From Saccharospirillum sp. (GTDB lineage: Bacteria; Pseudomonadota; Gammaproteobacteria; Pseudomonadales; Natronospirillaceae), in NCBI GenBank assembly GCA_022565595.1, contig JAIUML010000032.1, positions 1-44,065 on the forward strand: 44,065 bases of DNA, in the 5' to 3' direction. This document shows positions 1 to 44,065 of this stretch, one piece after another. The number at the start of each line of letters is the position of its first letter. Positions within the stretch are counted from its first letter, which is position 1. The notes under the pieces are model-generated. The model was not told the origin of the DNA and did no database searches. It saw only the letters and a program-made list of their open reading frames with translations. A program made the position numbers and the translations under genes.

Positions 1-34
1 AATAAAAAAGCCACCGCAGGGGTGGCTTCTTTAT
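1..34 (-). terminator. Rho-independent terminator of the tRNA-Val gene
   Basis: Read on the minus strand, the sequence gives a GCCACC stem, a CCTGC-type loop, a GGTGGC stem and then a run of T. It lies just past the 3' CCA end of the tRNA gene, so it most likely ends that transcript. Confidence 0.8.
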
Positions 35-43
35 TAGTAAATC

Positions 44-120
<77 letters not shown>

Positions 121-134
121 GGAGAACGAGGCGT

Positions 135-162
135 ATGATACCTGGAAATTTTTCCTGTGCAA
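135..162 (-). promoter_or_regulatory. Probable sigma70 promoter of the tRNA-Val gene
   Basis: On the minus strand TTGCAC (157-162) and TATCAT (135-140) are separated by 16 bp, close to sigma70 consensus. They lie about 15 bp upstream of the mature tRNA 5' end, the expected place for a tRNA promoter. Confidence 0.55.
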
Positions 163-302
163 TACCTTTTCGGAAAAAATTAACAGATTCAATCAGTTAG
201 CTGCTTCTTGTGCCGTTATTCGGGATGAATAGGGGGTTGCCGATTGTTGTCGGTGGCTTTCTGGTTCTTTTAGTCGAAGGTGTCAGTAGTTTGTCACCTT
301 GC

Positions 303-330
303 TTGAATAAGCACTTTGAGGCTCTATAAT
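303..330 (+). promoter_or_regulatory. Probable sigma70 promoter of the globin gene
   Basis: TTGAAT (303-308) and a perfect TATAAT (325-330) are spaced by 16 bp. Transcription from here would start near 337, downstream of the first in-frame ATG at 316, which supports the ATG at 361 as the globin start. Confidence 0.55.
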
Positions 331-360
331 GCCCTGCTTAATTTCGCGCCTGAGGTGAGT

Positions 361-759
361 ATGGCCAGCCGAGATAGTGATCTGGTTTTTCAGAGCTATG
401 GACGTTGTTGTAACAAGGATCAGTTTTTTATCGATTTTTATGAGCAATTCATGAGCAGTTCGCCGTCCATCAAAGCGCGGTTTGACAGCGTGGATATGAA
501 GCAGCAGAGGCATCTATTGCGTAACGGCATTATGCAGTTGGTATTGCACTCGCGAGGCATGTCCGACTCCAAATTACGCGATTTGGCCAAGAGTCACTCA
601 CGTACCGGCTACGATATTAATCCCGCCTGGTATGACTACTGGCTGGATGCCTTGATGGCTACCGTCAAACGGCATGACCCTCAGTACAGTGACGATACTC
701 AGCGCGCCTGGCGCTCTGCCATTATGCCCGGCATTAATATTATTCGTGGCGGCTATTAG
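361..759 (+). CDS. Single-domain bacterial globin (haem protein)
   Basis: This is a 132-residue protein with the helical pattern of a single-domain globin. An FxxDFYEQF segment near residue 25 precedes the DMKQQRHLL region near residue 46. LAKSHSRTGY near residue 75 most likely supplies the proximal haem ligand, His79. A late AW motif follows near residue 116. Family members bind haem and act in oxygen, NO or redox sensing or detoxification; no partner domain is fused here, so the ligand cannot be inferred. The start at 361 is preceded by a GAGGTGAG Shine-Dalgarno, and the promoter at 303-330 excludes the ATG at 316. It appears monocistronic. Confidence 0.8.
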   Translation: MASRDSDLVFQSYGRCCNKDQFFIDFYEQFMSSSPSIKARFDSVDMKQQRHLLRNGIMQLVLHSRGMSDSKLRDLAKSHSRTGYDINPAWYDYWLDALMATVKRHDPQYSDDTQRAWRSAIMPGINIIRGGY

Positions 760-820
760 CCGGCTGGCAATCAAACGGACGCTTCTGTTCGTTTGATTGC
801 CGTCATTGTCTGGAAGGCGC

Positions 821-1306
821 TTAGTTGACCTTCCAGCTTTGTACCGTATCGAGCCCGTGCTCAAGCACCCAAAAATTCAGTTCTTTGGGTGCGCGGGTTT
901 TTTTCTCGAGGGTTTCCAGTGTCATCGGGTGTCTGTAGACACCGGGAGTTAACGCCTTGGCTGGCTGGGCTCGGCCTTGCAGAGGTTTCTTGCGGCTGAG
1001 CTGTTTGGCGCGGTCTTCCATGAATTTTTCCAACCGGGTCAGCAGGGCGGATTTCTTTTGACGGGCGAGGGTTGTGGTAATCCAGTCTCCGATCTGAACG
1101 CTGCGTCGAGAAAACAGGTCTTCTTCGGTCAAACCGTATTCTCTTTCCAGGGTCGTTAAATAAGAGGTATAAAGATTCAAGCCCTCTTCTTTTTTCAAAG
1201 CGGATTCACGGGCTGCCTTTAAATCGGCCAGAACATTTTCGTATTGCTCGATTTCCGCATTTAATTGCAATTCTTGCTCAGTAAATAAATGATTCGCTTC
1301 GGTCAT
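821..1306 (-). CDS. MvaT/H-NS-like nucleoid-associated protein
   Basis: This is a 161-residue protein in two parts. The N-terminal half is charged and probably coiled-coil (residues about 7-45 and 75-105), as expected for an oligomerisation region. The C-terminal 45 residues begin at GVYRHPMTLET and end DTVQSW. They align without gaps to the DNA-binding domain of Pseudomonas MvaT, as I recall it. Family members silence AT-rich foreign DNA. Where MvaT has a Lys-Gly-Gly-Asn core, this protein has Lys-Thr-Arg-Ala, so DNA recognition may differ. The gene stands alone with a weak GAAG Shine-Dalgarno. Assignment to the H-NS/MvaT superfamily is fairly secure, but silencing specificity is inferred. 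Confidence 0.72.
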   Translation of the reverse strand: MTEANHLFTEQELQLNAEIEQYENVLADLKAARESALKKEEGLNLYTSYLTTLEREYGLTEEDLFSRRSVQIGDWITTTLARQKKSALLTRLEKFMEDRAKQLSRKKPLQGRAQPAKALTPGVYRHPMTLETLEKKTRAPKELNFWVLEHGLDTVQSWKVN

Positions 1307-1683
1307 TATTTATCTTCACTACTGGTTAATGAAAGTTCAGGATCTATAGCAATCATTCACGTCACTCAGTGATTAGAAATCACCATGTGGCTTAATGTTA
1401 TGCTCTTATGCCGCTGTCAAGATCTTGCTATATATTAAAATACCTCTCGAAAACTGGCCTGGAAAGGCATTCCCGGGCGCTTTCGAAAAAACTGGATATA
1501 TAATGCAAAGACAGCGGTTAGTGCGACAGCAACCGGACTACCCTGATAATACGCCGAAAAAGGTCAACCCGATTCTTTCAGCACCATTTCAAGACCCGAG
1601 ATCTTTTAAAGGTGTCGGGTATCAGTAAGCCAGAATCGGCTGTGCGTCATTTCGCTCGATAATAATTCAAATGGTTTTCCAGA
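1307..1683. other. Intergenic region, 377 bp, no confident gene
   Basis: The region probably carries the promoter of the MvaT-like gene at its left side. It holds a short inverted repeat TCACTCAGTGA (1362-1372) and, further right, an ACCCGA/TCGGGT stem near 1595-1620. A 41-codon open frame starts at 1503, but it has no convincing Shine-Dalgarno and resembles nothing I recognise, so it is not called. Confidence 0.5.
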
Positions 1684-2100
1684 TCAATTACTGACCGAAT
1701 GAATGCAGTGGCTGACCGTTCCCAGTATTTCCAGCTCCCCATCTTCGGGTATTACCAGGATATTGTATTCCGGGTGTGCTGCCAGAAGTCTGGGTGTGGG
1801 CAGCAATTCGAGTGTACGGATCATCAAGTCTCCCTGAAAGTTGACCAGAACGATATCATTCTGGCTGGCTGGAGCGCTTTGATCGACAATCAGAATATCG
1901 CCCGTGCGAATGCCAATGCCTTGCATAGCGTCACTTTGTTGAATAACGGCAAGGCTACGATCTTTATGGGTGGCACAGAGTTGAGCCAGATCGACGTATT
2001 TCAGGTCGTTTTCCGCATCAGAAGCGGATTGACCCTCCAGAAACAGAGGGAGAGTCAATTGGTATCCGTTGTTCAGGCGGCCGAGTAATTGAACAGACAT
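1684..2100 (-). CDS. UmuD-like S24/LexA-superfamily protein lacking protease residues
   Basis: This 138-residue protein matches UmuD (139 aa) along its length. It shows the PLF motif near residue 18, the YVDLAQL segment near 35, the GIRTGDILIVD strand near 63-73 and the terminal LGTVSHCIHSV strand. Three hallmarks of self-cleavage are missing. The SGDSM serine box reads QSDAM, with Ala58 in place of the catalytic serine. The catalytic lysine position holds Arg95. The Cys-Gly or Ala-Gly cleavage site is absent, with EGQSASDA there instead. A LexA-type box precedes the gene, so SOS control is likely, yet no umuC or imuB lies beside it. It may regulate or decoy polymerase V or LexA/RecA interactions; that role is inference. 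Confidence 0.75.
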   Translation of the reverse strand: MSVQLLGRLNNGYQLTLPLFLEGQSASDAENDLKYVDLAQLCATHKDRSLAVIQQSDAMQGIGIRTGDILIVDQSAPASQNDIVLVNFQGDLMIRTLELLPTPRLLAAHPEYNILVIPEDGELEILGTVSHCIHSVSN

Positions 2101-2116
2101 ACACCACTCCGAAATA

Positions 2117-2136
2117 TACTGTAAATATAACCAGTA
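2117..2136 (-). promoter_or_regulatory. LexA (SOS) box
   Basis: TACTGTAAATATAACCAGTA closely follows the gammaproteobacterial LexA consensus TACTG(TA)nCAGTA, keeping both TACTG/CAGTA arms and an AT-rich centre. It ends 17 bp before the ATG of the UmuD-like gene, a typical operator position. Confidence 0.8.
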
Positions 2137-2163
2137 TATTCCGGGCGTCTAGTATTGCAAGCC

Positions 2164-3045
2164 TTATTGGTCGGCGCCACGCAACATGGCTTGTATCAAC
2201 TCGGAGGCATCAAACTTGGTCAAGGCCTCGTTGGCGCCCACCTGGTTGGCATAGCTCAGGCTCATTTCGCTGTTTAATGACGTATGCAGAATGATGTAGG
2301 TCCGGGAGAGGGCCGGTGTATCGCGAATGGTAAAGGCCAGTTCGTAGCCATCCAGTCCTGGCATCTCGATGTCGCTGACCAGTATATCGATGGGTTTTCC
2401 GGCATCGGCGGCCTGTTTCATGAGTTTCAGGGCATGATGACCATCGGTAGTGACCTGGTACTCGATGTTCAGGTTGTCCAAAGCGTCAGAGAGTAGCTTG
2501 CGGGCGGTGTGAGAGTCGTCGACAAGCAGGATGTTCATGGGTTTGAGCTTTTCACGCTGGATATCAGTCAGGGCTGCATGGCGCTTTTCCAGTGGTTCCG
2601 GGTAAATTTCCGAGAGCAGAAGTTCGACATCGAGCAGTTGTATGGTTTGCTCGTTTGTCACCAGCAAGCCCGTCAGAAAGGCATTCTTGCCCAGAGCAGA
2701 GGGCGGCGGCAGTACCTGGCGCCAATCCGTATCTACGATCTTTTCGATGCCACGCACGACAAAGCCAATGTCCTTGCGCTGACAATCGGTCACAATGATG
2801 GAGCTCTTTTGCAACTCGTCTTCCGACAGGGGTGGGTAGCCTACCGCTGCTGCCATATCAATGACAGGCAGAGTTTTGCCTCGAATATGCGCCGCGCCGA
2901 GAACCGACGGATGGTCCTGCGATATGCGGGTCAGCTTACGAAATGGGATGATTTCGCGCACCTTCAGGGTGCCGATGGCAAAGGGCTGTTTGCCGTGCAA
3001 GCGAAACAACAACAGTTTTTGGGTGTGCCTGGCTTTGGTGTTCAT
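2164..3045 (-). CDS. cheV: Chemotaxis coupling protein CheV (CheW-receiver fusion)
   Basis: This is a 293-residue cytoplasmic protein. Residues about 8-150 form a CheW domain (REIIPFRKLTRI, HPSVLGAAHIRGKTLPVIDM). Residues about 170-290 form a receiver domain with LLVDDSHTARK at the first strand, the phospho-acceptor Asp in SDIEMPGLDG and Lys in ALTKFDAS. Length and domain order are those of CheV, which couples chemoreceptors to CheA and adapts the array by phosphorylation. No other che gene is adjacent, although an Aer-like receptor lies 3.7 kb away. It is transcribed toward the UmuD-like gene, but the LexA box between them suggests that gene has its own promoter. Confidence 0.93.
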   Translation of the reverse strand: MNTKARHTQKLLLFRLHGKQPFAIGTLKVREIIPFRKLTRISQDHPSVLGAAHIRGKTLPVIDMAAAVGYPPLSEDELQKSSIIVTDCQRKDIGFVVRGIEKIVDTDWRQVLPPPSALGKNAFLTGLLVTNEQTIQLLDVELLLSEIYPEPLEKRHAALTDIQREKLKPMNILLVDDSHTARKLLSDALDNLNIEYQVTTDGHHALKLMKQAADAGKPIDILVSDIEMPGLDGYELAFTIRDTPALSRTYIILHTSLNSEMSLSYANQVGANEALTKFDASELIQAMLRGADQ

Positions 3046-3184
3046 TCAATGCCTCTATTACAGTTGGTCGTACTACTCGGGCTACTCGACCGCTGGTTCA
3101 TCATAGACTATCGGCAAGCTTAGTAAAAACCATAGGGTGGGATAGTGCGTATTGCTTGAGTTACGCAAACTTTCGGAGAAAATA

Positions 3185-3991
3185 ATGCATTCGAGTACCA
3201 GCAGCAGGGCTTCCTTCTGCTATCTGTTACTGTCAAGCCTGTTGTCATCACCCGTAGCGGCTGTGGAATGGTCCATTGGTGCTGGTGCAACGGTTTCTCC
3301 TGCTTATCCGGGGGCAGAGCAATGGCGGGTGTTGCCTGCTCCGACCTTTAGTCTAAGTTATGAGGGCTTGTCTGTTCAGACACGTGGCCCAGGCCTGGTG
3401 TTTGATCTAGTTCCCTCACAGAGATTCTCTGCGGGGCCACTCATTCGCTACTCTGGCGGACGAGATGATGATTTCCTGCGAGGCGATCTCGATGCGCTAG
3501 CGCGCATCCCGGCCTCAGCAGAAGCTGGCTTGTCGCTAAGTTCTGGTGTCCCCCTGTTTTTAATCTCGGATCGTCTCGTCGGAATTGCTACCCTTGGGTT
3601 GGATTGGGTTGCTTCATTGCCGGGTGGATACGACGGCTATACCTTGACTCTTGGCGGTGGCTACATCTTGCCAATGACTGATAGCTGGACACTGATTGGT
3701 TCCCTGGGGGTGACCTACCAGGACGCTGACTATGCCGATCAATGGTTCAGCGTTTCCGATGTTGAAGCCAGTTCCGGCCCGCTCGAAGCGTTTTCAGCCA
3801 GAGAAGGCTGGAACGATCGTCAAATCAGCCTCGTAGCCAGTTATCGCTTCGATGAGGCGTGGTCCATGGCTCTTGTTGGCGTCAACAGTCGCTACCAGGC
3901 AGATGCCGCCAGAAGTCCAGTGACGAGGCTGTCCGACTCACTTGATCGGTATTTAATTGCTTTCGGGTTAAGTTATCGATCGAACTGGTAA
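3185..3991 (+). CDS. MipA/OmpV-family outer membrane protein
   Basis: The 268-residue protein has an N-terminal signal peptide (hydrophobic YLLLSSLLSS, probable cleavage after SPVAA). Alternating beta-strand sequence follows, starting WSIGAGATVSPAYPGAEQ and ending in an aromatic residue (Trp), as in outer membrane barrels. The Y-G-A/S-Q entry motif and LRYEG-like strand pattern (here LSYEGLSVQTRGPGLVFDL) are characteristic of MipA/OmpV. MipA scaffolds murein enzymes in E. coli, but most homologues have no proven role. The ATG at 3185 was chosen because CGGAG lies 7 bp upstream; an ATG-like start at 3152 would add 11 residues before the signal peptide. Confidence 0.82.
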   Translation: MHSSTSSRASFCYLLLSSLLSSPVAAVEWSIGAGATVSPAYPGAEQWRVLPAPTFSLSYEGLSVQTRGPGLVFDLVPSQRFSAGPLIRYSGGRDDDFLRGDLDALARIPASAEAGLSLSSGVPLFLISDRLVGIATLGLDWVASLPGGYDGYTLTLGGGYILPMTDSWTLIGSLGVTYQDADYADQWFSVSDVEASSGPLEAFSAREGWNDRQISLVASYRFDEAWSMALVGVNSRYQADAARSPVTRLSDSLDRYLIAFGLSYRSNW

Positions 3992-4018
3992 AACTTGCAT
4001 CTCTGATAATCTTCTCTA

Positions 4019-4036
4019 TATTAGTAGAATCTAATA
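4019..4036 (+). promoter_or_regulatory. Inverted repeat, probable operator of the persulfide dioxygenase gene
   Basis: TATTAG and CTAATA are perfect 6-bp arms around a 6-bp centre (TAGAAT), ending 16 bp before the ATG at 4053. AT-rich palindromes of this shape are bound by ArsR-family sulfide/persulfide sensors such as BigR. No such regulator gene is in the window, so the binding protein is inferred. Confidence 0.5.
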
Positions 4037-4052
4037 ATAAGAGGAGCCTCTC

Positions 4053-5102
4053 ATGCTATTTCGTCAGTTGTACGATGCCACATCTTCGACCTACACCTAT
4101 TTGCTTGCCGACGAGCAAAGTGGTGAAGCAGTCTACATTGATACCGTATTTGAGCAGATTCAGCGTGACCTGGCTCTGCTGGATGAGCTTGGCCTCACGC
4201 TGAAGTACGTACTGGATACACACTGTCATGCCGACCATGTGACTGGTGCCTGGTTGATGAAGCAGAAAACCGGTTGTCAGATCGTCAGCGCAGAGGCGAT
4301 TAACGCCAGCTCAGTCGATTGGGCCGTCAAGGAAGGCGATGTCATTCACTTTGGTCGACATACGCTAACCGTGATGGCCACGCCGGGGCATACAGATGGC
4401 TGTGTCACCTACGTCACCGAAGGCCAGCGTAAGGCCTTTACTGGCGATACAGTGTTGATTCGCGGCTGCGGCCGCAGTGATTTTCAACAGGGTAATGCAG
4501 CCACTCTGTTTCATTCCATAACTGACAAGATCTTCAAATTGCCTGAAGATTGCGCAATCTACCCGGCACATGATTACAACGGCCGGACTCGCTCTTCTGT
4601 TGCAGAGGAGAAACAATTTAATGCCAGAGCTGGTGGCGGCGCCAGCGAGAACGATTTTGTCGGCTATATGAACGCCATGAGGCTGCCTCACCCGAAAAAA
4701 CTGGACATCGCTTTGCCTGCCAACCTGCGTAGCGGTGAACCAGAGGACGGCGAATTTCCCAAAGCGCCAGATTGGGCCGATATTCGCATCACCTTCTCCG
4801 GTGTGCCCGAAGTGGATCCGGAATGGGTACATCAACATCAGCCGGAAGTTACCTTATTGGATGTCCGAGAGGAAGATGAGGTACTTGATGAGGAGCAGCG
4901 CATTGAGCCATCCAAAATCATTCCTCTGAGTCAACTGCGTGATCGAGTCGAGGAAGTGCCCAAAGACAAGCCAGTGGTTTGCCTGTGTCGTTCAGGTCGG
5001 CGGTCTTCACTTGCAGTGAGTATTCTGAAGGAAGCTGGCTATGAAAAAGTGGCCAATATCCGTGGTGGCCTGCTGCTATGGCGAGAGCGTGGCTTGAACT
5101 AA
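4053..5102 (+). CDS. Persulfide dioxygenase-rhodanese fusion (ETHE1-like)
   Basis: This 349-residue protein has two domains. Residues 1-230 are an ETHE1-type metallo-beta-lactamase fold: His57-Cys-His59-Ala-Asp61-His62, a PGHTDGC motif near residue 110, FTGDTVLIRGCGRSDFQ near 130 and YPAHDYNGRT near 170. Residues about 250-349 are a rhodanese domain with active-site loop CRSGRR at Cys312. Such fusions oxidise glutathione persulfide to sulfite while the rhodanese moves sulfane sulfur between thiosulfate and glutathione, detoxifying sulfide in the cytoplasm. AAGAGGAG provides the Shine-Dalgarno. The gene stands alone with an operator-like repeat before it. The stop overlaps the convergent EAL gene by 4 bp. 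Confidence 0.9.
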   Translation: MLFRQLYDATSSTYTYLLADEQSGEAVYIDTVFEQIQRDLALLDELGLTLKYVLDTHCHADHVTGAWLMKQKTGCQIVSAEAINASSVDWAVKEGDVIHFGRHTLTVMATPGHTDGCVTYVTEGQRKAFTGDTVLIRGCGRSDFQQGNAATLFHSITDKIFKLPEDCAIYPAHDYNGRTRSSVAEEKQFNARAGGGASENDFVGYMNAMRLPHPKKLDIALPANLRSGEPEDGEFPKAPDWADIRITFSGVPEVDPEWVHQHQPEVTLLDVREEDEVLDEEQRIEPSKIIPLSQLRDRVEEVPKDKPVVCLCRSGRRSSLAVSILKEAGYEKVANIRGGLLLWRERGLN

Positions 5103-5959
5103 GGATTGGCCCAACGGTCGTGAAACTCTGGGATAGGCAAAGGTCTGCCAACCAGGTAGCCCTGTAGGGAGATGTGTTCATATTGGCTCAACCAGGTGGC
5201 CTGGTCCTGCAGTTCTATGCCTTCGGCGACTGTTTTTAGATTCAGCGTTTTGGCAATAGCCAGGATGAAGGCCACCATGGCTGCATCCTGGTAGTCCTGG
5301 GTGACATCGCGGATGAAGGTTTTGTCGATCTTCACAGTTTGCACGGGAAGCTGTTTCAAGTAACTCAGTGAGCTGTAGCCGGTTCCAAAGTCATCGAGTG
5401 CGAATGTGAGGCCTAATGCTATCAGTTGATCCATGGTAGCAATGGCTTCTGTTATGCGTTGCAATGCCACGCTTTCGGTGATCTCAAGTTCGATGCAACT
5501 GCCCGTTAAATGGTACCTCTCGAGCATGGCTCTGACTTGCTCTGGAAAGTCCTGTTGATACAGTTCTCTGGCACAGACATTGATGGAGATTCTCAGAGTA
5601 TCGGGAAAACTCTTGTTGCTACGACACCTGGCCAGATACCGGCAAACGGTCTCCAGAACGAATTGACCTACCTCATTGATCATGTCTGAATTTTCAAGAA
5701 ATGCCATAAAGTGAGCAGGGGCCAATTTACCCTGAGTAGGGTGGTGCCACCTCAGCAGCGCTTCTGCACTAAGCAGCCCGCCATTTTTTTGATTGACGAT
5801 GGGCTGCAGGTAGACTTCAAACTGGTTTTCAGCGATGGCAGTGCGCAACTCCTGTTCCAGTGTGACCAGTCGAGTCGCTTCCATTGCCATTGCAGGGCGA
5901 AACAGCTCGTAGCGGTGCTTGCCCTGATGTTTGGCCCGATACATGGTGGTGTTGGCTGA
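5099..5959 (-). pseudogene. 5'-truncated GGDEF-EAL protein; EAL phosphodiesterase domain intact
   Basis: The remnant codes for about 281 residues from an ATG at 5944. It opens with ANTTMYRAKHQG and KHRYELF, the conserved last helix of a GGDEF domain. A full EAL domain follows, with EALLRW, the Asn in INVCAREL, the Glu in ELEITES, DDFGTGYSSLSYL, the Lys in VKIDKTF and AEGIE. The catalytic c-di-GMP phosphodiesterase residues are therefore present, but nearly all of the GGDEF domain and everything upstream is missing. Reading on past 5944, homology stops at about 5956-5960 and an in-frame stop occurs at 5978-5980. It faces a truncated solute-binding gene. If translated from Met 5944, the EAL domain could still function; that is uncertain. 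Confidence 0.75.
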
Positions 5960-6638
5960 ACCCTTGAAGGTATACGGCTATGACCTTGACTTTCGCCTTC
6001 AGCCCAATGGTGAAGGACATTACCATCAATTTTTAGCGGCTATTGGAGAACAGGGTGTTGTTGTTGATCTGGACATTGTTTCATTACAGCGTGGCTTGAG
6101 GTACATGGAGGAAGAAGCTGATGCCTGCAATTTTCCGGCGACCATCAATGCGATCATGCAGTCTTATCCCGCTTTCGCCGACATTCCATTGATTGCCGGT
6201 GAGCCGGTGGATCACATCAGCTTAAGGGTATTCACCCGGCCAGGGGAACCGGTGGTTTCAGATATGGCTGAATTGAAGGGGCGGCGCGTAGCGCTTTGGA
6301 ATGGTCTGGATCCTGAGGCTTTGTTAAGAGGCGCCGGAGCCCTGGTTGAGCCAACGCCCAACGAAAGCGTGCGCGTTCGCATGCTCGCAGCCGGGCGCAT
6401 GGACGTTATTATCGGCTTTATGCCTGATGTACTGCTGGTTGCTGAAGCGCAGGGCATTCCGGTACCACACTATGCAGAGTCTCTTGCGCTGTATCTGGAC
6501 GAAGGGGCGACCATTGTTTGTCGCGATACTGCTTCTAATCGAGAACAGTTGGCGGCTTTTAACGTCGCATTGAATGCACTGAAACGCAGTGGTGAACTGC
6601 AGCGCATATTAGGGCCCTTTGCTGATATTGCAGAGTGA
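5931..6638 (+). pseudogene. 5'-truncated periplasmic solute-binding protein (SBP_bac_3-like)
   Basis: The frame gives 235 residues of a family-3 periplasmic binding protein. It has the opening strand PLKVYGYDLDF, a MAELKGRRVALWNG segment like the usual (L)KGKRVGV and a C-terminal helix (NALKRSGELQRILGPF). The first residues (MARYMVVLAE) are not a signal peptide. They come from DNA that on the other strand codes for the truncated GGDEF helix. Homology appears to start at about 5958. Without a signal peptide the product could not reach the periplasm. The most economical reading is a deletion that removed the 5' ends of two divergent genes and fused the remains. Confidence 0.65.
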
Positions 6639-6731
6639 GTCAGTCTTTTAGTTTGGTTCGGGCTTTATCCATGGAGCATGCCGAACTAGGGGGCTAACCT
6701 GACGCGAACAATGACATCGGGTTGGGCCGTA

Positions 6732-8297
6732 TTATTTCCGGAACAACTCCACCAGGTCATACAACTGTTGTGACAACTCATCCAGACGTTTTGCACCTAC
6801 CTTGGATGATCGGCCCTGGTCCAGACTGTGGTCGGCAAGCTCGCTAATGCGGGTGAGTTGTCGATTGATCTCTTCGGAGACCTGGCTTTGCTCTTCAATG
6901 GAGGTGGCCATCTGGTGGGTCATCTCGGTGATTCGACTGACGGCGTTGGCAATGTCTTTGAGTGAGTCGCTGGATTTGCCGACCAGCTCAACGGATTTTT
7001 CGGCTACCTCTCGGCCATGTTCAGCGGCCGCTTCAGCTTCACCCGTTTTTGCTTTGAGCTGATCGACAATGCCCTGGATCTGTTTGGTGGTGTCTGCAGT
7101 CCTGATTGCCAGGGAGCGAACCTCATCGGCGACCACCGCAAAGCCACGACCATGTTCGCCGGCGCGCGCTGCTTCGATGGCCGCATTCAGTGCCAGCAGG
7201 TTGGTCTGTTCAGTAACGGTTTGAATCAGTTGGGCGGCACTGGTAATGGCATCTGTCTCGTTAACCACTTCGCGTACGGTCTGGCCAATGGACTCAACGG
7301 CCCTGGCGAGCTCCTCAATACCCGTGCGAGTCTGCTCTACAGTGTGCTCGCCGTTTTCGGCCAGTTCATGAGCGGCGTCGGCCTCTTTTGCTGTGTCCTG
7401 AACGTTGCCGGAAACCTCATGAATGGTGGCAGACAGCTCATTGACGGCGGCGGCTACCTGGGTGGTTTCACCCTGAAGTTCATCGATGGCATTGTAGGAG
7501 GCTTCGGTTAATGCCAGGCCAGAATGAGACTGGGCGCTGACGCGCTGGGATGCATCTTCTATGCGAGTCAGCACTGTATTGAGGTGAGCTTTGGTCGCGC
7601 GGGCTGCCAAAAGAGCGCGTGCCAGATCGCCGCGTCTGTCCGAGTAGGTCAAGGCAATCAACGGGTCGGCAAAGCCACCGCTGAGTTGTTTTCCTACCTG
7701 CTTTAATTGCTTGCAGAGCAGTCGGTGGGTAAAGGTGGACATGACGACCACGATCAACATGGCGGGCAAGACACTGGTCCATGCCGAAGTGAAGGCGCCC
7801 ACACCAAGCAACAATAGCAAGGCGACAATGCCCGGCATAAAGGCACTTAGCCGTTCGCGGAGGTCATGCCACAGTGGTCGAGCTGACTTTCCGGCCTGTA
7901 ATCGTTGATAGAGCCGATCTGCACGGTTTACGTCTTCTCGGTCTGGCTTGACCCGCACAGACTCATAACCTACTACCTTGCCATTGACTGTCACCGGCGT
8001 GACATAGGCACTGACCCAGTAGTGATCGCCATCCTTTCGACGGTTTTTGACCAGACCCATCCAGGGGCGGCCCGCCTTGAGGTGAGTCCACATGTTCTCA
8101 AAAGTAGCTGATGGCATGTCGGGGTGACGAATCAGATTATGGGGCTGACCCAGCAGCTCGGCTTCACTGAACCCGCTGACCTCGACAAAGGCTTCATTAC
8201 AATGGCGAATGACGCCCTTTGTATCGGTCATGGAGATGAGCTGCTGTTCAGCCGGGAACAGGTACTCTTTTTGAGTGACAGGTTGGTTATTTCGCAT
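6732..8297 (-). CDS. Aer-like PAS-containing methyl-accepting chemotaxis protein
   Basis: This 521-residue receptor has an N-terminal PAS domain (residues about 15-130: [29 protein letters not shown], with [11 protein letters not shown]). A hydrophobic double segment at about 150-190 probably forms a membrane hairpin. A long MCP signalling domain follows, with the tip [19 protein letters not shown] and [13 protein letters not shown]. The PAS motif and length match Aer/Aer-2 redox receptors, which bind FAD and steer cells by respiratory state. FAD binding is inferred. The arginine-rich N-terminus is cytoplasmic, and no periplasmic ligand domain exists. It is a monocistronic gene ending convergent to the truncated solute-binding gene. 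Confidence 0.9.
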
Positions 8298-8419
8298 GCT
8301 ACTGGTCCGGGTCCGTTTTCTGGATGATTATCAGTAGCTATTGTATCGGCTTATACCTCTTTAGCATTAGTAAAAACTCAAGAAGGCGCGTTTCAGCAGA
8401 CAGACAATGCCCACTTCTA

Positions 8420-9073
8420 TTATTGATCCTCTATCAATACAACCACCAGTTCGGAAGGCCCATGGGCGCCATAGACCAGGGTTTGTTCGATGTCTGCAGT
8501 TTTGGAAGGGCCAGAAATCAATAGCGCATTGGTCGGCATTCGACCTTGCCAGGGAGGCTCGGCAATGACCTGAGCAAAGGTCGCTTTCAACGTCGACTGG
8601 GACACAATGGCAATGTGCAAGGGCGGCACCAGGCTCATCAATCGAGGTTCATCGGCAGTCGGCCATAAGATCAGGCTGCCGGTTTCAGCGATGGCACCCA
8701 GGGTGGTGGTGATGGCTGCATCGCAGTCATTGAACATCGTATCCTGCCACTGCTCAACCGCGTCCTGATAAAGCATGGGACGGATGTTCTGACGTTCCAG
8801 AGCTGGCAACAGGTCCTTGAACGGGTGATTGCGACCCAGAAGCACCGTTTTTGCCTGGCGCTCTGTCAGTATCTTCACCAGGGTAGATTCAAGCTCCAGT
8901 TGTTGCACCTTGAAGACGTCCGCGTGGTTGGTAGTCAACTGATGGGTGAAACGCTTTACACACTCGGCTTGATCCCAATCTCTCAATAAAACCCCAGGGT
9001 CGGTGGGCATCGCCGCCGACGTTACCTGGCGTTGTCTCAGCCGTTGCAGAATTCGATCTCTGGCCTGGTTCAT
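8420..9073 (-). CDS. lutC: L-lactate utilisation protein LutC (YkgG/DUF162)
   Basis: The 217-residue protein opens with ARDRILQRLRQRQ, typical of LutC. It carries the DUF162 core: LILWPTADEPRLMSLVPP and HIAIV, with TTTLGAIAETGSL just before. LutC is the third subunit of the LutABC iron-sulfur complex that oxidises L-lactate to pyruvate at the membrane and feeds electrons to respiration. The ATG at 9073 overlaps the lutB stop as ATGA, indicating translational coupling. It is the last gene of the operon. Confidence 0.92.
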   Translation of the reverse strand: MNQARDRILQRLRQRQVTSAAMPTDPGVLLRDWDQAECVKRFTHQLTTNHADVFKVQQLELESTLVKILTERQAKTVLLGRNHPFKDLLPALERQNIRPMLYQDAVEQWQDTMFNDCDAAITTTLGAIAETGSLILWPTADEPRLMSLVPPLHIAIVSQSTLKATFAQVIAEPPWQGRMPTNALLISGPSKTADIEQTLVYGAHGPSELVVVLIEDQ

Positions 9074-10503
9074 GGGCGTTGTCCTGTGCGAGGGCGTTGT
9101 TTCATCAATTGGTGCAAGGTTTTAGGGGCAGGCCTGGGGGCGGTTCTGAATCGGGTCCAACCGCCGAGTCGGCGTGGGCTGAGCACACGCAAGCGGCCTG
9201 CCATCGCAATCATGATTCGATAGAACGCCGGCTGCCGATTCATCCAGCTCCATAACCGCCAGACGGTATTTTCCAGGCCTGCTTTGCCTGCACCATGCCC
9301 TCTGGTCGGGTTTCTGGTCAGGCTGTTCCCATCGACCTTGTCACTGCGCAAGCGCACCAGCAGGTCGGGTATGGGGATGCGTACCGGGCAGACTTCGCCG
9401 CAGGCGCCGCATAAGGTAGAAGCCGAGGGAAAATCCGGGGTCTGGTCCAGGCCGAGCAGCTGTGGCATCAGAATTTTGCCGATGGGGCCTGGGTAGGTGG
9501 TGCCGTAGGCGTGGCCACCCACGCGGGTGTAGACCGGACAATGGTTCATGCAGGCACCGCAGCGAATGCAGCGCAGAGTGTCAGCCCGTTCTTCATCCTG
9601 GTAGATCTCTGAGCGACCGTTATCGACCAGAACCAGATGCACGGCTTCAGGTCCATCCAGTTCGTCGCTCTGGCGCGGGCGACTGATCATGTTGACGTAG
9701 GTGGTGATGGCCTGGCCAGTCGCTGAGCGGGGCAACAAGGCGAGCAGGGCCGGCAACTCATTCAGCGAGGGGATGACCTTTTCAATGCCTGTCACGGCAA
9801 TGTGGCAGGGGGGCGCCGTGGTGGTCAGGCGTCCGTTGCCTTCGTTCTCGACCAGGCACAGCGTACCTGTCTCGGCGATGGCGAAGTTGACCCCCGAAAT
9901 GCCAACATCGGCTTGTTGAAACTTCTGCCGCAGTTGCTGACGTGCACTGTGCGTCAGGTAACGGGCATCCGGTCTTCGATCAGTGCCCGTCTTGCGGTGC
10001 ATCAGCTCGGAAATTTCTTCGGTATTCTTGTGAATGGCCGGCATGATGATGTGAGAGGGCGTCTCCTCAGCCAACTGCACAATGTATTCGCCCAGGTCCG
10101 ACTCCAGAGCGGTAATACCCGCCTGTTCGAGGTAATGATTGAGTTCCATCTCCTCGGTCACCATGGATTTGCCCTTGATCACCTGGCGCGCTTTTCGCTG
10201 TTGGCAGATGTCCGTAATGATGCGGCAAGCGTCGTCGCCATCTTCAGCCCAATGAACTTCTATGCCGTTCTGCTGGCACTGGGTTTCCAGTTGCTCCAGC
10301 AGGTCCGGTAATTGCCTCAAGGCATTGTGGCGAATGGCTGCGCCGAGGTCGCGCAAGGCTTCCAGGTCCCACCCCTGAAAGGCATTCAGCCGTTTGCTCA
10401 TCAACCCATCCATGGCAGAGCGAAAGTTGCTTCTGAGTTGGGTATTGCCCAGGGCTTCTTTGGCAGCAGGATTGAAGCGAATGGCACTGTTGCTGTGGCT
10501 CAT
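9070..10503 (-). CDS. lutB: L-lactate utilisation iron-sulfur protein LutB (YkgF)
   Basis: From the ATG at 10503 the protein has 477 residues. The first two thirds form the DUF162-like fold (NFAIAETGTLCLVENEGNGRL near residue 206). Two ferredoxin-type clusters follow: Cys312-x2-Cys315-x2-Cys318-x3-Cys322-Pro and Cys365-x2-Cys368-x3-Cys372-Pro. A C-terminal DUF3390-like tail closes it. The start at 10503 was preferred over one 33 bp upstream because it forms ATGA with the lutA stop and follows GGAGG. LutB carries electrons in L-lactate oxidation with LutA and LutC. Confidence 0.93.
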   Translation of the reverse strand: MSHSNSAIRFNPAAKEALGNTQLRSNFRSAMDGLMSKRLNAFQGWDLEALRDLGAAIRHNALRQLPDLLEQLETQCQQNGIEVHWAEDGDDACRIITDICQQRKARQVIKGKSMVTEEMELNHYLEQAGITALESDLGEYIVQLAEETPSHIIMPAIHKNTEEISELMHRKTGTDRRPDARYLTHSARQQLRQKFQQADVGISGVNFAIAETGTLCLVENEGNGRLTTTAPPCHIAVTGIEKVIPSLNELPALLALLPRSATGQAITTYVNMISRPRQSDELDGPEAVHLVLVDNGRSEIYQDEERADTLRCIRCGACMNHCPVYTRVGGHAYGTTYPGPIGKILMPQLLGLDQTPDFPSASTLCGACGEVCPVRIPIPDLLVRLRSDKVDGNSLTRNPTRGHGAGKAGLENTVWRLWSWMNRQPAFYRIMIAMAGRLRVLSPRRLGGWTRFRTAPRPAPKTLHQLMKQRPRTGQRP

Positions 10504-11276
10504 TGGTCGGCCTCCGCTCTGGTGGTACGTTGCCAAAGAAAGCTCAGCAGGTGTTCGCCTTCAAACGGCTCTGGTTGGGTATCGGAATGGCCCTGGATGT
10601 TCATCAGGCAGCCGATGTCGGTTGCCAAGAAACGCGTCGCACCGGTATCCCTTAGTGCTGTTACCTTGTCCTGCACCATGGCTCCGGAGACATCCGGATG
10701 GCGTACAGAAAAGGCGCCGCCAAAACCACAGCATTCAGCCGCGCGCGCCTGCTCGACCAGGGTGACGTTGGCCAATTGGCCGAGCAGGGCAGGGCCGACA
10801 TCGGCCGTCGCCATGTCCCTTCTGGATGAGCACGACGTATGCAAAGCGACTTCCACTGGCTCGCCAAGATCGGTCAAGGACAATTGGCAAACGTGCAGCA
10901 GAAATTCGGACAACTCAAAAACACGACTGGCAACGTCATTGGCCTGGGTTTGTTGGTCAGTGCCCGCGAACAGATCCGGGTAGTGCTTGCGCATCATGCC
11001 GGCACAGGAGCCGGAAGGGACGACAATCGGCCAGGGTTGATCAAACAAGGACAGCTGTTGGGCTGCTACAGCACGAGCGGCATCCGTTCGACCAGAGGTA
11101 TAAGCTGGTTGGCCACAGCAGGTCTGGTCCTCGGGGTAGTGCACCGTTATGCCCTCTCGCTCCAGCAGGTTTACGCCTGCCAATCCTGCTTCCGGGTAAA
11201 ACAGGTCAATCAGGCAGGTGCCGAAGAGGTAAACATGCTCCGGCTTGGCTGGATAGAGCTTGATGGCTGAATTCAT
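10500..11276 (-). CDS. lutA: L-lactate utilisation protein LutA (YkgE, CCG-domain)
   Basis: The protein has 258 residues with two cysteine-rich CCG domains. One is centred on Cys53-Cys54-Gly (QTCCGQPAY), the other on Cys182-Cys183-Gly (ECCGFGGAFS). PSGSCAGMMRKHYPDLF (near 87) and HTSCSSRR (near 146) are the partner cysteine motifs. These cysteines bind an iron-sulfur or disulfide cofactor, as in GlpC and heterodisulfide reductase. It is the first gene of lutABC and is transcribed away from the FadR-type regulator. No lactate permease gene is linked. Confidence 0.92.
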   Translation of the reverse strand: MNSAIKLYPAKPEHVYLFGTCLIDLFYPEAGLAGVNLLEREGITVHYPEDQTCCGQPAYTSGRTDAARAVAAQQLSLFDQPWPIVVPSGSCAGMMRKHYPDLFAGTDQQTQANDVASRVFELSEFLLHVCQLSLTDLGEPVEVALHTSCSSRRDMATADVGPALLGQLANVTLVEQARAAECCGFGGAFSVRHPDVSGAMVQDKVTALRDTGATRFLATDIGCLMNIQGHSDTQPEPFEGEHLLSFLWQRTTRAEADQ

Positions 11277-11326
11277 ATTGGGCTCGGCACTGGCAATGGG
11301 GTTGAAAGTCGTTTAGTCTTGTTGAT

Positions 11327-11343
11327 AATTGGTAATACCAATT
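11327..11343. promoter_or_regulatory. Operator for the FadR-type regulator of lutABC
   Basis: AATTGGTAATACCAATT is a perfect 17-bp palindrome in the divergent lutA-regulator spacer. Its core TGGTAATACCA matches the T-GGT-N-ACC-A shape recognised by FadR/LldR proteins. The position allows control of lutABC and autoregulation. Confidence 0.85.
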
Positions 11344-11435
11344 TACCAAGAATCTGTTCAAAGAGTAATCTCGGGCTGTCTCACTGTCAAACGGTACTTT
11401 GGTGTGAGGCCTTCACTTCTGGAGCTCAGGCAATC

Positions 11436-12203
11436 ATGAAAACTCAGCGTTTGTCCGATCAGGTCGCCACTCAACTTGAGCGGCGCATCGCAGAAGGGGT
11501 TTATCAGGCAGGTAGCCTATTGCCCCCGGAGCGCAGCCTGGCCGCGGAGATGGAGGTCTCTCGCCCGACACTGCGTGAAGCACTCAATAAGCTTGCGGTC
11601 AAAGGCCTGCTGGAAAGTCGCCAGGGGGGTGGCCATAAAGTCTGTCGCCAGGTCGGCAGCACGTTTACGGATCCTTTAATCGGTTTATTGGGTGAAATAG
11701 AGGACTTTCAGTACGATATATTGGAGTATCGCTATGGACTTGAGGGCATGGCGGCCTGGTACGCTGCTGAACGGGCGACTGATGACGACAAGGCCATGAT
11801 TCGTCAGTGTCTGGAGCAACTGGAGCAAGCGCACAGTGCCAACGATGCTTCCGCGCAGGCTTTAGCCGACGCAGCCTTTCATCAGGCCATTGCTGATGCC
11901 AGCCACAATGTGTTGGTACAGCACACACTCAGGGCAATGTTCACCCTGTTGTCGGAGTCGATCCGTGACTCGGTGTTTCAGTTGGCCAGCCAGACTCAGG
12001 TCGAATTGGAGTTGCTGCAACAGCATAGGCTCTTGGCCGATGCGATTTTGCAGGGTGACGCCAAGGGCGCACTGGCACAGGTGCAACACCATTTGACCTA
12101 TGTGGAGCGATGTCTTGATGAGGGGCGACGCTCTCAACAGCGTCAACAGCGTGCTCAAAGGCGTTTTCAATTTACACCCGTCAAGCTCGATTCGCAGCGG
12201 TAA
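11436..12203 (+). CDS. GntR/FadR-family regulator, probable L-lactate-responsive LldR/LutR
   Basis: From the ATG at 11436 the protein has 255 residues. A GntR winged helix (residues about 1-70) has LPPERSLAAEMEVSRPTLREAL and the wing GLLESRQGGGHKV. An FCD effector domain (about 80-235) includes YRYGLEGMAAWYAAERATD and the metal/ligand histidines of FHQAIADASHN. FadR-family FCD proteins beside lut genes are lactate-responsive repressors (LldR/PdhR type). The upstream in-frame ATG at 11319 would overlap the operator and lacks a Shine-Dalgarno, so it was rejected. GGAG lies 11 bp before 11436. Effector identity comes from context. Confidence 0.85.
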   Translation: MKTQRLSDQVATQLERRIAEGVYQAGSLLPPERSLAAEMEVSRPTLREALNKLAVKGLLESRQGGGHKVCRQVGSTFTDPLIGLLGEIEDFQYDILEYRYGLEGMAAWYAAERATDDDKAMIRQCLEQLEQAHSANDASAQALADAAFHQAIADASHNVLVQHTLRAMFTLLSESIRDSVFQLASQTQVELELLQQHRLLADAILQGDAKGALAQVQHHLTYVERCLDEGRRSQQRQQRAQRRFQFTPVKLDSQR

Positions 12204-12277
12204 CGTTGCAGTCTGTTACAAATGGTCCATTATTAAGGTATTCCAGCAAAGGCTTATCACAGGAGTAAATAATTAGA

Positions 12278-12913
12278 ATGGGTAAAGCAGCAGTTTGGTT
12301 GACAGCAGTGGGCCTTTCCTGGTTCTCGACACAGGCCATAGCACAGAGTTTCGCTGATGCGGTAGCGCAATGCCGACAGATCAGCAATCAGGCGGCTCGT
12401 TATGCCTGCTATGACAACATCGAGACGGGGCCATCCAACCAGAGACGCGATGTTGGGAAATTCAATTACCAATCCACCTTTGATCCCATCACCGGCCAGG
12501 CTCAGTTCAAGCTGTCCATTCGCTCCGATCGAGGTTTGAATCCGCGCGGCAACCCGATCATCCTGGAGTGGAGTTGCGATTCAACTCAGCCAGGGGACTA
12601 TCGGCTGGAATTGATCTGGCAGAGTTTTCTCGAAAGCGCCAACCCTGAGGTACTAACGCGCATTGGCGATGCTGACCCGGTCGTGGGGCGTTGGCAAGCC
12701 GGCCGATTGCGCGAAACCAGCCTGTTTCAGGATGTTGTAACCGGTTTTGGCAAGTCCGAGTTTGTCGATGCATTGCTGGCCCAGATTGATAGCGGCAACA
12801 CCAGCCTGGTGTTTCGAACGCAGCCTTATAATCGTGCGCCGATAACGGCGGTCTTTGATTTTTCAGGCTTTGACGAACTGGTCCTGCCGATGCGGGAATC
12901 CTGTCAATTTTAA
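12278..12913 (+). CDS. Secreted TagO/VasI-like protein
   Basis: This 211-residue protein has a signal peptide (cleavage near STQAIA-QS). An AQCRQISNQAARYACYDNI motif follows with Cys32 and Cys44, the hallmark of the family of type VI secretion accessory proteins TagO/VasI and related periplasmic proteins. The last part, LVFRTQPYNRAPITAVFDFSG then a terminal PMRESCQF, also matches that family's ending. No type VI genes occur in the window, so it is an orphan copy whose role is unknown. AGGAG lies upstream with a longish spacing of about 12 bp to the ATG. Family assignment is moderate. Confidence 0.6.
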   Translation: MGKAAVWLTAVGLSWFSTQAIAQSFADAVAQCRQISNQAARYACYDNIETGPSNQRRDVGKFNYQSTFDPITGQAQFKLSIRSDRGLNPRGNPIILEWSCDSTQPGDYRLELIWQSFLESANPEVLTRIGDADPVVGRWQAGRLRETSLFQDVVTGFGKSEFVDALLAQIDSGNTSLVFRTQPYNRAPITAVFDFSGFDELVLPMRESCQF

Positions 12914-13047
12914 GGCACTGGTGGTATTTATGTTAAAAAGAGCGATAAAGATGGCTTTTTCATGACAGAAAGCTTGCAATTTCAAAGTATTGACGCACAC
13001 TCTTCACAATACTTCTGAACAGGAGAGACGATACCCTTCGAGACACT

Positions 13048-13075
13048 CTGGTTAACAAATCCTGGTTAACAGATC
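13048..13075. repeat. Tandem 14-bp repeat, two units
   Basis: CTGGTTAACAAATC is followed at once by CTGGTTAACAGATC, one mismatch. Each unit contains the palindrome GTTAAC. The pair sits about 80 bp upstream of the small gene at 13153, where two side-by-side protein sites would be expected. The rest of the 12914-13152 gap shows no other clear element. Confidence 0.6.
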
Positions 13076-13152
13076 AGCCAGACCGCACCTAATCGGGGCC
13101 ATCCATTTGCCCTGCGATCCTGACTTTTTCGGTTGAGAGCGAGGTTAAGGTT

Positions 13153-13467
13153 ATGAATGACGTTAAAGAGTTTGAGCTAATCGTGTCTGAGAATTTTGAT
13201 TTTAACGCACTTCAAGTCTGTCGTGACGACCAAGGCGACCTCCAGGCCAACATTGAGCCGATCTGCGAAATTCTTTCCGCATCCGGTATCGAGGAGACGC
13301 TGGTCAAAAGCCCTACTGTTTTGTCCAACCTTATTAACACTTTGTACGATTTTCATCTGGAAAATGGCGGTTCAGTCGATCTCGAGATCGAACGCATGAG
13401 AGCCATGCATGAACTGGCAACCCATTTTAGCCCGGAAAGACTTTTCAGCAGTGCGGTTTTGCAGTAG
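13153..13467 (+). CDS. Small acidic protein of unknown function
   Basis: I do not recognise this 104-residue protein. It is acidic, has no signal peptide or membrane segment, and is predicted to be mostly helical in its second half (SNLINTLYDFHLENGG, IERMRAMHELATHF). A GAGGT Shine-Dalgarno lies 7 bp before the ATG, and a strong terminator follows 11 bp after the stop. A tandem repeat sits upstream. These signals support a real, separately transcribed gene. The length and helix-rich character resemble small regulatory or adaptor proteins, but nothing specific can be claimed. Confidence 0.65.
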   Translation: MNDVKEFELIVSENFDFNALQVCRDDQGDLQANIEPICEILSASGIEETLVKSPTVLSNLINTLYDFHLENGGSVDLEIERMRAMHELATHFSPERLFSSAVLQ

Positions 13468-13478
13468 CCATAATATTT

Positions 13479-13515
13479 GCATAAAAAAAGGGGCTTTTAG
13501 CCCCTTTTTTTATGC
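13479..13515. terminator. Bidirectional Rho-independent terminator
   Basis: A perfect GGGGC/GCCCC stem with a TTTTA loop is flanked by seven A on the left and seven T on the right, and the outer bases GCATA/TATGC also pair. It serves both the small gene from the left and the membrane protein gene ending at 13517 from the right. Confidence 0.93.
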
Positions 13516-13516
13516 A

Positions 13517-14218
13517 TCACTTTTTGCTGTTGTCGACCATTATGGCTTCCAGTTCGAGCCCGGTCAGTTTCTTTAACTGATGCAACAGGTAAAAAATGGC
13601 TCCCATCAGGATTATCATGCTCGGTAGGGCGATAACCGGGTAGCTAAGGGCGGTCATCCGGCCCAACTCTTCACTGAAGGCCTGGGTTCCCGGCGGGCTA
13701 ACCACGATCCAGCGGGCCAGTACATAGTTCAGAAAAGACGATAGAAAGAAAGAGGCGGCGACTATATATGCTACCTGATTCAAGCGTTGCTCCAACTCTT
13801 GCTGAGTGCCACGTGCTTCGAGGGCTTCATTGACTGTGTCAATGGACAGTATCTGGCCATTGAAAATGAGTTTTCTAACCAGTGGGAAGCGCGTTTTCTG
13901 GCTGACCAGGACTGCGATACCGAGAATGCCCGGGACGGCGGCTTCCTTGATCGCAATGTATTTGGGATCAAGCTCCAGCAAGCTGATGCCGCCGGTCAAA
14001 AAGACACTGATAACGCCGATAACCGAGAATGGGTTAACTTTTCCGGTAAGCCGCATTTCCCAGAGACCATAGCCGATCGGGAATGCCAGTGCGATGACAA
14101 TGCTCCAGGTCGGACCGAGGTAATCCGGCCCGCTGAAGCGAGTCAGAATCACCACCGGTACGATGATGTTGAAAATCATGTTGGCGAAAAAACCGCCACC
14201 TTGCTTTTGCTCGCTCAA
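13517..14218 (-). CDS. VC0807-family integral membrane protein
   Basis: The 233-residue protein has about six hydrophobic segments (near residues 12-30, 38-55, 65-80, 95-110, 150-170 and 190-215). It opens with FFANMIFNIIVPVVILTRFSGPDYLGP, which I associate with the VC0807 family of uncharacterised inner membrane proteins, and has the family features ALAFPIGYGLWEM and KTRFPLVRKLIFN. The fold is related by eye to intracellular septation protein A. No function is established. It ends at the bidirectional terminator; upstream lies an MFS gene on the same strand, with 52 bp between them. Confidence 0.7.
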   Translation of the reverse strand: MSEQKQGGGFFANMIFNIIVPVVILTRFSGPDYLGPTWSIVIALAFPIGYGLWEMRLTGKVNPFSVIGVISVFLTGGISLLELDPKYIAIKEAAVPGILGIAVLVSQKTRFPLVRKLIFNGQILSIDTVNEALEARGTQQELEQRLNQVAYIVAASFFLSSFLNYVLARWIVVSPPGTQAFSEELGRMTALSYPVIALPSMIILMGAIFYLLHQLKKLTGLELEAIMVDNSKK

Positions 14219-14270
14219 AATCGACTACCTGCTGTCTTTGTAAGAGAATTTTACAGACCTGAAGAGCATT

Positions 14271-15518
14271 TTAAGAAATTTTCTCGGTTGAGACACCCTT
14301 TTCCACCCTCAGCTTGCGCGCCATAGTGTAAAGCAGGCTGAGTACAAGCACGACAATGGCCAGAAACCAGGGGATCACTTCCAGTGTGAACTGCGCTGAC
14401 AGCCAGCCGGCAAGGGCGGGCAGGGTAGCGGCACCAATGCCGGCGCCGGCAATTTGCATGCCCATGGTATTGGCCAGATGTTTTTGCCCGACTCGCTGTC
14501 CTGTGCCCGATACCATGGCCGGAAAAACAGGGGCAAAGGCAAAGCCGAGCAGGCCAATGGCCAGCAGGCCGATCAAGGGAGCCGGGTTCCAGATCAATAC
14601 CATTGCGCCGCTGAAGGCCAGTATCAGGCTGCCCAGCACCAGGCGATGGTTGCCCAGGTGGTTGGCAAAGAGGCCGGCTACCATGCGTCCGAGTGTAAAC
14701 ATGCCCCAGTAGACGGCGATCCAGAGGCCAGCAGGCCCGGGCTGTACGTCACGCTCTTCAGTCAACAACGAATAGCCCCACAGTCCGAGAGTCAGCTCAA
14801 GACCGGTATAGCAGAAGAACAGACCCATGCTCAGCCAGACCTGCCATTGCATTAATGACGACTTGAAGCCTGCCGGTGAGGAATCGGGTATGGGGCTGGT
14901 TGGAGCGACTTTGCCTGCATCGTCGGTCATGTTGGGTTCGATTGCCGGCTTGATTGGCGCTTTTTTTTGCCAGACCTTGGCGGTCAACAAAAACACCGCC
15001 CCCAGGGCAACCTGAGCAGAGCCGACAATCCAGTAACCGACGCGCCAGCTTTCGAACTGATTGAGCCCCGCGGTCATGATCAATGGGCCCAGGGTGATGC
15101 CGACACCAAAGCTGGCGTGCAACCATTGCATCAACCGTTCGCTGTGGTTTACCGCTATGTAGGTGTTCAGACCGGCGTCGATGGCTCCAGCAGAGACGCC
15201 CACGACGACGCCTATCAGAATAACGCTGAACCACTGGTCTACCCAGGTGAACGACAGCAGAGAAAGGCCGGTGGCGGCGCAACTGAAGCCCAGCAAGCGG
15301 CCAATGCCCAGCCAGCGGCTGATCGGACCACTGAAAAAGCTGCTGATCATGTAACCGGAAGTGGTGGAGATCAGTAGCAGGCCGAGTGCATCCAAAGGCT
15401 GACCGAAATCGGCTCTCATGCTTGGCCAGGCGACGCCAAGCAATCCATCCGGGAGCCCAAGGGAAATAAATGCAATAAAAGCCATAGCAATCAGAAGTGT
15501 GGCAGACCGCATGGGCAT
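14271..15518 (-). CDS. Major facilitator superfamily transporter
   Basis: The 415-residue protein has twelve predicted membrane segments in two halves, joined by a hydrophilic loop at about residues 195-225. The first half shows FISLGLPDGLLGVAWPSMR and GAIDAGLNTYIAVNH, then HASFGVGITLGPL. This pattern belongs to the FucP/BSC6-like branch of MFS proteins, often annotated as sugar or drug permeases. The substrate cannot be predicted. The gene is preceded by a short untranslated region and may be cotranscribed with the VC0807-family gene. Confidence 0.85.
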   Translation of the reverse strand: MPMRSATLLIAMAFIAFISLGLPDGLLGVAWPSMRADFGQPLDALGLLLISTTSGYMISSFFSGPISRWLGIGRLLGFSCAATGLSLLSFTWVDQWFSVILIGVVVGVSAGAIDAGLNTYIAVNHSERLMQWLHASFGVGITLGPLIMTAGLNQFESWRVGYWIVGSAQVALGAVFLLTAKVWQKKAPIKPAIEPNMTDDAGKVAPTSPIPDSSPAGFKSSLMQWQVWLSMGLFFCYTGLELTLGLWGYSLLTEERDVQPGPAGLWIAVYWGMFTLGRMVAGLFANHLGNHRLVLGSLILAFSGAMVLIWNPAPLIGLLAIGLLGFAFAPVFPAMVSGTGQRVGQKHLANTMGMQIAGAGIGAATLPALAGWLSAQFTLEVIPWFLAIVVLVLSLLYTMARKLRVEKGVSTEKIS

Positions 15519-15593
15519 CGACTTCCTCTATACAAAAGTGGAGGCATGGTAGAGGGAGCTGAAAGCGGTTTCAATAGGACGTTGAAAGAACAG

Positions 15594-15621
15594 AACCCGG
15601 TGCTGAACTGGCACCGGGTTT
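15594..15621 (-). terminator. Rho-independent terminator after ahpF
   Basis: AAACCCGGTGC and GCACCGGGTT form an almost perfect 10-bp stem with a 7-nt loop, 21 bp beyond the ahpF stop. The T-tract on the minus side is weak (TTCTGTTCTTT), so termination may be partial. Confidence 0.7.
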
Positions 15622-15641
15622 CGTTCGAGCTGAAATGGCGA

Positions 15642-17231
15642 TCAGGCCGTCGTTAACTCCGCTCTGTCGGCAGTGACTTGAGCCGGGTCCTGGGTGCGAA
15701 TCAGATGGTCGAAGGCGCTCAACGCTGCCGTTGACCCCGCTCCCATCGAGATGACGATCTGTTTGTAGGGCACAGTTGTGACATCCCCGGCTGCAAAAAC
15801 ACCGGGTATGGACGTTGCACCGCGTGCATCAATCTCGATCTCACCAAAGCGGGTCAGATCGATGTCACTGCCCCGTAACCACTCTGAGTTAGGAATCAGG
15901 CCAATCTGGACAAAAATGCCGGAAACCTCAAGCGTCTGGCTAGCGTCAGTGGTTCTATCCGTATAAATCAGGCCACTGACCTTGTTGCCGTCACCAATGA
16001 CCTCGGTCGTTTGAGCGCTTCGGATGATCTCGACATTCGGCAGAGACTTCGCCTTGCGCTGCAATACTTCGTCCGCCTTGAGGGTATCGGCATACTCCAG
16101 AACAGTAACATGCTCAACGATGCCGGCCAGATCGATGGCGGCTTCTATGCCCGAGTTGCCGCCGCCAACGACTGCCACTCGCTTACCTTTGTAAAAGGGG
16201 CCATCACAGTGCGGGCAGTAGGCAACGCCTTTGCCACGATACTGGTGTTCACCGGGAACATTGAGTTCGCGCCAGCGCGCTCCGGTCGCCAGAATGATGG
16301 AGCGACTTTTCAGACTGGCGTCACTCTCCAGGTTCAACTCCAGATAATCGCCGCGGGTAATGCCCGCGGCTTTCTGGTCGGTGATGATGTCTACACCGTA
16401 CTCTAGAACATGCTGTTCAAGGCTGGCGACCAACTTGGGGCCTTCGGTGTAGGGCACGGAAATAAAGTTTTCGATGCCCACTGTTTCTGCCACTTGCCCA
16501 CCAAAAAGCTCAGCGACTAGGCCAGTGCGAATGCCTTTGCGTGCAGCGTAGATGGCTGCAGCAGCGCCAGCAGGCCCGCCACCGACGATCAAGACATCGT
16601 AAGGTGCTTTTTCTTTCAGCGCAGCGGCATGACGTTTGCCGGCATTCTGGTCGAGCTTGCGGACGATGTCCGCCAGGGTCATACGGCCCTGACCGAAAGC
16701 TTCTCCGTTCAAGAAGACGGCCGGTACCGCCATGATGCTGCGTGCATCGACTTCATCCTGAAATAGGGCGCCGTCGATCATGGTGTGTTTAATGCGCGGG
16801 TTCAGGGTGGCCATCAGGTTCAGTGCCTGAACAACATCCGGGCAGTTCTGGCAGGTCAGCGAAATGTAGGTTTCAAACTCGTAGTCGCCTTCCAACTCCC
16901 GTATTTGTTGCAACAAGCCAGGGTCGGCCTTGGAAGGATGGCCACCCGCCTGAAGCAAAGCCAGAACAAGAGACGTAAATTCATGGCCCATGGGAATCCC
17001 GGCGAAATTGACGCGAGGAAGTTCGCCATTCGGAGCGATGCCGAGGTTGGGTTCGCGCAGGCCTGGCGCCTCTGTCAGACTGATTTTGTCGGAAAGGGCG
17101 TTGATTTCTGTCGCCAAAGCCAGCAGTTCCTGGCCTTTGGTGCTTTGACCAGCGGACACGCTCAGTTCTATCGGATGAACGATGTTTTTCAGATAGGCGT
17201 CCAACTGGGTTTTGATGTTTGCATCAAGCAT
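15642..17231 (-). CDS. ahpF: Alkyl hydroperoxide reductase subunit F
   Basis: The 529-residue flavoprotein has the AhpF domain order. Two thioredoxin folds come first (residues 1-200) with the redox pair Cys127-x2-Cys130 in TCQNC. An FAD site follows ([17 protein letters not shown], near 217). The reactive disulfide is Cys339-x2-Cys342 in CPHCDGP. An NAD(P) site ([12 protein letters not shown], near 355) and the terminal FAD motif [15 protein letters not shown] close it. It passes electrons from NADH to AhpC for peroxide reduction in the cytoplasm. It lies 186 bp downstream of ahpC, with a foldback repeat in the spacer that could shape relative expression. Confidence 0.97.
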
Positions 17232-17270
17232 GGCGTGTCCTTAATTAATGAAGTGATCGAATGGCGTCAG

Positions 17271-17386
17271 TGGTCCGCATCGGCTACCGGTGATACCTCT
17301 GCGGGGTCGGCGTCAATCCATCCATGGAGCCTAGACCGCAGCATCCCTGCTGCGGACTCCCCCGCTGAGGCACCTCCGGCATCCGA
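17271..17386. repeat. Foldback intercistronic element, short copy (ahpC-ahpF spacer)
   Basis: This is related, in opposite orientation, to the element at 40284-40473. Shared blocks are TGGTCCGCA(T/A)CGGCTACC at one end, GGGGTCGGCGT inside it, TCCATGGAGCC, the hairpin CCGCAGC-ATCCCT-GCTGCGG (17336-17355) and GGCATCCG at the other end. The arms 17287-17306 and 17360-17379 pair at 16 of 20 positions, enclosing the hairpin. The central section of the longer copy is missing. Confidence 0.8.
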
Positions 17387-17417
17387 AGCTTGTTTCGTGC
17401 CAAATCAGTAGCTTGAG

Positions 17418-17984
17418 TTAAATTTTACCGACCAGGTCTAGAGACGGTGCCAGAGTGGCTTCGCCTTCTTTCCATTTGGCGGGGCAGACTTCGCCGGGGT
17501 GAGCGGCGATGTACTGAGCGGCTTTGATCTTGCGCAGCAGTTCAGAGGCATCGCGGCCGATGCCGCCAGAATTGATCTCAACGAGCTGGATCTTGCCTTC
17601 CGGGTCGATCACGAAAGTACCGCGCTCTGCCAGGCCATCTTCCTCGATCATGACGCCGAAGTTGCGGGTGATGGTGCCAGTCGGGTCACCAATCATCGGG
17701 TACTGGATCTTGTTGATGGTGTCTGAGCTGTCATGCCATGCCTTGTGGGTGAAGTGGGTGTCGGTTGATACGGAGTAGATCTCCACGCCCAGCTTCTGGA
17801 AGGTTTCGTAATGATCCGCAAGATCGCCCAGTTCGGTCGGGCAGACAAAGGTAAAGTCGGCCGGGTAGAAGAAGACAACGGACCACTTGCCTTTCAGGTC
17901 TGCATCGCTGACTGAGACGAAATCGCCATTGTGAAAAGCGGTGGCAGAGAAAGGTTTCACTTCGGTGTTGATGTAGTAGGACAT
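17418..17984 (-). CDS. ahpC: Alkyl hydroperoxide reductase subunit C (peroxiredoxin)
   Basis: This 188-residue typical 2-Cys peroxiredoxin has the peroxidatic Cys48 in FTFVCPTE and the resolving Cys167 in EVCPAKW. The family segments [14 protein letters not shown] and [16 protein letters not shown] are present, and its length is almost that of E. coli AhpC (187 aa). It reduces hydrogen peroxide and organic peroxides, and AhpF on the same strand recycles it. An OxyR-like half-site and a plausible promoter lie upstream, consistent with peroxide induction. Confidence 0.98.
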
Positions 17985-18038
17985 TGATTAAAGCTCCATC
18001 AGAGTGTGTTAGGAATTGGTATCTTGCTGACACGAGCT

Positions 18039-18087
18039 ATAATAGGTATTTAGTATCGAGATTAGAAATTTAATAAATCTAAGCTAT
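18039..18087 (-). promoter_or_regulatory. Candidate ahpC promoter with OxyR-like half-site
   Basis: On the minus strand ATAGCTTAGATTTAT (18073-18087) fits the OxyR motif ATAG-N-T-N3-A-N-CTAT with one mismatch. A TATTAT -10 hexamer lies at 18039-18044, with a poor -35 as expected for an activated promoter. The second OxyR site is not convincing. Confidence 0.35.
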
Positions 18088-18131
18088 TGATAGTTTTTGA
18101 CAATGGTATGGGATTTTTTGGTAGGGGATCT

Positions 18132-19154
18132 TTATGGATACAGGTCTTCGATGTCCAGCACGACGGGCCGATGATCAGATGCCTGACTCAGCTGTTTTGC
18201 CAGTTTGTGGTACTGCATCGGCCAGATTACCTCACTGTTTACCACCTCGAGATCGGAACTGGGCAGCAAATAGTCAGCACGCAAACCCCAGACTGCGGTG
18301 TTGGACTCACAAAACGGTTGATCGGGCCAGCGCTCCCTGGCACCTTCACTGATGGGTGTTGGATCCTGTAATTGAGGGCTGGAGAGCAGTCGATTGATGG
18401 CGTCCAGACTGTCACCCTTGTCTGGGTCTGCATTCAGGTCGCCAGCGATGACAAAGGGCGCTGGGATAAAGGGTTCTGCACGGCCCTGATCGTCTTTTAC
18501 TGACCACTGACCCTCAATATAGTGCGTCCAGAAGTCTATCTCTGCTGCATTGTGCCAGCGATTACGGCCTTCCGGCCCATCGAAGGCTGGGGGGGTTGGG
18601 TGACTGACCAGCAGGTGCAGGGTAGTGCGGCCGATCTGTATGGGTAGATCCCAATGGGACTTGCTCGATAGCCGAAGTATTGCAAGATCTGCTTCGCTGT
18701 AGAAAGCGCGCCCATCGGGCCAATGGGGTAAAAGAGCATCTGGCATATCTCGCCAAAGCAGGGTCTGAAAAGTACGCACCTTATCGGTATTAATTGGCCA
18801 GCGAGAAAATACCGCCATGCCATATTGGCCAGCAAAGGCACCGAAGCCGAAAGGCGTGTTCTTTGTGCCTCCCGGCTTTACCAGGTCTCGCCCGGACAAG
18901 ACACCGGTATTGACCGGGGCAGTGAAGCCATAGGGGTAGTGGCAACCCCTGGCCGCCAGGCATTGTCGCAGCGCGTTGAAGGAAAGGTGTTGAGGATCGT
19001 AGTCCACTTCGTTCAACACCAGGACATCAGCCTGTAAGCCACCCAGTACTGTTAATACGGCCGATAGCTGTGGCGAGAGTTCACCTGCCAGCTCTCTGGC
19101 GAGCTGACCGACCTCAGGGCGATTCAGAGCAACATTGTAGGTGACCAGCCGCAT
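18132..19154 (-). CDS. Endonuclease/exonuclease/phosphatase-family protein
   Basis: The protein has 340 residues from the ATG at 19154. The EEP fold is shown by RLVTYNVALNRPE at the start, VLVLNEVDYDP (metal-binding Glu), GMAVFSRWPI, LLVSHPTPP, AGDLNADPDKGD (catalytic Asp and Asn) and the terminal SDHRPVVLDI (catalytic Asp-His). Such proteins are metal-dependent phosphodiesterases acting on nucleic acids or phospholipids; the substrate is not evident. No signal peptide is seen. A TTG at 19169 could start five residues earlier and would overlap the end of yjjG. The two genes are clearly cotranscribed. Confidence 0.83.
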   Translation of the reverse strand: MRLVTYNVALNRPEVGQLARELAGELSPQLSAVLTVLGGLQADVLVLNEVDYDPQHLSFNALRQCLAARGCHYPYGFTAPVNTGVLSGRDLVKPGGTKNTPFGFGAFAGQYGMAVFSRWPINTDKVRTFQTLLWRDMPDALLPHWPDGRAFYSEADLAILRLSSKSHWDLPIQIGRTTLHLLVSHPTPPAFDGPEGRNRWHNAAEIDFWTHYIEGQWSVKDDQGRAEPFIPAPFVIAGDLNADPDKGDSLDAINRLLSSPQLQDPTPISEGARERWPDQPFCESNTAVWGLRADYLLPSSDLEVVNSEVIWPMQYHKLAKQLSQASDHRPVVLDIEDLYP

Positions 19155-19158
19155 CCGT

Positions 19159-19842
19159 TCAGGCGCCAAGTAATAGACTGGGCAGTTGACGAATATCCGT
19201 TAGATGGTAAGTCGGTGGTGTCATATCGTCCGGTACTTTCTCTGTTAGCCAGGCGGTATCCCAGCCGAAGCGCTGGGCACCGAGAATATCTGTCTCGAAA
19301 CGGTCGCCCACCATCAGTACTGCGTCCTTGTCCGGCGTGTTCATGGCCTGTTGCATGGCCTCGAAGATGGCCGGGCTGGGTTTGCTGGCACCGACTTCTT
19401 CAGAAATGGTCAGTACAGAAATAAGGGGTGCCAGGCCACTGCGTTCAAGCCTTGGTCGTTGTACTCGGGCCAGCCCATTGGTCAGAATGCCCAGGCGGGC
19501 ATGAGGTGCCAATTGTTTCGCGACGGCTTCGGCACCCTCCAGCAGGGCGGACCCTTCAGCCAGGAAATCCAGAAAGTGCTCAGCCCAAATGGCTGGGTCG
19601 GCTATTATGCCCAGTTCATCAAAAAAACGTTGTATCCGGGTGACTTTCAGCTCGGTGGGTGCAATGGCGCCGCGCTCTAGTTCCTGCCAGAGATGCTGGT
19701 TGATGCCTCTATAGAGTGTCTGGTGTGCCTCGGTATCGGACACCATGTGGCTGGTCAGTAATCGACCGACAGCGTGCTGTTCCGCTTTGCCGAAATCGAA
19801 CAGGGTGTCATCGGCATCGAAGACGATCCATTGGTAACGCAC
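19159..19842 (-). CDS. yjjG: HAD-family pyrimidine 5'-nucleotidase YjjG
   Basis: This 227-residue HAD hydrolase has the nucleophile motif FDADDTLF (Asp9, Asp11), LGILTNGLARVQRPRLERSGL (Thr motif), ISEEVGASKPSPAIFEA (Lys motif) and LMVGDRFETDILGAQ. Its sequence and length follow E. coli YjjG closely. YjjG dephosphorylates UMP, dUMP and dTMP, with a likely house-cleaning role against non-canonical pyrimidine nucleotides. It precedes and overlaps the region of the EEP-family gene, suggesting a two-gene nucleotide/phosphodiester operon. Confidence 0.9.
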   Translation of the reverse strand: MRYQWIVFDADDTLFDFGKAEQHAVGRLLTSHMVSDTEAHQTLYRGINQHLWQELERGAIAPTELKVTRIQRFFDELGIIADPAIWAEHFLDFLAEGSALLEGAEAVAKQLAPHARLGILTNGLARVQRPRLERSGLAPLISVLTISEEVGASKPSPAIFEAMQQAMNTPDKDAVLMVGDRFETDILGAQRFGWDTAWLTEKVPDDMTPPTYHLTDIRQLPSLLLGA

Positions 19843-19922
19843 TTGAATACCTCATTTTCAGTAGTTAGCGGCAGGCTGATGCCACATGTTCATCCGGGTC
19901 ATGAACGATAATACAATTCGGC

Positions 19923-20384
19923 TTACTCGTCTTCTGAAAATGGCAACGTCACGGCATCAAACCAATAGGCATCCATGGTACTGATCAATTGTTGCAGGGA
20001 GTCGAACCTCGGTGGAAATTTCAGTACAGAATTTGCCCCAAGGTGGTAAAGCATGCGGACAAAAGTAGGGTCATCCTGATTCAGGAAAAGAACCGAAGGC
20101 ACTTTTTTCCAGCGTACAAGCTTACTGAGTTCCAGCAAGGTCTGTTGTGCTTTTAGTGTGTCATCAACATAGGCTATCAGGAAAAGATCTACATGGGCGG
20201 CCGACTCGGGTTGCAAATGCGAGCTTATCAGCGATTGCTGAAAGCTTCGAATATCGACATGCCATTGAATATGATGAGCCAGGCAATAGGTTGCCAAGGC
20301 TTGCTCAATTTGCTCCGCCACGATTGCACTTTCGGAAAGCAACAGGATGGTACGCGGAACAAAGGCTTTCCGAGCTGAGCGCAT
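19923..20384 (-). CDS. Degenerate receiver-domain protein lacking the phospho-acceptor
   Basis: The 153-residue protein has a receiver-like layout resembling Rcp1-type response regulators: first strand ILLLSES, third strand VDLFLIAYVDD, fourth PSVLFLNQDDPTF, fifth GANSVLKFPPRF and the ending MDAYWFDAVTLP. The acidic pair after strand one reads Ser-Glu. The phospho-acceptor aspartate is Ala71, and the Thr/Ser switch is lost, though Lys122 remains. It therefore cannot be phosphorylated in the usual way and may act as a protein-interaction module. GGAGGG precedes the ATG. It lies 67 bp after the REC-GGDEF-EAL gene on the same strand, probably in the same transcription unit. Confidence 0.7.
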   Translation of the reverse strand: MRSARKAFVPRTILLLSESAIVAEQIEQALATYCLAHHIQWHVDIRSFQQSLISSHLQPESAAHVDLFLIAYVDDTLKAQQTLLELSKLVRWKKVPSVLFLNQDDPTFVRMLYHLGANSVLKFPPRFDSLQQLISTMDAYWFDAVTLPFSEDE

Positions 20385-20451
20385 CAGTTTTGACCCTCCA
20401 TTTGTTGGCTACGTTTGTCTGACTATACGAATGTATGGGTTCCTTCACATC

Positions 20452-22173
20452 TCAGGAGGCCGGCCCTCTCTGTTGGATGTTACCTGTTTGTTGCAGTACC
20501 GCATCCAGGTCCTCCAGTTTCAGGGGAGGGTAGTACAAATAACCCTGGCAAATAGTGCAACCCTGCGACTGAAGTTGTTCTTTCTGTTCTTTGGTTTCCA
20601 CGCCTTCGGCCACTACGCTCAGATCGAGTCCTCTTGCCAGTGACAGTATGGAGTGTGTAATGGCTGGCTCTCGCAAGCCTTTGATGCCGGCTTCAGAGAC
20701 AAAGCTTTTGTCGATCTTGATGCGATCCAACGGGAATTCACGCAAGTAACGCATGGAGGAGTATCCAGTGCCAAAATCGTCGATTGCAATCTTGATGCCA
20801 GCCTTTCGAATAGAATGCAACACATTGGTTTGGCTCAATCCGTTTTCGACCAGGGCTTCCTCGGTCAGCTCCAGTTCAAGTATTCCCGGTGGTATCCGGT
20901 ACTGTTTGATGCATTGCCGCAACTGACTCAGAAACCCCTGGAATTTCAATTGGCGTGGGGAGACATTCACCGAAACTGGTAACGTCAGGTTCGATTGTTT
21001 CCATAGTTGTAATTGTTTACAGGCGGCTTCAATGACCCATTGACCAATGGGTACGATCAACCCGCTGCGCACAGCAACGGGAATAAATTGAGCCGGAGAT
21101 ACCACTTGTCCGTTCCGATGGTTCCACCGGATCAACGCCTCCAGGCCACATATATTGCCGCTTTTCAGTTCGATCTGAGGTTGGTAATAGAGTTCGAACT
21201 CCTCGTTACGCAAGGCGGTACGCAGTTCTTTCTCGGTTTCCATACCGTGGATCAAACGCGCTTGTAGACGTTCGGTAAAAAAATGATAACTACCCGCACC
21301 TCTAGCTTTTGACTCATATAATGCCATATCGGCTTTTTGCATCAGTTCCATAGCGAGGTTGCCGTGATCAGGGTAGATGGAAATGCCCATGCTGACGGTG
21401 ATGTCCAGAGTGGTATTGCTGACTGGAGAGGGGCGACACAATTCATTGGATATTTTTTTGACGATACGGGTAATGTCCTCGACTTTTTCTATGTTGTCGA
21501 GCAGGGCGGTGAATTCGTCTCCACCGATACGTGCGACAAAATCACTTTTACGCACAGATTTGCGCAGTCGCTCACCAACCAGGGTCAGCAGCAGGTCGCC
21601 AACATGGTGGCCGAGGCTGTCATTGATGTCCTTGAATCGGTCGAGATCCAGGAAAATCACTGCCAGGTTCGTTTTCGTGCGGGCTGCTCTGGCAATGGCC
21701 AGTTCCATGTGCTCTTCGAATATATGTCGGTTTCCCAGACCGGTCAGTGGGTCGCGGCGAACGAGTTCGGCAATCTCCAACTCCGCGTCCTTGCGCTCAA
21801 TTGCATGGCGTATGCTACGATCGAGCAGGGTGGTGGACATTTCATCTTTGGGTATGAAGTCTGCTGCCCCTTCTCTCATTAACATGTCGTCCAGTTCAGG
21901 CGAGTTATTGCTTGTCATCACGATAATGGGCTTGTTCAATTGCAATTTTCTGGCCTGTTGCAGTAGCTCCAGACCGGAATGACTGCCGAGAAAGTAATCC
22001 AGCAGAACAAGGTCGAGGTCGTCTCCATAGAGCGCCTCAACGGCTTCTTCAAATTCGAGAATGTGCCGGATTTGATAGCGGTTACGTTGGCTCTTCAACA
22101 ACGATTGCTTGACCAGCAGAAAATCTGCCGGGTCGTCTTCTACCACGAGGACCTTGATTAGAGCTTTGTTCAT
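20452..22173 (-). CDS. Response regulator with REC, GGDEF and EAL domains (c-di-GMP turnover)
   Basis: The protein has 573 residues in three domains. The receiver spans 5-120 with the phospho-acceptor Asp59 in VLLDYFLG. The GGDEF domain (about 135-305) has an intact GGDEF at 217-221 and an RxxD inhibitory site (Arg208-Asp211) five residues before it. The EAL domain (about 315-565) has LEALIRW, ELELTEE, DDFGTGYSS, IKIDKSF and AEGVE. Both synthase and phosphodiesterase look competent; which dominates is unknown. The ATG at 22173 overlaps the preceding receiver gene as ATGA. Third gene of the ethylene-receptor-like operon, so phosphorelay input from that kinase is likely. Confidence 0.93.
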   Translation of the reverse strand: MNKALIKVLVVEDDPADFLLVKQSLLKSQRNRYQIRHILEFEEAVEALYGDDLDLVLLDYFLGSHSGLELLQQARKLQLNKPIIVMTSNNSPELDDMLMREGAADFIPKDEMSTTLLDRSIRHAIERKDAELEIAELVRRDPLTGLGNRHIFEEHMELAIARAARTKTNLAVIFLDLDRFKDINDSLGHHVGDLLLTLVGERLRKSVRKSDFVARIGGDEFTALLDNIEKVEDITRIVKKISNELCRPSPVSNTTLDITVSMGISIYPDHGNLAMELMQKADMALYESKARGAGSYHFFTERLQARLIHGMETEKELRTALRNEEFELYYQPQIELKSGNICGLEALIRWNHRNGQVVSPAQFIPVAVRSGLIVPIGQWVIEAACKQLQLWKQSNLTLPVSVNVSPRQLKFQGFLSQLRQCIKQYRIPPGILELELTEEALVENGLSQTNVLHSIRKAGIKIAIDDFGTGYSSMRYLREFPLDRIKIDKSFVSEAGIKGLREPAITHSILSLARGLDLSVVAEGVETKEQKEQLQSQGCTICQGYLYYPPLKLEDLDAVLQQTGNIQQRGPAS

Positions 22174-22622
22174 GGGGGTGCTTCCTGCGTTGACATCATT
22201 GAAGGACCAAACCAGTAGCGATAGAGCGTGACTAGAATGCGTTCAAGCTGGATCAGATCATCGGGCTTGCAAATGTAGGAATTGGCATGCAACTCGTAGC
22301 TGTTTTGAATGTCTTCTGGAGAGTCCGAGGTCGAGAATATAATAATCGGTATATCAGCCCATTGAGTGTTCTGCTTGATCTCACGCAGACAGGAGCGGCC
22401 ATCCTTGCCGGGCATGTTCAAATCGAGCAGGATTACCATGGAGGGGTTTAACGGGTCGGGAATGCTGTTGCGGTTCTTGACGAACCCCATTAACGACTCT
22501 CCATCTTGCAGCCCCTTGACGACTAAAGGCAGGTGAGCTCGTTTGACGGCTGTCCTGACCAGTAACAAGTCTTCAGGGTCGTCATCCACGACCAACAACA
22601 GGGGTTGGGAGTCAGAAGTCAT
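22170..22622 (-). CDS. Single-domain Rcp1-type response regulator
   Basis: The 150-residue receiver has LLLVVDDDPEDLLLVRTAVKR, the acceptor Asp67 in LLDLNMPGKDG, Ser/Thr in IIFSTSDSPEDI and Lys in SYICKPDD. The YRYWFG ending is typical of Rcp1 proteins that pair with phytochrome-like kinases. No output domain is present, so it probably relays phosphate or competes with the receiver of the next protein. The ATG at 22622 overlaps the end of the kinase gene by 11 bp, and its stop overlaps the next ATG; coupling is strong. An upstream in-frame ATG at 22658 lies deeper in the kinase and was rejected. Confidence 0.88.
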   Translation of the reverse strand: MTSDSQPLLLVVDDDPEDLLLVRTAVKRAHLPLVVKGLQDGESLMGFVKNRNSIPDPLNPSMVILLDLNMPGKDGRSCLREIKQNTQWADIPIIIFSTSDSPEDIQNSYELHANSYICKPDDLIQLERILVTLYRYWFGPSMMSTQEAPP

Positions 22623-24267
22623 GGCTGGTCTCCTGGATGGGGTGGGTGGGCAATTCAATGATGAAGCGTGAACCCTTGCCTGCCATACTCTCGGCCCGGA
22701 TCAATCCCTGGTGGCGTTCAACGATCTTGCGACAGATGGCGAGGCCCATTCCTGTGCCAGGATAACGTTCTCTGCCGTGCAGCCTCTTGAACACTTCAAA
22801 AATCTGTTCGGCATACTGGTTGTCAAAACCAATGCCGTTGTCTTCGATAGTAATCCGATATCGACCGGAATCGACCTGCGCTCCATAAATGCGTATCACT
22901 GGCGACTGATCCGGCCGGCGATACTTCAAGGCGTTGGAGATAATATTTTGCAGCAACTGCCGAACCTGACTTGGGTCTACCGTCAACTGGATTAATGGAG
23001 CGACCTCAAACTCTGCCTGGCTTTCCTCGATTGCAAGTTGCAAATCAGACTGCACATCCTTGACGATTTCGTTCATGTCGGTAGGTGCCATCTGACCGCT
23101 ACGAGAAGTTACCCTGCTGTAGGAGAGCAGGCTGTCGAGCAGTTCGCGCATCCTCTCGGCGGCGTCGACCACATAGTTGGCAAACATTTGCCCTTCTTCG
23201 TTGAAAGTGCCGTAGTCCTTGCTGAGCAGCAGCTTTGAAAAAGAAATGATTTTACGTAGAGGTTCTCTCAGGTCGTGTGAAGCGATGAAGGCGAACTCTT
23301 TCAATTCGCTATTGGAGCGCTCCAGGGCATCGCTGCGTTGTTCAATGCGTCTCTCATAGTCACGTCGCTCGCTGACATCGACAACGGAGGCCACTACCTC
23401 ACCTTCACTGCTGCCGTCAACCGGGTTCAACCCGATTTCAACGGGAACGGTAGTGCCGTCAGCACACAGACCGGACAAGTCCCTGCGATCTCCCATCATG
23501 CGTTTGGTTGGTGCTTCGGTATAACGCTGTCTATTATTCTGATGTGTTTTACGGCTGTCTTGCGGCACTAACTCTTCTACGCGTTTTCCCGCCAGTTCAC
23601 CGACGTCATAGTGGAAAATACTGTGTGCCATGGAGTTTGCCTGCAAAACTGTGCCGTCCGAGGCGACCACGATCATACCGTTGGGGGCAGATTCGAAAAT
23701 ACTCTGCAGCCGTTGTTTCACCTGCTCTGATGTCTGAATCTGCAGTTCCAGAGCCAGTTTGGCTTGCTCCAGTTCGTTGGTGCGGCTCGCTACGGTTTGC
23801 TCCAGTGATTCATAGAGAGTACGTAACTGTTGCTCGGCATGGGTGCGTTTGGACATCTCTTCATATAGTGCTTCGTTGCGCTCCGCCAATAAGGCTGGAC
23901 TGGGAATGGCCAATAATCTGGGGACCAGAGGCCAGATCAGAATTGCTGTTAACAAGGAAACCACTGCAGTGAACAGTTTGACCGCGCCTTCCAGGTAATA
24001 GTGAGCGTTCCAGATGTTCCAGATTCCCATTAGGTGGGTGGCACCACAGGCGACGATAAAGGTGGCGAATAACTTGAACATCCAGGGGAAACCAAGGTCG
24101 GCTCGCTCACTCCAGAGCTTGGCCAATGCCAGTGGAATGGTAAAATAGGCAAGGGCTATAATGGCGTCAGAGCCTGCGTGAAGCATCAACAAGTCTGAAC
24201 GCCAGTAAAAGCAATGGCCATGCGGTATGAAGTCGGTGCCAAACAGGTGGTGCCACGTATCGTCCAT
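22612..24267 (-). CDS. Hybrid ethylene-binding-domain histidine kinase (ETR1-like sensor)
   Basis: The protein has 551 residues. Residues about 25-120 hold three membrane helices with SDAIIALAYFTIP and CGATHL. Asp34, Tyr41, Pro45, Cys74 and His78 match ETR1 Asp25, Tyr32, Pro36, Cys65 and His69 at exactly the same spacing. These residues bind copper and ethylene in plants and in cyanobacterial Etr1. A coiled coil (125-185), a PAS domain (about 185-300), HisKA with phospho-accepting His331 (ASHDLREP) and HATPase_c (NIISNALKYRRP, DNGIGFD, GTGMGLAICR) follow. GGAGG lies 5 bp before the ATG at 24267. It heads the operon driving a receiver and a c-di-GMP enzyme. Ethylene binding is inferred; structural similarity is strong. 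Confidence 0.88.
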   Translation of the reverse strand: MDDTWHHLFGTDFIPHGHCFYWRSDLLMLHAGSDAIIALAYFTIPLALAKLWSERADLGFPWMFKLFATFIVACGATHLMGIWNIWNAHYYLEGAVKLFTAVVSLLTAILIWPLVPRLLAIPSPALLAERNEALYEEMSKRTHAEQQLRTLYESLEQTVASRTNELEQAKLALELQIQTSEQVKQRLQSIFESAPNGMIVVASDGTVLQANSMAHSIFHYDVGELAGKRVEELVPQDSRKTHQNNRQRYTEAPTKRMMGDRRDLSGLCADGTTVPVEIGLNPVDGSSEGEVVASVVDVSERRDYERRIEQRSDALERSNSELKEFAFIASHDLREPLRKIISFSKLLLSKDYGTFNEEGQMFANYVVDAAERMRELLDSLLSYSRVTSRSGQMAPTDMNEIVKDVQSDLQLAIEESQAEFEVAPLIQLTVDPSQVRQLLQNIISNALKYRRPDQSPVIRIYGAQVDSGRYRITIEDNGIGFDNQYAEQIFEVFKRLHGRERYPGTGMGLAICRKIVERHQGLIRAESMAGKGSRFIIELPTHPIQETSHDF

Positions 24268-24549
24268 GGGTCCTCCGGGAGTACGCAGACCATTTTGACG
24301 CAGCAAGGATTATGCATCTTTACCAGTCGTTCCGAGGCCTGCACTAATACGTAAGCAGGGTTAACTGCTTTTATGCCGGGTTAATTGTTCAGCGTAGCCT
24401 CAGGGTAGAAAGCTCACCAGTTTTCAATTGTTAAAAGGCGCATTTGTGTCCGCTTTCAACGGTAAGAATGTGACCAGCTTCAAATTTTGGCTTGGGTCAC
24501 CCATCTTTGCTCGGCTACTCTGTCCACAATATGAATACAAGGAGAGGGC

Positions 24550-26223
24550 ATGATCGCAACAATCTCGTCATTGATAGGTGGTATCGGTCTGTTCATTCTC
24601 GGCATGATGCTCACCACAGATGGCTTAAAGGCAATGGCGGGAGAGGCTCTGCGGTCAGCACTTTCGCGGCTGACTGGCTCGCCGTGGAAGGCATTGGCAA
24701 CAGGCGCTGGTCTGACTGCCCTGGTGCAAAGCTCAAGTGCCACTACCCTGGCTACCATCGGCTTTGTATCGGCTGGGTTGCTCAGTTTCAGTCATGCCAT
24801 AGGCGTTATCATCGGCGCCAACCTGGGGACTACCAGTACTGGTTGGATAGTCGCCTTGCTTGGCCTCAAGCTCTCCATGGGCACCATTTTGTTGCCGGTC
24901 ATCGGAATAGGCGCACTGATGAAGCTGCTTGGTAGGGGCAAGTGGACTCACCTGGGTATGGCGCTGGCTGGATTTGGGGTGATTTTTGTCGGCATTGACG
25001 TAATGCAGACCAGCATGACGGGACTCGCCGATCGGGTAGACTTCAGCGCCTACAGTGCAGCACCACTGACTGGTCGTCTAATGCTGTTGATCGTGGGTCT
25101 GGTCATGTCGGTTTTAATGCAAAGCTCCAGCGCCGCCATAGCGGTGACGATCACTGCCCTGGCCACCGGCACTATAGGTTTTGATCAGGCTGCCGCCATG
25201 GTTATCGGTCATAATATCGGCACTACTGTAACTGCCATTCTGGCGGCTATTGGGGCCAGCACTGCGGCCAAGCGGACCGCTCTAGTGCATGTGTTATTCA
25301 ACCTGGGCACTGGTCTGATGGCGTTCTTCTTGCTGCCGCTGTTCACAGCTCTGGTTGCCTGGATGGCAGAGCTTTGGGCCAACAATGAACCAGCCTTGAT
25401 GCTGGCTTTGTTTCATACCGTCATCAAGTGTCTGGGTGTCGCCATATTTATGCCGCTGAGCAAGCAGTTGGAAATGCTGGCCAATCGCTTATTGATTGAA
25501 CATCGTTCTGCACTGATGCAGAAGCTCGACCCCAACCTCGCAGAAGTACCGGCCCTGGCCTTGGGTGCAGCGCAGGAAACCTTGCAACACTGTGCGGCTG
25601 TTACCCTGGACATTAGCGCCAGGCGCTTGAATGGGCAGGCTAGTAGTTATGACCTCAAGGCGTTAACTGAGGTAGAGGAGGCTACCAGCGAGACAGGCCG
25701 ATTACTGGCACGCTTACCCTCTCTGGATAGTGACTCTCTCGATCGGCTTTCGAGTAATTTGCATCTGCTGGATCATATCAATCAGATCAATGTTGATGCG
25801 TGTCACCTGGGTACCGGGTCAGATGAATCTCCGATAGCGCCCTTGCACGAACAAGCTGGCCATCTGGCAGATGTACTGGCAGAGACTGTTGTCGCTTTGA
25901 AAAACAGCGACAGTGATGCACTGCTGAAAGTTCAGGATCGTTTGCAGCATCAACTCGAACTGGGGGCTGATGCCCGACCGGCCATTCTTAATGCCGCCTT
26001 ACATAAGGAAGTTACTCTGGATCAAAGCTTACAACTGCTTGCCGTTCAACGGCGTTTGCACCGATTGCTGCACCACAGTGCGCGAGCCATTCACTACCTG
26101 AATCGCCTCAGCCATGGTCCAGAGAAAGATACCCGCCTTGAGGCGGACAGCCCGATCGTGGATCAGGAGGCGGAGGACAATAGTCTTCAGGAAACTCTAA
26201 AAGGCCCAGCAGACCAGGAGTGA
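24550..26223 (+). CDS. Na+/phosphate cotransporter family protein with PhoU-like tail
   Basis: This 557-residue inner membrane protein has the repeated Na/Pi motifs QSSSATT (near residue 60) and QSSSAAIAVT (near 190), each followed by GANLGTT or GHNIGTT, with about eight to nine membrane segments up to residue 300. The cytoplasmic C-terminal part (about 330-540) is helical and PhoU-like (VEEATSETGRLL, LLHHSARAIHYLNRL). Members take up phosphate with sodium. AAGGAGAGGG precedes the ATG. No pho box was recognised in the 282-bp spacer to the divergent kinase gene, which otherwise must hold promoters for both genes. Confidence 0.9.
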   Translation: MIATISSLIGGIGLFILGMMLTTDGLKAMAGEALRSALSRLTGSPWKALATGAGLTALVQSSSATTLATIGFVSAGLLSFSHAIGVIIGANLGTTSTGWIVALLGLKLSMGTILLPVIGIGALMKLLGRGKWTHLGMALAGFGVIFVGIDVMQTSMTGLADRVDFSAYSAAPLTGRLMLLIVGLVMSVLMQSSSAAIAVTITALATGTIGFDQAAAMVIGHNIGTTVTAILAAIGASTAAKRTALVHVLFNLGTGLMAFFLLPLFTALVAWMAELWANNEPALMLALFHTVIKCLGVAIFMPLSKQLEMLANRLLIEHRSALMQKLDPNLAEVPALALGAAQETLQHCAAVTLDISARRLNGQASSYDLKALTEVEEATSETGRLLARLPSLDSDSLDRLSSNLHLLDHINQINVDACHLGTGSDESPIAPLHEQAGHLADVLAETVVALKNSDSDALLKVQDRLQHQLELGADARPAILNAALHKEVTLDQSLQLLAVQRRLHRLLHHSARAIHYLNRLSHGPEKDTRLEADSPIVDQEAEDNSLQETLKGPADQE

Positions 26224-26346
26224 CTTGCACGTCCATTCGCTTTAATATTCCGTTAACGACAGTAAGGCGAAACAGGTCTGTCGGGCAGCGTGTCAGTCTT
26301 GTCGTCGGCTGTTGCCGTTTCCTCACCCATGATCAGGAGGTTGCGG

Positions 26347-27108
26347 ATGTTTAAGCTTAAATGGACGCCTTTGCTGGCGGTGATTGTTCTGGTCGGTTGT
26401 GATCAGACTGACTCTGGAAGTGTAGCGACTTCACAGATAGCTGCGGATTTCAAAGTCATCTCGACGTCATCTGATCCGGTTGCCAAAGTCATGGTAACGG
26501 CGAAGCTGACTATAACCAGGGAGTTCAATGCACCACAACTGGAGTTGGATCCCGGCGATGAACTGACGGTTACAGCTGCTGGCGTAACAACTACTTTGCA
26601 CCGTTCACCTTTGTTGTTTGTTACTCAATATGAAGCTGAAGTTGATAATGCCAGCACCCATACTCAATTTGTGATTGCTTTTAACCGGGTTGAAGATACC
26701 AGTGCTCCTTCCTCAATAGCACAATTGCCTGATCCCTTTGATATAAGCCCTATGGCCGCCAGCTACCATCTTGGTGATACCATACTGTTGACCTGGACTG
26801 CGGCTGTCAGCGAGGACGAGGTGATGTTCTATAGCCATCGGACCTCTTGTGAGGTGGACGATGACACAGTAGAAGGAACTTCTTTTATCGCACGATTGGT
26901 AACTGGCGATACAGTGGATGATGGCACCTTGTCGCTGAATATTGATGATTTTATCTACAATGTCGACCGCGACACCCTGGTGGCTTGTGAAGCACACATC
27001 ACCTTAGAGCGCCGGCAAGAAGGCTCCGTGGATCCCAACTTCGGAGCCGGTGGAGATTTCATTGCTATACAGGAGCGAAGCCTCGAGTTCGAAATCGTTT
27101 TGCCATAA
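26347..27108 (+). CDS. Putative lipoprotein of unknown function
   Basis: From the ATG at 26347 the protein has 253 residues. A lipoprotein signal with lipobox LVGC places the lipidated Cys at 18, followed by Asp-Gln. The mature part is acidic and beta-rich, with immunoglobulin-like stretches (KVMVTAKLTITREFN, GDTILLTWTAAVSEDE) and two late cysteines (TSCEVDD and LVACEAH) that may form a disulfide. I do not recognise the family. AGGAGG lies 6 bp before this ATG; an earlier ATG at 26290 has no Shine-Dalgarno and would hide the signal. It follows the phosphate transporter by 123 bp. Confidence 0.7.
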   Translation: MFKLKWTPLLAVIVLVGCDQTDSGSVATSQIAADFKVISTSSDPVAKVMVTAKLTITREFNAPQLELDPGDELTVTAAGVTTTLHRSPLLFVTQYEAEVDNASTHTQFVIAFNRVEDTSAPSSIAQLPDPFDISPMAASYHLGDTILLTWTAAVSEDEVMFYSHRTSCEVDDDTVEGTSFIARLVTGDTVDDGTLSLNIDDFIYNVDRDTLVACEAHITLERRQEGSVDPNFGAGGDFIAIQERSLEFEIVLP

Positions 27109-27129
27109 GGCTCAGGGCTGAACTCAGGG

Positions 27130-28251
27130 TCATTGGGAAGCGGTATGACCCAAGGGCTGCATTTGCCGGCAAAACTGGGCAAGCCACTTTTGTTGTTGCC
27201 GAATCATTCGCTTCCCAGGTGCTATTGCCATCAACCGGTCTCGCAATGTTGTTACCCAGGGGTTTTGCCAGTGTGCGACTTGGCCAAAATACCAGCTCTG
27301 TTGGCGTATTCGAGCGACTCTGGTGTGCCGGCGCTTGACAAAGTCCTGCCACAGAGCTGGTTGCCCGAGCTTGTCGAGGTTTTGACCGAAAAGCATGGCG
27401 AGGAGGTAGGCGTCTTCCATGCCAAGTACGGCGCCTTGCCCCATGTTGGGGGTGAGTGCATGTGCGCAGTCACCAATGGCGATGCGACGCGGCTGCCCCC
27501 AGTGGATGGGCTTGTCTTTTAGTGGGTGAGACAGCCATTGGGCGCTAGCCATGTTTTCGGCCGTCAAGACTTGAGCAACAGGGCTTTGTTGCAAGAACGC
27601 TTGTCGTTGTGAGTCTTGTTCGGGTCCTGCCTGTGACATGACATGGTAGATATAGTAGAGCCCTTCATCGACAGGGGAGAGCCCGAGTCGGTGGCGCCCT
27701 AGCCACCATTCCTGACCTGCGGGCTCAGGCCTAACGGGTCCAGGAATCAATGCTCGCCAGCACCATTGGCCGGAGTCTCTTAGCTCGCTGGGTTCATTGC
27801 CAAGGCGGTGAATACCACTCGCCTGAACACTGAGAGCGGCCTCATAGTGACGGCCGTCTTTCAATGTCAAAGCTATGCCCTGAGTATGAACATCGGCATG
27901 TGCTACTTCTGCGTTAGCAACCACGCGGTGGGCGACAGGTGTCAGCAGCAATTGTTGCAAAGCAGCGCGTGTCATCATACGAGTCGGCCATGCGTCATCC
28001 CCATTAAGTACCTGCCTGAACCCCCGGCCTTGAAGGCACATTTGCTGCAACTTGATGCCAGGCAGGTCTGCATCCATGCCAAGCGCCTTGAGAATGGCCA
28101 GGCCGTTTGCCTGGACGGCGATGCCGGCACCTATGGCATGCAAGGACGGCTCTTTTTCCAGAATCAGATAATCGATGCCTTGTTGCTCAAGAGCATTAGC
28201 CAGAGTCAGGCCTGCAATACCTGCGCCTTCAATGAGGATGGGTGTTTTCAT
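27130..28251 (-). CDS. FAD-dependent monooxygenase (PHBH/UbiH fold)
   Basis: The 373-residue protein has the Rossmann motif GAGIAGLTLANALEQQG (residues 9-25), an ILEKEP strand end, AIGAGIAVQANGLAIL near 41 and the second FAD motif GDCAHALTPNMGQGA near 270. This is the class A flavoprotein hydroxylase fold, using NAD(P)H and oxygen to hydroxylate aromatic or related substrates; the substrate is unknown. It is divergent from a TetR regulator with an operator between them, so it is probably induced by its own substrate or a toxic analogue. Confidence 0.85.
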   Translation of the reverse strand: MKTPILIEGAGIAGLTLANALEQQGIDYLILEKEPSLHAIGAGIAVQANGLAILKALGMDADLPGIKLQQMCLQGRGFRQVLNGDDAWPTRMMTRAALQQLLLTPVAHRVVANAEVAHADVHTQGIALTLKDGRHYEAALSVQASGIHRLGNEPSELRDSGQWCWRALIPGPVRPEPAGQEWWLGRHRLGLSPVDEGLYYIYHVMSQAGPEQDSQRQAFLQQSPVAQVLTAENMASAQWLSHPLKDKPIHWGQPRRIAIGDCAHALTPNMGQGAVLGMEDAYLLAMLFGQNLDKLGQPALWQDFVKRRHTRVARIRQQSWYFGQVAHWQNPWVTTLRDRLMAIAPGKRMIRQQQKWLAQFCRQMQPLGHTASQ

Positions 28252-28287
28252 GGGACAGCCCCTTAAAAGTTGGTAATAAAATCATAT

Positions 28288-28317
28288 ATTGAGCGTGCTC
28301 AATGAGCAAGCTCAATT
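28288..28317. promoter_or_regulatory. Overlapping double palindrome, TetR-type operator
   Basis: ATTGAGC-GT-GCTCAAT (28288-28303) is perfect. It shares its last bases with a second, TGAGC-AA-GCTCA (28303-28314), extended to AATT. Four alternating half-sites in 30 bp suit two regulator dimers. It lies 36 bp from the monooxygenase start and 66 bp from the TetR start. Confidence 0.75.
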
Positions 28318-28383
28318 AGTTGCGGATAAACAAGCCTCCTGGTATGCTCTCGTTTTGAAAGTGAAACGGAGTGCGCCAAAGAG

Positions 28384-28986
28384 ATGGCTGCAAGAGAGGA
28401 ACAGAAGCAGGCCACACGTCGTCAATTGCTTGCCTGTGCCAAAGCTTTGTTTCAACAAAAGGGGTATGACAAGGTCAGCACTCGACAAATATCGGCCGCG
28501 GCTGGCGTTAGTGTCGGAACGCTCTTCGCCCATTTCCCCGACAAGCATCAGTTAACCAAAGCCCTGTTTCATGAAGAATTGAACCAGCTGTTGGAAAAAA
28601 GCCCACCCTTGCCTGAACAACTTTCTGGCCTTGACTTCATGGCCAGACAGAGCCTTGTGTTGTTTCGGTACTATGAACGAGACCGAGCCTTGTCCAGAGG
28701 CTTGTTGCAAAATGCCTTTTTTGAACAAGGCTTCTTTGGTGAGCAACTGAATGGTTTTATCGGTCAACTCGCTCAGTGCTTGTCCCGGGAATTGCCAACG
28801 CATGGTATTGAGCAACGTCTTGTTCTAGCGCAAGCATTTATCGGCTTTTATTTTTATCAATTGATGCAAGGATTAAGTGGTGTCACGCCTGCTGAGCAAT
28901 GGCAGGAAGAATTGCTGGTTCAATGCCGGGCATTGCTGGCAATGGTGTCTCAGGATCAAGAACAACTCGAAACAGGATTTCCGTAA
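28384..28986 (+). CDS. TetR-family transcriptional regulator
   Basis: The 200-residue protein has an N-terminal TetR helix-turn-helix (residues about 8-58): RRQLLACAKALFQQKGYDKVSTRQISAAAGVSVGTLFAHFPDKHQL. The C-terminal helical part is divergent, as usual for ligand pockets. It is divergent from the flavin monooxygenase and probably represses it through the operator at 28288-28317. Its TAA stop overlaps the ATG of the GDPD gene (TAATG), suggesting the phosphodiesterase and phosphatase genes downstream share its transcript. Confidence 0.9.
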   Translation: MAAREEQKQATRRQLLACAKALFQQKGYDKVSTRQISAAAGVSVGTLFAHFPDKHQLTKALFHEELNQLLEKSPPLPEQLSGLDFMARQSLVLFRYYERDRALSRGLLQNAFFEQGFFGEQLNGFIGQLAQCLSRELPTHGIEQRLVLAQAFIGFYFYQLMQGLSGVTPAEQWQEELLVQCRALLAMVSQDQEQLETGFP

Positions 28987-29909
28987 TGTGGGGAAAAAGT
29001 ACCCTGGTTTTTTTTGCAAAGCCTATTGCTGTTTTAGGGGTGCTCTACAGCCTGAGTCTGTGGCTGTTCCCGGCAAGCAATCGTTCAACCTACCACAGGC
29101 AGGAGGTGGCCGTTATCGCTCATCAGGGAGGCAACCTTGAGCGGCCAGACTCCACCTTCATCGCCTTTGATCATGCCATTGATGTGGGAGCCGACATCCT
29201 GGAAATGGATCTGCACCTGACCCGGGATGGCGAAGTCGTAGTCTTGCACGACACCAGAGTGGATCGCACTACTGATGGCCAGGGCAGGGTGCGTGATTTG
29301 ACCCTGGCTGAAATCAAGCAACTCAATGCCGCTTATTGGTGGCCTTACCACCCTCTGGATGATGTTGCCAAGGAGCGAGTGCCAAGGGATTTGGACTTCC
29401 CTTATCGTTCGCAGCACCCGACCATACCGACGTTGAGAGAGATGTTGGAACGTTACCCCGAGCATCGTTTCATCATTGATTTGAAAGACAAGAGTGATGA
29501 CCTCAGAGAAGCGACCATGGCGATAATCGAAGAGTACGATCGTTGGAGTTCGATCCTGATTGCTTCCTTTCACAATGAAACACTGGCGGCCGTTCGCGCA
29601 GAATACCCCCAGGCCATGACCCTGGCGACAGAAACCCAGGTCCGTACTCTCTACATTTTGCACTGGTTTCGCCTTGAGCATCTGATGCGAACACCGGTGA
29701 AGGGTCTGGCAATACCCATGAGGTCAGGCCCGATCAATCTGGCTACCCCCCGTTTTGTCGCCGCTATTCGAAGAACAGGTATGCCGTTGTATTTCTGGAC
29801 CATCAATGAAGAGGAGGATATGCGTAAGCTGATTGAGATGGGCGTTGATGGCATTATTACCGATCGGCCCGAACGATTGCAGCAAATAAAGCAGGAAATG
29901 CAATTTTAA
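28986..29909 (+). CDS. Membrane-anchored glycerophosphodiester phosphodiesterase
   Basis: From the ATG at 28986 the protein has 307 residues. An N-terminal hydrophobic anchor (residues 8-30) precedes the GDPD barrel: AHQGGNLERPDSTFIAF, GADILEMDLHLTRDGEVVVLHD (Glu73, Asp75, His88), IPTLREMLERYPEHRFIIDLK and WTINEEEDMRKLIEMGVDGIITDRP. It should split glycerophosphodiesters to glycerol-3-phosphate and an alcohol, probably facing the periplasm. The usual His-Arg-Gly opening is His46-Gln47-Gly, which changes a phosphate contact. The start was set by the TAATG junction with the TetR gene. PAP2 follows, suggesting a lipid or phosphate salvage pair. Confidence 0.87.
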   Translation: MWGKSTLVFFAKPIAVLGVLYSLSLWLFPASNRSTYHRQEVAVIAHQGGNLERPDSTFIAFDHAIDVGADILEMDLHLTRDGEVVVLHDTRVDRTTDGQGRVRDLTLAEIKQLNAAYWWPYHPLDDVAKERVPRDLDFPYRSQHPTIPTLREMLERYPEHRFIIDLKDKSDDLREATMAIIEEYDRWSSILIASFHNETLAAVRAEYPQAMTLATETQVRTLYILHWFRLEHLMRTPVKGLAIPMRSGPINLATPRFVAAIRRTGMPLYFWTINEEEDMRKLIEMGVDGIITDRPERLQQIKQEMQF

Positions 29910-29935
29910 AATAACAACAAAGTGAGCAAAGCAGT

Positions 29936-30802
29936 ATGACGTGGCAAGTCAGTGTTCTTGAGTTTATTCAACAATTCAAACATCCGATTCTGGATGCCTT
30001 TTTTCTGATGATTACCATCTCTGCCGAGGAGAGTTTTTTCATCGTCCTGGCGGCCTGGTTCCTGTGGTGTTACAACAAGCGTCTCGCTTATCGGGTGGGT
30101 TTTGCCTTTTTGACCAGTACCACATTCAACCCTGCGTTAAAAAGTGTGTTAGCCATTGAACGGCCAATAGGGCTGGACAGCCTGGAATCGATGCGCGTAG
30201 AGACAGCCGAAGGCTACGCTTTTCCCAGTGGACACACTCAGGCAGCAACGTCGTTCTGGTTGGGACTGTGGCTCTATGTTCGCAAGCCATGGGTTAGCGT
30301 TTTCTGTGGGTTGATGATTGCCCTGGTAGCGTTGTCGAGAATGTATTTGGGTGTGCACTGGCTGACCGACGTCCTTGGTGGCATCTTCTTTGGGGTGCTT
30401 TGGGTGTTGTTGATTAATGCTTTGTTCGATTGGTCGGAGGCTCGTGGCCAAAGCCGCTGGCTCTGGCTGGCGGTGTTGCCTTTTGCCGTACCATTCTTGC
30501 TCTATCCTGAAAACGCGCCCCTGACGGTTTCTTTCGGGGCGGCTATTGGTTTTCTGGCTGGTTATCAGGTTGAGCAGCATTGGATAAAGTCAGAGGTAGC
30601 AGGAACAGTTTGGCAGCACCTGGGCAGGATGGTGCTGGGGCTTGCAATCCTGCTTCTGTTCAAGGAAGGTTTGAAACTGGTGCTAGTATTCGACGCTCAT
30701 TGGGCAAGCCTGATTCGCTACGCCATTGTCGGGTTCTGGTTAGCCGCTGGCGCCCCATGGATGTTTGGCAAGTTGAGATTTTTAGGCAAAGCCTCAACTT
30801 GA
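29936..30802 (+). CDS. PAP2-family membrane phosphatase
   Basis: This 288-residue inner membrane protein has all three PAP2 motifs: KSVLAIERP (near residue 63), PSGHTQA (near 97) and SRMYLGVHWLTDVLGG (near 132). It has about seven to eight membrane helices. The catalytic histidines are in motifs two and three. Such enzymes dephosphorylate phosphatidic acid, undecaprenyl diphosphate or related lipid phosphates. It lies 26 bp after the GDPD gene, with a weak Shine-Dalgarno, consistent with one operon (TetR-GDPD-PAP2). Confidence 0.9.
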   Translation: MTWQVSVLEFIQQFKHPILDAFFLMITISAEESFFIVLAAWFLWCYNKRLAYRVGFAFLTSTTFNPALKSVLAIERPIGLDSLESMRVETAEGYAFPSGHTQAATSFWLGLWLYVRKPWVSVFCGLMIALVALSRMYLGVHWLTDVLGGIFFGVLWVLLINALFDWSEARGQSRWLWLAVLPFAVPFLLYPENAPLTVSFGAAIGFLAGYQVEQHWIKSEVAGTVWQHLGRMVLGLAILLLFKEGLKLVLVFDAHWASLIRYAIVGFWLAAGAPWMFGKLRFLGKAST

Positions 30803-30892
30803 TGGTATTAGTGGGTACTTGTTGTTTGGCCCTTTGCTTTGCCACAGTACTATTACAGTCACTTAACGTTCGAGTTCGCTAAGGACATGAAT

Positions 30893-32299
30893 ATGAAAGC
30901 CCCTTTTACACTCAAGTTTCTTGGCGCCGCTCGGTATGTTACCGGCTCCTGTTATCTGTTGACCATCGGCAAAAAGCGCGTGCTTCTGGACTGCGGTATG
31001 GTGCAGGGTGATGATCAGGTGAAGGAATGGCATCGTTATAAGTTTCCGTTTAAGCCCGAGTCGATTGACCTGGTGATCATTTCTCACGCGCACATCGATC
31101 ACTGTGGCTTGTTACCGTTGCTGGTGGCCAGTGGTTACAAGGGGCCGATACTATGCACCAATGGAACACGTAAACTTTTGCCCGTTCTGCTCAAGGACTC
31201 TGTGTTTCTCTATTTGAAAGACCTCGAGTGGAAGAACAAGCGCTTGAAGCGCAGGGGCAAGCCGCCCATGCCCTCAGTCATGTCCGAGAAGGATGTCGAC
31301 CGGGTTATGGAACTGGCGGATGGGCTGCCTTACGGGAAGCACAAGGCACCCATTCCCGGGCTGGAGCTGATGTTCAGCGATGCGGGCCATATATTGGGAT
31401 CAGCTATTGTGCAGCTCTGGATCAAGCAGGGGCAAAGCGCCCGCCATCTGGTTTTCTCAGGTGATCTGGGTAACCCCGACACCGTGCTGATGAACGACCC
31501 GACGCCCGTGGAGCAGGCTGATATCGTATTGATGGAAGGCACGTATGGCAACCGGGATCACCGGCCGCTAGACGATACTCTTGAGGAGTTTGCTCAGGTA
31601 CTTGAGTCGGCGTTCAAGGCTGGGGGCAACGTCTTTATTCCGGCCTTCGCGCTCGGGCGTACTCAGGAGATTCTGTACTTTCTGGGACAGTTGTATCATC
31701 AAGGTCGCTTGAAACAACAATTGGTGTTTCTGGATAGCCCGATGGCGCAAAGTATTACCTCCATCTACAACGACAACCTGCAGCGTTTGAACAGGGATGA
31801 CACCCAGGAAATGTACAACCAGAACGCTGGGGATTTCGAGAGTTTTCTGCCGATTTTGCGTATGACAGAAACGGTTGAAGAATCCATGGCGATCAACCGC
31901 GTAACCCAGGGTGCCATCATTATTGCAGGCAGTGGTATGTGCAATGGCGGGCGTATTACCCATCATCTCAAGCACAACCTCTGGCGCAGCCAGAACCACC
32001 TGATTTTTGTCGGCTTTCAGGCTCGGGGTACCCTGGGGCGTCGTCTGGTGGATGGTGCAACCACCGTCAAACTCTTTGGGCAGGACATTGCAGTAAAAGC
32101 CCAGGTGCACACCCTGGGAGGGTTTTCAGCCCACGCAGGTCAGGCCGAGCTACTGGCATGGGCAAAGGGCATCGCCGGCCAACCCCGCTTTTTCCTGGTA
32201 CATGGCGAGCCCGAGGCACTGGAGGCGCTTCAGGCCAAATTGCAGGAAGAGGGCATCAGCGCCGAAATTCCGGAAAAGGGGTACGTCGCTGAGCTATAG
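30893..32299 (+). CDS. Metallo-beta-lactamase/beta-CASP RNA-processing nuclease family protein
   Basis: The 468-residue protein has LKFLGAARYVTGSCYLL, the metal site HAHIDH (His65, His67, Asp69, His70), FSDAGHILGS, HLVFSGDLG and EGTYGNRDH. A beta-CASP domain (PAFALGRTQEILYFLG, GSGMCNGGRITHHL) and the C-terminal RMMBL part with GGFSAHAGQAELLAW follow. This is the architecture of CPSF73-like bacterial ribonucleases (TTHA0252 type), which cut or trim RNA. AAGGA sits 8 bp before the ATG at 30893; the ATG at 30887 is too close to it. The gene starts 90 bp after PAP2. Confidence 0.93.
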   Translation: MKAPFTLKFLGAARYVTGSCYLLTIGKKRVLLDCGMVQGDDQVKEWHRYKFPFKPESIDLVIISHAHIDHCGLLPLLVASGYKGPILCTNGTRKLLPVLLKDSVFLYLKDLEWKNKRLKRRGKPPMPSVMSEKDVDRVMELADGLPYGKHKAPIPGLELMFSDAGHILGSAIVQLWIKQGQSARHLVFSGDLGNPDTVLMNDPTPVEQADIVLMEGTYGNRDHRPLDDTLEEFAQVLESAFKAGGNVFIPAFALGRTQEILYFLGQLYHQGRLKQQLVFLDSPMAQSITSIYNDNLQRLNRDDTQEMYNQNAGDFESFLPILRMTETVEESMAINRVTQGAIIIAGSGMCNGGRITHHLKHNLWRSQNHLIFVGFQARGTLGRRLVDGATTVKLFGQDIAVKAQVHTLGGFSAHAGQAELLAWAKGIAGQPRFFLVHGEPEALEALQAKLQEEGISAEIPEKGYVAEL

Positions 32300-32320
32300 A
32301 TCAGCACCAGTACTGCTCTT

Positions 32321-32375
32321 CCGGGCCAGTGCACTCAAAGGTCGCAATGCACCAATGGTGGGCCTCTTGGCCCGG
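32321..32375. terminator. Foldback between convergent genes, possible terminator
   Basis: CCGGGCCA (32321-32328) pairs with TGGCCCGG (32368-32375), and GGGCC-TCTT-GGCCC nests at its right side. It lies between the convergent nuclease and CBM48-like genes. No T-tract follows on either strand, so termination would be inefficient or Rho-dependent. Confidence 0.4.
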
Positions 32376-32378
32376 AGG

Positions 32379-32687
32379 TCAGGCCCGGACGACCGAGTTC
32401 TCAACGGGTAAACCGGGTGCGGGATGGTAGTCATCCGCATGCCAGTCGTTCTCCCACTGCTCACCATCAATAAGGTAGCGGTACTGGTAAGCGCGACCGG
32501 CTTCCAGCTCCAGCTCCAGTTTAAAATCCCCGGTTTTAAGCCGCTTCATGGGGGTGCTGTCCGTTTCCCAGCCGTTGAAGTCACCGACCAGGGTGACTTT
32601 TTCAGCGGCAGGCGCGGCGTCTTTCGGCAGGATAAAGGTGCACTTGCAGACGGGTTTGGACTTCAAGTAACGTTTCTTCAGGCTCAT
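32379..32687 (-). CDS. Small isoamylase/CBM48-like (AMPK glycogen-binding) protein
   Basis: The 102-residue protein is one isoamylase N-terminal or CBM48 module: VTLVGDFNGWETDSTPMKRL, then FKLELELEAGRAYQYRYLIDGEQWENDWHADDY. The conserved Trp in FNGW and the YQYRYLIDG strand are the glycan-binding hallmarks of this fold. It has a basic N-terminus and no enzyme domain, so it is an adaptor or glycogen-binding protein at most. No glycogen gene is near. It may be cytoplasmic, given the lack of a signal. Confidence 0.83.
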   Translation of the reverse strand: MSLKKRYLKSKPVCKCTFILPKDAAPAAEKVTLVGDFNGWETDSTPMKRLKTGDFKLELELEAGRAYQYRYLIDGEQWENDWHADDYHPAPGLPVENSVVRA

Positions 32688-32814
32688 GATCCAACTCCTC
32701 AGGTGATTAATGCTTTTTGGGTACTAGCAGTTATTACGCCAGAATAACTCTACGACTCGGCGCTTTAATGATAGCCTCTGCAAAGCATTCTGCCGTGACG
32801 TGAATCAAAGGTTG

Positions 32815-34062
32815 ATGCCCGCAAAACACCCTGACAGCAAGAACAAGGAGCCCAGTCTGAATAAACGCCTGCAACAAGGTCTTGGTTGGCTCGATATGCC
32901 CAGCGAGGAAGTTGAAAGCCGACCGACAGTAAACAACTTTGATGCTTTCCTGAGCAATGCGCCAGCGCCCCGCTTGAGCGTCCGCTGGCAGGTCGCACGC
33001 TTCTGGCCGATGGTGGCTGGTGTCAATGGTGTACTGGCAATGAATGCTCTGATGCTGTGGCCAAGTCGTAGTGGCGTGCATTTGCTGATCTTCCTGTTGA
33101 CATTGGTGTTGCTGCCATTTCTGCTGGTGTTATGGACGGCCCTGGCCGGCCTGATAGGAGGTCGGGCACCCTGGTGGCGGTGGCTGGTGACACAGCATCG
33201 GGATCTGGCAATCAATCTCTGGAGCTGTCGTCAGGCCCTCCTTGCGCACGCCTCTTTCGTAGGTTCAGCGCTGGTCTGGTTGTGGTTGATGTTGATTTCG
33301 CGGCAGATGATCTTTTACTGGAGTACCTCCATCGAATGGGTCAGCCAGCGAGTCGATGCTCTGTTTCAGGTGCTGAGTCTCGGAGTCATTGCCGCACCCC
33401 GAGCACTGGTAATCAGCGCGTCCGAAGCGGGCGCCATAACTGGTTGGGAGACGGCGTTACTCTCCTACGCGGCCTATTGGGGTGCCTGGTTGAGCCAGGT
33501 CATGCTGCTATGGATCATCGCCCCTGCGTTGATCCTTGCCGGGCTGTGCCATTGGCGTCTGCGCCGGACCCTGGCGCATTGGCCCGATCACAACGCCCAG
33601 TTGCGACGCTATTATCACAGCCTGAAAGAAGACAGCTTGCGTTATACCGCTCTTGAGCCGGATCAACCGGATACCTCGCTCTCAATGGGCAGCCCGACCA
33701 TACTGCAACAGTCTCTGACAGAACCCGGCTTTGGCTGGCTGCAATCAGAAGGGCGCTTGCCTCCCGGGTCCGTTTATCTGGGGGAGGGCGGGCACAGTGC
33801 CGATGAGCAAAGCGTGCGCGCCGAAGGTAGCAAACTCAAACACTGGTATTGCAACGTCGAGCAAGTCGCGACCGGTGACCTGGCGGATTTGATTCAACTC
33901 CATAGCCAGCAATGTGACCACCCAACCTTGATACTCTGTGTACCTGATGCTGAGCCCTCAGAATTGACCAGCCTGCTGCGCAGTTGGCAAACCTTTGTCG
34001 AACGTCAACGGCTCAGAGTGCACTTGACCGTGGTGCAGCCAGAGGTGTCAAACAATGGCTGA
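32815..34062 (+). CDS. DUF2868 membrane protein
   Basis: The protein has about 415 residues. After a cytoplasmic N-terminal 60, it has four to five membrane segments (about 68-90, 92-115, 150-170 and 225-255), with SRSGVHLLIFLL and GGRAPWWRWL between. A cytoplasmic C-terminal half holds PGSVYLGEGG and WYCNVEQVATGDLADLI. The family is DUF2868, which I know from its usual partner, the GTPase DUF3482. No activity has been assigned. The start is uncertain: GTG at 32800 or ATG at 32815. Neither has a strong Shine-Dalgarno, and AAAGG near 32807 favours 32815. It overlaps the next gene by 8 bp. Confidence 0.8.
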   Translation: MPAKHPDSKNKEPSLNKRLQQGLGWLDMPSEEVESRPTVNNFDAFLSNAPAPRLSVRWQVARFWPMVAGVNGVLAMNALMLWPSRSGVHLLIFLLTLVLLPFLLVLWTALAGLIGGRAPWWRWLVTQHRDLAINLWSCRQALLAHASFVGSALVWLWLMLISRQMIFYWSTSIEWVSQRVDALFQVLSLGVIAAPRALVISASEAGAITGWETALLSYAAYWGAWLSQVMLLWIIAPALILAGLCHWRLRRTLAHWPDHNAQLRRYYHSLKEDSLRYTALEPDQPDTSLSMGSPTILQQSLTEPGFGWLQSEGRLPPGSVYLGEGGHSADEQSVRAEGSKLKHWYCNVEQVATGDLADLIQLHSQQCDHPTLILCVPDAEPSELTSLLRSWQTFVERQRLRVHLTVVQPEVSNNG

Positions 34063-35455
34063 GTTTCCCTGTTTTGCCGTGGTCGGCCATCCTAATCAGG
34101 GTAAATCCAGTGTGGTGTCTACCCTCGCCCAGGACGATCACATCGCCATCTCTCCGGTCAGCGGTACGACGCGAGAAGCACACCGCTATCGGCTGGTACT
34201 CAAGGAGCGCGTGCTCTATGAGTGGGTTGATACACCGGGTTTTCAGCGTGCTCGCCAGATACTGGAGTGGTGTAACGAGCGTGCGCGCTCCGCCGCTGAT
34301 CGGCCCGCTCTGTTGTCGCGCTTTGTCGAGGAGCACAAAGCCGACCCGCGCTTTGCCGACGATTGCGCGGTGCTGACGCCGGTTTTGGCGGGAGCGGGTA
34401 TTATCTATGTGGTCAATTCCAGTCAGGTTTACTCGTCGGCCCACGACGCCGAGCTGACACTCCTGTCCTGGACAGCACAGCCAAGGCTGGCCTTGCTGAA
34501 CCCCATGGGGCCGGCAGAGCAAGTGGCGGCAACCAGCACTCAGTGGCAGCAGGCGCTGCAACAGTATTTTTCGCTGGTGCGCACCTTTAATCCGCTTCGC
34601 GATTCCTTTACCAGTCAACTGGCGCTGATTCGTAGCCTCGCCGAAATAGCCCCCGAATGGCAAAGCGCTCTGCTTGAGGGGGTGGATGCGCTTGAACATC
34701 AGCGCCAGGAACGCCATGACCAGGCGGCCGATGCAGTGGTCGGTTACTGTGAGCAGGTTTACCGCTTTGAACTACAGGTCCCCCTGGCAGGCCCAAGGGA
34801 TCAACTAAGAGAACAGGCGCTGAGACAGTACAATGCGGAATTGCAGCGTCGGGAGTCCCGGCTACAGCGAACTCTGGCGCGTCTATATGGTCATCATCAT
34901 CTGGACTGGGAGGCTGAGTGGCAGCCATTGGGCCATAGAGATTTAACCGACCAGCGCGAATGGCGCGCCTGGGGGTTGCCAAGGCGCAGGCTTGCGGCAT
35001 TGAGCACGGCTGCGGGTGCCGCATCCGGGTTGGCGGTTGATGCAGCGGTCGGCGGCTCCAGTTTGTTCCTGGGGGCGGCTTTGGGTGGCGTGATCGGTGG
35101 CCTCGCCGGGAACTTTGCTGGTCGTGATCCAGTCACAATACAGTGGGTGGAGAAAATCCCTGGTTACGAACATTGGCAATTGGGGCCGGTCAGTAATCTC
35201 GAGTTTGCTGTTGCCTTGTTCGGGCGCGCACTGCGCATCTGGTATCAGATCAGGGTTCGTAACCATGCGGATCGTGCGACCTTGAAGCTGTCCGATACCG
35301 ATTTGAATCAATGGCTCGAAGGCCTGGCATCGCGCCAGCAGGTCCAGTGGTTGTACTGGGTGCGTAAATGGTTGAAGCGGTCTCTGACAGAAAGTGAACA
35401 AAAGCAGATGAAGCACTTGATTCTGTCGATTGGGGATCAAATGGATAGCCTTTAA
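34055..35455 (+). CDS. DUF3482-containing Era-like GTPase
   Basis: The 466-residue protein opens with the P-loop GHPNQGKSS (residues 11-19). A G2/switch I TT pair follows in SGTTREAHRYRL, the G3 DTPGF is near 63, and the G4 NxxD-like region is weak (around residue 145, LLNPMG). The C-terminal half includes AAGAASGLAVDAAVGGSSLFLGAALGGVIGGLAGNFAG, a glycine-rich hydrophobic hairpin that could insert in membranes. It pairs with the DUF2868 protein upstream through an 8-bp overlap. The pair likely forms a membrane-associated GTPase system of unknown purpose. Confidence 0.85.
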   Translation: MAEFPCFAVVGHPNQGKSSVVSTLAQDDHIAISPVSGTTREAHRYRLVLKERVLYEWVDTPGFQRARQILEWCNERARSAADRPALLSRFVEEHKADPRFADDCAVLTPVLAGAGIIYVVNSSQVYSSAHDAELTLLSWTAQPRLALLNPMGPAEQVAATSTQWQQALQQYFSLVRTFNPLRDSFTSQLALIRSLAEIAPEWQSALLEGVDALEHQRQERHDQAADAVVGYCEQVYRFELQVPLAGPRDQLREQALRQYNAELQRRESRLQRTLARLYGHHHLDWEAEWQPLGHRDLTDQREWRAWGLPRRRLAALSTAAGAASGLAVDAAVGGSSLFLGAALGGVIGGLAGNFAGRDPVTIQWVEKIPGYEHWQLGPVSNLEFAVALFGRALRIWYQIRVRNHADRATLKLSDTDLNQWLEGLASRQQVQWLYWVRKWLKRSLTESEQKQMKHLILSIGDQMDSL

Positions 35456-35531
35456 TGCATCTGGTTGGCTAATTTGGTATTAAAGATATACACTTTTGGG
35501 ATAAGTGTTTCGTTCAGGAGCAGAATTCAGA

Positions 35532-36548
35532 GTGGTGGTTTTCTTTATTGTTGCAGTGTTGATTCTGGTGGTCCTGTTCGGGCCGCGACCGAGAGTCTCA
35601 CTGGTTTGGGCGGAACAAGCGCTGCCCTCTGTTTATACTCAGTTACCTGAGTGGTTGCTCGCTTCAGAACAGGCGCTATCGGGAGTGACAGAAGGCGCTG
35701 AAAAGTACATTGAGTTTGCCAACTCGGACAGCCCGTCTCGGACGCCTCTGGTTATTCTCTATTTGCATGGTTTTTCTGCGACTCGCAAGGAGATATCCCC
35801 TGTCCCCGAGCGAGTGGCGAGCGCGCTGGGTGCCAACTACTATGGCGCACGTTTGTCAGGTCATGGTCTTGACAGTGATGCATTGGGAAACGCCAGAGCA
35901 GAGCAATGGATAACAGATGCCATAGAAGCCTGGCAGGTGGCCTGTGCTCTGGGTGAAAAAGTTGTCATCATCAGTTGCTCAACAGGCGGTACGCTGGCGA
36001 CTTGGCTGGCGCAGCAGCCAGCGGTACAAGACAAACTGGCAGGGCTGATTTTCTTTGCACCTAATTACCAGCTCAAGCAATGGGCAGGTCGCCTCTTTAC
36101 CTGGCCATGGGCGCGTTACTGGGTACCCCTGGTCGTTAAAAAGGAGCACAGTTGGGAGCCAGCCGGAGAACTCAATGGCAAGTATTGGACCTACCGTTAT
36201 TCGACCCGGGTGATTCATGAGCTGCAGGCGCTGATCGAGACTGTCCGCAAAAGTCCAGTCGAGCGAATTCAGGCACCTTCCTTGTTTATATACAGTGACG
36301 ATGATCAAGTAGTTGATCCTCGAGCCATAGAGGATGTGGTTTCCAGATGGGGTTCGGAAGTCAACCAGACGATCAAAGTACCGGGTGTGCCGGGTGAATC
36401 GAACCACGTTATCACCGGCGACATCGTCGCTCCCCAATCTACGGAAAGAAGCATCGAACAGGTGCTGGCGTTTCTGAAGCAACAGGGAATCGAAAGAGAG
36501 GTGCAAAGAGAGGTTGTGAGCGGCTTCGAGGCCAATAGCGTGGCATGA
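35532..36548 (+). CDS. Membrane-anchored alpha/beta hydrolase
   Basis: The 338-residue protein has an N-terminal hydrophobic anchor or signal (VVVFFIVAVLILVVLFG). An alpha/beta hydrolase core follows: LYLHGFSATRKEISPV (oxyanion region), YGARLSGHG, the nucleophile elbow ISCSTGG (Ser150), YSDDDQVVDP (Asp) and ESNHVITGD (His). The elbow has Ser instead of the first Gly of GxSxG. It looks like a lysophospholipase or carboxylesterase; the substrate is unknown. The start is uncertain: GTG at 35532 follows AGGAG by 11 bp, and GTG at 35505 is an alternative that adds nine residues. It lies after the GTPase gene, not overlapping. Confidence 0.78.
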   Translation: MVVFFIVAVLILVVLFGPRPRVSLVWAEQALPSVYTQLPEWLLASEQALSGVTEGAEKYIEFANSDSPSRTPLVILYLHGFSATRKEISPVPERVASALGANYYGARLSGHGLDSDALGNARAEQWITDAIEAWQVACALGEKVVIISCSTGGTLATWLAQQPAVQDKLAGLIFFAPNYQLKQWAGRLFTWPWARYWVPLVVKKEHSWEPAGELNGKYWTYRYSTRVIHELQALIETVRKSPVERIQAPSLFIYSDDDQVVDPRAIEDVVSRWGSEVNQTIKVPGVPGESNHVITGDIVAPQSTERSIEQVLAFLKQQGIEREVQREVVSGFEANSVA

Positions 36549-36604
36549 AGAGAAGCATGCTGAGACTGGGTAAAGCCAGCCAGCCATGCTTCAGAGTCGT
36601 TACA

Positions 36605-37051
36605 TTAGAACCTCAGGCCAACGGCGAAGTAACTATTGATGGCATGGGCACCACCTTCAACGAACAAATGGGTATTGTTGACCTGGATGTTCAAGCCAAC
36701 CTCGCCGCCTAGACCAAACTGATTGCGGCTTCCACGGACACCAATACTGGGGCCAATGCTGCCATAGATATCGAGGCCGGTTTCCAATGGCAGCAGCATG
36801 CCGATGGAGACGTCGCCGCCAAATGCTGAACGTTCGTCCGTAAAACCAGCACCAAGCTCTGCCTCGCCGTAAAGGTAAACACCGCTGCTTTCGAAGGCGG
36901 GCACTCTGACTGGAAAGCCTACCGCGCCGATAACACCCAGACCTCCACCGTAGGAGGCAATGCCTATTTCAGTCCCCCCTCGGCCACCAGCATGTGCCAG
37001 CGAAGTGAAGGCTATCGAGACGGCAACCAGGGCCGGAATCCACTTTTTCAT
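36605..37051 (-). CDS. Small outer membrane beta-barrel protein (YfaZ-like)
   Basis: The 148-residue protein has a signal peptide (cleavage after SLAHA) and alternating, glycine-rich strands: GTEIGIASYGGGLGVIGAVGFPV, YLYGEAELGAGF, FGGDVSIGMLLPL, YGSIGPSIGVRG. The last residue is Phe (AVGLRF), the outer membrane insertion signature. The small size suggests an eight-stranded barrel. YfaZ/OmpA-like is the closest family I recall, with no known function. It is monocistronic and convergent to the hydrolase gene. Confidence 0.68.
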   Translation of the reverse strand: MKKWIPALVAVSIAFTSLAHAGGRGGTEIGIASYGGGLGVIGAVGFPVRVPAFESSGVYLYGEAELGAGFTDERSAFGGDVSIGMLLPLETGLDIYGSIGPSIGVRGSRNQFGLGGEVGLNIQVNNTHLFVEGGAHAINSYFAVGLRF

Positions 37052-37163
37052 GACATCTCCTGGAATGAATATACGATGAACTGACGGAGTGCCAGTATCG
37101 AACTCGGTTCGAGTTTAAACTGCTTTCGCATTCAGTCAATTCCATCAGATCGAATCACATTTA

Positions 37164-37180
37164 CAGTGCATCATGCACTG
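37164..37180. promoter_or_regulatory. 17-bp inverted repeat upstream of the DCC-family gene
   Basis: CAGTGCA-TCA-TGCACTG has perfect 7-bp arms. It lies in the 212-bp spacer between the divergent outer membrane protein and DCC genes; two further short palindromes, AACTCG-GTT-CGAGTT (37101-37115) and AGTTTAAACT (37112-37121), overlap on its left. The shape suggests a regulator site or an mRNA hairpin; no binding protein is evident. Confidence 0.45.
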
Positions 37181-37263
37181 CCATGGGCTCGGGCCCACAA
37201 GTGATCAATAATGACCTTGATTGCGTATTCTTACAGTTAAAATGGTCACATTATGGCGGTTGG

Positions 37264-37644
37264 ATGAAGAATATCGATACAGATGCATTACCGGAACTTT
37301 ACTTCGACAATAGCTGCGGCTTGTGCCGTACTGAAATTCGGCATCTCGAACCTCGGCTCCAGGGCAAAATCAGCCTGATTGACATCAGTGATCCGGCTTT
37401 TACCGGTGCCCATGGTGTGAGTCGTAACGCCATGATGCAACGCATTCATGTGTGGCAGGGTAGAGCATTCTTGACAGGTTTCGATGCAACTCTCTTTTAT
37501 TGGCAAAAGGCAGGGCTGACTCCTCTTGTCTGGTGTTTCAAATTGCCAGGTATTCGAACAGCTGCGCGCTGGGCCTATGAGCATTGGGCAAGCCGACGGG
37601 CAGTTCGCCTCGGTTATTGTGACCTTGGCAGGCAAAAACCATGA
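37264..37644 (+). CDS. DCC-family (DUF393) thiol-disulfide oxidoreductase-like protein
   Basis: From the ATG at 37264 the protein has 126 residues. It has the family signature ELYFDNSCGLC with Cys18 and Cys21, and the typical central IDISDPAF and middle GFDATLFYW. DUF393/DCC proteins have a thioredoxin-like fold and are presumed redox or thiol proteins; substrates are unknown. An ATG at 37183 would add 27 unrelated residues. Its stop overlaps the DUF3429 start (ATGA), so the two are translated together. Confidence 0.83.
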   Translation: MKNIDTDALPELYFDNSCGLCRTEIRHLEPRLQGKISLIDISDPAFTGAHGVSRNAMMQRIHVWQGRAFLTGFDATLFYWQKAGLTPLVWCFKLPGIRTAARWAYEHWASRRAVRLGYCDLGRQKP

Positions 37645-38057
37645 ATCGGTCTATTCAGCTATTAGGCTATGCCGGTCTCATTCCCTTTTTGGCGATGCCG
37701 CTTATGGTTGCACTGTCTGGTGCGGCTGAACCTGGCAGGTATTCGACCCAATTCCTGCACTACAGCGGCATTATTCTTGGCTTCATGGCCGGGGTAATAT
37801 GGCCAGCGCTTTACCACACCGAGCGCTCAACAGCCATGGCATTGCTGGCGGTCACCCCGGCCGTGATGGGGTTTCTGGCCATTGTAATGTTGCCTGACCT
37901 GGCCTTGTTGGCATTGGCGGCTTTGTATATTAGCCTGCGCTTGGTTGAGATCTTTGCGGGTATTGATCAGCACTACCACACCAGCTATCGATCCCTGCGC
38001 TGGCAATTGACGATTGTAGTGGTTGTCTGCCATCTCTGGCTTTATTGGATGATTTGA
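37641..38057 (+). CDS. DUF3429 small membrane protein
   Basis: The 138-residue protein has four to five membrane helices: [66 protein letters not shown] and [30 protein letters not shown] is the DUF3429 signature. Family members have no assigned role and commonly sit near DUF393 genes, as here with an ATGA overlap. That pairing suggests a joint membrane-redox function, by inference. Confidence 0.8.
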
Positions 38058-38081
38058 CACCAGGATTTCAGGCTATAAAAT
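38054..38081 (+). promoter_or_regulatory. Candidate sigma70 promoter of trhO
   Basis: TTGACA (38054-38059) and TAAAAT (38076-38081) are spaced by 16 bp, ending about 57 bp before the trhO ATG. It overlaps the 3' end of the DUF3429 gene, giving trhO its own promoter. Confidence 0.45.
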
Positions 38082-38137
38082 GCACAGCCCCAAAACAGGC
38101 TCTGGATTTACGATCCAGCTCGCTACAGGAAGCTGTC

Positions 38138-39136
38138 ATGTCAAACTCCGTTGTAGTCACGGCGCTCTACCATTTTGTGCGCCTTGATGATTTTCGCCAA
38201 TACCGCCAACCACTGCTCGATCTGATGAACGAAGAGGGCATACGCGGCACTCTGTTGCTGGCTGCCGAAGGCATCAATGGCACTGTGGCTGGCGGTCAAG
38301 CCGCCATAGAAAAGCTCCTCGGTTGGTTAAAGGATCAGGCGCCGTTCAGCGGGCTCAGCCACAAGGAATCCTTTTGTGACGAGATGCCGTTCTATCGAAC
38401 CAAGGTGAAACTGAAAAAAGAAATCGTCACCATGGGCGTCGAAGGCATAGACCCTCGCCACATCGTTGGAACCTACGTCAAACCCCAGGATTGGAATTCA
38501 CTGATCTCCGACCCGGACGTAGTGCTGGTGGATACCCGCAACGACTACGAAGTCGCGATAGGCACCTTCAAGGGGGCTTCCAACCCCAATACCAAAACTT
38601 TCCGCGAGTTCCCCGCCTACGTAGAAGAAAAACTCGACCCCAAAGAGCACAAGAAGGTCGCCATGTTCTGCACCGGTGGTATTCGCTGCGAGAAGTCTAC
38701 GGCTTATCTGAAGCAGCAGGGCTTTGAAGAGGTGTACCACCTTGAAGGGGGCATCCTGAAATACCTCGAAGAAGTCCCCGAGGCTGAATCACTGTGGCAG
38801 GGTGAGTGCTTTGTTTTTGATAACAGAGTGACCGTCGGTCATGGCCTTTTACCCGGCCATTATGACCAGTGCCATGCTTGTCGTATGCCCATTTCAGAAG
38901 CCGAAAAGCAAAGCGCGCATTACGAGAGTGGCGTCAGTTGCCCGCACTGCTATGACAAGGTCACAGAAGAGCGCCGGCAACGTTTTATTGAGCGTGAACG
39001 CCAGGTACAACTGGCCAAAGCCCGAGGTGAAGCGCACATAGGCGCCGACGCCAAGGAGTCGATAGCCCACCGTCGGGCCCGGAAAGAGGCCGAGCGTGCG
39101 GAGCAACGCAAGCTCAACACCGAAGCTCAGGCTTGA
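38138..39136 (+). CDS. trhO: tRNA uridine(34) hydroxylase TrhO (YceA)
   Basis: The protein has 332 residues from the ATG at 38138, which follows AGGAAG. An N-terminal half with [12 protein letters not shown] and [14 protein letters not shown] precedes a rhodanese domain with [14 protein letters not shown] and the reactive Cys178 in [14 protein letters not shown]-terminal cysteine region follows ([15 protein letters not shown]) with a charged tail. TrhO adds the hydroxyl at C5 of wobble uridine (ho5U) in several tRNAs, using prephenate-derived hydroxylation input. Its length (E. coli 350 aa) and motifs agree. An upstream ATG at 38045 lies in the DUF3429 gene and was rejected. Confidence 0.95.
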
Positions 39137-39147
39137 GTTATAAACAC

Positions 39148-39180
39148 ACCCGGCAAGGTTCCTTGTCGGGTTATTCTTTT
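39148..39180 (+). terminator. Rho-independent terminator after trhO
   Basis: ACCCGGCAAGG and CCTTGTCGGGT form a long stem (one G-T pair) around a TT loop, followed by TATTCTTTT, 12 bp beyond the trhO stop. Its tail overlaps the end of the convergent galM gene. Confidence 0.85.
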
Positions 39181-40241
39181 CCTATCTGGTAAACGATATT
39201 CGCCTGCCAGCTCTGGCCGGGCCTCAGAATGCAATCCGGGAAGTGATCATGGTTGGGTGAATCCGGCCAGTAGCCCGGCTCCATGCAAAAGGCACCAAAG
39301 TTCTGATAATGCTCAGCGTCATTTTTCGGCGTCCCTCCCAGAAAATTGCCACTGTAAAACTGCATCCCCGGCAAGTCGCTGAAGCACTTCAGCCACATGC
39401 CTGACGTCACACTGCTGACCTCAGCCAGAAGCTGAACCCCATCGGACAAGGCATCACCAAAAATGTAATTGTGGTCATAGCCCCTGGCGCGATTCAATTC
39501 AGGGTCATCCAGATTGCTCAAACGGTCACCAATGGATGTCCAATCGCGCAAATCGAAGACAGTACCCTCAACCGCCTTGATCACACCCGTCGGCAAAGTG
39601 GAGGCGTCCGCCTCTGTATAACGGTCGGAATGAATTCGAAACTCATGGTCCTGCAAATGACCAGACGTCGCACCACTGAGATTGAAATACACGTGATTGG
39701 TCAGATTGATAGGCGTCGACTTCGTCGTCGTCGCCCGATAATTCAGACACAGGCTGTTATCATCCAGCAATTGAATCCGCTGCTCAACTTCAAGCTCCCC
39801 TGGGTAACCCATATCGCCATCCGGCGACGTCAATCGAAACACCAGAGTCGGCACCGACTCATCCAGACTGATATGGCTCTCCCACATCAACTGGCTGAAA
39901 CCCTTGCGACCACCGTGCAAATGATGCGGTGGCGTATTCACATCCAGTTGAATTTCCATGCCATCCACCAGGCAGCGCCCCTTACCAATACGGTTCGCAT
40001 AACGGCCGATTGTCGCCCCAAAATTGGCCCTCTGCGTCCGAAAATGCTCCGCCGAATCGCAACCCAACACCACATCCAGCGGCTGCTCAACACCCCCCAA
40101 CCGAAACCCCATCAAGGCCGCACCGAGGTCACAAAACTCCGCCTCAGTGCCTTTGGCATTGCGTAACACAAAACGCTTGAGCGTGCGGCCATCGGCTGTA
40201 TCGCCGAAGATTTCTTCTGAAATGATAGGAGTAGTTGTCAC
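39171..40241 (-). CDS. galM: Aldose 1-epimerase (galactose mutarotase)
   Basis: This 356-residue protein has the mutarotase motifs: ATIGRYANRIGKG, PPHHLHGGRKGFS (His), the catalytic His in NLTNHVYFNL, RGYDHNYIF and the catalytic Glu in CMEPGYWPDSPNH. It interconverts beta- and alpha-D-galactose so that GalK receives its substrate. It is the last gene of the gal cluster, 250 bp downstream of galK, with a foldback element in the spacer that may set its level relative to galK. Confidence 0.94.
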   Translation of the reverse strand: MTTTPIISEEIFGDTADGRTLKRFVLRNAKGTEAEFCDLGAALMGFRLGGVEQPLDVVLGCDSAEHFRTQRANFGATIGRYANRIGKGRCLVDGMEIQLDVNTPPHHLHGGRKGFSQLMWESHISLDESVPTLVFRLTSPDGDMGYPGELEVEQRIQLLDDNSLCLNYRATTTKSTPINLTNHVYFNLSGATSGHLQDHEFRIHSDRYTEADASTLPTGVIKAVEGTVFDLRDWTSIGDRLSNLDDPELNRARGYDHNYIFGDALSDGVQLLAEVSSVTSGMWLKCFSDLPGMQFYSGNFLGGTPKNDAEHYQNFGAFCMEPGYWPDSPNHDHFPDCILRPGQSWQANIVYQIGKE

Positions 40242-40283
40242 TGAAATTTCCTGATACCTGGTTGCAGAGTTGTCGGTAAGTTA

Positions 40284-40473
40284 GCAGCGGATGCCTCGGG
40301 TACCCTTGAGGGGGAGTCCGCAGCAGGGAAGCTGCGGTCCAGGCTCCATGGACCAAAACGCCCGGAGCGTTTTGGCATGAGCGAAGCGAGCCCAAAGGGT
40401 CAGCCCCAAGGATGGGGCTGATATTGATATACGCCGACCCCTCAAGGGTACCCGAGGTAGCCGTTGCGGACCA
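40284..40473. repeat. Foldback (MITE-like) element with closing stem and three hairpins
   Basis: Perfect 20-bp inverted repeats at 40294-40313 and 40438-40457 (CCTCGGGTACCCTTGAGGGG) enclose three hairpins. These are CCGCAGC/GCTGCGG (40318-40337), CCAAAACGC/GCGTTTTGG (40353-40375) and CAGCCCC/GGGGCTG (40401-40420). The whole can fold as a cloverleaf. A shorter relative lies in the ahpC-ahpF spacer at 17271-17386. No transposase gene is present. Like REP/MITE elements, it lies between genes on the same strand, so it is also in the transcript. Confidence 0.85.
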
Positions 40474-40491
40474 TAGTCGAAGAAACTGAAA

Positions 40492-41643
40492 CTAATCTGG
40501 ATAGGCCCCATCCACCGGATGGCAAACATAGACATTGGGCGCTATATCGTACTCGGCCTGGTAGCGTTGCTGCACCACATCAAGCACAGCCCCCACCCAG
40601 GCATCCGGCACCAGAGCCACCACACAGCCACCAAAGCCACCGCCTGTCATCCGCACACCGCCGTTAACGCCAATGGTATCAGCAATCATCTCGACCAGCC
40701 CATCAATGGGCGGCACCGTAATCTCAAAATCGTCCCGCATCGACTCATGACTCTCGGCCATCAAACGGCTGATGGTCGGCCAATCAGCGTTTGCCAGTGC
40801 ATCAGCCGCCAGCAAAGTGCGCTCATTTTCAGTGATCACATGGCGTGCACGGCGGTACACCTTTTCCGTCATTTCAAATCGCATCGCCTCGAGCTGCACC
40901 ATATTCGCATCGCGCAGCGCCTTGACCGCCAAAGTCTGTGCCGCCTCCTCACACTGTTTGCGACGTTGATTGTACTCGCTGTCGACCAGCCCTCGTTTCA
41001 CATTGGAATTGATGATCACCAGGGCCGCATCGGCGGGCATGGGTACACGCCGAGTCTCCAGGGTTCGGCAGTCTATCAAGGCCGCATGACCTCTTTGCCC
41101 GCGAGCAGAAATCAACTGATCCATAATGCCGCACTGACACCCGACAAACTGATTCTCCGCTTGTTGACCTACCAGTGCAGCCTGGGTGCCATCCAGTATC
41201 TCACCACTGAGGCCGACCATCGCCCTGGCTGTTACCACTTCAAGTGAAGCAGAGGAACTCAAACCGGCGCCTTGGGGTACATTACCCGTGATCACCAGAT
41301 CGGCACCAGTCAAACGGTAGCCCTGGCTCAACAACACTTTGCACACGCCACGGATATAATCTGACCAGGCCGCACGCGGATCCTTCTCGATCGGCTCATC
41401 GAGATCAAAGTCGGAGCGGGCCTCGTTCAAGTCCAGAGCTACCAGGGTCACACGGCGATCCTCGCGACGCTTTCCTGCTATAACGGTGTGGTAGTCAATG
41501 GCAGCCGGCAACACGAAACCATCATTGTAATCCGTATGCTCCCCGATCAGGTTCACCCGTCCTGGCGCCTGGTAACAGGCTTCAGGTTGGCCTCCGTAAA
41601 GTCGCACAAAGGCTAAACGAGCATCATCGATCAAAGCCATCAA
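40492..41643 (-). CDS. galK: Galactokinase
   Basis: This 383-residue GHMP kinase has the galactokinase signature PGRVNLIGEHTDYNDGFVLP near residue 28. The ATP loop is VPQGAGLSSSASLEV near 125, and GGGFGGCVVAL is near the C-terminus. Its length equals that of E. coli GalK (382 aa). It phosphorylates alpha-D-galactose at C1. Its ATG overlaps the galT stop as ATGA, so the genes are translationally coupled; no galE is in the cluster. Confidence 0.97.
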   Translation of the reverse strand: MMALIDDARLAFVRLYGGQPEACYQAPGRVNLIGEHTDYNDGFVLPAAIDYHTVIAGKRREDRRVTLVALDLNEARSDFDLDEPIEKDPRAAWSDYIRGVCKVLLSQGYRLTGADLVITGNVPQGAGLSSSASLEVVTARAMVGLSGEILDGTQAALVGQQAENQFVGCQCGIMDQLISARGQRGHAALIDCRTLETRRVPMPADAALVIINSNVKRGLVDSEYNQRRKQCEEAAQTLAVKALRDANMVQLEAMRFEMTEKVYRRARHVITENERTLLAADALANADWPTISRLMAESHESMRDDFEITVPPIDGLVEMIADTIGVNGGVRMTGGGFGGCVVALVPDAWVGAVLDVVQQRYQAEYDIAPNVYVCHPVDGAYPD

Positions 41644-42689
41644 GGTGCCTCCCGGTAATGTCGTTCACTGACAGTACGCAAACGCTCAGCAGCTTGCTCT
41701 GGCGTCAAGTCCCGCTGCGCTTCCGCCAGCATTTCATAGCCCACCATGAATTTACGCACCGTTGCGCTGCGCAACAGGGGAGGGTAGAAATGCGCATGCA
41801 CTTGCCAATGGCTAGGGTCGGCATCGGTACAAGGTGCGCCGTGCCAGCCCATGGAGTAGGGGAAGCTGGTCTGAAACAGGTTGTCGTATCGGGTCGTCAG
41901 GTGTTTCAGGATGTCGGCCAATGCATTCTTTTCGGTGTCAGTTAGATTGGTCAGTTGAGGTCGATGCTGTAACGGCAGCAGCAGCGTTTCGAAAGGCCAA
42001 CTGGCCCAGAAAGGGACAACAGCGATCCAGTGATCGTTCTCAACCACAGTGCGCTCCCCCTTTGCCTGTTCACGCCTGGCGTAGTCCAGCAACATGACGC
42101 TTCCATGAGTGCCCTTGTATTGAGCCTGGTTGCGATCTTCTCGAGCAGGCAGTGAGGGAATACTGGTGTTCGCCCAGACCTGCCCATGGGGGTGCGGTTG
42201 CGAACAACCCATGAGTGCGCCCTTGTTCTCGAACAGTTGCACCCATGAGTAGGACTTTCCCAGATCCTCCAGCTCTGCAACCCAGGTATCGACCACTCGG
42301 CGAATAGCGGAAGGCTCCATTTCAGGCAATGTCAGGGAGTGATCCGGGCTATAGCAGATGACTCTGGACGTTCCCGCCTCCGCTTTGAGCTGAAACAAGG
42401 GGTCTGTGGACTGCTCATGATCAGGAGTGTCTGCCAGCAGGGCTCCGAAATCGTTACCAAAAACGTAGGTGTCTTTATAGTCAGGGTTCACCTCACCAGA
42501 GATTCGCGTATTGCCCGGACACAAGTAACAGTCGTCCACAAAACTGGAACGCAAATCGTCGTCTTCGGTTTCCATCTGACCTTGCCAGGGGCGCTTGGCA
42601 CGGTGCGGTGAAACCAGCACCCAGTCATCGTTCAGGGGGTTGTAGCGACGATGCGGATGATCCGCAGCGTTAAAAGAAGTGTCGCTCAC
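41640..42689 (-). CDS. galT: Galactose-1-phosphate uridylyltransferase
   Basis: The 349-residue protein opens with HPHRRYNPLNDDWVLVSPHR. It has zinc cysteines in CYLCPGN, NDFGALL, the active-site His in GCSQPHPHGQVWAN and the metal site in DPSHWQVHAHFYPPLL. Its length equals that of E. coli GalT (348 aa). It swaps UMP between UDP-glucose and galactose-1-phosphate. As the first gene of galT-galK-galM it lies 41 bp downstream of a GalR-type operator. Confidence 0.97.
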   Translation of the reverse strand: MSDTSFNAADHPHRRYNPLNDDWVLVSPHRAKRPWQGQMETEDDDLRSSFVDDCYLCPGNTRISGEVNPDYKDTYVFGNDFGALLADTPDHEQSTDPLFQLKAEAGTSRVICYSPDHSLTLPEMEPSAIRRVVDTWVAELEDLGKSYSWVQLFENKGALMGCSQPHPHGQVWANTSIPSLPAREDRNQAQYKGTHGSVMLLDYARREQAKGERTVVENDHWIAVVPFWASWPFETLLLPLQHRPQLTNLTDTEKNALADILKHLTTRYDNLFQTSFPYSMGWHGAPCTDADPSHWQVHAHFYPPLLRSATVRKFMVGYEMLAEAQRDLTPEQAAERLRTVSERHYREAP

Positions 42690-42729
42690 GCAAGCCTCCG
42701 GTAATTGTTTTTTTGATAGTTTAATTCAT

Positions 42730-42745
42730 TTGAAAACGTTTTCAA
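42730..42745. promoter_or_regulatory. LacI/GalR-family operator upstream of galT
   Basis: TTGAAAACGTTTTCAA is a perfect 16-bp palindrome with the central CG step typical of LacI-family sites. It lies 41 bp upstream of the galT ATG and 135 bp from the regulator start, in the divergent spacer. Confidence 0.85.
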
Positions 42746-42824
42746 GGTAGGTTCTAATGGTTTCAACCGAGCGTGGCGTTGTATCGTGTCTTAAAAGCCG
42801 TCAAACTTAAGCCATGAGGAATGT

Positions 42825-42842
42825 CCGAAATGATCATTTCGG
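42825..42842. promoter_or_regulatory. 18-bp perfect palindrome upstream of the regulator start
   Basis: CCGAAATGATCATTTCGG is perfect over 18 bp. It differs from the GalR-type operator and lies 38 bp before the preferred start of the LacI-family gene. It could be a second regulator's site or a leader hairpin. Confidence 0.55.
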
Positions 42843-42879
42843 TATCAGCATCGCTCACCGCTGCATTGGGAACCTGAAC

Positions 42880-43896
42880 TTGGCCAATATAAAAGACGTC
42901 GCCAAAGCGGCAGGCGTTTCGGTTTCGACCGTCTCGCGCGTCATCAACAACTCTGCCTCCGTCGTGCCGGAAAAACGCCAGGCCGTTCTGGCCGCAATGG
43001 AAGCCATGCAATACCGGCCAAACACCCTGGCCAGAGCCCTCGTCAGCAACCGATCGGATTGCATCGGTCTCCTGGTCGGCGAAATCGACTCGCCCTTTTT
43101 TGCGCAATTGATGGCCGGCGTGCATCGCATCGTGCTCGACAGTGGCAAGCATGTGATCGTCACCGCCGGTTACCACAACCCCGATCACGAGCGCGAATCC
43201 ATTCGTTTTCTGCTGGACCGTCGTTGCGACGCCCTGGTCGTGCACTCGAAAGCATTGTCGGATGACGAACTGATTGAATTGCTGACGCTCGACACGCCCA
43301 TAATCATCGTTAACCGGTTGATTCCGGGTTTCGAGCATCGGTGTGTGTTCCTCGATAATGAATACGGTGCTTACCTGGCAACACGCCATCTGCTGGTCAA
43401 GGGTCACCGTAATATCGCCTACATTGGCACCAATATCGCCATTGAAGACGGCGCAGACCGCGTACATGGCTATCGCCGAGCATTAGAAGAATTTGGCGTG
43501 GGCTTTGACGAACGCAAACTGGTCAAAGCCTTTCCGGATGAAGAAGGGGGGCACTATGCCATGGCCGAAGTGCTCAGCCGCAACCTCGGAGTAACGGCGG
43601 TATTCTCCTACAACGATGCCATGGCTGCTGGCGCCATCACGATGTTGCAGGACTCAGGCCATCGTGTGCCCGAGGAAATCTCTGTCGTCGGCTTCGACGA
43701 TGTCATCCTCGCACGCCTGCTCAACCCACGCCTGACCACCATTCGTTATCCCGTTCATGAAATGGGCGCCCTGGCCGCACGAATCGTTCTGCACGAACTG
43801 GATGCCAAGTTCCCTCAGGTAGAACAGCCCCTGCGGTTCACCCCGCGCTTGATCGAACGGCAATCGGTGCGTGACGTTAAATTGATGCCGGCTTAG
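42880..43896 (+). CDS. LacI/GalR-family transcriptional regulator of the gal cluster
   Basis: The protein has 338 residues from TTG at 42880. It starts ANIKDVAKAAGVSVSTVSRVINN, the standard LacI/GalR helix-turn-helix, with the hinge YRPNTLARALVSN near residue 50. A type I periplasmic-binding-like effector domain follows: DCIGLLVGEIDSPFFAQL, HVIVTAGYHN, GHRNIAYIG, ISVVGFDD and LTTIRYP. An ATG at 42814 would add 22 residues with no family match and would place the 18-bp palindrome inside the coding region. GGGAA near 42868 gives a plausible Shine-Dalgarno for the TTG start. It probably binds the GalR-type operator and responds to galactose. Confidence 0.85.
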   Translation: MANIKDVAKAAGVSVSTVSRVINNSASVVPEKRQAVLAAMEAMQYRPNTLARALVSNRSDCIGLLVGEIDSPFFAQLMAGVHRIVLDSGKHVIVTAGYHNPDHERESIRFLLDRRCDALVVHSKALSDDELIELLTLDTPIIIVNRLIPGFEHRCVFLDNEYGAYLATRHLLVKGHRNIAYIGTNIAIEDGADRVHGYRRALEEFGVGFDERKLVKAFPDEEGGHYAMAEVLSRNLGVTAVFSYNDAMAAGAITMLQDSGHRVPEEISVVGFDDVILARLLNPRLTTIRYPVHEMGALAARIVLHELDAKFPQVEQPLRFTPRLIERQSVRDVKLMPA

Positions 43897-43952
43897 CCCT
43901 CGGCCAGGCCAGCAGGCTTGCGCCTGCCGCGTCGATGATGATATCGACACTC

Positions 43953-44065
43953 GTGTGCCCGGCATGGGCCAGAACTTGTTACCTGAAAGGAGGTAACCGG
44001 AAGTAGTGACGACAACCGTAGCGAAACGCAAGGGGGAAGCCGTGAGGCCAGCCTGAAAGAAGCGC
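43953..44065 (+). mobile_element. 5' end of a group IIC intron (continues beyond the window)
   Basis: From 43953 the sequence starts GTGTGCCCGGCATGGG, the 5' end typical of bacterial group IIC introns. Internal parts of domain I follow: GAAGTAG (44000 region), GCGAAACGCAAGGG (44021-44034) and CTGAAAGAAGCG at the edge. All sit in the order I recall for the Geobacillus/Oceanobacillus IIC introns. The upstream exon has a GTCGAT/ATCGAC stem-loop (43931-43948) just before the boundary, as IIC introns require. The maturase would lie outside the window. Confidence 0.78.

Follow-up and report, generated by a model that had tools for sequence, protein, structure and literature searches.

The closest characterised architecture to the unit described here is that of AzoEtr1 from Azospirillum brasilense Sp7, reported as a functional receptor that binds ethylene and whose host responds to 100 ppb of the gas (PMC11819568; here and below, as given in excerpts of the papers cited). 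Ethylene lowers c-di-GMP in Azospirillum and there is less biofilm, by a path that the authors call unknown, and they propose the kinase and its single receiver as a working pathway (PMC11819568). SynEtr1/UirS of Synechocystis PCC 6803 affects motility and biofilm (PMC5812497, PMC6682694). A diguanylate-cyclase gene adjoins GeiEtr2 (PMC6682694). The original prediction knew of no output through a GGDEF-EAL protein in such a gammaproteobacterium, but a connection between an ethylene-binding domain (EBD) and c-di-GMP has precedents at GeiEtr2 (PMC6682694) and in Azospirillum (PMC11819568). Finally, PcrK/PcrR of Xanthomonas campestris joins a plant-hormone kinase to a c-di-GMP-degrading regulator (PMC7700396), like the pathway proposed below, but its sensor is a CHASE domain and its ligand is cytokinin.

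In our unit as in AzoEtr1/AzoRR-etr1, the gene of an EBD-PAS-histidine kinase is overlapped by that of a single-domain receiver behind it. The equivalents of D35, C75, H79, and K98 are shared as well, and the EBDs of the two kinases are 42% identical. In contrast, the 13.5-kb AzoEtr1 locus (L033) has no GGDEF protein and no match to the pseudo-receiver. SynEtr1/UirS is likewise an EBD histidine kinase that works with a response regulator, but it is also a UV-A photoreceptor, and its partners in the excerpted accounts are UirR and LsiR, with no c-di-GMP enzyme among them. Judged by its sequence, the unit is a known sensor placed in a known output module, with a dedicated pseudo-receiver added. 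We regard it as somewhat probable that these genes form a dedicated pathway from a gas receptor to c-di-GMP, for which we infer the ligand, the copper, the phosphotransfer, the sign of the response, and the role of the pseudo-receiver.

Layout of the four-gene unit

The window, i.e. the whole stretch of 44,065 nucleotides that was analysed, comes from Saccharospirillum, a salt-loving genus, and the positions of the unit are given in Table 1. The kinase, Rcp1-type receiver, and REC-GGDEF-EAL genes had been predicted to overlap in this order; the coordinates proved exact, with overlaps of 11 nt between genes 1 and 2 and of 4 nt between genes 2 and 3. The receiver without a phospho-acceptor that had been predicted downstream is gene 4, which has a receiver fold with the Asp replaced, and which does not overlap gene 3 because 67 nt lie between them. 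A Shine-Dalgarno-like stretch precedes the ATG of each of genes 1, 2, and 3, and promoter and terminator scans gave no excess over shuffles.

Table 1. Positions of the genes of the unit and of the key residues of the kinase in the window
Feature	Positions	Strand	Remark
Gene 1, sensor histidine kinase, 551 aa, ETR1_N - PAS - HisKA - HATPase_c	22612-24267	minus	
Gene 2, Rcp1-type single-domain response regulator, 150 aa	22170-22622	minus	Asp67 acceptor intact
Gene 3, REC-GGDEF-EAL, 573 aa	20452-22173	minus	Asp59 is the REC acceptor
Gene 4, Rcp-fold pseudo-receiver, 153 aa	19923-20384	minus	Ala in place of the acceptor Asp
ETR1_N domain, three predicted membrane helices	23905-24192	minus	Pfam PF25487 and AlphaFold2 model
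Helix 1: D34 (24166-24168), Y41 (24145-24147), P45 (24133-24135)	24133-24168	minus	
Helix 2, copper-ligand equivalents: C74 (24046-24048), H78 (24034-24036)	24034-24048	minus	
Helix 3: K97	23977-23979	minus	Equivalent of AzoEtr1 K98 / ETR1 K91 (equivalence from excerpts of PMC11819568)

The ETR1_N domain of the kinase

The assignment of the kinase to the ETR1-type ethylene-binding-domain family is well supported by its sequence. The comparison with the Pfam ethylene-receptor domain proposed at the outset gave a match to PF25487 (ETR1_N) of 119.2 bits (E 9e-35), far over the cut-off of 27, and the domain matched none of 14 control genomes; together, these results rule out a chance resemblance to ETR1. 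The AlphaFold2 model (mean pLDDT 92.2) places the helices at residues 24-54, 61-87, and 90-111. Asp34, Tyr41, Pro45, Cys74, and His78, the residues singled out by the original prediction, are all present and accompanied by K97, and the six align gap-free to their AzoEtr1 counterparts, including D35, C75, H79, and K98. The latter four correspond to D25, C65, H69, and K91 of ETR1 (PMC11819568); our kinase was compared with ETR1 through the Pfam profile and this published numbering. On ideal helical wheels, Y41 and P45 deviate from D34 by no more than 20 degrees, and 40 degrees separate C74 from H78. Searches against solved structures gave a best E-value of only 0.47 for the EBD model (Foldseek) and a single match (E 0.6) for the EBD profile against PDB sequences; the alignment used for both (A4) comprises the domain from the window and 89 of 98 non-redundant domains, the nine omitted being mostly degenerate. 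The rest of the protein is a two-component histidine kinase by its motifs and Pfam matches, with a HisKA domain carrying its His and a HATPase_c domain with N and G boxes (HDLREP at 331, with the phospho-acceptor His331, NALKYR at 445, DNGIGF at 476, and GTGMGL at 504).

The domain might instead bind Cu(I) and feed information on copper or redox conditions into this c-di-GMP branch, or signal there the presence of a different ligand (CO, acetylene, or other alkenes), in which case ethylene would not be its natural signal. A sequence cannot reveal the ligand, the copper ligands are retained, and the literature naming Saccharospirillum with ethylene, judged by titles and the starts of abstracts, gave no response to ethylene. 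However, AzoEtr1 is reported to bind ethylene, and its host to respond at the level noted above. The kinase also keeps D34 and K97, and published work ties the ETR1 counterparts of these residues to binding and output (PMC11819568). We hold a different natural signal to be rather unlikely.

Distribution of the domain and conservation of its residues

The scan confirmed at least 562 EBD-encoding stretches, and 46 of the 390 genomes of the order have an EBD above the Pfam cut-off; the limit to cyanobacteria and a few other bacteria set by the original prediction was too narrow. After removal of the duplicates L086-L088, which left 140 domains, and of six more identical ones, 134 distinct domains were compared, and 129 of them retain the equivalents of both C74 and H78. 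The 62 domains found by Pfam alone, a set that excludes G070 (weak, 40.8 bits, over the cut-off) and the hits from the phylum search, retain the C in 57 cases, the H in 60, the D in 59, and the K in 55. Free variation of Cys74 and His78, which would have spoken against a receptor, was thus not observed. The conservation of Y41 and P45 in the 80 genome loci found by peptide patterns is in part by construction, because these patterns contained PHGxC and YxxIP. Alignment A1 omits L044, L057, and L058.

These counts bear on the alternative in which the PAS domain is the sensor, the operon is an ordinary PAS kinase-Rcp-REC-GGDEF-EAL module, and the EBD serves as a membrane anchor or is a relic. Kinases with PAS but without ETR1_N do head such runs in Gammaproteobacteria (L246/L265, L247/L267, L250/L266, and L259/L268), so the output is not specific to ethylene. 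Yet the retention of both copper ligands is unexpected for an anchor, gene 4 is absent from the non-EBD modules examined, and no PAS domain was matched at E 0.001 in the kinase of the L223 cassette, which does have an EBD, so that the EBD is the shared input. We therefore give little credence to the anchor, although PAS could be the real input.

Predicted output genes and linkage to GGDEF proteins

The product of gene 2 is of the Rcp1 type: it is a single receiver with Asp67 present, its nearest solved relatives are Rcp1, RcpA, and RcpB (E 5.8e-22 to 1i3c and 7.8e-23 to 1k68), and its best match is 5te9, a receiver protein. The intact motifs of gene 3, namely the RKSD I-site, GGDEF, EAL, and the EAL-domain N, E, DD, K, E, and Q, which we take to be the catalytic residues, fit a predicted bifunctional GGDEF-EAL c-di-GMP enzyme.

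Of the 50 ETR1_N loci in the order, 18 show a link to a GGDEF protein: 13 in operons (among 45 non-fused EBD loci) and 5 as direct fusions. Neighbours were called by phmmer or by HMMs built from the family of the window, with Pfam run on selected proteins. In the source genome, which has 60 HATPase_c and 66 GGDEF matches, a GGDEF protein lies close downstream of 3 of the 60 HATPase_c matches; this base rate comes from one genome, with a 3-kb rule and matches that need not all be histidine kinases, and the distance rule differs from that of the 18 loci, which were counted in gene chains with gaps below 400 nt. The other 32 of the 50 loci have no GGDEF neighbour; three of them (L034, L047, and L229) lie less than 1.5 kb from a contig end. 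A single genus (g32) accounts for 16 of the order's 46 EBD genomes, which weighs on this count. In all 9 EBD-GGDEF and EBD-GGDEF-EAL fusions checked, ETR1_N is joined to the c-di-GMP enzyme, as in our unit but within one protein and with no phosphorelay. The link between receptor kinase and c-di-GMP enzyme in the original prediction is thus borne out by conservation of the unit in several genomes and by repeated EBD/GGDEF linkage, including fusions, and is well supported at the level of gene content. A c-di-GMP link does not require the copper site, since among the linked loci Cys is replaced by Trp in L044 and by Ala in L236, and fusion L235 lacks both ligands.

Proposed pathway

In the dedicated pathway that we favour, a membrane dimer of the kinase would hold Cu(I) at C74 and H78 of the three-helix domain. 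Ethylene, or a similar small unsaturated gas, would bind the copper and, by way of the PAS linker, alter autophosphorylation at His331, and the phosphate would pass to the Rcp1-type receiver, to the REC domain of gene 3, or to both. The balance between synthesis and breakdown of c-di-GMP would then shift and change attachment or motility. The pseudo-receiver, not phosphorylatable in the usual way, would most likely be an adaptor that has one of the other three proteins (kinase, Rcp, or REC-GGDEF-EAL) as its partner.

Saccharospirillum is reported as characteristic of Salicornia roots (PMC6581177), and here a receptor of AzoEtr1 architecture and a complete c-di-GMP enzyme are encoded in one unit. 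It may allow a test of how a plant gas influences the attachment of bacteria, and because receptor and enzyme share the unit, this question can be addressed directly with three or four proteins. The pseudo-receiver is a further part that belongs to the unit.

Conservation of the unit across genomes

ETR1_N and genes of the unit occur in 5 of 6 Saccharospirillum genomes: all four genes are together in G002, G003, and G005 and split over two contigs in G001, and neither the EBD nor gene 4 was found in the sixth genome (G004). The search for the same gene order elsewhere, suggested by the original prediction, also found the four-gene set in L089 and L223, of which one belongs to the Ectothiorhodospiraceae and one to another family of the order. 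An order peculiar to the source genome is ruled out by these occurrences.

The model of gene 4 (pLDDT 78.8) has five strand-helix repeats, with Rcp1 as the top Foldseek match (E 4e-8). The acceptor Asp is replaced in all seven members, which rules out an ordinary receiver overlooked by Pfam; the pseudo-receiver tree holds six of the seven, with long branches flagged. The gene-4 profile matched in 119 of 369 genomes, and the 24 further loci examined are all Rcp proteins retaining the Asp. The profile is a poor tracer of the cassette because its matches are mostly Rcp proteins. No gene-4 match lies behind gene 3 in the six non-EBD kinase-Rcp-REC-GGDEF-EAL modules examined. Among them, L265-L268 share the three-gene order of the unit but lack ETR1_N, and in the tree their third genes are not part of the group formed by the EBD cassettes. 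Tentatively, and with a little less than an even chance in our estimate, the four genes may be a conserved, co-inherited unit leading from ethylene directly to c-di-GMP in Gammaproteobacteria, the pseudo-receiver, so far found only beside ethylene-receptor kinases, would be a pathway-specific adaptor or brake, and the EBD-GGDEF fusions would make this a general ethylene-to-c-di-GMP wiring.

Kinase and Rcp could also be the working pathway by themselves, as proposed for AzoEtr1, with the REC-GGDEF-EAL protein phosphorylated by other kinases and co-transcription merely balancing amounts. Other EBD loci often have a single receiver without GGDEF downstream, and the numbers of HATPase_c and GGDEF matches in the genome permit cross-talk. 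We find this improbable, given that genes 2 and 3 overlap by 4 nt and that, in the third-gene tree, the seven cassette members form one group (100/99), separate from the six non-EBD modules, so that the third genes of the cassettes travel with their kinase.

An ethylene-receptor-type kinase operon with a c-di-GMP enzyme

The original prediction of an ETR1-like kinase operon with a c-di-GMP enzyme is confirmed, and the results extend beyond what was stated. The coordinates and the overlapping kinase, receiver and REC-GGDEF-EAL genes were borne out, with overlaps of 11 nt between genes 1 and 2 and of 4 nt between genes 2 and 3. A 67-nt gap precedes gene 4, and a Shine-Dalgarno-like stretch is found at the ATG of every one of the four genes.

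Genes of the cassette in the window
Gene	Product	Length	Coordinates	Strand
1	Kinase	551 aa	22612-24267	minus
2	Receiver	150 aa	22170-22622	minus
3	REC-GGDEF-EAL	573 aa	20452-22173	minus
4	Protein described in the text	153 aa	19923-20384	minus

Pfam identified ETR1_N, PAS, HisKA and HATPase_c in gene 1. The expected ethylene-binding-type domain (EBD, Pfam ETR1_N) at the N-terminus scores 119.2 bits, for a cut-off of 27. It is the sole ETR1_N match of the genome, and a search of 14 control genomes gave none (0/14). The kinase has the five residues initially noted (D34, Y41, P45, C74 and H78) and also K97, all of them invariant in an alignment of nine sequences including AzoEtr1, the reported ethylene receptor of Azospirillum brasilense. 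We took the 525-aa protein of locus L033 as AzoEtr1 because the strain (Sp7), the length, the EBD-kinase order and D35/C75/H79/K98 match the published description (PMC11819568). Among the 62 domains found with Pfam alone, the Asp is kept in 59, Tyr in 58, Pro in 53, Cys in 57, His in 60 and Lys in 55, and the initial five occur together in 46. Of 134 distinct domains, 129 retain C74 together with H78, and 116 have all five residues. Given this high retention, free variation of Cys74/His78, named beforehand as an argument against the prediction, is not seen. K97 is altered in two of the three domains with an altered D34 versus 5 of the 137 where D34 is intact (Fisher p 0.006, kinship ignored), suggesting that the two changes tend to co-occur. 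This fits the polar bond predicted between their counterparts in ETR1 (PMC11819568). The predicted model of the domain has three long helices of high confidence (mean pLDDT 92.2). At L044:8314-10332, where the EBD kinase belongs to a REC-GGDEF operon, Trp stands at the copper Cys and Ala at the Pro, which suggests a loss of copper with retention of the c-di-GMP wiring.

The second gene was expected to encode an Rcp1-type receiver, and its relatives of solved structure are indeed receivers of the Rcp1/RcpA/RcpB kind. Gene 3 is intact in its receiver Asp59, inhibitory-site RKSD, GGDEF and EAL catalytic motifs. Since all these motifs are kept, it is predicted that both cyclase and EAL activities are possible.

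Scans of gene 4 with Pfam and NCBIfam gave no match. A profile of seven members of its family matches Rcp proteins, and its model is a receiver, with the strand-helix unit repeated five-fold and Rcp1 as the best structural match. A receiver lacking its phospho-acceptor had been anticipated after the third gene: read against Rcp1, the acceptor Asp is substituted in all seven members, by Ala in the five of Saccharospirillum, Gly in L089 and Leu in L223 (loci of other families, see below). The conserved Thr/Ser and Lys are likewise substituted, with a Lys/Arg one position before the Lys site. Judging from its sequence, gene 4 is a diverged Rcp paralogue and should not take up phosphate in the usual way.

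Distribution of the cassette

The EBD is present in five of the six Saccharospirillum genomes; a search of the sixth (G004) revealed neither EBD nor gene 4. The proposed search for the gene order in other genomes was successful: genes 1-4 are contiguous in the window's genome, Saccharospirillum sp. MSK14-1, S. salsuginis and G005, and the same order is shared by locus L089 of Ectothiorhodospiraceae bacterium WFHF3C12 and by L223 of G978, a genome from a different family of the window's taxonomic order. In S. impatiens the four genes are split over two contigs and the kinase is interrupted at the contig ends. The ETR1_N part lies at the end of C48 (L034) and the kinase tail with genes 2-4 on C38 (L182), which points either to a break in the assembly or to inserted sequence. 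None of the genes that flank the cassette in the window (HAD, exo-endonuclease family, Na/Pi symporter) is matched in the 16-kb loci L035, L036 and L037, and the cassette is therefore the conserved unit.

In the tree of the third gene, the seven cassette members cluster together (100/99) and are separate from six REC-GGDEF-EAL modules without EBD. The EBD operons of G015 (L039) and G021 (L042) have no gene 4 and are not part of this cluster, and the wiring of EBD to c-di-GMP may thus have arisen more than once. These two genomes of the family each encode two differing EBD kinases, one with REC-GGDEF-EAL and the other with REC-GGDEF (L040 and L043 being the additional loci), as if tuned to opposite or graded outputs. 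In a MAG of Deltaproteobacteria (L156:3426-10832), genes for receivers and a GGDEF-EAL protein come after that of an EBD kinase, possibly the same wiring in an independent version.

PAS kinase-Rcp-REC-GGDEF-EAL runs without ETR1_N exist in four or more gammaproteobacterial loci (L265-L268); their gene order is that of genes 1-3 of the cassette. We found no gene-4 match behind gene 3 in six non-EBD loci (0/6), and the pseudo-receiver is so far seen beside an EBD sensor only. Bacterial ETR1_N proteins are common, and a review reports a wide range of output domains for proteins with ethylene-receptor domains (PMC7700396). A diguanylate-cyclase gene has been reported next to GeiEtr2 (PMC6682694). 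AzoEtr1 with a single receiver has been reported as a functional receptor in Azospirillum, where ethylene lowers c-di-GMP by a route described as unknown (PMC11819568). In the literature searched, which covered few subscription papers, neither the cassette nor a test of an EBD kinase together with a GGDEF-EAL protein is reported. By its domain content, the cassette is a known sensor in a known output module, plus a pseudo-receiver.

Linkage of EBD to GGDEF proteins

In 390 genomes of the taxonomic order we found 50 ETR1_N places above the cut-off. They include 7 operons with REC-GGDEF-EAL, 6 operons with REC-GGDEF and 5 direct EBD-GGDEF fusions, i.e. 18 linked to GGDEF and 32 without the link; three of the latter are near contig ends, one being that of S. 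impatiens, with genes 2-4 on another contig. For comparison, 3 of the 60 HATPase_c matches in the window's own genome, the window kinase included, have a same-strand GGDEF at most 3 kb downstream. Since the linkage rules differ and the control is a single genome, 18/50 versus 3/60 is an indication, rather than a test, of linkage above chance. With 66 matches to GGDEF and 60 to HATPase_c in 4.77 Mb, this genome is rich in c-di-GMP and kinase functions. Pfam detected ETR1_N and GGDEF in each of the nine fusions checked, which were drawn from all sets, and EAL as well in three. Proteins of 313-326 aa with only ETR1_N and GGDEF (L041:7647-8627, L159:6983-7948, L230:7190-8131) are possible minimal one-protein switches from ethylene to c-di-GMP.

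Proposed mechanism and setting

Ethylene sensing by the window kinase is plausible. Most likely, the copper-bound ETR1-type domain would control kinase activity, phosphate would pass from the kinase to Rcp and to the gene 3 receiver, and the output would be a change in c-di-GMP level. Gene 4 may pair with Rcp via their common Rcp-type surface and act as an adaptor or brake. Inhibition of the kinase by ethylene has been argued for SynEtr1 on indirect evidence and predicted for AzoEtr1 (PMC11819568); our guess is that the sign would be the same here. A plant context for the system is plausible, since one study describes Saccharospirillum as a characteristic genus of the roots of Salicornia (PMC6581177). 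The genus also appears in the literature on marine plastic colonisation and degradation, another surface-attached lifestyle in which signals from a gas or from the surface could be relevant.
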